DNA from: Halichondria panicea
Taxonomy: Eukaryota > Porifera > Demospongiae > Suberitida > Halichondriidae
Assembly: GCF_963675165.1 (NCBI RefSeq)
Contig: NC_087377.1
Span: forward strand, 4,960,042 to 5,024,041
Direction: 5' to 3'
Length of the DNA: 64,000 nucleotides
The position numbers were made by a program, and so were the translations under genes. Below are positions 1 through 64,000 of the stretch, piece after piece. The first letter of the stretch is position 1. Every line of letters begins with the position of its first letter. The notes under the pieces are model-generated. The model saw only the letters and a list, made by a program, of their open reading frames with translations. It made no database searches and was not told the origin of the DNA.

Positions 1-3000
1 AGGAAAAGGTAATTGATATTCCCAATGTTCCCCAGGGTGTAATACATGTACATACATGTAGTTATATACATGTACCCACTTCTGTTGAAATACTTGCGTT
101 TCTGTTATTATGCCTCGGTGCGCATGCACAAGCGAGGTATACGGTAGTGTGTTTGTGTGTCTGAGTAGACTGCTACAGCTGCTTAAGGATGAAGCAAGTG
201 CAAGTAAGAGTTTCTATAGGCTTCTAGTCATTATTACTTGGATTTTAATTCGTGGATTTGCAAAATAATGCTTCGTTCTCGAGTTATGCCTAGTTTTGCT
301 TACTTGGAATGCCATTGCAGCCTTTTCAGAAGAGTACGTAGCCAAACTTGTTCACTGAGTGTTGCTACTCTACTTAGTAGCTCTGCACTAGAACGCTAGC
401 TATTGGTAGCTGCAAGAGTGAGGAAGAGACTGCAAGGCTCTGCTGATGGCAGCCATTAATTTTAGACTTGAACTTTTGGTATCGATCGTCTTTAACAACA
501 ATCATGGTCGATCATTACCCACTCTTTGAGTTTTTGCATGCAGCAAAATAATTATTGCAAAAATTTTCACAGTATAAAAGCTATTAGTAGCTTTATGTTA
601 TGTAGCTTTGGCATCTCCACCGAGGCATCAGCACCTGCGTAGCCTCCTTCACCGGCCTTCATAGAAAAGAAGGCCTGCTATCGACTGCTTGCACATGCGC
701 AAAATTATTGGATATTTTTTCCCGTAACATTTCCTATAATACAGAATTCATCAGAGACTAAAAGTCATACACACAGCTATATAGCTAGCTACATGTAGCT
801 GAAGACAGAGCTGTGTAGGTTTGTTGTACAGCTATTTTCTTCTGATGGAATCAGTAGCAGTAGTATAGTAGATTTTCACCAAAGTTAGTGTTAAATGGGC
901 GTGACCTGTCCATATAGGCTCTTGTCAGCTTTCACTCCGTTTAGACAATCGTCATCCACACTGTTGTATGCTGTGAGCCTTTTGTTAACATAGCAGGCTA
1001 AGGGTAGCTATCAGAGAATGCTATCCGATGGGCTAGAAACCTTCAATCGAACTTTCTATCTACTTTCTTCAATCCACTTTCGTTCGTTGTGATGTCATAG
1101 TTTTACTGAGCATATGCGATGTTATCCAAAGCCCCCAGATACCGGGGGGATATTAGCGCATGCGCAAGCAGTCGATACCAGGCCCACTTACCTAAATGAA
1201 GTGGGAAGTGCGGCCTGGTATCGAGGCTAGCACCTGCGGTGCTTTCATCCCAACATTGTTTTTATGTTTTTCATAATTTTGTGTGTACAGCTCACCAGTC
1301 TAGATTCGAGGAACCAGGAACTACGTCAGGAGATGGAGAGGGTCAGGGGTGAACTGGTAAAGGCGAAAACTGAGAGCGCAAATTTACTAAAGGAAGAGAA
1401 AAAATCAAATCAAAACGAAATGGAGAAAGTTCGCCTGGAGCTGGAAAGAGCTCTCAAAAAGACGTCAAAATCTGACGCCCATGATGAACTGCTGAAGGTG
1501 CAACTGGACAATAATGTAAGTGTAATAGTCCTATCGTTTAAGAGTTAGTGAGCTTTTCCAATGCTCACCAATGCTCACTAATTACTTCCAGTATAGCTTC
1601 CGCAATAAAGTTGTGCTGAGCTGGCACACCCTTTTGCATTGATGCATTGAAGCCATTGTAAAATCAATGCGCTTTGCAGCCTCTGCATTCTGTGATACAA
1701 GCGCTACTATTCCAAAGAAAGGAAGTTTGTGAAATAGTGAAATATTGAAATAATTAGCAATAGTTTTTGTCCCAGAGAGTATTTGTTGTCAACTGCTAGC
1801 TGGTCTTGAAGACACCTAAGCTACTATACACACAGTAAGTGCAGTAGTAGTAGATCTAAGAGGTAAACTAATGCTCAAGAATGGTGAAACATCTTATTAA
1901 CCCTTGGCGCGTGGGCGGCCACGGGTTATAGTAATCATTTGGGTTGCCTGTTTGTCTGTTTGTAATTTGTTAGTCTGTTTACCTGGATGCCATAACACTG
2001 CGTTTACAGTTTACATCCTTAAAAACTGCATTATATCACTCCTCTGGTTTCATGTCACCAGCCGAGGGTTTGCACTTTAGTGCTCTAGTCTACGAATTGT
2101 GTAAATGAGATCTTTCACCATCCTTGAGCATTAGTTTACCTCTTAGATCTACTACTACTGCACTTTTGGGTGTATAGTAGGTGTCTTCAAGACCAGCTTG
2201 CTCACTGACAGTTGACAATCACTCTCTGGGACAAAAACCATTGTCTAGCTCTTATTACCTGTGTCGCGTGTGGGCGGCCAAGGGTATAGTAGTCCGTTGG
2301 TTTGTTTGTTTGTTTGTAACAGCTGAGCCTGCCATACATAGCATTGCGTTTACAGCATGGATAGCCTCCACACAACAAGTCAAATAGTGGCAGATTTCGT
2401 TTAAAGCTTCGTTGTCGTATAAAAGCGAGCAAGCTAAGAAGCTTGAATTTGCATTTTGGCAGCTAGCTAACTACACGCGGCCTTATTCGAGGTAGACTAC
2501 GTATTTGCAGCTAAAGTGATCCCGTACCAGGAACAATGGAATAGGGTCACTAATTAAAAGTAGAAAGCTAAAATTATTACTGGATATCGGACCCTATACT
2601 CCAGCTAGTCTCGCAAGCCCCGCCCCTTGAGTGAAGGGGCAACCTGGCGGGAGCCATACTTTTCTAAGACTCCAGGTTTCTTTGCTGTGATCCCATGCAG
2701 TGCATGTCTCATGTACCACTAAAACTCTGTTCTCAAAATTAATGTCAGCATGCCTCCAGTCGCTAGTTTAGTTTTCATACTTACATGCTACATGCACTGA
2801 TAATCATGTCACCAGCGGAGGGTTTGCACTTTAGTGCTCTAGTTTCAATATAATATTTATTTTCACAAACTTTCTTTATAGCGCATGTATGTTGCAGAAA
2901 GCAGAGGCTGCAAAACGCATTAATGTTTCAATGTAAAAGGCCAGCTCAGTACAATTTTACTACGGAAGCTATGCCGGAAGTAATTAGTGGGCGTTCAAAA

Positions 3001-4615
3001 AGCAATCAAAATGCCAGGCTCTTAAACGAATAGGACTTCAGTAGAACCTCGCTAATCCGGACCCCTTTAATCTGAAACCTCGCAGATCCGGACAAAATGG
3101 CAACTGAAAAAGAGGAGGGGCTGTCAGTAGAATAGAGTACTGCGCATGCGCAATGTAAATTGCTTAGCTGAATCAGCAATGATTTTATTGATAATGTAGT
3201 ACATGTATCCATGACCGTATGTTCCACCTCATGCATTGTTCTATTTACAGGTTCCTGTCAAACAAGATATCTCAGACATTGGCGACCCCACCACTATACC
3301 AAGATTCGTTCCGAGCAACCAGCAACCACCAACCATGCCTAACGTGAACATTTTTCCTCCTACAACGCAGGACAACTATAACCCACAACCTGAGGCTAGA
3401 CTTGTACCCAACTCGCCAACTGAAGGTCTCCCGTCTATAAATTTTGACGACCCTAGGCCAGCTCATGATATAAGGGTCGAGGTAAATGGTTTTCGAAATG
3501 CTGCCGGCCGAAACGAACGGCAATCGTCTACTGGACCACAACCCGATAATAACATCCGCTTTCCTCCGGGCTTGAAAGTAAAGCAAAGTCATAGTAGTGC
3601 CCCTAGTAGCACCAATTTAGCGCTATCGGAACAAGTGGCTAGCCCCACTGATGCCTTAAATAGAATGTCACTGGTTTTGGGCGATCAACAGTTGGAGAGA
3701 CCCTCCAATATGCCTTCCGATTTCAATCAAAGCCATTACCCTGCTAACACTCACCAAGGAGGTGGCTATCAAGATCCAGTTAACAATTTTCAGGGTCAAA
3801 GTGGCTTTGATAACTTGCCACAAGATCAGTATCAGAATCAGTCACAACCTGGACAGCCACGGAATGTACCACCCAGTAACCACCCCTCTCAATGGCCGAA
3901 CCAGCAACCATACCTGCAAGACCATCACTACCAGCCTGGTCCTCCTCAGTATGAACAGCCACGATCACCACACTATAACCCACAGCAACAGAATTATGGA
4001 CCACCAAATAATCAGCAACAAAATCCTCACTGGTGTAACCATGGTCAGCAATACCCTAATTCTCAATGGGAGAGCAACCAACAATACCAAGGTGCCGGAC
4101 AACAAGCATTCAACTATCCTAGTGATGGACTGCAACCTCAGCAGTACAACACTCAAACTCCAAGCAACTTCAGAGATGATGACGCCCATTCCCCTGTTTT
4201 AAATAACCATAACTCTTTGTCTGAAAACGCCTCTAATTCCAATCCGATTCCATCAAACATTTCTTCTCGGCCATCCATTAACGGGTATGGTGTGGATATG
4301 AGCCCTGAAAAGCCAAAACCAAAACCACAAGCTCATTGTAAACCAGACACTCCCTCACCAGTTTCAAATCCACAACAGCTCAATCCGAATCGTACCGAAC
4401 TTCTTGTCAAACCCAATGGCCTGCAAGACGGCATAGATCGAGAGATTAGCGAGGCAGCTGATGCAGTGAGTCAGGTGACAAGGAAGGAAGGAGAGAGGGA
4501 GGGTGCTCCACTAGACCCCAACCTGGTCTGTCCAATGTGTATGAAGCAGTATCGCATCGGAGAGATACAACTGTACAGAGCTCACGTCAACAAGTGCGAT
4601 GGAACTAGACACTAG
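1..4615 (+). CDS. UBAN/CCHC-finger coiled-coil protein, copy 1 (type A), 3' part
   Basis: The 3' part of a NEMO/optineurin-like gene whose 5' end lies before the window. Exons: 1-8 (tail of the UBAN exon; the following intron matches the intron after the UBAN exon of copy 3), 1291-1515 (75 residues of coiled coil, LTSLDSRNQELRQ...), and 3251-4615 (454 residues plus stop). All joins are phase 0 with GT-AG borders. The last exon is Q/N/P-rich, has a basic KPKPKP stretch, and ends in a C-x2-C-x14-H-x3-C finger (CPMCMKQYRIGEIQ...). The exon that follows the 75-residue exon in copies 3 and 4 (SLHSDNEKLNRSLQ...) is not found here; a transposon-end-like sequence (about 3040-3110) occupies that stretch, so the exon seems lost. 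The predicted role, ubiquitin-binding adaptor or autophagy receptor, rests on its paralogs and the finger. Confidence 0.8.
109..1245 (+). repeat. ATGCCTCGG-type miniature element with a nested element
   Basis: It starts TTATGCCTCGGTGCGCATG and ends with the inverted form CACCGAGGCAT followed by GCACCTGCGGTGCTTT. It lies in an intron of copy 1. Related copies lie at 22497-22925, 40916-41425 and 45047-45838, and a diverged one starts at 54468. Its 3' end is split by the element at 640-1229. Confidence 0.7.
640..1229. mobile_element. TAGCCTC-ended miniature TIR element
   Basis: The 590-bp element begins TAGCCTCC and ends GAGGCTA, with CGCATGCGC-containing subterminal repeats. It is flanked by a perfect 9-bp duplication GCACCTGCG (631-639 and 1230-1238). 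A related element lies at 5903-6484 in copy 2. Confidence 0.75.
1516..3250. repeat. Intron of copy 1 filled with repeat fragments
   Basis: Holds two copies of a terminal repeat (about 2050-2085 and 2808-2845, ending TTTGCACTTTAGTGCTCTAG) that recurs inverted at 6642 and 7377 and directly at 24395. A pogo-like end fragment lies near 3035-3110. No coding exon was recognised here. Confidence 0.55.
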
Positions 4616-4804
4616 ACACTGATTGTATTAATGATTTCCCCAGTTTTTCTAGGTACAGTCGGAGTGCAGTAAGTATAGCCATTTCTGCATTACCATGCCT
4701 AGGCTACTGTACCAGTTTTGTTGTATACTTGTCTCATGTATTCAAGGCTTTTTTCACTTATTTGTTGCTGTGATGTCATTTGTATTGTGCATGGAATCCA
4801 TGCA

Positions 4805-4826
4805 GGGAAGTCCCAGGGGAAATCCC
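4805..4826. promoter_or_regulatory. Paired kappaB-like sites upstream of copy 2
   Basis: GGGAAGTCCC (4805-4814) and GGGAAATCCC (4817-4826) both match the NF-kappaB consensus GGGRNNYYCC exactly, 2 bp apart and about 100 bp before the start codon of copy 2. A similar pair precedes paralog copy 5. Binding is inferred from consensus only. Confidence 0.55.
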
Positions 4827-4856
4827 TCGCCCTTCTGCCAAAAGCTATTATAATAA

Positions 4857-4882
4857 CAGCCACGCCCTTATAACTTTATATA
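4857..4882 (+). promoter_or_regulatory. GC-box and TATA-like core promoter of copy 2
   Basis: ACAGCCACGCCCTTA followed by TTTATA lies about 45-70 bp before the ATG at 4925. The same ACAGCCACGCCCTTA block with a nearby TATTTATAAC recurs before copy 5 (39652-39680), so the core promoter is conserved between the two B-type copies. Confidence 0.5.
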
Positions 4883-5902
4883 GCTAGCTGGCGTAGCGCG
4901 CTCGTAGCTAGCTGTACAGTCTATATGGCTGGCGTTGCAGGGTATGGAGCTGGCCATGGCCCCCAGAAAACAGATGATAGACCATGGTCATCTTACATAC
5001 CTAGTCCCATCAAAGGACTCAAAAACCTCCTGCCTAGCCTTGCGCCTGGTGGTCAGAGGAAGGAGATGCCTCGACCTCATGATCATGAGCATGACATATT
5101 AATTCAGGCACAGCCAAAAGCTACTCAGAGGGAAATCGACGAAGACTGGGAGAGTGTTCAGGCCCCAAAGGTAAATATCTAGTATTCCACACTTTACACT
5201 AACCTTCTAAACCAAGCCTCCTAATCGATCGTAGAATGCAGAATCTGTGTTGGTCAATTGTCACATCATTGCTGAGTTGGAGACGTTAAGGAACTATCAT
5301 ACCGACAGCTTACTGAGAATTGCTGACTTGGAACGACGAGTGCAAATAGCCGAGCAAAGTGCACTACTCAAAGAGAGTGTGATAACTGATCTAATGAAGC
5401 AACAAAGACAGAAATCTGGCAGGAAAAAATCCAAGGGAAAACATGACGTTGATGGAGCCCAATTAATTGCCATGATCGATAATTTTCAGAAAATCGAAGA
5501 ACAATTTAAGTCCGATCTCGTGCAATAAGAAGAGCAGCGATGTCAAGCAACCCAACAGGTCATTGCACTCAGAGAGGAGCTTAGCTCTTCACGACACTAC
5601 ATTGAGAATCTCCAACACAGATACAAAGAAATGGTTGATGTAAAACCAAAAATGGAAGGTGAAATGAAGCAGCTCTATGAGATAACACCTGAAGATATAC
5701 CAGAAGATGTTGATGTCAGAGTGTTGGTCTCTCAGTTACGAGCCCGTGTCAGCACGTTGGAAAGAGAAAACCAACAAGTCAAAGAGCACACAAAACAACA
5801 GAGCAAACACATTCAGATAATGAAGCAACATGAAGAAGGGATTGAGGTAGGTATGTATGTATAATAATTATGTATTCAACAATTTAAAAGCAGGTGTGTG
5901 TG

Positions 5903-6484
5903 TAGCCTCGATTCCAGGCCGCTAAGAGAGGGCCTGGTATCGACTGTTTGCGCATGCGCCACCTATTACCCAGAAAGTGGGTAATTCGGATACCATTGTA
6001 TTTTGCTCAGTAAAACAACGACGTCACAACGAACGGAAGTGGATTGAAGAAAGTGGATAGAAGTGTGATTGTAGCCCGTGTGATAGCATTCTAATAGCTA
6101 CCCTTAGCCTACTATGTTAACAAAGGACTCACAGCCTGCAATAGTGTGGATAACAATCCTCTGAACGGAGGGGAAGGCTTGACAATAGCCTATATGGATT
6201 GGCGCCTAGGCCACGCCCATCTGACACTAACCTTGGTGAAAGTCGACTCTATCAGAAAGAAATTGCTGCTGTAACCAATACAGCTCTGTCTCTAGCTAGC
6301 TAGCTATATAGCTCTGTGTCTGACTTTATGAAGAGTATTCTTTGTCTGTATATGTTATTCAGGATATAATTCGGGTAAAAATTCAGTTTAATGGGAAACA
6401 TTACGGGAATATTATCCAATAATTTTGCGCATGCGCAAGCAGTCAGTAGCAGGCCTAATTGTTTAGGCCTTGAGAAGGAGGCTA
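5903..6484. mobile_element. TAGCCTC-ended miniature TIR element in copy 2
   Basis: Begins TAGCCTCGATTCCAGGCCGC and ends GGAGGCTA, with flanking 9-bp duplication GTGTGTGTG (5894-5902, 6485-6493). The same intron of copy 5 (about 40737-40765) has the uninterrupted sequence, that is, an empty site. Confidence 0.75.
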
Positions 6485-6641
6485 GTGTGTGTGTAAGTGC
6501 ATGTTTGCCATAAGGAGACAAAAAAGTGTCTGCCACCATTGTTCCTAGTTCACACTTTATCATTCATTCACTTTATTTCTCACAGTTTCATAAGGGAGAC
6601 CTTGAGTCACTGAAAAGTACTTGTGAGGATTTAAAGGTAAA

Positions 6642-8225
6642 CTAGAGCACTAAAGTGCAAACCCTCGGCTGGTGACATGATTATAAAGAAACTAAAAATA
6701 TAATGCAGTGCATAATTATAGTGATGTTGTTATCATGTATGACTTGCACAGCAACTCAGGAGCAATAAAACTAAACCAGACTGGAGGCATGCTGAAACAT
6801 TTGAGAACAGGTAGTGGTACTATAGATATATGCACTGTGGATTAGGATCACAGTAAAGAAGCCTGGAGTCTCAGAGAAGTATGGCTTCAGGCTCTGCATG
6901 GAGTAGGATCCCAGTCAGCAGCAGGAGCTATAATTTAAGCTTCTACTTTAGTGACCCTGTTCCATTGTTCCTGGTATAATACAGCTTTCTACTTTAGTGA
7001 CCCTGTTCCATCGTTCTTGGTACAGGATCACTTCAGTTATAAGTAACGCATGTGCAAGTTCTGTTCAAGCTACATTTTGCTCGCTTTTATTAGACAAAGA
7101 AGCTTTAACACCGAAAGCTGCCACTATCAAAAGTACTAACTTGTTGTGTGGAGGCTACTCATGCTGTAAACGCAGTGCTAGAACATCCAGGTAAGCAGAC
7201 CTAGTCACAAGGTTATTTAAGCTTCTTAGCTTTTGCTCGACAAAGAAGCTTTAACATCAAAATCTGTCACTATTTAAACCAAGATATTGTTATGTGAAGG
7301 CTACCTATGCTGCAAACGCAGCGCTATGGCATCCAGGTGAGTAGATATACTCGTGACAAACAGACAAACAAACAAACTAGAGCACTAAAGTGCAAACCCT
7401 CGGCTGGTGACATGATTAAAAAGAAACCAGAAATATAATGCAGTGCATATAGTGCTAGTGATGTTGTTATCATGTAGGACTTGCACAGCAACTCAGGAGC
7501 AATAAAACTAAACCAGACTGGAGGCATGCTGAAACATTTGAGAACAGGTAGTGGTACTATAGCACTGTGGATTAGGATCACAGTAAAGAAGCCTGGAGTC
7601 TCAGAGAAGTATGGCTCCAGGTTCTGCATGGAGTAGGATCCCAGCCAGCAGCAGGAGCTACTATCTATGCTATAACTCAAGCTTTTACTTTAGTGACTCT
7701 GTTCCATTGTTCCTGGTATATACAGCTTTCTACTTTAGTGACCCTGTTCCATCGTTCTTGGTACAGGATCACTTCAGTTATAAGTAACGCATGTGCAAGT
7801 TCTGTTCAAGCTACATTTTGCTCGCTTTTATTAGACAAAGGAGCTTTAACACCGAAAGCTGCCACTATCAAAAGTACTAACTTGTTGTGTGGAGGCTACT
7901 TATGCTGTAAAAGCAGTGCTAGAACATCCAGGTAAGCAGACCTAGTCACAAGCTTATTCAAGCTTCTTAGCTTTTGCTCGACAAAGAAGCTTTAACATAA
8001 AAATCTGCCACTATTTAAATCAAGATATTGTTCTGTGAAGGCTATCTATGCTGTAAACGCAGCGCTGTGGCATCCAGGTGAGTAGATATACCTGTGACAA
8101 ACAAACAAACAAACAAACAAACAAACAGACCAACATACTACTATACCCGTGGCCGCCCACGCGCGCCTCGGGTAACAAACCAACAGACTACTATACCCGC
8201 TGGCCGCGGCACGGCCTCGGGTAAT
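6642..8225. repeat. Tandem pair of ~735-bp repeats
   Basis: Two direct copies, about 6642-7370 and 7378-8130, each start CTAGAGCACTAAAGTGCAAA and share most of their length (GTTCCATCGTTCTTGGTACA... motifs). They are followed by AAAC-rich sequence and CCGCCCACGCGCG-type ends. All of this lies in one intron of copy 2 and shows no supportable gene. Confidence 0.65.
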
Positions 8226-10113
8226 AATTATATTTTGTTGTGATCATCAAGCCACAAGGCAATTACCATTATTGGCAACCTGTAGAGACACAACAGAGCC
8301 CAGGCTGATCAATTGAGGAAGGATGAAGGAAGAAAACCAACAACTCTTATGTCAAGTTGAAGCCAAGCAAGCACAGGTGCCTACATTGTATATTACTGCT
8401 GACATTGCAGTGTGGTTGTATTATGTAGTTTGCATGTACATGTACATGTGCGTCACGTGTGTAGTTTATTGCTCTTACAAAACGTTTACATGTACACAGT
8501 TCAGATGGCATTCTTTAAATTAATAAATACAGGCAGTGACGTACAAATTGGATTTTGATGAAGAAAGGAAAGATCGAGCGGAGGCACACAGCCAGTATGC
8601 TGACCTTAAGAAAAAGATGGCTGAACTGAAAAAAGAACACATTCAGGAGATATCACAAATCACTAAAGACCTAGAGCTCCACAAAGGTTCACTAGGAGAT
8701 GTCGAAGGAGTCAATTTTGCATTGGATAAAGAACTCTGTGACTGGCAAGCTGAAGCTCTTCAGAGCAGAGATGAGTTACAAGCTAAGACCAGTCAAGTCA
8801 AGGCATACAAAAAACAGGTCGACCAGCTCAAAGAAAAATCTGAACTACAAGAGCAACGGGTATACTGTACATATTATTATGTATACCTGTTCACTACTAA
8901 TTGTCTGCATTTATTTCCAGTTGACTAAATTAACTGGGAATAAATTAACTGCATACACACCCACATATTGACTACTTTCATCAAAACCGAAAAAAATTGC
9001 TTTGTCATCTTTGTGTGTACAGCTTGTCAAACTAGTTGCAATGAACCAGGAACTAGTTCAGGAGAGGGAGAGGGTCAAGAGTGAGCTGGAAAAGACAAAG
9101 TTTGAGGAGAAGGACAGGAAATTGAGCACTGAGAGAGACAGTGATGTATGTAAGCGAACTTTTGTGTACTGGTTTTAATATAAAGTGATGTTTTTGTGCA
9201 GACATTTAGAGACGAATTGAAGAAAAAAAAAAAAAAAGTTGACCGCCTAGAGAAGAAAGCTACCAGTGGTGGAACTGATTATCAACATTCTCCCTTTGTA
9301 CCTGTACCTGTACCCCAAACCAACCCTATCAACTTTCAACAAATCGATAGTCAAGGTCGAAGTGTTTATCATGATAACTCCCCTCAGGGTCATTACCAAG
9401 ATCGGTATCAGAATCAACCACAGCCACGGAATGTACCACCCAGTAACCACCCCTCTCAATGGCCAAACCAGCAACCATACCTACAAGACCACCTCTACCA
9501 GCAGCAGCCTGACGAACAGTATGAACATCCATTCAGTCAGCGACAATCATTTCAGTGGGATAACACTTCCTCTCAAGAACGTATGGAGTCACAAAATTAC
9601 CCAAACAGAAGGTCCCCCCACAATTATCCCCGAAGCTTGTCTTATCCAGCCCACATCAGTTCACAAGAAGATTCTTCATTGTCGAGTACCTCTCTTTCAG
9701 AGAGCCCTAATCCATCGTACAGCTCTACCCAAGTAGCTATGCTCCCTCCCCCTCATGCAAGACCTAGACCCAAACCACGAAAAGCTAATCGCAAGTTGTC
9801 GCAACAAAAAGAAGAGAATGAACTTGAAAAAGGCCTATCAACTGAGATTAAAAAAATTGTGGGTGATTTATATTATGAGCAGTACGAGAGTGAGAAGCAG
9901 CAAACTAACGAACATGTTCCTCTTGATCCCTACCTGGTGTGTGGAGTGTGCTCCAAGCAACACAGACTGGGGGAGATTCAGAAGTATCGGAAACACGTGA
10001 AAGAGTGTGAGAGAGAGCAGGCAGTGAGAGCTGAGGAGGCGGTGAGTGAAGTTTTATCAATCATTATAATGTTGAGAGTTACTATCATAAATTATAACCC
10101 CAACTATTTTTAG

Positions 10114-13030
10114 CGTCGTGTTGTGGTGTTTGGTGGGTGCCACAGTTTTTGCTGTGTGGTGGTATTTTGTCTATATATAAATCAACTGTGATAACATTAT
10201 ATTTTTGCTCCCCTCGTGTCATTTGAGAGTAGGAAATGTCTATTTACCAAGACATGCCTCATTTAGGCCGTGTATTCTATACAGAGATCAAACAGTGCAT
10301 GTTCACTCAGCTAGTTCATCTAGGGTGTTGCACCCTCGGAATACATAAAACTGCCCTCCGGTACAAATCCAATACACAATTTTCTTTGTAACCTCTAATT
10401 CCTATAGTGAATGCACTAGAAGCTACAGAAGGATCCCTAAACCGACCTAACCCGCTGAGTCAGCACTTTTATCTCAGTTAGGGGTTAGGGTTAGTAATTT
10501 TTGTATTACTGAGCATTTGTGTTACATCTCCTGTTATTCTATGAATCGTAGTAGTTTAAACCACCATTGCTGGGAAGTGCAGCAACAACTGGCTATAAAC
10601 TTAGTTTCTGGCTCATTGCCTCGAGTATGACTATGTTATTGTTTGCATCATTTACTACTAGTAGAAGGCTACGATCGTTGGCTTAGCTAGGATAGCTATA
10701 CGTTTCTCTGCAAGCTTCCATATATCTTTTATTTGTCTCTGTGCAAGCACAATCCTCCGTAAAACATTTTAATATAATTATGACCAACCTCCTTTGTCCA
10801 TGGCAAGGCAGTAAAAAGCGATATTCAGACTGACCACTTTTTGTAGCTAAGCATACATGTAGGTAATGGTGTTCAATATTGTAATCGATTAGTGAAATAG
10901 TGTGGCCTATATGAGATTTTCCATCTTATTGAATGACTGACTGCCTAGCCATTAGTGGCGGCCTGACCAATCGAAACTTGCTTGCTACGCCTGCCATTGT
11001 ACATGTATGTACAACTATCATGTACATGTATAGTACGGTTAAGGTTAGGATATTGTGTTCACCCACGGGAAAACGATTTATCACTATCACTACGTTTTTT
11101 AATGGACAATATAAGAATAAATTACTTTCTCAACTTTTTGGCAGTAAATTTTAGCGTGGATAAACCCGAAAAACTTTCAACTGAGAGATTAACGGCCAGA
11201 CAAAGAGAAATGTTGATGAAAGCCAAGCTATCTCGAGCTACTCGCCTCTTAATTATGAAGTTGACAACGAATACAGTATAGCGCAACATTTTCGCGGATT
11301 TCGTGGGTTAGCAATCCTACACGAAAATTAAGTCCACAAAAAATTGTTCTATAACGTTTCAAAGATTAAAGGTGTGGCTTCCGGTAAGCAGTCATTCCAC
11401 AAACATTGTGCAACGAAATGTTTTTAGAGGCCATTCCAAGAAATATAAGTGCCTCGAAAAGTTCGCGCTATACGGTATCTCGTCGTCCGACCCTACGTAT
11501 AATTAGTAATTATAGATTCCAAAAAAGCCTAATGCAAATTGGCATAAAAAATTGCAATTTTGATGGACACTAATTAACTTGTCTCATTCATGCATCTTCA
11601 TAATCATAGCATTTTTACACAAAACAATAGCACACAGCAGACTTTGATCTTTGAACCTGCAAAATATAAAAAGCTGACAGAAGGAAAGCGCCTCGCCTCG
11701 GTGCATGGAGGCACCAAACATGAAGCTCTACTAGATCTAGCAAGATTATTAATAGAGTAATACTCCATATTCCAAGTAAGCAAATTTAAGCTAGCTATAA
11801 CTCGAGAACGAAACTTTATTTTACATTGCAATCCAAGAAAACGAGTCTATAGATACTCTCACTTGCACTTCATTGATCCTTGAACTGCTGAAACACTAGT
11901 ACTCTACCTACACCCACACATGCATACTCTACCGTTCCGTATACCACCTCGCATTATGCCTCGCTTGCACATACGCAGATCGAGGCATAATAAAACTCAT
12001 GAATATTCAGAGAGACCGCAATACAAGAATGCATGTTACTTTGTTTCTGTTCGTTTATCTATGGTTTATAGTACTGTTTTACATGTATATACAAGTCATG
12101 TTATCTCTTATATTATGCAGGCCGCTAAACTTGCATCAGACACAAAACCATTCTCTATAAAACATTCTACTGAACCAAGGGATTGAATTGGAAAATGTAT
12201 CGTTCAAGTTTGCCACTTCTGTGCTGAAAGCTAATTTGTAGCCTATAATTATATGTAAATTGAAAGCCTAATTCTACATGATTGCAATTTTTACAAGCAT
12301 CAAACAAAAAACGGTGCTGTTTCTAGCGTACTTATACTTTTCATTACTTCAAAAATAATTTCATCTCAGACTTCATGATTATTTTTAAAAACAAAAGTTG
12401 GTACATGCATGGATTGCTATATACGTTAGAGGCCCACGCCTATGGAACACAGAATGTAACTGGTGTGTGCATCCAATATAATAGGAAATTAATTTTGACA
12501 ATTGATTACGTGCTGACATGATAACGTTGTATTCAAGCTCACCACCTCGTCAACAACTCGTTGTTTATATATAGAGTGCTTTTCATTCTTTCATTCTTCC
12601 AGCTTGATTGTTTTATGGACGTAGTTATTGGGTTGAATAACAGCTAGTCATGAATTAGCTCACAGTCTCCATCTGTGCAGTTTTTAACATGTACCCTAAA
12701 CTTTTGAATCTTTCCCAATCGATGCTGTTTATTGCACACAGGACACGCAAGGTTAGGATCGTGGGGAACTTATTTTGCTTCATGGTTGGCTCGATCTCTG
12801 TTTCTGTCTTTCATTATACCATTGTATAAATTATACCCTCACCAGTTTGTACCTCGTCAAGAATATCTTGATCGTTCACTTGTCCGTCCTTTAAGTACAT
12901 GTACCTTCCATTCTTCCGTGGGAGAATTTATAGACATGGTCGACATTTTGTCAACTAAATTTGTCCTTAACTTCAGCATGAGTTAGTTTGTACGGCTCCA
13001 TTTCATATGCCTTTCTTGAATCGTGTGCAC
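10114..13030. other. 3' flank of copy 2, no supported gene
   Basis: Holds a miniature element with TATAGCGC ends (about 11272-11477), an inverted ATGCCTCGG-type element (about 11690-11995), and short TTAGGG-like runs near 10480. The open frames are short and lack recognisable domains. The whole stretch is repeated at 25944-28818. Confidence 0.6.
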
Positions 13031-13033
13031 TTT

Positions 13034-13430
13034 CTACAAAGGGGCATTTTGATAATGTACTCCCAAAGAATTGTCTGGTGGGCTGAGAATTCCATCGATA
13101 TCGTGGTAGAGATTATTATTTTTCGGCACTGAATTCGAAGGTGGCTGGTTCATGTAAACTTTCTTTGTGCTGGTTTGGGGAATATCAGACAACCGACTGG
13201 AAGATTGAGGTATCCCTGCGGCAGTCACAATACCTGGAGGGTGGGAATTGCTGTAATAGCAGAATTGGTGATCTTGATGTTTGGAATTTGTTGGAGTTGA
13301 TGCTTGTACATTGTGTACCGGTATACCAAATTTAGCTCCTTGCTTTGTTGGCGTATTTAAACAACATTGCTTTCACCTAGGTGTCTTTGATTCATGATGG
13401 ATTTGTGAGTTGTCAAGGGCTTGTACTCGT
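13034..13430 (-). pseudogene. Broken copy of the small - strand proline-rich exon
   Basis: On the - strand the C-terminal ~64 residues (MTAAGIPQSSSRLSDIPQTS...) are close to those at 28819-29035. Upstream of them the frame is disrupted: a CGA-to-TGA change and a 1-bp loss in the VVLNTP region relative to the other copy, plus a 10-bp repeat-unit difference. The 5' exon of the gene is not present next to this copy. Confidence 0.6.
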
Positions 13431-14975
13431 ACTATACTGCTAGCTAGCTGTTAACAGGTATTTTCTGAGTCTTGTAGCTAACAAAAAGCTAGCGCTTTAG
13501 TGCAAGGCTATAGCCTAACTCATATGTTGAATAGAAAGTTTGTGCGGACAGATGATGCTATGAAAGATTCTGAAGAGACTGCAACAGCCAGTAATAGGAC
13601 CCCTATAAGAAGCACCTCAAGTACTCCTATCTCTAAGATCCCTGTGAGAAGCATCCCAGGCACTCTGATCTTGTCTCTGTGAGAAGCACTCTTGATCCCA
13701 GGCACTTTTGTCTCTGTGATAAAGCTGCAGCATGGAATTATTTAGTTCAGAGTGTCTCCAACATGAAGAACATCAATGACACTAACAGCCTCAGCTTCTA
13801 GCACCCCTTTATTTGTATGGTTTGCTCTGTGCCTGCAAGAATTGCCTGTCACTTAGCCTCGATCCCAGGCCGAGTTTTCGCTTTTATAACGGTTAGGCAA
13901 ACAACTAGGCCTGGTACTAGTTTAGCCTCTACACAGGCTCTCCTTTTTCTGTTCTTTATCACAATCGATTTATTCGTTCAATGAGATAAAATACGGTATT
14001 AATTGGAGGAATAAAGAAAGAAATAGACGTAAAGTTAGGAAAAAGGAGAGCCTGTATCGGGAAGTCGCGTGAGGGTAGAAGGGTGGTAGAAGGGTGAAAA
14101 TGAGCGTGGGCATACTGAGCTAGAGATGTTGGACTGCCCACGCAGAGGTCTACGACTAGTAAAACTTTGCCTGCTGCAAGCTGGACATGGACTTGGAACT
14201 GGAAGTTTGCAAGCACTATAGCTAGCTATACCTTAGGCTTAGCTAGATGATCTACTAGTCTAGATTGTGTGTTTAGATTCTATCACTATTACCTTTTCTT
14301 GTGTCTTTCTACATGCTACAGTAGAATAGCTTAGTCATCATTATCATATAGCAGGTAGCTACTGCCACCAGAGCTGGCCACGCTGGTTCTCTGATCTGAC
14401 TTGCAGCACAGCTTGGTGGTTGTCTCAGTGCAGTACAGTACAGTACAGTCTTACTCTGAATGCGTGGGAGAATACCTTACGTCACGATTGTGGGCTACAT
14501 ATCGCCCACGTTCATAAAAATCCTTGTGGATCACGCGATTTCCCAAACCAGGCCTTACGTTTTCTTAACTGTACGCCCATTTCTTTATTTGCTGCCTCAC
14601 TATGTCTTTCTTATGTTTATGGATGAACAGTGACAACAGCAAGAAAAAGTAAGGCCTGGGAACGAGGCTAGTACTAGTTGTCTGCACATGTGTCAATCGT
14701 TAGTCAGATTCTGACTAATGGATATTCTCGTTCACTTTTGTGACATTTATATTCGTGTACTATCGTGTACTAGAAGTCAGTTCCCGTTTTATCATTATTG
14801 GAATGGCTCTTAGCTAGCTGAAGCTTCTCTCTTCTCTGAAGTTTAGAAAACATTATTCTGAAGACTGAACAACAAGGGAAGAGGTATAAAGCTTTGTCAA
14901 GCTTGTTAATTAAGGTCAGACATTTTTGTGTGGGCCCTGTGCTATCATCATGTTTGGCAAGATCTAGATAGACTA
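13431..14975. repeat. Repeat-rich spacer left of the P-like transposon
   Basis: Holds a 60-bp sequence at 13854-13915 (CCCAGGCCGAGTTTTCGCTT...) whose inverted copy lies at 21311-21380, so the two bracket the whole transposon cluster. Two inverted copies of another element (about 13930-14220 and 14490-14670) are also present. A run of imperfect repeats (GAAGCACCTC/GAAGCATCCC) lies at 13600-13710. No gene is supported. Confidence 0.5.
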
Positions 14976-15187
14976 TAGACTGGAAACCACGCCCCTTTCT
15001 TTAGGATTGGAAACGAATCACGTGTGCCGAACACTCCTTGTCTGCCGGAAGTATAGATTGAAGAGGGAAGTGATGACTATGCTTATACTTCCTCAAAAGC
15101 GTTCCAGCTGATTTCTATATGGCTTTCTAGCTCGAGTATGCTCTCTAGTATGGCTTTCTAGCTCAGGTACATTTGCACTGTTATACA

Positions 15188-16222
15188 ATGGCAAGTAGTG
15201 CTCCGGCTCCATTTCAGAGTAAGTGATGTTGAACTGTTTTATATGAATTAGCTAATTACTTTCCATTTACTTTTTTCCCTTTTCATGTAAATGCAGGTAG
15301 GTTTAAGGAAGCTGTTAAAGCTGTTTTGACCGAGGGTAGATTCAAAGCCTCATCACCAGAGGCAGCAGTTGCCCTCAACACAGCTTCTGCGTTGTTAGTT
15401 TTGTTAGAGGATTCAAAGCATAGTGTGATGGTTGAGGATTTTACTGTCAAATTGTACTCAAAATTGAAGTCGTGTTTCCAGCACACTCACTCATCACTTC
15501 ATTTAAACAGAGAAAAGATGTGGGGATTGTATCATGAGTTGCGCACATCAGACAGCTTCAAGGAGGAATGGAGTCGTTTCCTGCATGAGTGTGGTAAACA
15601 ACCGTGTGCTTCTTTTGTCCAGTTTGTTACTAACACACTCTTCAAACAACTGATAGAAGAGGAGTTCCTTCTGAACAGTACAACGAACTCAAATGGCCAC
15701 TCGGGTTTGATGACATTTGAGGAGAAGAATGCTCTGAGATATGTTGCAGGATATGTATGCCGCACATTGAGAAAACGTCTTGAATCATCTACGATTCCTG
15801 ATAAAGATGATATGATATATGCTCTGATGGAGTTAAGTGGAGATGAAATGAATGACCAAGACACAGAAGCTTGGACTGATCTTATTGATAGAGGTGGACT
15901 TTGGCATATCAGTGATGATACCTACATGCTGTTTTTGATAATAGAAGAGTGTATCAGAGAACACATGACCATAGCAACCGCAAGTACGGTACAAGGAGGT
16001 AAAACGCTTACTGATACCCTGCTTAAGAATGAAGATGTCCTATTCCAGTGGTGTATTCTTGGTGTTGAAACGAATGATGTAGACTTAAGTTTATTGAGGA
16101 AGATCATATCATTGTATGTAACTATTCGAGGATTTGCATTTGCAACATCTTGCCTAGAATTGTATAAACAAGCACAAAAGAAATCTCTTCAGAAAAAAAG
16201 GGCACTTCGAAAGTCCGTGTAA
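15188..16222 (+). CDS. Second protein of the P-like transposon, unknown function
   Basis: Two exons, 15188-15218 and 15297-16222, joined in phase 1, give about 318 residues (MASSAPAPFQSRFKEAVKAV...). The first-exon start is the first ATG after the left subterminal repeat. The frame is fully open and looks maintained. It is mostly helical, with a conserved-looking segment EKNALRYVAGYVCRTLRKRL around residue 145-165 and a basic C-terminus (KKSLQKKRALRKSV). I recognise no catalytic motif and no THAP or zinc finger. It converges on the transposase gene with 134 bp between stop codons, and both lie inside the element, so an accessory role in transposition or its control is plausible but unproven. 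It could instead be a captured host gene. Confidence 0.65.
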
Positions 16223-16356
16223 ATAACTTCATACACTCTGTACATCATTTAATAATCATGGTTAATAAAATTATTAATTATCAGTTAAATTAAACATGTG
16301 TATGATAAAATTAATTGAATGTACAGAGTTACAAACATTACTCTATAATTATACTA

Positions 16357-19300
16357 CTACTTGTGCTTGTGCCTTCTTTTGGGAAGGGGTTTGTTCTCAT
16401 CACCCAGTTCCAATGTTCGTTTTCTACTGTCCTTTCGACAGTTGCCTCTAATTGTTGCACATGTGCTGTTGATCACCCGAAGAGCCTGTGTGTTCTTTGC
16501 AAATTCGCTAACATTTGGGTTTTCGTTCGATTTACCCCTCTGTCTTTGCTGACCAAAAAAATTCTCAACGGGGTCCTGGCACAGTGTGACTCCAGGTATC
16601 GTGAATAGATACTTAACCATTTCCACAAATGACCTCACTGCAGGTATTGCTATAAAAGTATAGTGTGGGCAATAATAGTATATGCTTACCAGTAATCCTC
16701 AGGCCTTTACTAGTCTCAGGGCTGAGCATCATCAATTTTTTTTGGGTTTTTGTGAAGCCTTCCCTAGCCTCCACGCTTTTCTCCCAAGCATCCAAGTATG
16801 GGATGAATTCCTCTTCCAACCACTGTATAATATTTGTACATGCATAATTATGTATACAATTACGAATTTACTCACAGTTACACTCCACAATCCCACAGTA
16901 TATTTTACCTTCAGCCTAAAGTCTGATGCTGATCTGTAAGGGTCTTTGAATGGGTTTCGCTTTAGCTTCCCGACAGAAATACTGCTGACATTCAATGTGT
17001 CGAACAACTTATTGAACTTGTCAACAAACGTTATGGTCTCAGCAACTTCATCTCCCTGTGTCAGTTGTAGTGCTTTAGCAACGGAGTTACTGAGAACCTG
17101 CATGCATAAATATAAGACATAAACGAATGTGGGAATTTTAAGTATACACACACACACACACACGGAATTTTGACATAGAGTGCTTGTACATCTGTAACAG
17201 CACCATTAATTCACTTACTTGAGCTGCCAGATCTACTCGCATCTTGGAGAAGCTGGATAACTCAACATGCTCATACTTAAGCTTCGGTATCAATGCTAGG
17301 CCAGGGGTCTCTTGAGATCGATTCTTCATATACAGTAGCTTCAGTTGAGACCATAAAATATCTTTCCCTTTGCACTGTGGAAATATGTATAGTACATACA
17401 TGTTCTACAATTAGAATATTGTAAGTGTAGCTATGCACAACAAGAGTCTTAGACAGTAAATCTATAAACGCAAGCACTCACCTACAATTTTCTCTTAGGG
17501 CTAGCCCAGCCGTTTCTGACAGTCTTAATAAGGTGGGGTGGGTCAGAAAAGAAAAACAGAGACCTGTTGTCACTGGCATACGGGTTACCAACTTTGTTGA
17601 CCAAAGACTTCGAACCAGGCTTATGCAACTTAAAGAGACGGCGATTTGCTGCTAGGCCATCACAAGTGAGTGCAAGTACCTTAAATCCACACAATTCCAA
17701 CCGACCAACCGCCTCCCAAAATGGCTCGAACATCTGGTCACCAGTCAATGATGTACAAGGAAATTGAACATAAGGAAACTGTAACTTGCTAAAGAGTCCC
17801 CTCACAAGTAGTACAAGCATAGAATGTGCCAGTGGGGTACTTTGGTCCATATCGTTGTTTAGAGATCTTTCAAAAGCCAACAAGTGGGAATTGATATCGC
17901 CAATATTGGTGAAGCCAATGATAGCACCTACAATTATAAAGATAAAAAGGTAATGCCTTCACACCTAGTGCATGCATTTGTGTAAATACCTGAATGTTTG
18001 TCATACACCAAGTCTTCTTTTATGTGCATTTCATCCATTAAAAGAACCACATACTTCTCCCTCTCCGGACACAAGCTGATTTTAGCGAGATCCATCAAGT
18101 ACTTGTCAACTTCTTCGGAGAAGCCAATGGAGCTTTGGATGTGATAGGTATAATCACGCAATGTCCTCTGCGAGGGAAGGCAAATAACACCAGACTCTCG
18201 CAGCATTTGGTATGCACTACTCGACAGATGTCTAAGATAAAGACACCAACGTATCATTAAGGGATCCCACTTCATCGATTTGGCATTTTTGAGAGAGGAA
18301 GCTCGCTTTTGGCTTTCCCAAAACACTCGTTGAAACGAATCTTCCAGGGGGAAGGTTTTCTTAACAGAATCGTCATTATCCTTTATGATCTGTGACAGAT
18401 CATTATGGAGCTCTTCTTCAACGAAGTTGCTTCTCTGTTCAATTACCTTTTTGAGTTTCTTTTTAAGGCGATTTATCTGTTGTTGTGCCACTCTGCTCTG
18501 TTGATGTAGAACTTTCATTCGTTTGTCCTTTTCAAGTGATGACAAGTATCGATAGTTAGTATGACTCTGAGGATTAACCCTGTTTAACTCGGTACACGTG
18601 TCTCTAGTGGAATCTTCAAAACGAAGGAACATTCGATTGAGTGTTTGTCTGTAGGCATGGCATACACTGCACTGGTTTGATTCCACAGGCACAAGAATCT
18701 GACATCCATCACATCGGATTGTTCCGTGGCTGAGCTTATCATCGTAAAATGCCACACGATTTTTCCCTGTATACACAAAATTAATTAACTGTAATAGCAG
18801 ATTTCATTCTTGGCAAGAGCACATGCACTCAGTACACTACATGTATACGTACCTGAAACATCCACAAAGGTCCCATTTCTGTCAGTTACTAAGGCAGCAT
18901 ACTTGGCGTCGTCATTCCCAACACAAACAGTGCACGAGTCCAAGAAGTCGATAATGTCTTGTACATCAGTCACAGACGCAATTACTGGATGCTTCATTGA
19001 TAATTCAGGATTGTTGCTAGGTACTTTGCAACCATTGGCAAGAGCATGCCAAGAAAGATCACTGTGTATCACTATGCTGACGGCCAACTGAGCATGCTTG
19101 GAAATATGGATATCCTCTGAGTCCGATACATTCAACCATCCTATTCAAGTATAGAGTGTACATGTAACTAAATGAAAAACCGTTCACATAATTAAGTTAC
19201 GTACCTTCAGGAAGCACAATGGCAATCTTTAGCCTCTGCCTGAGGGTGGCAATTGTTGATAAGGGAGCATCCGCAAATATCTTTCTCGGGATGCTAACTT

Positions 19301-19397
19301 TCAATTCACTGATATCGATAGGCAATGAGAGTTTCTTTGCTCTCAACTTCCTAAATTCATTCTTGCGGTGAACCGCAATTCTGAATTTTCGGGGCAT
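16357..19397 (-). pseudogene. P-element/THAP9-like transposase, one in-frame stop
   Basis: Exons on the - strand: 19397-19205, 19140-18853, 18766-17990, 17927-17482, 17374-17219, 17097-16909, 16822-16690, 16637-16357. All joins are GT-AG and in phase, about 820 codons in total. Family hallmarks in order: coiled coil (RLKKKLKKVIEQ), helix-turn-helix-like LPSQRTLRDYT, acidic residue in LLMDEMHIKEDLVYD, second in LTCDGLAANRRL, then DPPHLIKTVRNGW, FSKMRVDLAAQ, and QDPVENFFGQQRQRG holding the last acidic residue. A TAG is the final codon of exon 4 (17484-17482), where homologs usually have tryptophan (TGG). A product stopping there (about 567 residues) would lack the last catalytic residue. No N-terminal THAP domain is visible; the start chosen is the MPRKF methionine, and an upstream exon is possible because a CAG precedes it. 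Confidence 0.8.
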
Positions 19398-20662
19398 TTC
19401 TGTAAGTGCAAACAAAGACTATGCAAAAAGAAACAAAGACTATGCAAAACTTCAAATACTCCTCTAACAGTATATTAGCAGAATATACTCAACTAGCCCT
19501 TTTTAGAGATGAAAGAAGGAGACAAAAAACACTCCTAAAAATACTTATTTATTGATCTAGTATTAAAGTTTCACTTGTATCATTCAAAAAGTATTGCTTA
19601 CGCAAAACCCTAGGACCCAAGTATACAGTTTGACACAATTACAAACTGCAAATCAGCTTTACATATCTGCTAGAGGGAGACATAATTTGGCTATCACCTT
19701 ACTACCTATAAAACTGGCCTATTATTCTGCTTCAATTCTACTGAAGTGAGTTATAATGACGCTCTAACTTACCAAGTATGAATACAGTTAATGCCAAGGA
19801 CACTGGCTTAACCCAGAAGTCTAACAACGTCTGCAAACGAACAGAGTCAGAAAAAATCTTTGTTGCAATCCCGCCAAAAAGTGATTACGTAACAAGACGA
19901 GGAGTGTTTCAACGGATATCATTGCAACTGCCGTTCGTTTCCAATCCCTCCCTTTTCTATCTATGGGCCAGGTGACTATCAACGACTTGTCTTCATTGCG
20001 TACTGAATTTTGCGGAAGTGGTTCAGGGAAAAGGGTGTGGTCACCAGTGTTGCGGTTTAGTATACTTTGGCTAGATCTACTGTAGCTAAGTATGTACAGT
20101 AGTCTGTACAGTACTCTAGCAAGCTAGCTAGCTCAGCCACCTATTTCAATCACAAGTCAACTGCTGCAAAACTATGTCCAAGTCTGGAGCTAGCTGTCAC
20201 CTGGATGTACCTAGTTCTTGTCCTGTCTGTGGCAATGACACCGCTGTAATAGAAACTCAAATGTTGCTGGCAATAGGGCCAGCAAAGGGACTTTCCATAA
20301 ACCAGTTGGCAGAGAGACAAATATATCTCTGCATCTCTGCTACTTCTGTCTGTTATTTTTGCAGTGGCCTTGTAGCCAGCCAGGTTATAGCAACTTTAGA
20401 ATTGCTTCATTGGAGAAGTACTGATAGACAACTTATATCCAAACAGCTATAGCTAAGTAGACATAAAATTTATACTGCAACTGTACAGCTAAAAATATTA
20501 ATACTCACATAAAATCAATTATAATAGCTTAGTGTGCAATGTTGTGGTTTAGATATCTCCCACGCATTCATGCACACACTACATTCCAAGCATTCCGTTG
20601 GGACGAGTCGTTGATAGTCACCTGGCCAGTCTCCTAAAGAAAGGGGCGTGGTTTCCAGTCTA

Positions 20663-22184
20663 TAGTTTCATCATTAATATGGTGGATCAAGTGAAGAGTG
20701 TGAGCTAGAGAACTTGGTGCTGCCATCATCAGCTCGTCGACAATGACACTATAACCTGTTTAAAATACGAGAAATTTAATATAGATCTACACATATTTAG
20801 AATGTCTGCTTCTCTGTACAGGAGCAATGGCTAATATCCAGCTATCCCAACAGTGCTCCTCTTGGCTATACTAATGGACGAGACTGGACAGTTTAAGGTA
20901 AGGGTTTAACCGTGTTTGGTTTCTTTAATATTGTCCTATACTTACAGGACTGGAGTATGACCTGCTCGTTCGAGCGTTGCTGGGTAGCTCAGAGGCATCA
21001 AGAGAATCTACGTTTTCTCAAGCAAAGTTTAACTGAGTTACGAGTTGGGGCCTAGAATCAGAGAAGTCCAGCAGCCTGCTAAATCGTTGAACCGTAATTT
21101 GAAGACATTCAATCATCTTGAAGTTGCCCTGGGTCACTGTAATCGTGCTGCAACACAACTGGCAACTCCCCAGGCCCTTGTGAAGCAGCTCCCTATGTGC
21201 ATATTTTGTGTGTACTCACTCTGTGCATTTTCTGTGTACAAATTTCGATTATTGATTCATTAAATATTTTTGCCAACCACAAATACAATGAAAATTTGAC
21301 GCATGCGCAGACAACTAGTACCACTAGTTGTTCGCCTAACCGTTATAAAAGCGAAAACTCGGCCTGGGATCAAGGCTAACTACGTACAGTACTGTTCTGT
21401 GTGTCCCAATATGTAGAGGTTATAAAGAAAGAAAAGATTAATCGTGTCCTCCCTCCTCTGGCTACTAACAATACGTACATATTGCAGCTAGCTATATATA
21501 TACTAAGTCAATGGAAGGCCTGTGAGAAGGAGGCTACTATATACAGACTACTATATAGACATAAACTGATTCTGGCACAGAAGTAAGCTACAGTAAAGAT
21601 TAAGATCTCTATTGCTTTTTTTTTATATAAATAGTGCGACCCCCTTCCCCTGGCCCCCCCATAATAGGATCATAGCTATATAATTATGCACCTATCAATG
21701 TGTCGCCCCACTCCCCCCCCCCCGGGAGGGGTAGGGATTATATGGGGGAAGGATTCTGTGTTCAAATCCCCCAGTCAACAGAGGATTTTTGAGCCCCAAG
21801 CAGTTGCACACATCAAAATAGGTTATAAAAGAGTCTTTACTACGCAAAGCCAGGTTCAAATCCCCCAGTATGGGGCCTACATTTCAGATCAAATTAGATC
21901 AAATTCCCCCGTATGTCCCGGGGGGAGGGTAGTGGGGCAACACATTGATAGGTGCATTATGTACATGTAGCTTCCCTAGGCCCTGTACTAGCCATTGAAT
22001 CTAGATTGATTCACTAGTAAAAGTTGTTATTGCTAATAGGTACAATAATTATTACTAACTGTGAAGATAAAACTGACTCTGCGGTAAAACAAAGAGAAGC
22101 AATGCATCTGTAATAATATTCAAACTCGAATCACAACCGACAATACTCTGATCATAGATAGTATCTATGCTCTGATGTATCACG
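20663..22184. other. Spacer upstream of copy 3
   Basis: No gene is supported. Holds the inverted partner (21311-21380) of the 13854 repeat, and from about 21440 onward a block duplicated at 44285-44730 upstream of copy 6. The block is interrupted here by the element at 21686-21957. Confidence 0.6.
21686..21957. mobile_element. ATGCACCTATC-ended miniature TIR element
   Basis: The ends ATGCACCTATCAATGTGTCG and its inverted copy bracket 272 bp. The paralogous block near 44500 lacks it (CATAGCTATATATGTACATG), giving an empty site. The interior has C-rich and G-rich runs next to each end. Confidence 0.7.
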
Positions 22185-25100
22185 ATGGACGGACACACTA
22201 ATTCTGAGCAGATAGACGATGTCAGTGTGTTGGTCTCTCAGTTACGAGCCCGTGTGAGTATGTTGGAGAGAGAAAACCAACAAGTCAAGGAGCATACCAA
22301 AAAACAGAGCAGAGAGATTCAGATAATGAAGCAACAAAAAGAAGGGATTGAGGTATGAGTGGCAGGCTGGTTCAATTATTCACTATCATGAATCCAATAT
22401 CCAATTCGAAATGATAACATTCTAAGTGCCTGTGGTAGCATATTTAAATTAAAGTGGTGGTCTAGAATTCAAAGTGGTAGCAGTAGCAACTTAATTATGC
22501 CTCGGTGCGCATGCGCAAGCGAGGTATACGGTAGTGTGTTTGTGTGTCTGTGTGTGTGTAGACTATTTCAGCTGCTCAAGGATCAATGAAGTGCAAGTAA
22601 GAGAGTTTCTATAGACTTCTAGTCATGTTTTCTTGGCATGCTATTTGTGGATTTGCAAAATAAAGCTTCCTTCTCGAGTTATGCCTAGTTATTGGTAGCT
22701 GCAAGAGAGCTGCAAGGCTCTGCTGACTTGCAGCCATTGAACTTTTGGCACCGATCGTTTTTAACAACAATCATGGTTGATCATTACCTACTATTTGAGT
22801 TTCCCTGTGATTACAATGCAGCAAAATTATCATCATGCAACGATAGTATAAAAGCTAGCTAGTAGTTTTATGTTATGTAGCTTTGGCACCTCCACCGAGG
22901 CATCAGCACCCGCGGTGCTTTTTGTTATAGTTTTACTATTAAGCACATTTTTGCCGGGTAACTCCCAAAGCTGTGTTTCCTCGAAACATCATTTCTATAA
23001 CACGCCTAGTCCATGAGCCATGTGTAATGACTGACCACACCCAGTAAAAAGAGACTTTCCAATAAAGTTATAAGTTCCCAAGGCTGTTTTAGGAACATGT
23101 AACGTGTAAGCGTGCTGGTTATGACTACTACAATAGGTATAGACCTTGAAATATAAGTGAGTTGCACGGACTAAACAGAGTTACTTGTAGTTTATTATGC
23201 ACTGGGTGTAGAAGGGAATCAGTACCTCTGTGCAACTAGTGGACTCATCATCGGAGCACTTTGTAAGTTTGTGTAATAGTGATGGCCTCGATTGTAGCGC
23301 GGATATTACTCGAGATACCAACCGCTTCCTATCTTATATAAGTTGTCGACCACCAAAAGTTCACTGGAGGCTCAACTATTTTAGGCCCAGGAAAATATGG
23401 ACGTCGAGAGGGAAGCATTCGTACAGGAGCGAACAGTTATGAAACAAGAGATTGTTGACCTTGACAACAAGCTGGCAATCGCCACAGCAGAGGTAAGTAT
23501 GTCAGGATGTCAGTGTAGTATAATTGTACATCTAATTAAACATGTACTTAAACATCTAACATCTACATAATAATTATGCTATATAGGCTGAGCTGTACAA
23601 AGAAGACTTTGAGATTGAGCGAAAAGATAGGGAAAAAGCTCACGATCTCAAAGAAGAGATGAGATTTGCTTGTGATGAAAAAGTTCACGCAATGGCAAAG
23701 GAACGACATGCATTCGAGGAAACTATACAAAATCTAACAAGAAAACTTGAAGGGATATCTAATGAAAAGGAAGAAATTAGAGCAACGAGAACATCTACTA
23801 GGCAGCACGAGCTTCAGAACGACAAACAGATCCATGAGCTTCAAGAGCATCTCTACGAAGCACGCCAGAAGGCCATCACAGCTCAAGAGGAGGTCCAGGC
23901 AAAGACAGCTCAGGTCAAACAGTACAAGAAGAAAGATGACCAACGGGAGGAAAAGGTAGATTTGCATTGTTTCATATTCCCAATGTTCCTCAGGGTGTAT
24001 ATATATATACGTGTCAACCCAATGTTGTGACACTTCCTGTTGAATACTTGCGTTTTCTGTGGTCCCAAAATGTTTGCGTTTTTCCTAATTTTGTGTGTGC
24101 AGCTCACCAGTCTAGATGCGAGGAACCAGAAACTATGTCAGGAGATGGAGAGGGTCAGGAGTGAGCTGGTAAAAGCGAAAACTGAGAGCGCAAATTTACT
24201 AAAGGAGGAGAAAACATCCAATAAAAACGAAATGGATAGAGTTCGCTTGGAGCTGGAAAGAGCTCTCAAAAAGATGACAAAAGCTGAGGCCCATGATGAA
24301 CTGCTGAAGGTGCAACTGGACAATAATGTAAGTGTAATTCTGATGTGAACTATTCATACTTACATGCTACATGCACTGCATTTTTTATATTCATGTCACC
24401 AGCTGAGGATTTGCACTTTAGTGCTCTAGTTTCAATAATAATAATTATTTTCACAAACTTCCTTTAAAGCGCATGTATTGCAGAATGCAGAGGCTGCAAA
24501 ACGCAATGTAAAAGGGTGTGCCAGCTCAGCACAATTTTACTGCGGAAGTTATACAGGAAGTAATTAGTGGGTGTTCGAAGAGCAATCAAAATTCCAGACT
24601 CTTAAACGAATAGTTCTGTTATGATTTATATTGCAGTTACTTCGTGTTGACAAAGAAAGATTAAACAGATCTCTTCAAGAAGTACAAGAACAGTTTGCTC
24701 GTCTGACGCTCGAGTTTAAGAAGGAGGTTGCTAATGCCACACCCACCACTCCTCCTACTGAACCTCCAATACCCAACCAGGTACCTCTTTTTTTCAAGTA
24801 TTATTGTGCACACATACACACCCACATATTGACTACTTTCATCAAAACCGAAAAAATAGCTTTGTCATCTTTGTGTGTACAGTTTGTCAAACTAGTTGCA
24901 AAGAACCAGGAACTAGTTCAGGAGATGGAGAGGGTCAGGGGTGAGCTGGAAAAGACAAAGTTTGAGCTTGAGGAGAAGGACAGGAAATCGAGCACTGAGA
25001 GAGACAGTGATGTATGTAAGCGAAGTTTTGTGTACTGGTTTTAATATAGAGTGATGTTTTTGTGTAGACATTTAGAGACGAATTGAAGAAAATTAAAAAA

Positions 25101-25943
25101 ACAGTTGACCGCCTAGAGAAGAAAGCTACGAGCGGTGGAACTGATTATCAACATTCTTTCTTTGTACCTGTACCTGTACCCCAAGCACACCCTATCAACT
25201 TTCAACAAATCGATGGTCAAGGTCAAAGTGTTTATCATGATTCCCCTCAGGGTCATTACCAAGATCGGTATCAGAATCAACCACAGCCACGGAATGTACC
25301 ACCCAGTAACCACCCCTCTCAATGGCCAAACCAGCAACCATACCTACAAGACCACCTCTACCAGCAGCAGCCTGACGAACAGTATGAACATCCATTCAGT
25401 CAGCGACAGTGGGATAACACTTCCTCTCAGGAACGTATGGAGTCACAACATTACCCAAACAGAAGGTCCCCCCACAATTACCCCCGAAGCTTGTCTTATC
25501 CAGCCCACATCAGTTCACAAGAAGATTCTTCATTGTCGAGTACCTCTCTTTCAGAGAGCCCTAATCCATCGTACAGCCCTACCCAAGTAGCTATGCTCCC
25601 TCCCCCTCAGGCAAGACCTAGACCCAAACCACGAAAAGCTAATCGCAAGTTGTCGCAACAAAAAGAAGAGAATGAACTTGAAAAAGGCCTGTCAACTGAG
25701 ATTAAAAAAATTGTGGGTGATTTATTTTATCAGCAATACGAGAGTGAGAAGCAGCAAACTAACGAACAGGTTCCTCTTGATCCCAACCTGGTGTGTGGAG
25801 TGTGCTCCAAGCAACACAGACTGGGGGAGATTCAGAAGTACCGGAAACACGTGAAGGAGTGTGAGAGAGAACAGGGAGTGAGAGCTGAGGAGGCAGTGAG
25901 TGAAGTATTATCAATACATATAATGTTGAGAGTTATATCATAA
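22185..25943 (+). CDS. UBAN/CCHC-finger coiled-coil protein, copy 3 (chimeric paralog)
   Basis: Exons: 22185-22352 (MDGHTNSEQIDDVSV..., as in copy 6), 23385-23492, 23587-23955 (UBAN: AELYKEDFEIERKDREKAHD), 24103-24327, 24637-24780, 24883-25011, 25068-25943. All joins are phase 0; about 672 residues. UBAN is near residues 93-118, the ATPTTPPTEPP linker near 325-338, then a P/Q-rich stretch and the finger CGVCSKQHRLGEIQ near 624-646. The N-terminus resembles copy 6, the middle copies 1 and 4, and the C-terminus copy 2. The last exon may instead splice at a GTGAGT after 25895 to an unidentified terminal exon. The D and E of the D-F-x-x-E-R core are kept, so ubiquitin-chain binding is expected if the protein is made. 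Confidence 0.75.
22940..23340. repeat. Partial copy of the CATAGATTG-ended miniature element
   Basis: About 400 bp (TTGCCGGGTAACTCCCAAAG...) match the interior of the element at 51641-52145. The element ends are degraded. It lies in an intron of copy 3. Confidence 0.65.
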
Positions 25944-28900
25944 ATTATAACCGCAACTATTTTTAGCGCGTGTTTGGTGGGTGCCACAGTTTTTGCTGTG
26001 TGGTGGTATTTTGTCTATATACATTGTATAAATCAACTGTGATAACATTATTTTTGCTCCCCTCATGTCATTTGAGGGTAGAAAATGTCTATTTACCAAG
26101 ACATGCCTCATTTAGGCCGTGTATCCTACACAGAGATCAAACAGTGCATGTTCACTCAGCTAGTTCATTTAGGGTGTTGCACCCTCGGAATACATAAAAC
26201 TGCCCTCCGGTACAAATCCAATACACAATTTTCTTTGTAACCTCCAATTCCTATAGTAAATGCACTAGAAGCTACAGAAGGATCCCTAAACCGACCTAAC
26301 CTGCTGAGTCAGTACTTTTATCTCGGTTAGGGGTTAGGGTTAGTAATTTTTGTATTACTGTGCATTTTTGTGTTACATCTCCTGTTATTCTATGAATCGT
26401 AGTAGTTTAAACCACCATTGCTGGGAAGTGCAGCAACAACTGGAAAGTTGTGACTATAAACTTAGTTTCTGGCTCATTGCTTCGAGTATGACTATGCTAC
26501 TCACTTTCTAGTGTCACTGAGTATTGTTTGCATCATTTACTACTAGTAGAAGGCTACGATCGTTGGCTTAGCTAGGATAGCTATACGTTTCTCTGCAAGT
26601 TTCCATATATCTTTTATTTGTCTCCGTGCACGCACAATCCTCCGTAAAACATTTTAATATAATTATGACCAACCTCCTTTACCCATGGCAAGGCAGTAAA
26701 AAGCGATATTCAGGCTGGTAAGACTGACCATTTTTTGTAGCTAAGTATACATGTAAGTAATGGTCTTCAATATCGATTAAAGATTAACAATCCAGACAAG
26801 GAGAAATATAGTACGGTTAAGGTTAGGATATTGTGTTTCACCCACGGGAAAAAGATGTATCACTATCGTTACGTTTTTTAATGGACAATACAAGCCGCAA
26901 CTTTTTGGCAGTAAATTTTAGTGTGGATAAACCCGAAAAACTTTCAACTGAGAGATTAACAGCCAGACAAAGAGAAATGTTGATGAAAGCCAAGCTATTT
27001 CGAGCTACTCGCCTCTTAGTTATAAAGTTGACAACGAATACAGTATATATAGCGCACAATTTTCGCGGATTTCGTGGGTTAGCAATCCTACACGAAAATT
27101 AAGAAAATTGTTATAACGTTGCAAAGATTAAAGGTGTGGCTTCAGGTAAGCAGTCATTCCACGAACATTGTGCAACGAAATGCTTTTAGGGGCCATTCCA
27201 CGAAATATAAGTGCCTTGAACAGTTTGCGCTATATACGGTATCTCGTCGTCCGACCCTACGTATAATTATAGTAATACCAAAAAGCCTAATACAGTAAAA
27301 AATAGCAGTTTTGATGGACACTAACTTGTCTCATTCATGCATCTTCATAATCATAGTATTCTTACACAAAACAATAGCAATATAAACACAGCAGACTTTG
27401 ATCTTTGAACCTGCAAAATAGAAAAAGCTGACAGAAAGAAAGCGCCTTGCCTCGGTGCATGGAGGCACCGAACATGAAGCTCTACTAGATCTAGCAAGAT
27501 TATAGATAACTATAATAGAGTAATACTCCATATTCCAAGTAAGCAAACCTCGAGAACGAAACATTATTTTACATTGCAATCCAAGAAAACAAGTCTATAG
27601 AAATATACTCTTGCTTGCACTTCATTGATCCTTGAACCGCTGTAACACTAGTACTCTACCTACACACACACACATGCACACTCTTAGCGTATACCACCTC
27701 ATATGCACACTCTACTGCATTATGCCTCGCTTGCACATACGCAGACCCCGGCATAATAAAACTCATGAATATTCAGAGAGGCCGCAATACAAGAATGCAT
27801 GTTGCTTTGTTTCTATTCGTTTATCTATAATGGTTTATAGTACTGTTTTACATGTATATACAAGTCATGTTATCTCTTATAATTATGCAGGCCGCTAAAC
27901 TTGCATCAGACACAAAACCATTCTCTATAAAACATTCTACTGATCCAAGGGATTGAATTGGAAAATGTATCGTTCAAGTTTGCCACTTCTGTGCTGAAAG
28001 CTAATTTGTAGCCTATAATTATGTGTAAATTGAAAGCCTAGTTCTACGTACATGCATGATTGTATTATACAATTTACAAGCATCAAACAAAAAACGGTGC
28101 TGTTTCTAGCGTACTTATACTTTTCATTACTTCAAAAATGATTTTATCTCAGACTTCATGATTATTTTTAAGTTGGTACATGCATGGATTGCTATATACG
28201 TTAGAGGCCCACGCCTATGAAACACAGAATGTAACTGGTGTGTGCATCCAATATAATAGGAAATTAATTTTGACAATCGATTACGTACTGACGTGATAAC
28301 GTTGTATACAAGCTCACCACCTCGTCAACAACGTCTTGATCTTTCACTCGTTGTTTATAGAGTGCTTTTCATTCTTCCAGCTTGATTGTTTTATGGACGT
28401 AGTTATTGCGTTGAATAACAGCTAGTCATGAATTAGCTCACAGTCTCGATCTGTGCAGATTTTAACATGTATCCTAAACTTCTGAATCTTTCCCAATCGA
28501 TGCTGTTTATTGTACACAGGACACACAAGGTTAGGATCGTGGGGAACTTATTTTGCTTCATGGTTGGCTCGATCTCTGGTTCTGTCTTTCATTATACCAT
28601 TGTATAAATTATACCCTCACCAGTTTGTACCTCGTCAAGAATATCTTGATCGTTCACTTGTCCTTTAAGTACATATACCTTCCATTCTTCCATCATTTGT
28701 GGGAGGATTTATGGACATGGTCGACATTTTGTCAACTAGATTTGTCCTTAACTTCAGCATGAGTTAGTTTGTATGGCTCGATTCATTTCATATGCCTTTC
28801 TTGAATCGTGTGCACTTTCTACAAAGGGGCATTTTGATAATGTACTCCCAAAGAATTGTCTGGTGGGCTGAGAATTCCATCGATATCGTGGTAGAGACGA

Positions 28901-29215
28901 TTATTTTTCGGCACTGAATTCGAAGGTGGCTGGTTCATGTAAACTTTCTTTGTGCTGGTTTGAGGAATATCAGACAACCGACTGGAAGATTGAGGTATCC
29001 CTGCGGCAGTCACAATACCTGGAGGGTGGGAATTGCTGTAATAGCAGAACTGGTGATCTTGATGTTTGGAATTTGTTGGAGTTGATGCGAGTTGATGCTT
29101 GTACATTATGTACAAATTACGCTTTGTTGGCGTATTTAGCACAACATTGCTTTCACTTAGGCGTCTTTGATTCGTGAGCTGTCGAGGGCTTGTACTGCGA
29201 TGTTGTCGACCATCG
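24840..29215. repeat. Segmental duplication, second copy
   Basis: Counterpart of 8960-13430. It retains the better - strand exon. Confidence 0.8.
25944..28818. other. 3' flank of copy 3, no supported gene
   Basis: Parallels 10114-13030: a TATAGCGC-ended miniature element near 27045-27242 and an inverted ATGCCTCGG-type element near 27455-27762. Nothing coding is convincing. Confidence 0.55.
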
Positions 29216-30779
29216 CTAGAAGTTCGTTTAAATGTAGCAGCTTTTAGAGCGCCTGCAAAGGTATAGTAGCGAAGAAACGGCAATATAATTATAATAATTA
29301 TATTATGCGTATAAACGATTGTGAAGCTATTATATGTATCACATCATGCATGCAGGTATTAGGATCTCGAACAGAACTACAGTAGACTCTCGCTATTCCG
29401 GCTCCCTGAAGTACGGCCACCTCGATATACCGGCCATTTGGCTTGGCACGGAATGCTAGCTATATGTTTACTGCACAAAACTCACCCTGAAGTACGGCCA
29501 CTCGCTATTCCGGTTACCGGCCAGTTAATAAAATTGAATTACACTTAAATAGAGAACAAAAGATTCATTATCCTACATTATCCTCGAGACAAGAACCGCA
29601 AAGTAGTCATTAGATTCGAGGTAAGGTCGTTTTAAGCCGCGGCTATTTCCTGAGCTGCAGCCACTATTCCGGCCTAGACTGGAAACCACGCCCCTTTCTT
29701 TAGGGAAAGAGACTGGCCAGGTGACTATCAACGACTCGTCTTCATTGTGTACTGAATTTTGCGGAAGTGGTTCAGGGAAAAGGGTGTGGTCACCAGTGTT
29801 GCGGTTTAGTATACTTTGGCTAGATCTACTGTAGCTAAGTACAGTAGTCTGTACTCTAGCAAGCTAGCTAGCTCAGCCACCTATTTCAATCACAAGTCAA
29901 CTGCTGCAAAACTATGTCCAAGTCTGGAGCTAGCTGTCACCTGGATGTACCTAGTTCTTGTCCTGTCTGTGGCAATGACACCGCTGTAATAGAAACTCAA
30001 ATGTTGCTGGCAATAGGGCCAGCAAAGGGACTTTCCATAAACCAGTTGGCAGAGAGACAAATATATCTCTGCATCTCTGCTACTTTTGTCTGTTATTTTT
30101 GCAGTGGCCTTGTAGCCAGCCAGCAACTTTAGAATTGCTTCATTGGAGAAGTACTGATAGACAACTTATATCCAAACAGCTAGCTAAGTAGACATAAAAT
30201 TTATACTGCAACTGTACAGCTAATACTCACATAAAATCAATTATAATAGCTTAGTGTGCAATGTTGTGGTTTAGATATCTCCCACGCATTCATGCACACA
30301 CTACATTCCAAGCATTCCGTTGGGACAAGTCGTTGATAGTCACCTGGCCAGTCTCTTTCCCTAAAGAAAGGGGCGTGGTTTCCAGTCTAATTCCGGCCAA
30401 GGGTGACCGGATTAACGAGAGTCTACTGTATTGATAACATACCTTAATTTTCTTTTCTAGGTCATTAAATTGCGTCTCTATTATCTTGCTTTGATTTACA
30501 AGGACCATGCAGCTCAGCCTCTTTATACTGCAGTGTCAGCCCGTTAACTGGATCTTTATTTTATGTAGCTCTTCATGCATGCAAGTCTTCGACCTCTTTA
30601 AACTTTTTGTTGAGGAGACGTTTAAGAGATTGTTGGTGTTCCGGTGTCGATTCCTTTAATTATGTTTGATACCAGTCACACTTACCAATCATGGCGTCTC
30701 TTTCTTTAGCCAACTCAGTAAATTTATTTGATAAATCTTTACCATCTAACAATATACGTAGACACTCGTTTTGTGACAT
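28819..30779 (-). CDS. Small coiled-coil/proline-serine-rich protein, unknown
   Basis: Two - strand exons have matching phase 1 ends. 30779-30686 starts at ATG (MSQNECLRILLDGKDLSNKF...) and ends at a good GTAAGTG donor. 29252-28819 follows a CTTTGCAG acceptor (ALKAATFKRTSSDGRQHRS... to the stop). The product is about 176 residues: an acidic-basic helical N-terminus, then a Ser/Pro/Asn-rich tail. Further coiled-coil-like pieces at 30440-30655 (KIIETQFNDLEKKIK, SLKRLLNKKFKEVEDL) could be extra exons but do not fit the phase. The intron holds a pogo-like element. The gene is not recognised. Confidence 0.45.
29675..30389. mobile_element. TAGACTGG miniature element, intact copy
   Basis: 715 bp with near-perfect inverted ends of about 65 bp starting TAGACTGGAAACCACGCCCC. 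Perfect 9-bp target duplication ATTCCGGCC on both sides, within the pogo-like element. The interior matches 19966-20662, including an ATG frame MSKSGASCHLDVPSSCPVCG with a CPVC pair. Confidence 0.8.
29914..30132 (+). other. Short conserved frame inside the TAGACTGG element
   Basis: A 72-residue frame starting MSKSGASCHLDVPSSCPVCG is nearly identical to the frame at 20174-20452 in the split copy (92 residues there, with a different end). Its N-terminus has a CPVC pair but no completed zinc-finger signature. Conservation may simply reflect recent copying of the element; a function is not established. Confidence 0.3.
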
Positions 30780-32138
30780 CTAATTATTTATGGATGAGGT
30801 CAATAGCCTCGGTCCTAGGCCGCGGAGGCCAGTGTATGCGCGCATTACTACGATTCGAGAACTTCCGGTCGAAGGGACAGGGCGTTAACTAGAACACATT
30901 ATTGTCTAATGTAAATGGTTCGTTTTTGCTGTGTTCCAAACTGCTCTGATAGAGAGTCTCACCTTTCCTATTTTGGGCTACCTCTAAAGAACAAGTCTTT
31001 ACTCAAGAAGTGGATTCACGTTGTTTGTCGAAAGAATCTGTTGATCAACAGCAACACCAAAATCTGCAGTGAACACTTTGTCAATGCACATGGAAGGCGT
31101 CTCTACTCAGATGAGGTCCCCAGTTTGCTTCTACCAGTTGTTGTAAGGGCTCAGAAGGCTAGAAAGGAACCAAGAGAGCGCAGTTTACTCCTACAAGAAG
31201 AAGGCTTAGATGAATTGGAATTGGAAGAAAAAGATGTGTCAACACAAACAGAAGAGGTTGACGTTGAAGTACCTGGTGAGCTGTTAAGAATGAAAAAAAT
31301 AGTTGCTAAGCTGGAAGCCAAAGTACATGAACTAGATACGAAAATGAATCGGCAACTATTTCGGTTTTCTTCGATCAAAGATGATGATGTGAAGGTAGCG
31401 TTCTATACTGGGTTTCCTACGTCTTCATGTCTTAAAGCATTCTTTCAGTTTCTTGAACCAGCAGCTAGTGACTTAAGAAACAAGAAGAAAATCATGTTCG
31501 AACAGGAGAAGAAACTAAGCGCTATCATCCAAGATCATTATCACCCATAGAAGAGATGTTTTTGACATTAGTTCGTCTTTGCCTTGGACTGCTAGAGCAA
31601 GATCTTGCTGATCGCTTCAGTGCATCTCAATCTACTGTTAGTAGAATTACTTGCACATGGATCAATTTCCTCTACTTGAAACTAAAACAAATTCCTATGT
31701 GGCCTTCAAGAAACCTTGTGAGAGCAAATATGCCAAAACAATTTAAAGGAACAGTACCCTACAACACGAGTAATAATTGATGCTACTGAAATATATATCG
31801 AACAACCTCACCTACATGTACCTGAACTGCAACAAATGACTTTCTCTAATTACAAGAATGATAACACGTTTAAGGTTTTAGTTGGGATCTCTCCTGACGG
31901 AGCAATTACTTTTGTCTCGTCTTTGTTTCCTGGAAGTATTTCTGATAAGGCATTAACAAGGGAGAGTGGAATATTGATAATGTACACGTGTTATTTTAGA
32001 GTCAAATCGGCCTGGGACGCCATTTTTTTTTACCATTGTAAGAAACGCCTCTAGATTACAGTGATTCCAGATAGTATCCGGAGTTTTGCTGGGAGAAGGA
32101 TTGTCTCGCAGCTACCAGAAAATGAAGAGCTACTGGCA

Positions 32139-33167
32139 TAGTCTCGAATACCCGCCTCAACCTAAAAGCTTGAGTCTGGTCAAACTCACATATGAACTTT
32201 GTTCTGCACAGTCAGCAAAGTCAAGTGGGCTACACGCCCACAAGCATAGTGACAAAGCCACAAGCCACCGCGAACATACACAGAGGGCTATATCAGACAG
32301 TGTATCAATGAAGGCTAGGAGTTGAAAGCCTACAAGAAAAACACTGAGCTTGAAGCCATCATTGCACAGAGCTAGAGGGCCATGAAACCATGGTCGAAGG
32401 TCACATTCACTTATATAAATGAGCATTAGGCTATTAATTTCGACAAGGTGTTCCAAAGGTCCTGTTGCTAGTCTGGAGAGTTCTAGTATTACATCCTTAC
32501 AACTCTCTCCATGAATTAACAGGGGCGGATCCAGGGGTGATTTTGAGGGGCTGAAGCCCCCCCCTTTTGAAAAAACTACCATGTGTTGTAGTCTGACTCT
32601 ACAACAATTTTGCCACCAATTATGCATCTGTAGACTCACTTGAAATCACTTGAGAGATGCTAGACAACAGCTACTAGGAGTATAAAGGATCTAGGGTAGC
32701 TAGCTGGACGTACCTAGCTAGCTAGCTAGCTGTACGTACGTACGTACGTACATCTGATCAGTACATTAATTAAAAGTAAGTGCAGAGGTCAACGTATTCT
32801 ACTCATTAATATGAAAGTTCAAAGGTCAAATCTTGCAAAAAAAATCGCCTCCGGCGAGGCTGCCCTGGGCGGCTCCGCCGCCCTCGTACGGGGCTTCGCC
32901 CCTTTCTAGCTAGCCCCCCCCTTTTGTTTTTCCTGGATAGGCCCCTGATTAACCTACGTCGCCTTCTGTCTGGGGCTAATCCTTCCACAATCCATGCTGC
33001 CGTGGCGGTTAGCTATAATGATATTCATGTAGACTATAATTTTATTCATGTTTCACACACTTGTGGTCAATTAAATGTCCAAGAAATTCCTGGACACACT
33101 TGAACCAAACCTCAATGTGAGTTTGACCGGACTCAAGCTTTTAGGTTGAGGCGGGTATTCGAGACTA
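32139..33167. mobile_element. TAGTCTCGAATACCC-ended TIR element
   Basis: 1029 bp with long inverted ends (TAGTCTCGAATACCCGCCTC). A perfect 9-bp target duplication CTACTGGCA lies at 32130-32138 and 33168-33176. No transposase is present. A solo end-like fragment of the same sequence is at 40036-40070 in copy 5. Contains another element at 32520-32947. Confidence 0.85.
32520..32947. mobile_element. CAGGGG-ended (hAT-like) miniature element
   Basis: The ends CAGGGGCGGATCCAGG and CCTGGATAGGCCCCTG are flanked by ATTAA (32515-32519 and 32948-32952). It is nested in the TAGTCTCG element and has a GC-rich interior near 32845-32910. The hAT assignment rests on the end sequence only. Confidence 0.55.
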
Positions 33168-33213
33168 CTACTGGCAAGCAAAGAATCTGTTATCACAAGA
33201 GTCTACGATTGAA

Positions 33214-34281
33214 AGCTAAAGTGATACCACTATGATTGGCTTTAACTAGGTCTGTAAAGTAAGTTTTAGTTATGATTGTTCCAGTTAGAGCGTTGTAGCT
33301 GATTTATGGAGCTGAAATGGCTATATTCACTCTTTTAATAACTTTGTGTCAGTTGATCTGCTGTTTGAAAAGAATTGCTGTGTTTATTTTTTGTGTAGTA
33401 GTTAGCCAGTAGGTATAGATACTGGGTCCACTTACTTCTGACCTTGTGTATGCTTTAACTATCTGGTTACAAACAGTTGAAGGTGTTTTCAAGTGTCCTT
33501 CTTTGTCAGTTGATTTCTTGAACCACATTTATTGAATGTCTGTCTAAGTTTTATTGCGTAGAGTAAGGGCATGTTCACCAGGTCCACTAAGTTTTATTGA
33601 TGCACATGTCTTAGTTTGGCTAAAAATCAAGTTCAAATGTACTAAAAATTCACGCTCTCAATGAATTGTTGTTGATTATTCGATATTGAGCTACTTTATT
33701 CGTTTGTATTATTATTATAGTAGTTACAATGTCATACTTAATTGTTTGCTTATGTTTTGCAGCCAGACTACACCTCAGACAATGCCTCGTGAGAATGAAC
33801 CATTCATTGACTGGCAAAGAACGACACGAGAATGTGATGTCTACGTCAAAGCCTCTACTCCACATCAGCTATTATAGCCAAGCATTATCATGATTCATTC
33901 ATTTCCAATCTATCTAGACGTAGACACATAGTTTTTGTTATTAAATAATAATACTTGCTATATTAAATCCCAGAATGCACATGTAAAGTGTATCCTTGTT
34001 ATTGTCAAGCCTCCATCATCATCATTTTCAGTCAGAACTTTTCAAAAGTCATCTGAGACGCTCTCAGAGCTGGAACAGCAAGAGACACACTTTCAGTAGC
34101 CATTTTTATTTGGAAAAATTCGTATACTAGACCGTTACATCCGAGGCAATCATCATCCCAGCCCAAACGTCCGTTTACGGAGGCGTTTCATATCCTATAG
34201 AAATACTAAACAGGCAGGCAGTTTCGATCCCATGATTGTACGTATGTGTATATGTACGTACGTAGAGCTAGCTAGCTAAAA
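33214..34281. other. Spacer upstream of copy 4
   Basis: No gene is supported. A short open stretch after an acceptor-like TTTTGCAG at 33763 (up to the TAG at 33877) could be a stray exon but has no recognised partner. The 5' UTR of copy 4 probably lies in the last 200 bp. Confidence 0.4.
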
Positions 34282-37200
34282 ATGGCCAAACAGAACGCTC
34301 GTACCGAGCAATTTCAACTTCAAGAAAGAGGTGAAAAGGATGGTGATGATGAAAAAGGTGCAAGCAGAAGTAGTTTTCTAGGAAATTTTTTATTGAAAGG
34401 TGCAAGTAGTATTGCTGGTGCCTGGGCACGGGCTGCCACTACTGGTCTGGGTGGGTATCATGGTGTTGAAGAGGAAGACAAGGTAAGAATATAATTTTTG
34501 TGATGCCCGTTTTACGGTAGTTTGCTTGATGTACGTACGTACTCAGCCGACTCTGATTTAGTGATTGAGGTAATTACAGCGCCAGAAATAATTTTTGCGA
34601 GACTACCGTAATTGTTTTACCGTAAGATCTCGATTTAAAGCGACACTTTTTAATAATTACAAAGCCAGAGGTCGAATCTTTTGGAGGTTGAAAAATTATA
34701 TTGAAGTCCTGGTGTCGCATATTTAGAGGGTCGCATCTAATTGGAGGTAACTTTACAGAGTCTACTTGCCTCGATTTCAGGCCGCTTAAAAACACTGATT
34801 TTCTAGTGGGCTACAATCGAGGCTAGGGAGTGGCTACATTTACCTCTATTTAGAACACGACATTAAAAAATAATTGTCAACGCAGCTGTCGCTACTTTTA
34901 GAAGTCAGAAAATTGCTGAAGCTCCTGGGTGTCGCATATTTGGAGGGTCGCCTTAAATCGAGGTCTAACGGTAATTATAGAATTAATGTACTGATTTTAT
35001 ATGTGGGCGCCGGGCGTTATAAAAGAGGGCGTCCTCACCGAGGCTGGTTCTATAATTAGAACGCTTATGGTATGTACATGAATTTATCTGGTCGAAAATT
35101 TCGAATTAGTAATTACATCAACAATTTTTGTGTAGGTTTCTACCTTGTGTCGAGCATTGAGTACAATAGATGAACTTAATAAGCACCAAGCGAAAATGAG
35201 CGAAGAAATACTTGAAAAGAGCCAAGAAATCCTAGAACTTCAAACTCAGCTGGCAATTCCTCAAGACGAACATCTTAATCTCCTGGAAACTGAACTTGCT
35301 GAGAAAAATCGTGTGATTGTTGAGAAGCAAGCCAGAATTGAGCAACTTGTTGAGAACAAAGTTGACTCATCTGAAATGCTTGCTAGATATCTTGGCGAAA
35401 AGGAAGCATTGCTAAGCGAAAAGAACAAAGATCTTATGCTGGAAAAAGCAAGAGTGAACGCAAGTAAAACTTCTCATGCTAAAACTCGAAGAGAGCTAGA
35501 AAAATGCCGAAGGAAGTTAACAATGGTACTCACTCAACGAAAAGCAACTGCAACAGGAGACCCGATAGTCGATGTGGAATTTGACAGTATATCGAAACCA
35601 GGGGTTACCACAAATGACACTTCATCTCAAACTACCACTGTCAATGAGGATATTATTGTTCAAACCACTTCATCAAATCAAGACATTGAGTCAACCTATA
35701 CATTCGTTGATGAGTCAGATGTACACTCTAGTTCGGATACAGTAGTACAAGAGCTTCGTAGAGAAGTGGCTGAAAAAGCAGAGAAGGTATTTAGTCTTGA
35801 AAATCAACTAAAAGAAGCGAATACCACTATTTCACGTCTGGGGCAAGTTAAAGATCATTCCAAAGGTCAAAGCAAGGCTTTGTTCTCCATGAGGCAAGAA
35901 TTGGATGCTACAAAGGTATATATGCATGTGTGTACGTATGAGTGTACTCATGGTCATGTACATTACTGTATAATTATGTATCGTGTACGAGGTTATGTTC
36001 ATTTTGAGGCCCTATCTGTGTGCAAAATACGATTTGTAATTAAGTGTATTATGTATTTTTTAGATGTCACATGATGAGCTTGTGCAGTACATTACCTCAT
36101 TGGAACAGCAGGTCGCTGATACAGAGGTACGTACAAAACAGGAGGCCACAATTTTTAAAAACCAAAGTTAAAATGTACATGGCTTGCATGTATACTCTAC
36201 TTTGTAGTGTCAGCATTGACAATAATGTAATGAAAATTACAGGCAGCTATGACAATGATCGAAGATAATGATAATAATATTTTGTTCAAGCAGAAACACA
36301 CTAATAAACTTGAAGCAACAATCAAAAACCTTGAAACTGACAAAGAGTTTGTTGAGCAAGCACTAGTGAACACGAGGGAATCACGTCAAGCTCTAGTAGA
36401 ATCGACAGAGTCTAAAAACAATGAAATTGAAGCGTTCAGGACCATTAAACAAGTTATGGAGAGTAGAGTGGTCGAAATGCAGGAAAAGTTGGAAATCATT
36501 ACAACCCAAGTAAGGCTTAGTATAATACATGTAGATACAGTGTAACCTATTACTGACATGGCTCTTTCTCTGTTAGGCTGAGGTGTACAAAGAAGACTTT
36601 GAGACTGAGCGAAAAGACAGAGAGAAGGCTCACAATCTCAAAGAAGAAATGAGACTGTCTTGTGATCAGAGGGTTCATGCCATGACAATACAGCTTGAGA
36701 CTGAGCGACTTGCTCAACATGAAACAATTCAAACTCTAAGAAAACGGCTGGAGAGAGTTGACGATGAAAAATCTTATTTGGAACAGGAAAAGGAAGCCCG
36801 AACAACACGGTCATTTACTAGGCAGCAAGAGTTTCCACAGAAAAACAAAGAAATCCATGAGCTTCAAGAGCAACTCTATGAAGCACAGCAGAAGGCCATC
36901 ACAGCTCAAGAGGAGGTCCAGGCAAAGACAGCTCAGGTCAAACAGTACAAGAAGAAAGATGATCAAAGAGAGAAAAAGGTATACGTACGTAACGTGCATC
37001 AGAGTTGTTTATCCCATTGTTGTATAAACTCGTAAAGTGCATACAAATTGTGCTTTTATTTGGCTCCCAAACTTACAACGATCACACATCCATGCAAACA
37101 TTAATTTTTAAGAAGAGGGGGAAAATTAGAGTACATGTATTTCGACGGTTATGTCTTCATAAATCCCATGGGGAAGTTATTATTTGTTTAACCCTGAAAC

Positions 37201-39412
37201 GGTTGAATGTGCATAATTATTATCCTTTCGTGTTTACAGCTTGTCACTCTAGATGCGAGGAACCAGGAACTAATTCAGGAGATGGAAAGGGTCAGAAGTG
37301 AGCTGGAAAGGGTGAAAACTGAGAATGCCAATTTACTAAAGGAAGAGAAAAAATCAAATCAAACAGAAATGAACAAGGTTCGCCAGGAGCTGGAAAGAGC
37401 TCTCAAAAGGATGTCAAAATCTGAGGCCCATGATGAACTGCTGAAGGTGCAACTGGACAATCATGTAAGTGTAATTCTGGGTATGAACTATTTTTTATAA
37501 TTCTTATTGCAGTCACTTCATAGTGACAATGAAAAACTAAACAGATCTCTTCAAAAAGTACAGGAGCAGTTTGCTGGTCTGAAGGTGCGTCACCTCGAGT
37601 TAAAGAAGGAGGTTACTAATGCCACACCCACCACTCCTCCTGAACCTCCGATACCAATTCATCCCAACCAGGTACTTCATGGAAAATCTTATCAGCATGC
37701 ATGATTTTAATTTTGAAGCCTAAACCTACTGTATAGCGCGAAATTTTCGAGGCACTCTTTCGTACATGCTAAATAAATTCCTTGAGTTAACCAAAAGTCA
37801 CGCCTTTAATCTTTGCACGTTATAGTACATTAAAGAACAATTTTCATGGAATTAATTTTTGTGTAGAATTACTAACCCACGAAAACAGCGAAAATTAATG
37901 CGCTATACGGTGTTTGTACGAGTGACATGTATACGTGTATATTGCTCCTGGATACGTCTTTTTCATTTCTGTTTACAGGTCTCTGTCAAACAAGATATCC
38001 CTCAAGGAAGGAGCTCGGACAGTAGCGACCCCACAGCTAAACCAAAACCTGACCAACAGCAGAGTGTAGCTCAGCAACCAACAACTATACCCAACGTGAA
38101 CATTGTTCCTCCTACAATCCAGGACAATTATAACCAACAACCCGAGGCGAGACTAGTACCCAACTTACCAACTGAAGGTCTCCTGTCTATGAACTTTGAG
38201 AACCCTAGGTCAGCTCATGATAGTGTCGAGGTAAATGGATTTCGAAATGCTGCCGGCCGAAACGAACGGCAATCGTCTACTGGACCACAACCCGATAATA
38301 GCATCCGCTATCCTCCGGGCTTGCAAGTAAAGCAAAGTCATAGTAGTGCCCCTAGTAGCACCAATTTAGCGCTATCGGAACAAGTGGCTAGCCCCACTGA
38401 TGCCTCAAACAAAATGTCACTGGTTTTAGGAGATCAACAGTTGGAGAAACCCTCCAATATGCCTTCCGACTTCAATCAAAGTCATTACCCTGCTAACACT
38501 AACCAAGGTGGTGACTATCAAGATCCAGTCAACAACTATCGGGGTCAAAGTGGCTCTGATAACTTGCCACAATGTCATTACCAGTATCAGAATCAACTAC
38601 AACCAGGACAGCCACAGAATGTACCACCCAGTAACCACCCCTCTCAATGGCCGAACCAGCAACCATACGTGCAAGACCACCTCTACCAGCAGCAGGCAGC
38701 CCAGCCTGGTCCTCAGTATGAACAGCCACGGTCACCGCACTATAACCCACAGCAACAGAATTATGGACAGTCGAATTACAACCAACAACACGGGAATAAT
38801 CAGCAGCAAGGTCCTCACTGGTGTAACCATGATCAGCAATATCCTAATTCTCAATGGGAGAGCAACCAACAATACCAAGGTGCCGGACAACAAGCATACA
38901 ACTATCCTAGTGATGGACTGCAACCTCAGCAGTACAACACTATAGCTCCGTCTTACCCCAGCAACTTCAGAGATGATGACGCCCATTCACCTGTTTTAAA
39001 TAACCATAACTCTTTGTCTGAAAACACCTCAAATTCTAATCCAAATGTTTTTTCTCGGCCATCCAGTAACGGGTATGGTGTGGATATAAGCCCTGAAAAG
39101 CCAAAACCAAAACCACGAGCTCATTGTAAACCAGACACTCCCTCACCAGTTTCAAATCCAGAAACCCAAAAACAGCTCAATCCAAATCGTACCGAACTTC
39201 TTGTCAAACCCAATGGCCTGCAAGACGGCATAGATCGAGAGATTAGCGAGGTAGCTGCTGCAGTGAGTCAGGTGACGAGGAAGGAAGGAGAGAGGGACGG
39301 TGCTCCATTAGACCCCAACCTGGTCTGTCCAATGTGTATGAAGCAGTATCGCATCGGAGAAATACAACTGTACAGAGCTCACGTCAACAAGTGCGATGGA
39401 ACTAGACACTAG
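34282..39412 (+). CDS. UBAN/CCHC-finger coiled-coil protein, copy 4 (type A), complete
   Basis: Eight exons, all phase 0: 34282-34482, 35136-35915, 36064-36126, 36243-36509, 36577-36978, 37240-37464, 37513-37671, 37979-39412; about 1176 residues. The first exon (MAKQNARTEQ...) has a hydrophobic stretch FLGNFLLKGASSIAGAWA around residues 33-50. Coiled coil fills most of 68-650. UBAN is at about 438-465 (AEVYKEDFETERKDREKAHN), with the core D-F-E-T-E-R matching the ubiquitin-contacting D-F-x-x-E-R of NEMO and optineurin. About 95 residues later comes a family motif AKTAQVKQYKK. Then a PTTPPEPP linker, a Q/N/P-rich region (about 720-1080), KPKPKPRAHCKP, and the finger CPMCMKQYRIGEIQ...HVNKC (1149-1171). 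It is the best reference copy for type A. Expected role: cytosolic linear/K63-ubiquitin-binding adaptor. Confidence 0.88.
34618..34975. repeat. TACCGT-ended repeat in the first intron of copy 4
   Basis: Imperfect inverted ends (TACCGTAAGATCTCGATTTA and TTAAATCGAGGTCTAACGGTA) bracket about 350 bp with internal TCGCATATTT.GAGGGTCGC repeats. No coding content. Confidence 0.45.
37732..37912. repeat. TATAGCGC-ended miniature element in copy 4
   Basis: The inverted ends TATAGCGCGAAATTTTCG and CGAAAATTAATGCGCTATA lie in the intron before the last exon. Relatives lie at about 11272-11477 and 27045-27242. Confidence 0.5.
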
Positions 39413-39574
39413 ACATTGTCCCCAGTTTCTCTTATAATTATTAATACAGCCATGTCAGTATAATTCTATGGTTATGTGTTGTGTTGTGCTATATACATAT
39501 AGTACCAGTGTTGAATTAAATGATCTATACCCTTTCATGGCTGTTCATACAATGAATATTGAACACATGTACGA

Positions 39575-39596
39575 GGGATTTCCCAGGGGAAATCCA
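39575..39596. promoter_or_regulatory. Paired kappaB-like sites upstream of copy 5
   Basis: GGGATTTCCC (39575-39584) matches GGGRNNYYCC exactly; GGGAAATCCA (39587-39596) matches at 9 of 10. Spacing (2 bp) and layout equal the pair before copy 2. They lie about 150 bp before the ATG at 39741. Confidence 0.55.
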
Positions 39597-39651
39597 TAAT
39601 TAACTGTCTGTGGGTGGGTCACCTGCATGTGCTTAGGTAAACATAATTATT

Positions 39652-39686
39652 ACAGCCACGCCCTTAATTCCTATTTATAACGTTTC
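39652..39686 (+). promoter_or_regulatory. GC-box and TATA-like core promoter of copy 5
   Basis: ACAGCCACGCCCTTA (39652-39666) is followed by TATTTATAAC (39671-39680), about 60-90 bp before the start codon and shared with copy 2. Only 328 bp separate this start codon from the stop of copy 4. Confidence 0.5.
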
Positions 39687-39740
39687 TTGGCCACAGCTAG
39701 CTAGCCAGCTATAGCTAGCTAGCTATCTAACTGAGAACTC

Positions 39741-40952
39741 ATGGCTGGCGCCGGCATTGGAGGGTGTGGAACTGGACAAAACAAAGGCCCCCATGGCCAG
39801 AAAACAACATGGTCATCTTACGTATCTGGTCCCATCAAAGGCCGCCTCAAAAGCCTCCTGCCTGGTGGTGGGCGTGGTTTCCAGTCTAGTGCTAGTGGTG
39901 GTCAGGTGAAGGAGAAGTCTCTTGAGGGGGCGCCTGAGCATGGAATAATTCAGGCACAGTCAGAAACTACTGGGAGTGATATCCCGATCAACAAAGACTG
40001 GGAGAAAGTTCAAGTCCCAAATGTACGTTATGGACGTAGTCTCGAATACCCGCCTCGGGTATTCGTATCGACATGTCCTAATAATTATTGATAATTATAA
40101 TAGTTGGTCAATTTCACATCCTATAAATCATTTTTGCTCAGTTGGTAGATGAGTTGGAAACATTAAAGAAAGATCATACCAACAGCTTACTGAGAATTGA
40201 TGAATTGGAACGACAAGTGCATGTAGCTGCTAAAGCTGATACTACGCAGCGACCAAAAAAGAGTAAGGCTAATAAGAAAAAAAAGGGGAAAGATGATAGT
40301 GGAGATCATTTGGTTGTCAGGATCGACGGCTTTCAGAGAAAAGAAGAAGAACTAACGGCAGTGCTCAAGCAAAAAGAAGATCAACGATATCAAGCAACCC
40401 AACAGGTCATTGCACTCGAAGAGAAGCTTAGCTCTTCACAGCGCTACATTGAGAATCTCCAACATAGATACCAAGAAATGGTTGATTCAAATAAACAGAT
40501 GGAAGGTGAAATAAAGCAGCTCCATGAGATTGCACCTGAAGATATACCAGAAGATGTTGATGCCAGAGTGTTGGTCTCTCAGTTACGAGCCCGTGTCATC
40601 ACGTTGGAGAGAGAAAACCAACAAGTCAAAGAACATACAAAACAACAGAGCAGAGAGATTCAGATAATGAAGCAACATGAAGAAGGGATTGAGGTAGGTC
40701 TGCATACATGTAAGCTGCATTGACTCAACCGTTTGAAAGCAGGTGTGTGTTAGTGCATGTTTGCCAAAATAATATAATGAGACAAGAAGTGTCTGCCATG
40801 ATTCCCATATACGTACAGTCAAGAGTATTATAATAGAGAGAGTATCGATACACAGTGTGCCTACGTTCGATACTCTTTCTTTATTATACACACTTGGTAC
40901 AGTGCAGTCATGTTATTATGCCTCGGTGCGCATGCACAAGCGAGGTATACGG

Positions 40953-40997
<45 letters not shown>

Positions 40998-43900
40998 CGT
41001 ACGTGCGTGGCGTGCGTGCGTACGTGACAGCTGCTCAAGGATCAATGAAGAGTTTCTATAGGCTTCTAGTCATGCTTTCTTGGATTTCAATTCGTGGATT
41101 TGCAAAATAAAGCTTCGTTCTCGAGTTATGCCTAGTTTTGTTTACTTGGAATGCCATTGCAGCCTTTTCAGAACAGTGCGTAGCAGCAATGGAGTGTTGC
41201 TACTCTACTTAGTATTTAGTTCTGCACTAGAACGTTAGCTGCAAAGAGTGAGAAGAGAGCTGCAAACTTTGGCATCAATCGTTTTTAACAACATGCAATC
41301 ATAGTCGATCATTACCCATTCTTTGCTAGATTCTGCCTGCATGCAGTCAATATAGTGTGTGTATAAAAGCTATCAGTAGCATTGGTATCTCCACCGAGGC
41401 ATCAGGCATCAGCACCCGCAGTGCTTTCATTGTAATCATTATTCAGTCACACTATATAAGTTTATTTCTCACAGTTTCATGAGGGAGACCTTGAGTCACT
41501 GAAAGGTACTTGTGAGGATTTGGAGGTAACCAATTTGTTGTGATCATCAAGCACAAAGCCATTACCATTATTGGCGTCCTGTATAGAGACGTAACAGAGC
41601 TTTAGCTGGTCAATTGAGGAAGATGAAGGGAGAGAACCAACAACTGAAATCTCTAATTGAAGCTGAGCAAGCACAGGTGCCTACATGTACATGAATACTG
41701 CTGACATTGTAGTGTGGTTGTATTATTGTAATTTGCATATACGTGCACGCGTGTGTAGGGTTCTGCTCTTTACAAAACATTACATTCAGATTTACATATG
41801 TTCGTTCAGATGGTTTTATTAATACGTACAGGCAGCGACATACAAATTTGATTTTGAGGAAGAAAGGAAAGATCGTGAAAAAGCTCACAGCCGGTACACT
41901 GACCTTATGGCTGAACTGAAGAAAGAACATATTCAAGAGATATCACAAATCACCAAAGACCTAGAACTCCACAAAGGTTTACTGGGAGATGTTGAGGAAG
42001 TCAAGTTTGCTCTGGAAAAAGAACTCCGTGACTGGCAAGCTGAAGCTCTTCAGGGCAGAGATGATCTACAGGCCAAGACCAGTCAGGTCAAAGCATACAA
42101 AAAACAGGTCGACCAGCTAAAAGAAAAATCTGAAACACAAGAACAACAAGTAATAACAATCACACGTACATGTACATTGTACATGGTTACTAAGCATGTT
42201 TTAACACTTCTTATTGCCTTTATTATCTAGATATTGGGAGATTTATCGACAACAAAAATAAAAAAGTCTGACCTCTCACCTGCCCCAACGAAAAAAGGGA
42301 AAAGCAAAACCACTGAACATAAAAAGAAATCCACAGGTGAACCTCCGTCCCCCTGTGGAGGTTTGGAACAGAAACTGGCCAATGTTGAGACACTCTGTGA
42401 CTCTCTTCAAACTGATAATGCGGTTGGTAATCAGTTTTGTCTACATGTATATCCATTGATTCTTACTACATTGTACAACTGTTACAATTGTAAAACGTTC
42501 TTTTCATAGTGTCTACGTGAAGCTAAAAGGAAGTCACAGCTTCTTGAAAAGGCATTGAAAGAGGCTAATGATGATCTGAAGGACAAAGTAGTGAACCTTG
42601 AGAAGAACGTGAAAGGCTTACGAGACTACATAAAAAAGGAGTCAGAGGTACATATACGTACGAGATTTGCTAAGCACTGCACGTAGTACATGTAAAATTA
42701 CTGTTTCTGTACATTCCATGTATATAATTATATAAAAATATGTACATAAATTTACGAGTTTCTACTCTGTGTAGGTTGAGAAATTAGAAAAAGGATGTAA
42801 CAAGACCTCTAGCACTGTAGAAAATGTGCATCTCGACTCCGTTCGACCGAACATTTCTGCACCACCACCAATGAATAATACCCTGGTGTCAACCCCTCTG
42901 TCTTATCCACCCTCTGTCCATGGCCATCCATCCAGCATGCCCAATCAGTCTCACACTACTTCCTGTGACATCAGTGAACAAGGTCCTCGAAGTGACGGCT
43001 TTGGAGAGAACAGTCAATCAAATGCACAATTTCAACAGTTACATGTACAAGGAAATGTTCATAATGTTGACGAGCAAATGTATAGAGATGGAAACAATTA
43101 CGGTCAAAGTTACAGTCCTGTTGCATCACGTGGTGCCAATGACCTGGTTGTCCCTCACCATCTTCCCAACACGACTGTCAACCCCCAAAGTAACTATCGT
43201 GACCACAACTTGGCTCCCCAGCAGCAGTACAACCAGGGTACCCACTATCCTTTCAATTATAGTGAACCACAGCAGTATCCTCAACAAAGGCAGCCTGATT
43301 ATCAACAACGGCAGTGGCACAGTCAAAACCAACAACAGTACTACGATGGCCAACAATCTGATGTATACAGTCAGCAACATCAAGACCCACAGCAACAAAC
43401 GTGGCGTAGCCAAGGCCAGCAACAGTACTATGAGGACCAACAACCCAATGTGCACAACCATCAACAACAAAGTCAGTATGAACAATCGAATGGACAGTCA
43501 GCACGCAGGAATTTACCAATCGATTTGCAAGGTGCACATCATTCTCAACGGCCGATCTCACATGAACGTTATGAAAACACTCCAACACCAGGGACTCCAG
43601 TTACTATGGAGAATGCCTCGACCTACAGCTCATACGGTAGCACTCGAACTAGCAGTGATATTGGTGTAGATGTACCGTCACCTACGGCTCAAGAAAAACC
43701 CAGGCCAAAGCCTCGAATGTTGAACTCTACTCGACAAGTTGAACGTAAACAGAACACACCCTCACCAACATACGTTGCACCAAACCCTGCACCTGTCGAA
43801 TATCCACTAGCAAATCGTACCGAACTTCTTGTCAAACCCAACGTCCTTCAAGAAGGCATAAACGGAGAGATTATTGAGGCAGCTGCTGCAGTGAGTCAGG

Positions 43901-44040
43901 TGACGAGGGAGGAAGGAGAGAGGGAGGGTGCTCCACTAGACCCCAACCTGATCTGTCCAATGTGTATGAAGCAGTATCGCATCGGAGAGATACAACTGTA
44001 CAGAGCTCACGTCAACAAGTGCGATGGAAACAAACAATAA
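39741..44040 (+). CDS. UBAN/CCHC-finger coiled-coil protein, copy 5 (type B), complete
   Basis: Eight exons, phase 0: 39741-40022, 40142-40693, 41475-41525, 41587-41676, 41832-42149, 42231-42422, 42510-42647, 42775-44040; about 962 residues. The N-terminal exon (MAGAGIGGCGTGQ...) holds WSSYVSGPIKG and ends with an LIR-like DWEKV (W87-x-x-V90). A lysine-rich patch (KKSKANKKKKGK) lies in exon 2. UBAN is at about 326-350 (YKFDFEEERKDREKAHSRY), followed by AKTSQVKAYKKQVD near 410. A long Q-rich region with many NQQQY/SQQH-type runs spans about 640-770. KPRPKPRM lies near 740, and the finger CPMCMKQYRIGEIQ is at 935-957. It has no internal stop and is the intact partner of broken copy 2. Predicted role: ubiquitin-binding adaptor or autophagy receptor, not demonstrated. 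Confidence 0.88.
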
Positions 44041-44730
44041 ACAACAAAACAATCTCTTTTTTAATGGATCTCGATTTCTATATACAGCTGTATGTAATTA
44101 TAAGTTCATGTTTTCATTGATTTTGTACAAGTGCTAGCAAAACTGTGTGTGATTAATTTGTGTTTTGCTGACTGATGCACTGCATGAAGTAGCCTCGGGT
44201 CCAGGCCGCGTCGATGCATAATCATTTACATCGATCCTTTCCACACCATAGCTACAAACAAGAGTCCTAATGAACTCTTGCTACTAACAATACGTACATG
44301 TTGCAGCTAGCTATAATTATATATACTAAGTCAATGGAAGGCCTGTGAGAAGGAGGCTACTATATACAGACTACTATATAGACATGAACTGATTCTGGCA
44401 CAGAAGTAAGCTACAGTAAAGATTTAAGATCTCTATTGCTTATATAAATAGTGCGACCCCCTTCCCCTGGCCCCCCCCCATAATAATTATGATCATAGCT
44501 ATATATGTACATGTAGCTTCCCTAGGCCCTGTACTAGCCATTGAATCTAGATTGATTCACTAGTAAAAGTTGTTATTGCTAATAGGTACAATAATTATTA
44601 CTAACTGTGAAGATAAAACTGACTCTGCGGTAAAACAAAGAGAAGCAATGCATCTGTAATAATATTCAAACTCGAATCACAACCGACAATACTCTGATCA
44701 TAGATAGTATCTATGCTCTGATGTATCACG
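44041..44730. other. Spacer between copies 5 and 6
   Basis: From about 44285 it duplicates 21440-22184 without the ATGCACC element. It probably holds the promoter and 5' UTR of copy 6; no TATA or kappaB match stands out. Confidence 0.5.
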
Positions 44731-48964
<4,234 letters not shown>

Positions 48965-49451
48965 ACTTCACTTCTATAATTTCATTTTGTGATAATTGTC
49001 TTTGTTTATTGTCAAGAGTTCATTATGACCTCTTGTTATTGTTTATTCATAGCATGCCAGAGATGATGGCATGCCGACATGTAGATCTAGCTATAGTGTG
49101 GGAGGGGGGTGGGGCTCAATCAAATAATGTGCCTGCTTGCATTTCGATATGGTTTACTAGTTTTAGCTACCACTGCATGCACTAGCACTGTGCACTCTGG
49201 AAGACAGATAACTAAAACCTAGTGTATGCTATATAATAACTATAGACTATACTGACATTTCATACTCCCAGTCCTCCAGCTATAGGTAAGTTCTTCTAGC
49301 TAGCCGGATGACCGATAGCTATTTTAAATTATAGTCTAGCAACCTAGAACTCTCTGGCTTCATTGAAGCTGAGATAGATATCCAGCTGTATAACTATTTT
49401 CTCCCTTGATTGTAATTCAATGTGTGTGTTTTACTCTGGAGGACAGACACG
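48965..49451. other. Spacer between copy 6 and the PP2C gene
   Basis: 3' flank of copy 6 and 5' flank of the phosphatase. No repeat with clear ends and no gene is seen. Confidence 0.5.
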
Positions 49452-52400
49452 ATGTTCTCTAAGCGTGGCTCTGTTGTCCTCACCAAGGGCAAGCCACTCA
49501 GAGCACGGCAGACCTCCTTGGAGATTAAAGCATCATCCACTGGTGAATTCATGAGAGCCGACAAGTTTGAGAAGTCAGAGCAAGGAGGATCTCGTGCACT
49601 CAACTTTATCTACTGTGCGGCTGCAGTCCAGGGCTTTAGGTCACGGATACAGGTGAGAGGTGTTTAATTAAGTGTCGTTAATGTACAGGGAACCCCTAAA
49701 ATATTATGGAAGTATACACACTAGGTTTAGGTACGTGTATAGATATAGAAAGAGTTTTGCTTAATCGAGGTAGGTGACCTGATAAGATTTCATGAGTTTG
49801 GGGACTAGATTGAGTGAGCTGATTACAAGCATTTTCAGGTCGCCCACACTTTAAAAGTTCCACTGTAAACAATGTTTGTTGTGTATGTATAGCTAGGCTA
49901 ATAAAAGTACATTTACACGTCAGAACAGTGAGTGTGTTTGCATACAACTGGTAAACAGTTTCAGCTCTTGCAATAACTGTTTAACAACTTGAATACACAT
50001 TCCAATAAAACAATCTCGCAAACTAATACCCACACACCTAATTATAGGACGAGTACGCCTGTACCCCTAATATCGAAATCAAAGGCATCCCCTACGCCCA
50101 CTTTGGAGTATTTGACGGCCATGGCGACCAGGGGGAGGTGATATCTCAACACTGTGCGGACACCACGCTCAAACTACTCTTGAACAGAAAAGCTCTCAAG
50201 CAATCGAAAGTAGTCACCAACGAACTATTGGCAGCTAGCGTTCATAAGACAATTATAAAGATGGACACTGAGTTACGAGGTGTGGTGGGAATGGATGGAA
50301 AGCCACAGTTCCTGAGTGGAGGGACGACCGCTTGCTTCGTGCTCGTCTCTCAGGATGACATCATGTTTGTCAACGTCGGGGACTCAAGGTGCGTATATAA
50401 GATAATGTATGTACACAAGCTGAGAGCTAGCATCCCTTGACTATATATACGTAGTACCTAGGGAGTTAGGTCAGTTAACGTGCACACTGATGCTATACAA
50501 TAATAAGTACTCCCCTGACTATACATGTAGTTGGTTGTGATCATTCAACCTTTCATGATACCTAGTATACTTCTCAGAGGGTACAATGTCGATCGTATCA
50601 ATCGATGATTAAGGCCGTATGAATATAATACAGTCATAGCAATCCACTACTGTACGTAACATTATAACAGTGAATTTTAAAAACTTTGCGTGTCATTCCG
50701 GATCAAAATATCACAATGGTTAATTTCACTGAGATCATGCCCCTCATTCATTCATTCATTTAGGGCTGTACTGTGTCGTGATGGAGGTGTGGTCTATGAG
50801 ACGAGTGATCACAATCCTAACGTCCCCGAGGAAGAGGAGAGGATCGTTGCCGCGGGAGGCAACGTACACACCACACCCTCTAAACACAAGGTCATCACTG
50901 ATATTGGTGAGTTTGTACTAAATTAGTGTAGCAGCTACGTAGATAATAATAATGTTGTCAATGAGTCAATCGCCAGAGTAGGTGTTCTTTCCACTTTGTA
51001 CAATTACAGTGGAACCCTCTAATACTTATAATAATTGTGTCTGTTAGAGTGCTTTCACTGTGATTGTAATGACATAGTATTCGACCACCGTTATACGGAG
51101 GTGGCCACTTTGAGGGTTGCATTAAAAGTAGGTAATTATCAATTTGTTGTTCTTTCCACATACGTAAGTACATTGCATCAATTACCGTAACAATGTAACG
51201 GACACATTTGAGAGGAAATACATGTATTTCACCATTACATACATGTGCAGAGGTAGCCTTAGCTTGTTGTTGGCTTAATTTGTGTACATTTAAACTGTTC
51301 AATTTGGGACCTGCTTTATTATTATTACCGTTGGCCTTTTTATATGTATATACGTAGTTGCTATTCTTTGAGGGTGGCCACTATAATTATGAGGTGTTTC
51401 CATTGTATGTGCCGATGTCTTTAGTCTAAGTGTATGTTAGTTTAAAAACAAGACCTTGAACGTCGAGTCATGTAAGAGAATGATGGTATGATGTGATAGT
51501 GCTGATGGTTGTCAACCTTCACCTAATACAATGCATAATGTTATCATATTTAAACCACTCTGTTACACTTTCAATGTTGATTTTAACAGCCAGTGCACTA
51601 GTGTTATGATTATTATAATTATAGCCACATTTCATATAACCATAGATTGAAGAGTTAGAGGGATAGGAAACGGAGTGGTGCACGTGATGATTTTACATTA
51701 AATCTGCAGTGGAGCCTTGAAAATTATCCGCGTTACGAGGCTATTAAGCACATTTTTGCCGGGTAACTCCCAAAGCTGTGTTTCCTCGAGACATCATCTC
51801 TTTCAGCAATTTATAACACGCCTAGTCCATGAGCCACGTGTAGTACTTGCTAATGACTGACCACACCCAGTAAAAAGAGACTTTCCAATAAAGTTATATG
51901 TTCCCAAGGCTGTTATAGAGCTATTGGAACATATAACGTGTAAGCGTGCTGGTTATGACTACTACAATAGGTATAGACCTTGAAATATAAGTGAGTTGCA
52001 CGGACTAAGCACAGTTACTTGTAGTTTAATATGCACTGAGTGTAGAAATAGATATTGTTGTGATGGCCTCGATTAAACCGCAGCGTAGCGCGGATGTTAC
52101 TCGAGATACAAACCGTTTCCTATCCCTCTAACTCTTCAATCTATGATATAACTATTGTCCCTAACCAAAATGAACTAATGACACAATGATAAGTATTCCA
52201 TCTACAGGTACATGCATATAATTATGTCTGTTTGTGTGTGCCTTGGAGAACTGAAGCACTATAACGGTTGTGATACTTAAGAATGAAGCTACTATACCCC
52301 CCACTCACACACACACACACACACTCACACTCACACACACACACACACACACACACACCACACACACACATACCACACACGCACGCACGCACACACACAC

Positions 52401-55400
52401 GCGCACACACGCACACACCAACTAGAGGGCTTCAGCAACCTCTCAGTGTCACGAACCCTAGGAGATTTTAACTTCAAGCCCCCCTCTACCCTACCCCCTG
52501 AGCTACAGGCCGTCACCCCTGCCCCGGATATCAACGTGGTGTCTAGAGACCTAGCAACGGATGAGTTCCTTGTGGTAGCCTCTGACGGCATCTTCAAGTC
52601 CCTCTCTAGTATACAGGTGAGTGTGTGTCAGTGTGTGCTGGGGTTGGAAACACAGTGCTGCATACTGTTTTGGGCTTAGAGAATGAATGACCATTTTTCA
52701 TCATTATTGCATGGTTCTTCCAATATCATCATTATTGGACCTGTATGGTGTTCAATCACTTTTCAGATTAAATCCCCTGCATAGAAATACCCTTTTTAAC
52801 TGTGCTTCCATTGCCATCGTTATTGGCTCTTGTGTTCGCATTTTGTTTCAAATTGGTAGTTTAAATCCCTCGCAGGTTGTGCAGTTTGTGCAGCGTCAGT
52901 TGATAATCACTGATGACCTGAGCAAGATCTGCAGGAACCTCATCGACACTGCATACTTTGCTGTGAGTACTTGTGCAGAGCAATGTGCACTTTGTTGACA
53001 AACTCAGATGATTGATAACCCATAAGCCTGGCTATGAATATCGTTATAACCAACATTCCAGGTTTAAGTGGGCGGCTAACATGTACAATGTACATAATTA
53101 TGTGGTACATGTACTTACTGTAGTTAGCTGCCTGCACGGATTCTCTGATGATAAAGGCAAAGCATCTATACATGTTTTGAAAATGCAGTAATTGTCTGTG
53201 CTTAGCCTAGCATTATTTGTAAGTACAGTAGAGTAAAGAAAATGTGTGTATTGTGTATAGTCACCCCCTAAATAATACAGCTCTACGGGCTCCAAAGTCT
53301 CCATAGCATGTTTCATGGATGACACACTAACACAGCTAGGTTGAAACATGTATATACTACCACTGCCCAGAGGTGATCGCTATAGAGACAGGTTTCAGTG
53401 TACAATGCTTATAATGCTAGGTTTCCCAGATCAAGACAATGCTATTGTACAAAGACGCATATACTCACATTGTTAGCTCAGCTGATATCATGCAACATGC
53501 AATGGCATGTTACCTATACCCTCAGGCTGGCAACATCCCTGACGACACAACTGTGATACTAGTCAAGTTCCCTGCAGCCCCATCAGTCTCACAGCAGGCT
53601 ATAGCCGAGGTACAAAGGTCACTCTAATACTACACCCCATTTAAAAATTATGTATCTATTTACCGAGTCTTTCACAGGTACCGTGTGGTAGGTGTGGTAG
53701 AATTGAACTTGATTACCGTATATCTTCTAATTTATCAGACACTTCTAATTACCCGGACACTTTTTTGGGCAATTTTCGTTGTTCTAATACAACGGACACT
53801 CCAGTGCTTTAATATTACATTTGTTCTAATTATCTGGACAATACTTTGAGTTACATTCACCATTCATGATCACAGGCGGCAAGTAAGACAAGACTTAGAG
53901 TGCTGTAGTTAGATAGCTTTAAGTAGCTAGTTTTAGATAGCTAGTGCAACTATTCAGTCGCACACTGTTCTATTAAACTTAGCTAGCTCGCATGCAGCTG
54001 CTTGCTTGTTCTAATTATTCCGGACACTTCGCATGCTGTATAAAAAATCTGTTCCAATTATACTTGGACAATTTCCAAAATAATTATTTTTTGCTGTCCG
54101 ATAAATTAGAAGATATACGGTAATACAATTGGAATGCAATTAGTAGTACATTACATTTTTTCAGGAGAATTTATTAGACCTGGAGGCAATGGCAGCCATC
54201 GAAGAAGAGTTAAAAGGTATATATGCAATAGAATTATATACGTATGTCTTCACTTTACAAAGTTCATTGGTTGAATTTATCTACTGCTCTCTCTGTAATA
54301 GTGATGATAGATAAAGCTGACTCAATCAGGGCAGTGGATAATGACTTCAGCATTTCTCAGAGACTTGTCAAGAAACTACCAGAAAAATATCGAGTTCAAC
54401 AAAGGTATATATATATATAGTTATTGTACGTTATTTTATTTCTGTTAGTGTACTATTGTCCTATTGTTATGCCTCGAGGCGTAGCCGCACGAGGGATACG
54501 GTAAAGCTGACTGTGTGTGTGTGTGTGTGTCTGTGTGTGTGTGTGTGTGTATTCCAGCAGTAACTGCTCAATGGTTGCAATGCGACGAAAACTAACAGCT
54601 TCTATAGGCTTCTAGCCACGTTCTCTTGGATTTTGATTCGTGGATTAGCAAACTAAAGCTTCTTTCTCGAGTTATGGCTAGTTTGACTCACATTGAAGGC
54701 TGTTGCAGTCTCTTCAGAATCTTTCATAGCATCATCTGTTCGCACAAACTTTCTATTCAACATATGAGTTAGCCTTGCACTAAAGCGCTAGCTTTTTGTT
54801 AGCTACAAGACTCAGAAAATATCTGTTAAAACAGCTAGCATGCAGTAGCTTTTGTGAAATTGATCTCTTTGGACACACCCCTTTAATTATTCCTGTGGAT
54901 GTAATGCACATGCGCGCTCATGGCAGAATCATCTTTGTCTTGAGGGCCTGGTAAGCCACAAAACACTACCATATAACAATATAGATAACAATATGCATGT
55001 ACACAGGTCTTTTCTTCTTAGATATTATATACACTGAACTACAGATCCTGGAAGAATCAATTTTCTTCTTTCTTGAGGTCCTGGTAAGCCACATAATACA
55101 ATAAATAACAACAATAGATGCATGTAAATAAGTGTGTTCTTCTCAGTGACTTTATATAGATAAGCTAACATAAAATTCATTATAGAAACTAATATAACAC
55201 TCTAATACTTTTGAGCGAAAGCAAAAACATGGCGAGAGGCATTAGCACAGCGCCAGCTTGAACACTAGTTATTATTGTGGCCATAAGTGTTAAATGCTTG
55301 CATGCACCTCTTTCCCTCCCCCTCTCCCGTGCAGAATTGACTTCATCACCGAGACTGCTACTAGATTAAGGAGTGAGAAGTTTGAGGGGAAAAGCGGAGA

Positions 55401-56817
55401 CAATCCTCGGGTGAGCTTGCACCTCTAAAGATATAATTATTATGGCTAGCTTTTATTCTTACTTTTCCTCTGTCAGCACACTGGTCATAATTATGTGCAG
55501 TGAAACCTGTCTATAATTAATTTAATAATGCTTGGGCAGACTAACCCTGAGTGACTGTAATAAAGAGGTGGCCTACGTATACCGGTTAAAACATGCTTTG
55601 GCCCCAATCAATCTGGCAGTATTATAGATGGTGACCGGTAGTCAGGGGCGTTTCTAGAACTTAAAGCAGGGGGTGCTTAAATTTCCTAAAAAAAGGCCCT
55701 GTAAGTATAATTATAGCCTCGAATCCGTATTTTAATGAGCCTGGAACCAAGGCTAGTCAGTGTATAACTTTCCAATGCTGATTGCGCATGCTCATTAGGG
55801 CGTAGTCATGACTAGTATAACCATAGATAGAGTAGAAGAGGGATTTGAAACGGAAGTGATTCACGTGATGTTTTACAATGAAGTCTACGTAGTGGCTCTG
55901 GGACCATCCATGTATCTCCTCATAACTCCCGCAAAAGCCCGGGAAACTTATTGTGTCCAAAGCATACATCTCATGCAGAGCTACCCCCATTACTGAATCA
56001 CATGCCCCCTGATAGTAGGTATCAATTAGAAACAAAGAAAATATAATCTCGATTGTCGTGAAGTAGCTAGAGGTACACAGAGCGCTTTTTCATGCTTGTG
56101 TTCCTATAGTACCTTTGATATAGCTAAGGCTTTGTAACTAAATAGTGTCCTGTGTCCCAAATGGCCTCAAGTATTAGAGAAAGTTGATGTTTAGCAGCAG
56201 AACTGCTCGTGGACTTCTTACAGAGAGCAAAACAATTCTCATGAATTATTCATGTTTAGCCCTCGTGTTAAAAAGTAAGCCTCGATTAAAACCGCGGAGA
56301 TACACGGATGGTACTTCGAGGGTACTTCCGTTTCCAATCCCTCTTCTACTTTATCTATGGTATAACACACGAGCCAATGTACTTTCAAGAGAATTTGAGA
56401 CAACTGCATGCTCAGTTAGCTAGACCAGTACTGATAGCTAGATTGCTCTTATGGTTGTCTGGAAGGCCGCAAGCACCCAGAGCCCCTCGTTAGACACATC
56501 ACTGACAATAGATAAGATTCATTTTATTAGACATTAATTGCTATGATTTTCCTTCACAGACCATGCCACTAGTTACAACAACCAATGAAAATGCAAGCAG
56601 CTCAGAAAAAGACCATCAAGCCGTCATAGCAATGAGCAGTGAAGACTCTGAACATAATCCCAGTACCGAGTGTGTTGCCAATGGTGACGGACAGTCTGAG
56701 AGTCCCAAGGTTTTTGAGAAAACGGCGTGTGTCAAAACCAACAGTGATGGAGAGACTGCCAAAAGTGATGAGGTGTTTCCATTGAACAATGAGCAGGGAG
56801 AGAAAAATGGAACATGA
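49452..56817 (+). CDS. PP2C-type Ser/Thr protein phosphatase
   Basis: Ten exons: 49452-49652, 50048-50388, 50764-50906, 52426-52616, 52876-52962, 53526-53609, 54165-54216, 54302-54404, 55335-55410, 56560-56817. All phases match; 511 residues. PP2C motifs run in order: FGVFDGHGD (metal-binding Asp, about residues 87-94), SGGTTACFVLV and FVNVGDSRAVL, then DHNP...EEERIVAAGG, LSVSRTLGDFNFK, FLVVASDGIFKSLS (metal-binding Asp), and IPDDTTVILVKF. Expected activity is Mg/Mn-dependent dephosphorylation of Ser/Thr. The catalytic domain ends near residue 345. A Ser/Glu/Asn-rich tail of about 160 residues follows, with no motif recognised. Introns hold three miniature elements and a CA repeat directly before the 52426 acceptor. 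I cannot assign it to a named vertebrate PP2C. It lies between the UBAN array and the UBAN kinase. Confidence 0.85.
51641..52145. mobile_element. CATAGATTG-ended miniature element in a PP2C intron
   Basis: The inverted ends CATAGATTGAAGAGTTAGAG are flanked by a 7-bp duplication ATATAAC. The end sequence resembles the right terminus of the P-like transposon at 19965. Confidence 0.75.
52305..52420. repeat. (CA)n-rich microsatellite at a splice acceptor
   Basis: About 115 bp of imperfect CA/CGCA repeats end just before the acceptor of PP2C exon 4 (52426), taking the place of a normal pyrimidine tract. Confidence 0.8.
53716..54120. mobile_element. CCGTATATC-ended miniature element in a PP2C intron
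   Basis: 405 bp with inverted ends CCGTATATCTTCTAATTTAT and flanking TA. An inverted-orientation copy is at 61916-62311. The interior is made of repeated GTCCGG.TAATTAGAA units. Confidence 0.75.
54468..54960. repeat. Diverged ATGCCTCG-type repeat in a PP2C intron
   Basis: Begins TTATGCCTCGAGGCGTAGCC with a GT-rich stretch and continues with sequence related to 13440-13570 in inverted orientation. The right boundary is unclear. Confidence 0.45.
55822..56359. mobile_element. CATAGATAG-ended miniature element in a PP2C intron
   Basis: Inverted ends (CATAGATAGAGTAGAAGAGG and its near-complement) with 7-bp duplication GTATAAC on both sides. The terminus matches the right end of the P-like transposon, which may be its autonomous partner. 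Confidence 0.75.
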
Positions 56818-57978
56818 TATTATACTATAATTATAGTTGTGTGTGTTTTTACTGCAACTGTGTTGTTTTTAATTATTGAGTTTAATATTGCTAGCGAGAA
56901 TGATAGTCTATAATTATTATGCAACAGTAAATGCTGATTTCATCCAACTGATGTGCATGCATGCTTGCAGTTGACTTGTCATGTATTTCATGCATTTGTT
57001 ATTACATTTGACATAGTGTCTATAATTATACCGTATATATACCGGGTAATTTTTGTTGGTAAAAATTTTCGTTTCAACTAAATAAATACAGCTCAGGATA
57101 TACATGTATAGTTACTTATTTGAACGTCAATTTTCGTATGATGCCCTCCCTATACAATATGAAATAATTATACGAAAATTTCCACCATACAATTTTATCG
57201 TTGTTAGACTCTTACTCTTAGATAGATAGATATTGGAATACTGCATCCACCATAATGTCATATATATATATGCAGGTCCTATAATTATTATAGCCCGGCT
57301 TTTATGGAAGTTTCAGTGCACTGATCATTAATCATTCTCTAGCCTGCATGTCGATCATCATTGTATATACAATGATCATTGTGCAACTATCTATGATGAT
57401 TCTAATTACCTATATGCATTCAGAAAATGAATGTGTCAGCAAAGCCAAAATATTTATAGAGAAAGCAACGTTCTGATAAAGATAGTGTAAGACATTAAAT
57501 TAATGGCCGCAGAAAATGGAGAAAAATTAACTATAATTATAGATCTATCTGCATGCATGGGCTATATATATACCTTCATGCGATCCCCTGTCATTTGCGC
57601 CCATGCAGTGTATATACGTAACAGGTTCTGTTTCTTCTATAATCCTGTTGTGAACATGCATTTTCATCCTGCATGTACATGCAATAATGGTGGCCGGTGT
57701 TGGTGCATGGTGTTGGGATTATTGGCTTGGGCCAAAATGTGTGTACTATGTATATATAGAATGCCGTTTGCTGGGTTTGTTTTTGTGTCATTTAATACCC
57801 TGGCGTATATCATGTTGCATGTATTGGGTATAATGAGAAGTGTAAACTACACATGATGTGATGTCCCTTGAGTGATCTATGTTTTCAATTCTCTCCACAG
57901 CTTGACGATACTATTATATAGTGAGCAATCCAAGACATCTGTAATAGAAGTGGCAAACAAAACGAAAACGAGGACAAC
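56818..57978. other. Spacer and 5' region of the UBAN kinase
   Basis: AT-rich. The CTCTCCACAG at 57891-57900 looks like a splice acceptor opening a 78-bp untranslated segment before the kinase ATG, so an upstream non-coding exon is likely. The 117-residue open frame at 57503-57856 has no domain and is not called. Confidence 0.45.
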
Positions 57979-60900
57979 ATGATTGATAGTCGAGAGTCTA
58001 CTCCAACTAAAACACCCCAAGCCAGTGGATTGGAACCTGCTGCACAGAGGACACGAGAGAGTGATGCCATGGCAATGAAAAAACAAATAACTCAAAAGGA
58101 AGTGAAACTGAGTCGGAGTGAACAATTCAAATTGAAGTGTGTTCTAGAACAAGTACAGAGTGAATACTTTGAAGCACAACAAAAGATTGACGATCTCCAA
58201 CTCGAGCTTGAGGGAAACAGAGATGCTAGGAAACTTTGTAGTGAGCTGGAGGAACTGACTAGAAAAGCTGAAGAAGATGCTGCAAGAGATCGCCAAGAAA
58301 TGGAGTGCTTTCGAAGAGAGGCTGTAGACCTTCGTAGGGTGGCCACAGACCTTCAAGCCCAAGTGGAAAACCTCACTCAGAGATTGAACGAAGTTACTGC
58401 ATCGAATGAGGACCTTCAAGAAATTGTCAGAAATGCTATTGAGCAAGCTTCACCCTCCGCCCACGATATTCAAGCTGATGATGAAGGTGATAGTACCAAA
58501 ATGCTGCAACATATTAGACGCAAATACCTTGAGAAGGTTACAGAAATCCATGACTTGAGAGAAAAACATCGAAGAGAAAAGGACGAACTGAATAAACAAT
58601 TTGACAGTGCAAAACTGAAGTCATCTATCAGAGCAAAAGATATTCAGTCATTATCACTTCAGTTGCAGACCTTCCAACAAGTAGCGTCTCAGCGAGAGCA
58701 GTTACAAGAGCACAGTAAAACACAGATCACTATTGTTGTTAAGCTCAGGAAAGAGCTTGAGGCAGCTAGAGTAAATATTAATTTTGCTCACAACTATTAT
58801 ACACACATGCTAGCCTCATGAATCAGCCGCCGTTCTGGAATACCCAAAAAACAGCGGCTGATTCATGAGACTATACATACTTGCATGTAATAATTGTATA
58901 TGAATGATTGTATAATACGTACTATATTATTGTCACATTCTTACTCAGGAGGAACTTGAAGTACTCCGAAGTTCATCTGACACTGCAAGAAAAATTGAAG
59001 GCCTACACCAGAAAATAGTAGAGTGTGATGAAGAGCTTAGGGATCTCAAGGTGTATATATACATGTATATATATGCACCATTATAGCTCTCAGTTCAATA
59101 AAAAAAATGTGTGGAATAATAGTACGTATTTGTACCTATAGTTTTGGGTTCATGTAAATAGTTTCATGGAGGACTATAATGCATGTATACCTGCGGTGGG
59201 TGTCATGCATCAGAATGCCAGAATGTAGTAAACTGTATAGTGCATGCTGCATGAGGCTGAGAGAAAGGAGAAAATTAAAGCGTCATGAGTCAAGAAAAGA
59301 ATAATACTCTTTTAGCGGCCTGATTATTTTTTAATGCAGGAGAAACTTTCTAAGCCAAATGTGCTCTTCTCAAGAAGTGCAGATTCTCGTCCTACAGGAG
59401 TCAATGATGATCCACAAGAAGTGCAGCTACTCAAAACTGAAACATTCCTCCAGAAGGTATAAATTATATGCCATAAATTTTAACACCAAACGACAGTGTT
59501 TAATCGCATAAAAATTTTATAATTAATATGTAACTATTGCATGTATGCAGATTGAGATCGAAGAGCTTCATGGAAAGGTTGGGAGATTAAAGACTCGATT
59601 AACGGACACAATTGTGTTCAAAACTGAAAAAACCGAGGATCTACAGAAGAAAAGAAAGGAACTTGAGGAAGAACTGAAGGTCACTAAATTACAAGTAAGC
59701 TCTGTATATATAGTAATGTCACGTCAGCTCTTTTACTTATAAGTGTGGTGTGCATGTGCATGTGGTGAATTTAATCCATGATGCCATTTCCATGCATGCA
59801 TGAGTCTCTCTATATATATACTTTACAATGTTCACTATTATATTCTCCATGTAGACAGTCATGCATCATGTCATTTTATCCAATGCATGTGAAGGCCTAT
59901 ATGGCTTTATCTTAATTCGTGCATGCTCTCATATAAATACTTAGGCTCTTCAGTACCAACAAGACTTCGAAGATGAACGGGCTGCAAATGAAGGTTTAAA
60001 TGAACAACTCGAAAGTGTTACTCAAGATGATAGAGATAGTAAGCTCGAAGTACTAGCAAATGAAATGGATGATCAATTGACTCATGAGAGAAACCACACT
60101 GCAGCATTGGCACAAGATCTTGCAGCCAAAGAACAAGAGTTGTCCCATACAAAACAAAATTGTGACCGAACAGCAACCGAACTACAAGATGCTCGCCAGA
60201 GGCTGGAGGTGTCCCTCACTGACACAGAACGTCTTTACGATGAGGTCATGGCAAAGACGGCTCAAGTGAAGCAGTACAAGAAACAGACGGACAGTTTCAA
60301 AGCCAAAGTGGAAGAGGCCAATACTAAACTACTGAAGACACAACAGGAGCTGCAGCGTTGTCAAGAGCTCATTAAAACCATGGAAGAGGACAATCAGTAT
60401 CAGGTATTCATTGTGCAAACAAAATTCCTAGTAAAGCTCCTCAAATTCACAGATTAAGCAAATCAAAGCGACAGCAGAGAATGCGAAGCTTACCTCTGAA
60501 TTAGATTTAATCCAAACACGTAAGGAGTACATGATGATGGTGGAAGATAAAACACGGGAGCTGCAGACTTTGCAACTTGATTGGGAGCAGTACAAGTACA
60601 AAGTACGTTTTAATTTGTGTTTGATAAGCTATATGTTCACATGTGACAACTGTTTTCCACTTGTGTGTCACATAGCGTACTTATTTTTGCATATACATGT
60701 ACAGGCTAAACAACTGAGCTCTGATGAACTGGTTCCCTATTGTCTTCCTCATCTCCCTGCGCTTGGAGAGCAACAAGGCTCTGGATCGTACGGATCTGTC
60801 TACCGTATCCAACTGAATGGGGTTAGCTGTATTGCCAAACGACTTCACGACATTTTGCTTGGTCAGGGGAAAGAAGAAAAAGTGAGTTTAGAAGACCAAC

Positions 60901-62833
60901 AAGCTGCTTATGACAAGTTTTATCACGAATGTGTGTTGCTGAGTCGAATGCGCCACCCTAACATTGTCCAGTTCATGGGTGTGTACTACGGGCCACAGAG
61001 AGATTACGGGAGAGAGCTCACACTAGTTATGGAACGTTTGTACATGAATCTCGAGGATTGCCTGGAGAAATATAAAAATCTTGATATGTGGTTGAAAATT
61101 TCGATTCTTCTAGATATTTCCCAAGGCTTGCTCCACCTTCATTCTCAAGATATTGTTCACCGCGATCTGACAGCTGCTAATATTCTCCTCACAACGAGCT
61201 TTCACGCTAAGATTGCTGACCTTGGTGTCTCAAGAATCATTGATGTCCACCCTTTGGCTGCTTCCAAACAGTCGATGATTCCCGGAACCCTCGGGTACAT
61301 GCCCCCTGAGGCACTAGCGGAAATCCCCAAATATGGCTATGCTTTGGACGTTTTTTCGTTTGGTGTGATAATTCTGTTTGCCCTTCTACAAGAGTATCCA
61401 CAATACTACGAGAATGTTGTGACAGTCACTGGCGTTCAGCGAAAGGAAATTCAGATACAAAAGCGAATGAAATGGATCGCCAAACTGTCACCGGAAGGTC
61501 TGATGAGACAATTAATCTGCGATTGTCTACAAGATGAGCCCCAAAGGCGACCAACAACTCAAGATGTCAACCTGACTCTGATTCGTTTTGCACGACATTT
61601 TCCAAAACCTTTTGTGGATACTATTGAAATGCAAAGAAAATTGGTGAGTTCTACGATTATGTTTAGATCTATACCATGCACAAGCGATGTAGCATTGTTT
61701 GGAGCTCTATATTTTTTATTCTCAGAAACCCACGACTCTACCTATACCTCCAAGGCGAATCAGTCAGGGACAAACCTCGGTCTAGCAATTATTACATCGT
61801 ATAATTATACTACGACTGACATTTTATAGCTGCACATAATAATATTTAGTTACTTTTTCCGCATATTCAATGTAGATTGATCCTGCAGGACACTCTATTG
61901 CGTGATTTTGCTATACCGTATATCTTCTAATTTATCGGACAGTAAAAAATAATTATTTTGGAAATTGTCCGGGTATAATTGGAACAGATTTTTATAGAGC
62001 ATGCGAAGTGTCCGGAATAATTAGAACAAGCAAGCAGCTGCATGCGAGCTAGCTAAGTTTAATAGAACAGGGTACGACTGAATAGATGCACTAACTATCT
62101 AAAACTAGCTACTCAAAGCTATCTAACTGCAGCACTCCAAGTCTTACTTGCCGTCTGTGAATGTAAACTCTACTTTTCAAAGTATTGTCCAGATATTTAG
62201 AACAAATGTAATATTAAAGCACTGGAGTGTCCGTTGTATTAGAACAACAAATATTGCCCAAAAGAGTGTCCGGGGTAATTAGAAGTGTCCGATAAATTAG
62301 AAGATATACGGTAATTATAGTACCAACAAGAACACCACGATGCACAACATGCATTTATGATATCTGCCTTTTAGTTTCAGTCTCCGCCCCTTTTTAGCCA
62401 AACACTGTTGACAAAACTCGAGACAAAACTACACAAAATGTGGAGACAAAACGAAAAGCTCTCAGAGGAGCCTGCTCAAGGTGGTGGTGCTCAGCTACGA
62501 GATAGAGAGAGTCCTGAAAGTGGTCATGACCTGTGTCTAACTGATCAACTATTCGATGACGACCCTTTTTGGCAATTGCAAGCAATTCACCCCGCCCAAG
62601 GAGATGCCTCACATCTCCCCGTCCCAGAGCTAGAGCATAGGAGTGATATCACATCTTCTGATGTTAGCAGCAGTGATTTAAAACAAGTGGAGGAAATTCA
62701 GACTGTCTCAGCATCACCTAAATTCAGTGCTGTCAAGAATAACCCATCTCCCGCGTACAGTGAGGGAGCACGTCGTACTAGATCTAGTCCAATATTCTCA
62801 GATCCATTTCATTTACCAGAAATTGAAGTTGAT
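57979..62833 (+). CDS. UBAN coiled-coil / TKL-like protein kinase fusion, 3' end not seen
   Basis: Exons, all phase 0: 57979-58770, 58949-59050, 59340-59456, 59551-59694, 59945-60403, 60453-60602, 60705-61643, 62381-62833; at least 1052 residues. Residues about 20-585 are coiled coil. A UBAN-like core sits at about 388-402 (YQQDFEDERAANE), and AKTAQVKQYKKQTD follows near 490, both as in the neighbouring finger genes. The kinase domain (about 605-890) has GSGSYGSVY, Lys633 (CIAKRL), alphaC Glu663, HRDLTAAN (Asp742), DLG in place of DFG (Asp760), and MPPEAL in place of APE, so it should be active. The HRDLTAAN loop and overall shape suggest the tyrosine-kinase-like group (RIPK/IRAK/Raf relatives), not proven. 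After the kinase comes an acidic Ser-rich tail. The last exon ends at a GTGAGT, so at least one more exon follows, possibly outside the window; alternatively translation reads on to the stop at 62987-62989. Confidence 0.85.
61916..62311. mobile_element. CCGTATATC-ended miniature element in a kinase-gene intron
   Basis: Second copy of the element at 53716-54120, inverted, with flanking TA. It sits 70 bp before the last visible exon of the kinase gene. Confidence 0.75.
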
Positions 62834-63034
62834 GTGAGTTTAATCATGGTGTGGCATGTGTATACCGTAATTACAGCGCCAGACAAAATTAATCTGAGTG
62901 GCGCATGTTTAGAGCACAAACAATTGCGTTCAGCCAAAGCTTGGCGCCTATGTTCAACAGCTAGTATAGAGAAAATGGGCGTGGTCTAGCTCAGTTTCAC
63001 TTGCTAGCGCCTAGATATAGCTGCACCGTTGAGA

Positions 63035-63328
63035 GTAGACTGGCGGCGACAGCCCCTCGTGTACCGCGAGGGACTGGCAAACTGTCTATCAGTCACTCGT
63101 CTCAGCTGCAACGAGCATTGCAGCCTATCAGATTGCTCAACGTCATATTAGCCCTGTAATTGTAACCGCACTTACACTTCAGGGGATTCAGTGCATTCCA
63201 TAGTAGCTGAATCTCATAGCAAAATTTAACCACATTATCTATAACGATATTCATGTTTAGTAGTGTCATACGATCTATTACACTTCCGCTGAGACGAGTG
63301 ACTGATAGGCAGTTTGCCGCCAGTCTAC
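63035..63328. mobile_element. GTAGACTGGCGGC-ended miniature element
   Basis: The inverted ends read GTAGACTGGCGGC then GGCAAACTGyCTATCAGTCA; about 30 extra bases split the left end. The flanking 7-bp duplication is GTTGAGA on both sides. Confidence 0.7.
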
Positions 63329-63701
63329 GTTGAGAGCTGAGTGACTTGTACAACATTCATTGACTATGGGTTAGACAACTGTTTAGGAAGTCAAAGATGC
63401 AGGATGATTGTCTCAAACAAGCCTTTTATAAGCACCAGAAAAAATTAATTACAACAACGGTTGGCACTTTTTTAGGACCTAAAAAATTACGTTGATGCTG
63501 ACGTGGCGCTTAAATTATGGTGGTGCTGTCATTACATCAATTACGGTAGTTTCCTACGTCAAAGTTGTATGGTTTTACAAGACGCGCGTGACATTGTGTT
63601 GAAGACAGTATAGACCCACATGTACAGTAAAACATTGTACTGTTCACGAATAACATCATTGCATACACTTAATTTAATTGTCATGTCTACTTATCATAAT
63701 A

Positions 63702-64000
63702 CAGTAGACTCTCGCTATTCCGGCTCTCTGAAGTATGACCACCTCGATATATTGGCCATTTGCACAGATTGCTAACTAGAGCAAAAACTCGCCCTGAAAT
63801 GCGGCCACTCGCTATTTTGTATACTGGCTGCCCCATGCAAACTAGGTATTTTATTACGGCTGGATATGACGTTTTGGGTGTAGTTTGTGGATTGCATGTA
63901 ATAGAGAGCTTATTGATTTATTATCCTCGAGTCAGGTATAGGGTCGTTTTTAAGCCGCGGCTATTTTCTGAAATGCAGCCACCATTGCATCTAACAGTTT
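63702..64000. mobile_element. pogo/Tigger-like element, cut by the window edge
   Basis: Starts CAGTAGACTCTCGCTATTCC after TA, the same terminus as 29380, and continues to the end of the window with diverged matching sequence (TTAAGCCGCGGCTATTT). Confidence 0.7.

Follow-up and report, generated by a model that had tools for sequence, protein, structure and literature searches.

The window considered here is a stretch of 64,000 nucleotides from the sponge Halichondria panicea (NC_087377.1, positions 4,960,042 to 5,024,041), and it carries on its forward strand a predicted gene of eight exons in which a long coiled coil is followed by a protein kinase domain (Table 1). The model, a splice prediction from DNA, is 2763 nt long and encodes 920 amino acids, and its introns are all GT/AG and all in phase 0. 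The coil holds a UBAN core (Y..DF..ER), the signature of NEMO and optineurin, and the order given in a preliminary description of this DNA, namely YQQDFEDERAANE, then AKTAQVKQYKK and then the kinase domain in one plus-strand gene, is present in our model. Paralogous matches on contig 1 (C1) were found for exon 1 at 5033670, 5106822, 5160380 and 3827735 (minus strand), for exon 6 at 5147431, 5165586 and 3822067 (minus strand) and, weakly, for exon 3 at 5162217 (E 0.013) and 3825186 (minus strand, E 0.007), and homologues of exon 8 lie behind two paralogous kinases, at C1 5050541 and 5127798. The preliminary description had taken 62381-62833 as the last exon and 62833 as the end of the gene, which proved wrong. 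Each of the three homologues of this segment is followed, a few hundred bases further on, by a homologue of exon 1; the segment probably opens the neighbouring paralog as its first exon, and we dropped it from the gene.

Table 1. Exons and motifs of the predicted coiled-coil kinase gene, in positions of the window.
Feature	Position	Strand	Description
Exon 1	57979..58770	+	Coiled coil, ATG at 57979, residues 1-264; paralogous matches
Exon 2	58949..59050	+	Coiled coil, EELEVLRSSSDTARKIEGL...
Exon 3	59340..59456	+	Gene model; weak paralogous matches
Exon 4	59551..59694	+	Coiled coil 5' of the UBAN core
Exon 5 (UBAN exon)	59945..60403	+	Begins 9 bases before the core Y codon; includes AKTAQVKQYKK
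UBAN core YQQDFEDERAANE	59954..59992	+	Y389, D392, F393, E396, R397, N400, E401
Family segment AKTAQVKQYKK	60251..60283	+	Common to the finger genes
Exon 6	60453..60602	+	Last coil exon; open frame shared with the kinase exon
Exon 7	60705..61643	+	Protein kinase domain; Gly loop, Lys, Glu, HRD, Asn, DLG and PPE motifs
Exon 8	61726..61785	+	Proline-rich tail KPTTLPIPPRRISQGQTSV and stop; homologues behind two kinases
Segment probably outside the gene	62381..62833	+	First exon of the next paralog; homologues at C1 5031617, 5104358, 5156771

The window has six sites of the DNA pattern for Y..DF..ER where 0.02 would be expected, and none of 100 shuffles reached six; five of the sites lie in finger genes and one in the kinase gene. 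A UBAN match to the protein, the lack of which would have refuted the preliminary description, was given by the CC2-LZ profile (PF16516; E 0.0035, 18.2 bits), though below the curated cut-off of 35.3, which was passed by none of the window protein, the genome scan or the single exons. When the window copy alone was compared with PDB, optineurin was the best match at E 0.28 and nine of the 14 matches were UBAN proteins, none of them significant. The genome scan with CC2-LZ gave 38 matches, of which the best 25 all span the core, 24 of them on contig 1; the window copy ranks 36th (E 1.23). In scans of single exons the copy at 3.226 Mb was matched by CC2-LZ at E 0.092, and those at 3.248 and 5.046 Mb had no CC2-LZ match at E≤0.1.

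Six segments, one per kinase locus and taken straight from the DNA, were pooled into a profile for a PDB search at E≤10. The first 19 of its 24 matches were optineurin, NEMO or TNIP1 (best optineurin, E 0.0035), and the remaining five, which are not UBAN proteins, begin at E 0.53. A pool of 13 segments, which includes finger-type genes, returned UBAN proteins as the first 20 of 29 matches (best TNIP2, E 8.3e-8), the other nine starting from 0.014. The gene that follows the window, with a UBAN segment at 5026608 and a kinase of 46% identity at 5030174, was left out of the six as uncertain, and its UBAN segment is within the 13. In the alignment of the 13 segments, window copy included, the core Y, D, F, E and R are invariant; at the six kinase loci Y, D, E and R are found in all six and Phe in five, with Leu at 3.248 Mb. 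An AG stands exactly nine bases before the core Y codon in 13/13 UBAN exons inspected. The predicted protein resembles optineurin and NEMO in its long coiled coil and in a UBAN core in which NEMO Y308, D311, F312, E315 and R316 have their counterparts. It would share the UBAN also with ABIN1 and ABIN2 (TNIP1 and TNIP2), adaptors without a kinase, and TNIP structures are among the matches of the pooled profiles.

For D311, E315 and R319 the numbering of NEMO is that of PMC11854354, according to which the substitutions D311N, E315A and R319Q impair ubiquitin binding in human NEMO. The equivalents of D311 and E315 are found in 13/13 segments and that of R319 in 12/13; the exception is the window copy, where the position is occupied by Asn, and ubiquitin binding by this copy is therefore doubtful. 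The copies at 5.046 and 3.226 Mb retain the R319 equivalent. Its UBAN exon encodes 153 residues versus 289 and 292 in the relatives at 5.145 and 5.164 Mb, about half their length, with the gap falling after the core, and the window copy may bind ubiquitin weakly. The claim that the protein reads ubiquitin chains is accordingly better supported for the paralogs than for the window copy. We regard it as unlikely that the window copy is a ubiquitin-gated kinase, and as quite possible, if somewhat short of probable, that the family consists of such kinases. It is also possible, though clearly below an even chance, that the UBAN core survives as a relic and that the rest of the coil serves as a scaffold, dimerising and localising the kinase without reading ubiquitin. 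The shortened exon and the Asn of the window copy would fit such a scaffold, as would the Leu in place of the core Phe at 3.248 Mb, the weak UBAN scores of single copies, and two loci at 3.279 and 3.285 Mb that have a kinase and coil pieces without the exact UBAN motif in the DNA examined. A mere relic is harder to reconcile with the retention of Y, D, E and R at all six UBAN-kinase loci and of Phe at five of them, and with five aligned copies in which both ends of exon 5, the UBAN core and the KQYKK segment, are kept despite differing deletions of the middle.

The kinase domain is matched by Pkinase at E 5.7e-38, and K45, E75, H152-R153-D154, N159, D172, G174 and E202 (exon numbering) are invariant in 9/9 aligned kinases. 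The set of motifs for an active protein kinase is complete (Gly loop, ATP-site Lys, alpha-C Glu, HRD, Asn, DxG and PPE), and the domain is predicted to be active. Ser/Thr kinases usually have Lys at the catalytic-loop position that is held here by Thr (HRDLTAAN). Among the 60 PDB matches listed, of 1129 and 1405, the best were CTR1, IRAK4 and TNNI3K, and OSR1, STK11, PAK, EGFR, JAK2 and LIMK2 were also present; TKL and related kinases (CTR1, IRAK4, TNNI3K, LIMK2) are thus among the best matches listed, and we know of none of these four that is joined to a UBAN coil. The 60 included no IKK, TBK1 or RIPK.

In vertebrates, a reader of ubiquitin chains (NEMO, optineurin) is paired with a separate kinase (IKK, TBK1), and optineurin or NEMO brings kinases of the TBK1/IKK family to ubiquitin chains. 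The likeness of the window protein to these kinases is a functional analogy. Pfam at E≤1 found only Pkinase, PK_Tyr_Ser-Thr, CC2-LZ and YbjQ_2 on the protein, and so neither the TBK1-type ubiquitin-like domain, which is encoded elsewhere in the genome on contig 13, nor, next to the kinase, a death domain or RHIM; the kinase exon is followed only by the 19-residue last exon. RIPK1/2/3 are related in concept, as kinases connected with ubiquitin chains, and the window protein differs from them in having no detected death domain. From optineurin and NEMO it differs in carrying its own kinase domain, and the IKK-binding domain of NEMO (PF11577) was not detected on it at E≤1, the best match in the genome being at E 0.06, below the cut-off. 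A profile of the EABR domain gave no match, and the controls were equally silent. The proposal that roles of NEMO/optineurin and of IKK/TBK1/RIPK are merged here therefore stands as far as coil and kinase lie in one predicted protein, a layout repeated in paralogs, and its IKK/TBK1/RIPK part is an analogy.

That the UBAN-type coil and the kinase form one predicted protein is, from the genomic DNA, very probable. A single open frame, 60435-61829, spans exon 6, intron 6 (102 nt, with zero in-frame stops) and the kinase exon, so that the two exons would remain fused even if intron 6 were retained. The phase-0 acceptor and the first codon of the kinase exon are identical in the four array kinases at 5.020, 5.049, 5.127 and 5.149 Mb, the coil-kinase order is repeated in another cluster, at a distance of 1.8 Mb, and no finger match was found between coil and kinase. 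All of these argue against a pair of adjoining genes, one for a coiled-coil adaptor and one for the kinase, an alternative that we find very unlikely and for which the pair at 4917029/4921939 provides some precedent. This pair was dropped as a UBAN-kinase; its UBAN gene seems to be a truncated finger gene, from which the kinase at 4921939, lying 3' of it, appears to be separate, showing that proximity of a kinase to a UBAN gene does not always mean fusion. Six of nine close kinase paralogs, window copy included, have a UBAN-type exon in the upstream DNA examined. Of 15 kinases of at least 73% identity (window included), five have the exact motif on their own strand no more than 11 kb upstream, against 0.14 expected from uniform shuffles, and in the other 10 it was not found within that distance; the sixth locus has YENDLNEER upstream instead. 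Two of the 15 have the exact motif on their own strand up to 11 kb downstream, and clustering alone therefore yields some proximity.

Two of the six UBAN-kinase loci look broken: at 5.117 Mb the reading frame of the UBAN exon is interrupted, and at 5.149 Mb the kinase has an in-frame TAA. With such sister copies, and with its own UBAN exon shortened, the window gene might be the pseudogene of a dying tandem copy; we consider this highly improbable, as the 2763-nt model has no stop or frame break and dN/dS of the window copy is below 1 in the kinase, UBAN-exon and exon-1 comparisons. Across copies, dN/dS is 0.15-0.32 for the kinase exon (21 pairs), 0.30-0.79 for the UBAN exon (15 pairs) and 0.24-0.52 for exon 1 (10 pairs), and by these ratios the coding exons are under purifying selection. 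Values above 1 were seen for the final 72 codons of exon 5 in two of 15 pairs, one of them a partial comparison with the window copy (1.05).

The preliminary description held, correctly in part, that the N-terminal module is shared with the finger genes. In the window, their match to the kinase gene is confined to the UBAN-to-AKTAQVKQYKK exon (26-31% identity) and does not extend to the rest of the coil; two finger loci outside it, at 5164026 and 3823081 (minus strand), share the coil far more fully, each then continuing into a finger exon. A profile comparison of kinase-type with finger-type exons aligned 30 columns around KQYKK (probability 93.4) and left the UBAN core unaligned. The finger of the sister genes, read by eye as C-x2-C-x14-H-x3-C, presumably resembles those of NEMO and optineurin, and no Pfam family matched it at E≤0.1. 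Since the same coil is followed by a finger at two loci, a swap of the last exon is possible. The signal of such a swap is not uniform: over those 72 codons at the end of exon 5, the 5.117 Mb copy has the same dS of 0.232 to a finger gene and to the kinase gene at 5.046 Mb. Between the coils at 5.046 and 5.117 Mb dS is 0.45 in the multiple alignment (0.78 in an initial pairwise comparison).

With these data in mind we lean, by no great measure, towards a UBAN-type coiled-coil kinase that is clustered by ubiquitin, phosphorylates in trans and was born by exon exchange. According to this model, the coil would form parallel dimers like those of NEMO and optineurin, ubiquitin chains linked through M1 or K63 would bind it and cluster the dimers, and the clustered kinases would activate one another by trans-phosphorylation, thereby placing chain reading and phosphorylation in one protein. 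In an optineurin/NEMO-like adaptor, the finger-encoding last exon and a kinase exon would have been exchanged by phase-0 exon shuffling, in either direction, with tandem duplication and exchange between copies afterwards. One may speculate further, on a proposal we hold to be somewhat unlikely, that replacement of the adaptor's last exon by a kinase exon gave rise to a lineage-specific family of ubiquitin-chain-gated kinases, that adaptor and kinase forms may heterodimerise, and that one ubiquitin-reading scaffold would thus exist in 'recruit' and 'phosphorylate' versions, independently of IKK/TBK1.

Searches of the open-access PMC literature showed no description of a UBAN coil joined to a kinase. 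If the model is true, the gene would represent a natural single-chain version in which both halves are sufficient once joined, and a compact ubiquitin-switched kinase for study, and immune adaptors may diversify through exchange of their last exon. Finger-ended and kinase-ended genes that share a coil stand side by side in one genome, where they can be compared directly.

The window gene, a coiled coil of the ubiquitin-chain-reading UBAN type joined to a protein kinase, lies on the + strand; the spliced model has 8 exons and 920 residues, zero internal stops, and introns that are all GT/AG and phase 0. Exons 1-6 encode the coil, exon 7 the kinase (Pfam Pkinase, E 5.7e-38) and exon 8 a proline-rich tail of 19 residues. 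A single open frame (60435-61829) runs through exon 6 and intron 6 and on through the kinase exon, and the two exons would therefore remain joined whether or not the intron is spliced. The 3' end of the gene had been placed at 62833 in the preliminary description, and this end was not upheld. The searched genome comprises 131 Mb in 39 contigs (window, G000:C1:4960042-5024041), and in it the 62381-62833 exon has three homologues (C1 5031617, 5104358 and 5156771), each lying a few hundred bases ahead of a sequence homologous to the first coil exon (5032202, 5104915 and 5157335). This placement speaks against it as the final exon of the window gene; most probably it opens the following paralog. 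Homologues of the exon at 61726-61785 lie 3' of two contig 1 kinases, at 5.050 and 5.128 Mb; all Mb positions refer to this contig.

The window contains 6 matches to the DNA pattern of the UBAN core, Y..DF..ER, where 0.02 would be expected. The whole genome contains 72, compared with 58 matches to the reversed pattern; contig 1 carries 30 of the 72, 28 of them within 1.06-5.18 Mb. We aligned 13 segments read from the DNA: those of kinase loci (window, 5.046, 5.117 and 5.145 Mb), an uncertain one at 5.027 Mb, two in which the same coil is followed by a finger exon (5.164 and 3.823 Mb), five from finger genes inside the window, and a finger-type exon at 5.182 Mb. All 13 share the core Y, D, F, E and R. 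A profile of these segments retrieved 29 PDB sequences (E<=10), the top 20 being TNIP2, NEMO, optineurin and TNIP1 (best 8.3e-8) and the other nine unrelated coils and others, from E 0.014. A second profile, built from kinase loci only (window, 5.046, 5.117, 5.145, 3.226 and 3.248 Mb), matched 24, with optineurin, NEMO and TNIP1 as the top 19 (best 0.0035) and the remaining five mostly tropomyosin, from E 0.53; all six loci have the same Y, D, E and R, and Phe is replaced by Leu at 3.248 Mb. On this pooled evidence from sequence, the coil family is best read as UBAN.

The window copy taken alone is weaker. Its best UBAN match in PDB is optineurin at E 0.28, and 9 of its 14 matches are UBAN proteins, none significant. 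The Pfam CC2-LZ profile of NEMO covers residues 335-413 at E 0.0035 (18.2 bits, below the cut-off of 35.3). Across the genome this profile gave 38 matches at E<=10, zero above the cut-off, with the window copy ranking 36th; the 25 best all lie over the core, 24 of them on contig 1. When it was run on five single exons, three matched at E<=0.1 (0.092, 0.00066 and 0.00049) and two were missed. According to PMC11854354, D311N, E315A and R319Q impair ubiquitin binding in human NEMO. Of these positions the window copy retains the first two and not the third, which is Arg in 12 of the 13 segments and Asn in the window copy, the sole Asn among the six kinase loci as well. The UBAN coil earlier proposed for this kinase gene is supported for the family by the pooled profiles, and the window copy may be regarded as UBAN by descent and residues, not by its own score.

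The fusion layout recurs. The kinase subfamily occupies 15 places at >=73% identity, including the window's, and looser matches number more than 100 as a lower bound, many of them in large clusters on contigs 3, 10 and 17, with many long open frames on contig 3. Upstream DNA was examined for nine of the 15, and a UBAN-type exon was found on the same strand in six (5.020 [the window gene], 5.046, 5.117, 5.145, 3.226 and 3.248 Mb); the exact motif was not found in the examined DNA of the kinases at 3.279, 3.285 and 3.832 Mb. Of 15 kinases, 5 have the exact motif on their own strand no more than 11 kb upstream, against a mean of 0.14 and a maximum of 4 in 5000 uniform shuffles of coordinates; 2 of 15 also have one downstream, because the genes are clustered. 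In 13 of 13 UBAN exons inspected, of kinase and finger type, an AG stands exactly nine bases 5' of the Y codon, and the kinase exons of the four array kinases start at an identical acceptor and codon. Some copies are damaged, with a frame break in the UBAN exon at 5.117 Mb and an in-frame TAA in the kinase at 5.149 Mb. The dN/dS values were 0.15-0.32 for the kinase exon (21 pairs), 0.30-0.79 for the UBAN exon (15 pairs) and 0.24-0.52 for exon 1 (10 pairs). In 2 of 15 pairs the ratio exceeded 1 over the final 72 codons of exon 5 (5.145 Mb versus the window, 1.05, and versus 5.164 Mb, 1.65), consistent with decay of the 5.145 Mb copy.

Nine aligned kinases retain the ATP-site Lys, alpha-C Glu, HRD, Asn, DxG and PPE. 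The sequence of the catalytic loop is HRDLTAAN; Ser/Thr kinases usually have Lys in place of this Thr, and TESK kinases share the Thr. The best PDB matches were CTR1, TNNI3K and IRAK4 for the single sequence, with B-Raf lower (best 60 of 1129), and CTR1, OSR1, IRAK4, TNNI3K, JAK2 and LIMK2 for a kinase profile (best 60 of 1405); IKK, TBK1 and RIPK are absent from both sets of 60. The label "TKL-like", as previously applied, is reasonable but not proven. A TBK1-type ubiquitin-like domain was detected on contig 13 (E 2.9e-5, slightly above the cut-off together with its neighbours), so that a TBK1-like gene seems to coexist with the fusion.

A mode of action can be proposed for such a protein. 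The coil would dimerise and capture ubiquitin chains, and this capture would cluster the kinases and lead to their trans-phosphorylation. Sister proteins that end in a finger would serve as adaptors carrying the same ubiquitin reader, and perhaps as heterodimer partners of the kinase form. In the open-access literature (PMC) searched we found no description of a UBAN-kinase protein, which does not prove absence; the main text of PMC10694592 has the word "sponge" a single time, within the reference list.

A query with a single finger matched 24 sites (E<=0.1); all of them are on contig 1, and none falls between 5009002 and 5168757. No Pfam family matched four scanned finger exons at E<=0.1. A finger exon at 5168757 comes after the coil at 5164026, and another, at 3820496(-), after the coil at 3823081(-). 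The UBAN exons of these two coils share 82-86% and 72-89% of aligned residues with the UBAN exon of the window gene, the values varying with the alignment used. Judged by its UBAN part, the kinase gene at 5.117 Mb is nearest to the finger gene at 5.164 Mb (dS 0.106, versus 0.45 to the 5.046 Mb kinase gene), whereas its kinase is nearest to the one at 5.046 Mb (dS 0.055). No such contrast is seen over the final 72 codons of exon 5, dS being 0.232 to both. Window exon 2 differs from its paralogs by dS 1.0-1.2 (34 codons), and the exon 5 end is far closer (0.09-0.27). The simplest reading of this pattern would be gene conversion or exchange between copies.

Other features in the window and elsewhere in the genome (C, contig)
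Feature	Position	Context	E
PP2C-type phosphatase exon	window 50048-50440	upstream of kinase gene	6e-8
THAP domain and DDE_Tnp_4 reading frames, probably a DNA transposon	window 30915-32051	inside adaptor array	3e-12 (THAP), 3e-17 (DDE_Tnp_4)
Long CA/GT microsatellite	window ~45080-45470	artefactual open frames, both strands	
Inverted repeats, hairpin- or MITE-like by eye	window ~58817-58867 and 63035-63330	intron 1 and 3' of window gene	
Next paralog, from window end onward	C1 5022422-5031187	UBAN 5026608, different kinase (46%) 5030174; possibly one gene	
Paralogous kinase, probably a pseudokinase	C1:3831848-3832753(-)	HCDLAAHT and ADLAVS replace HRD..N and DLG	
Isolated UBAN-like match, YRDDFNEER	C10:4219775-4219885	outside contig 1; possibly a conserved NEMO/optineurin/ABIN orthologue
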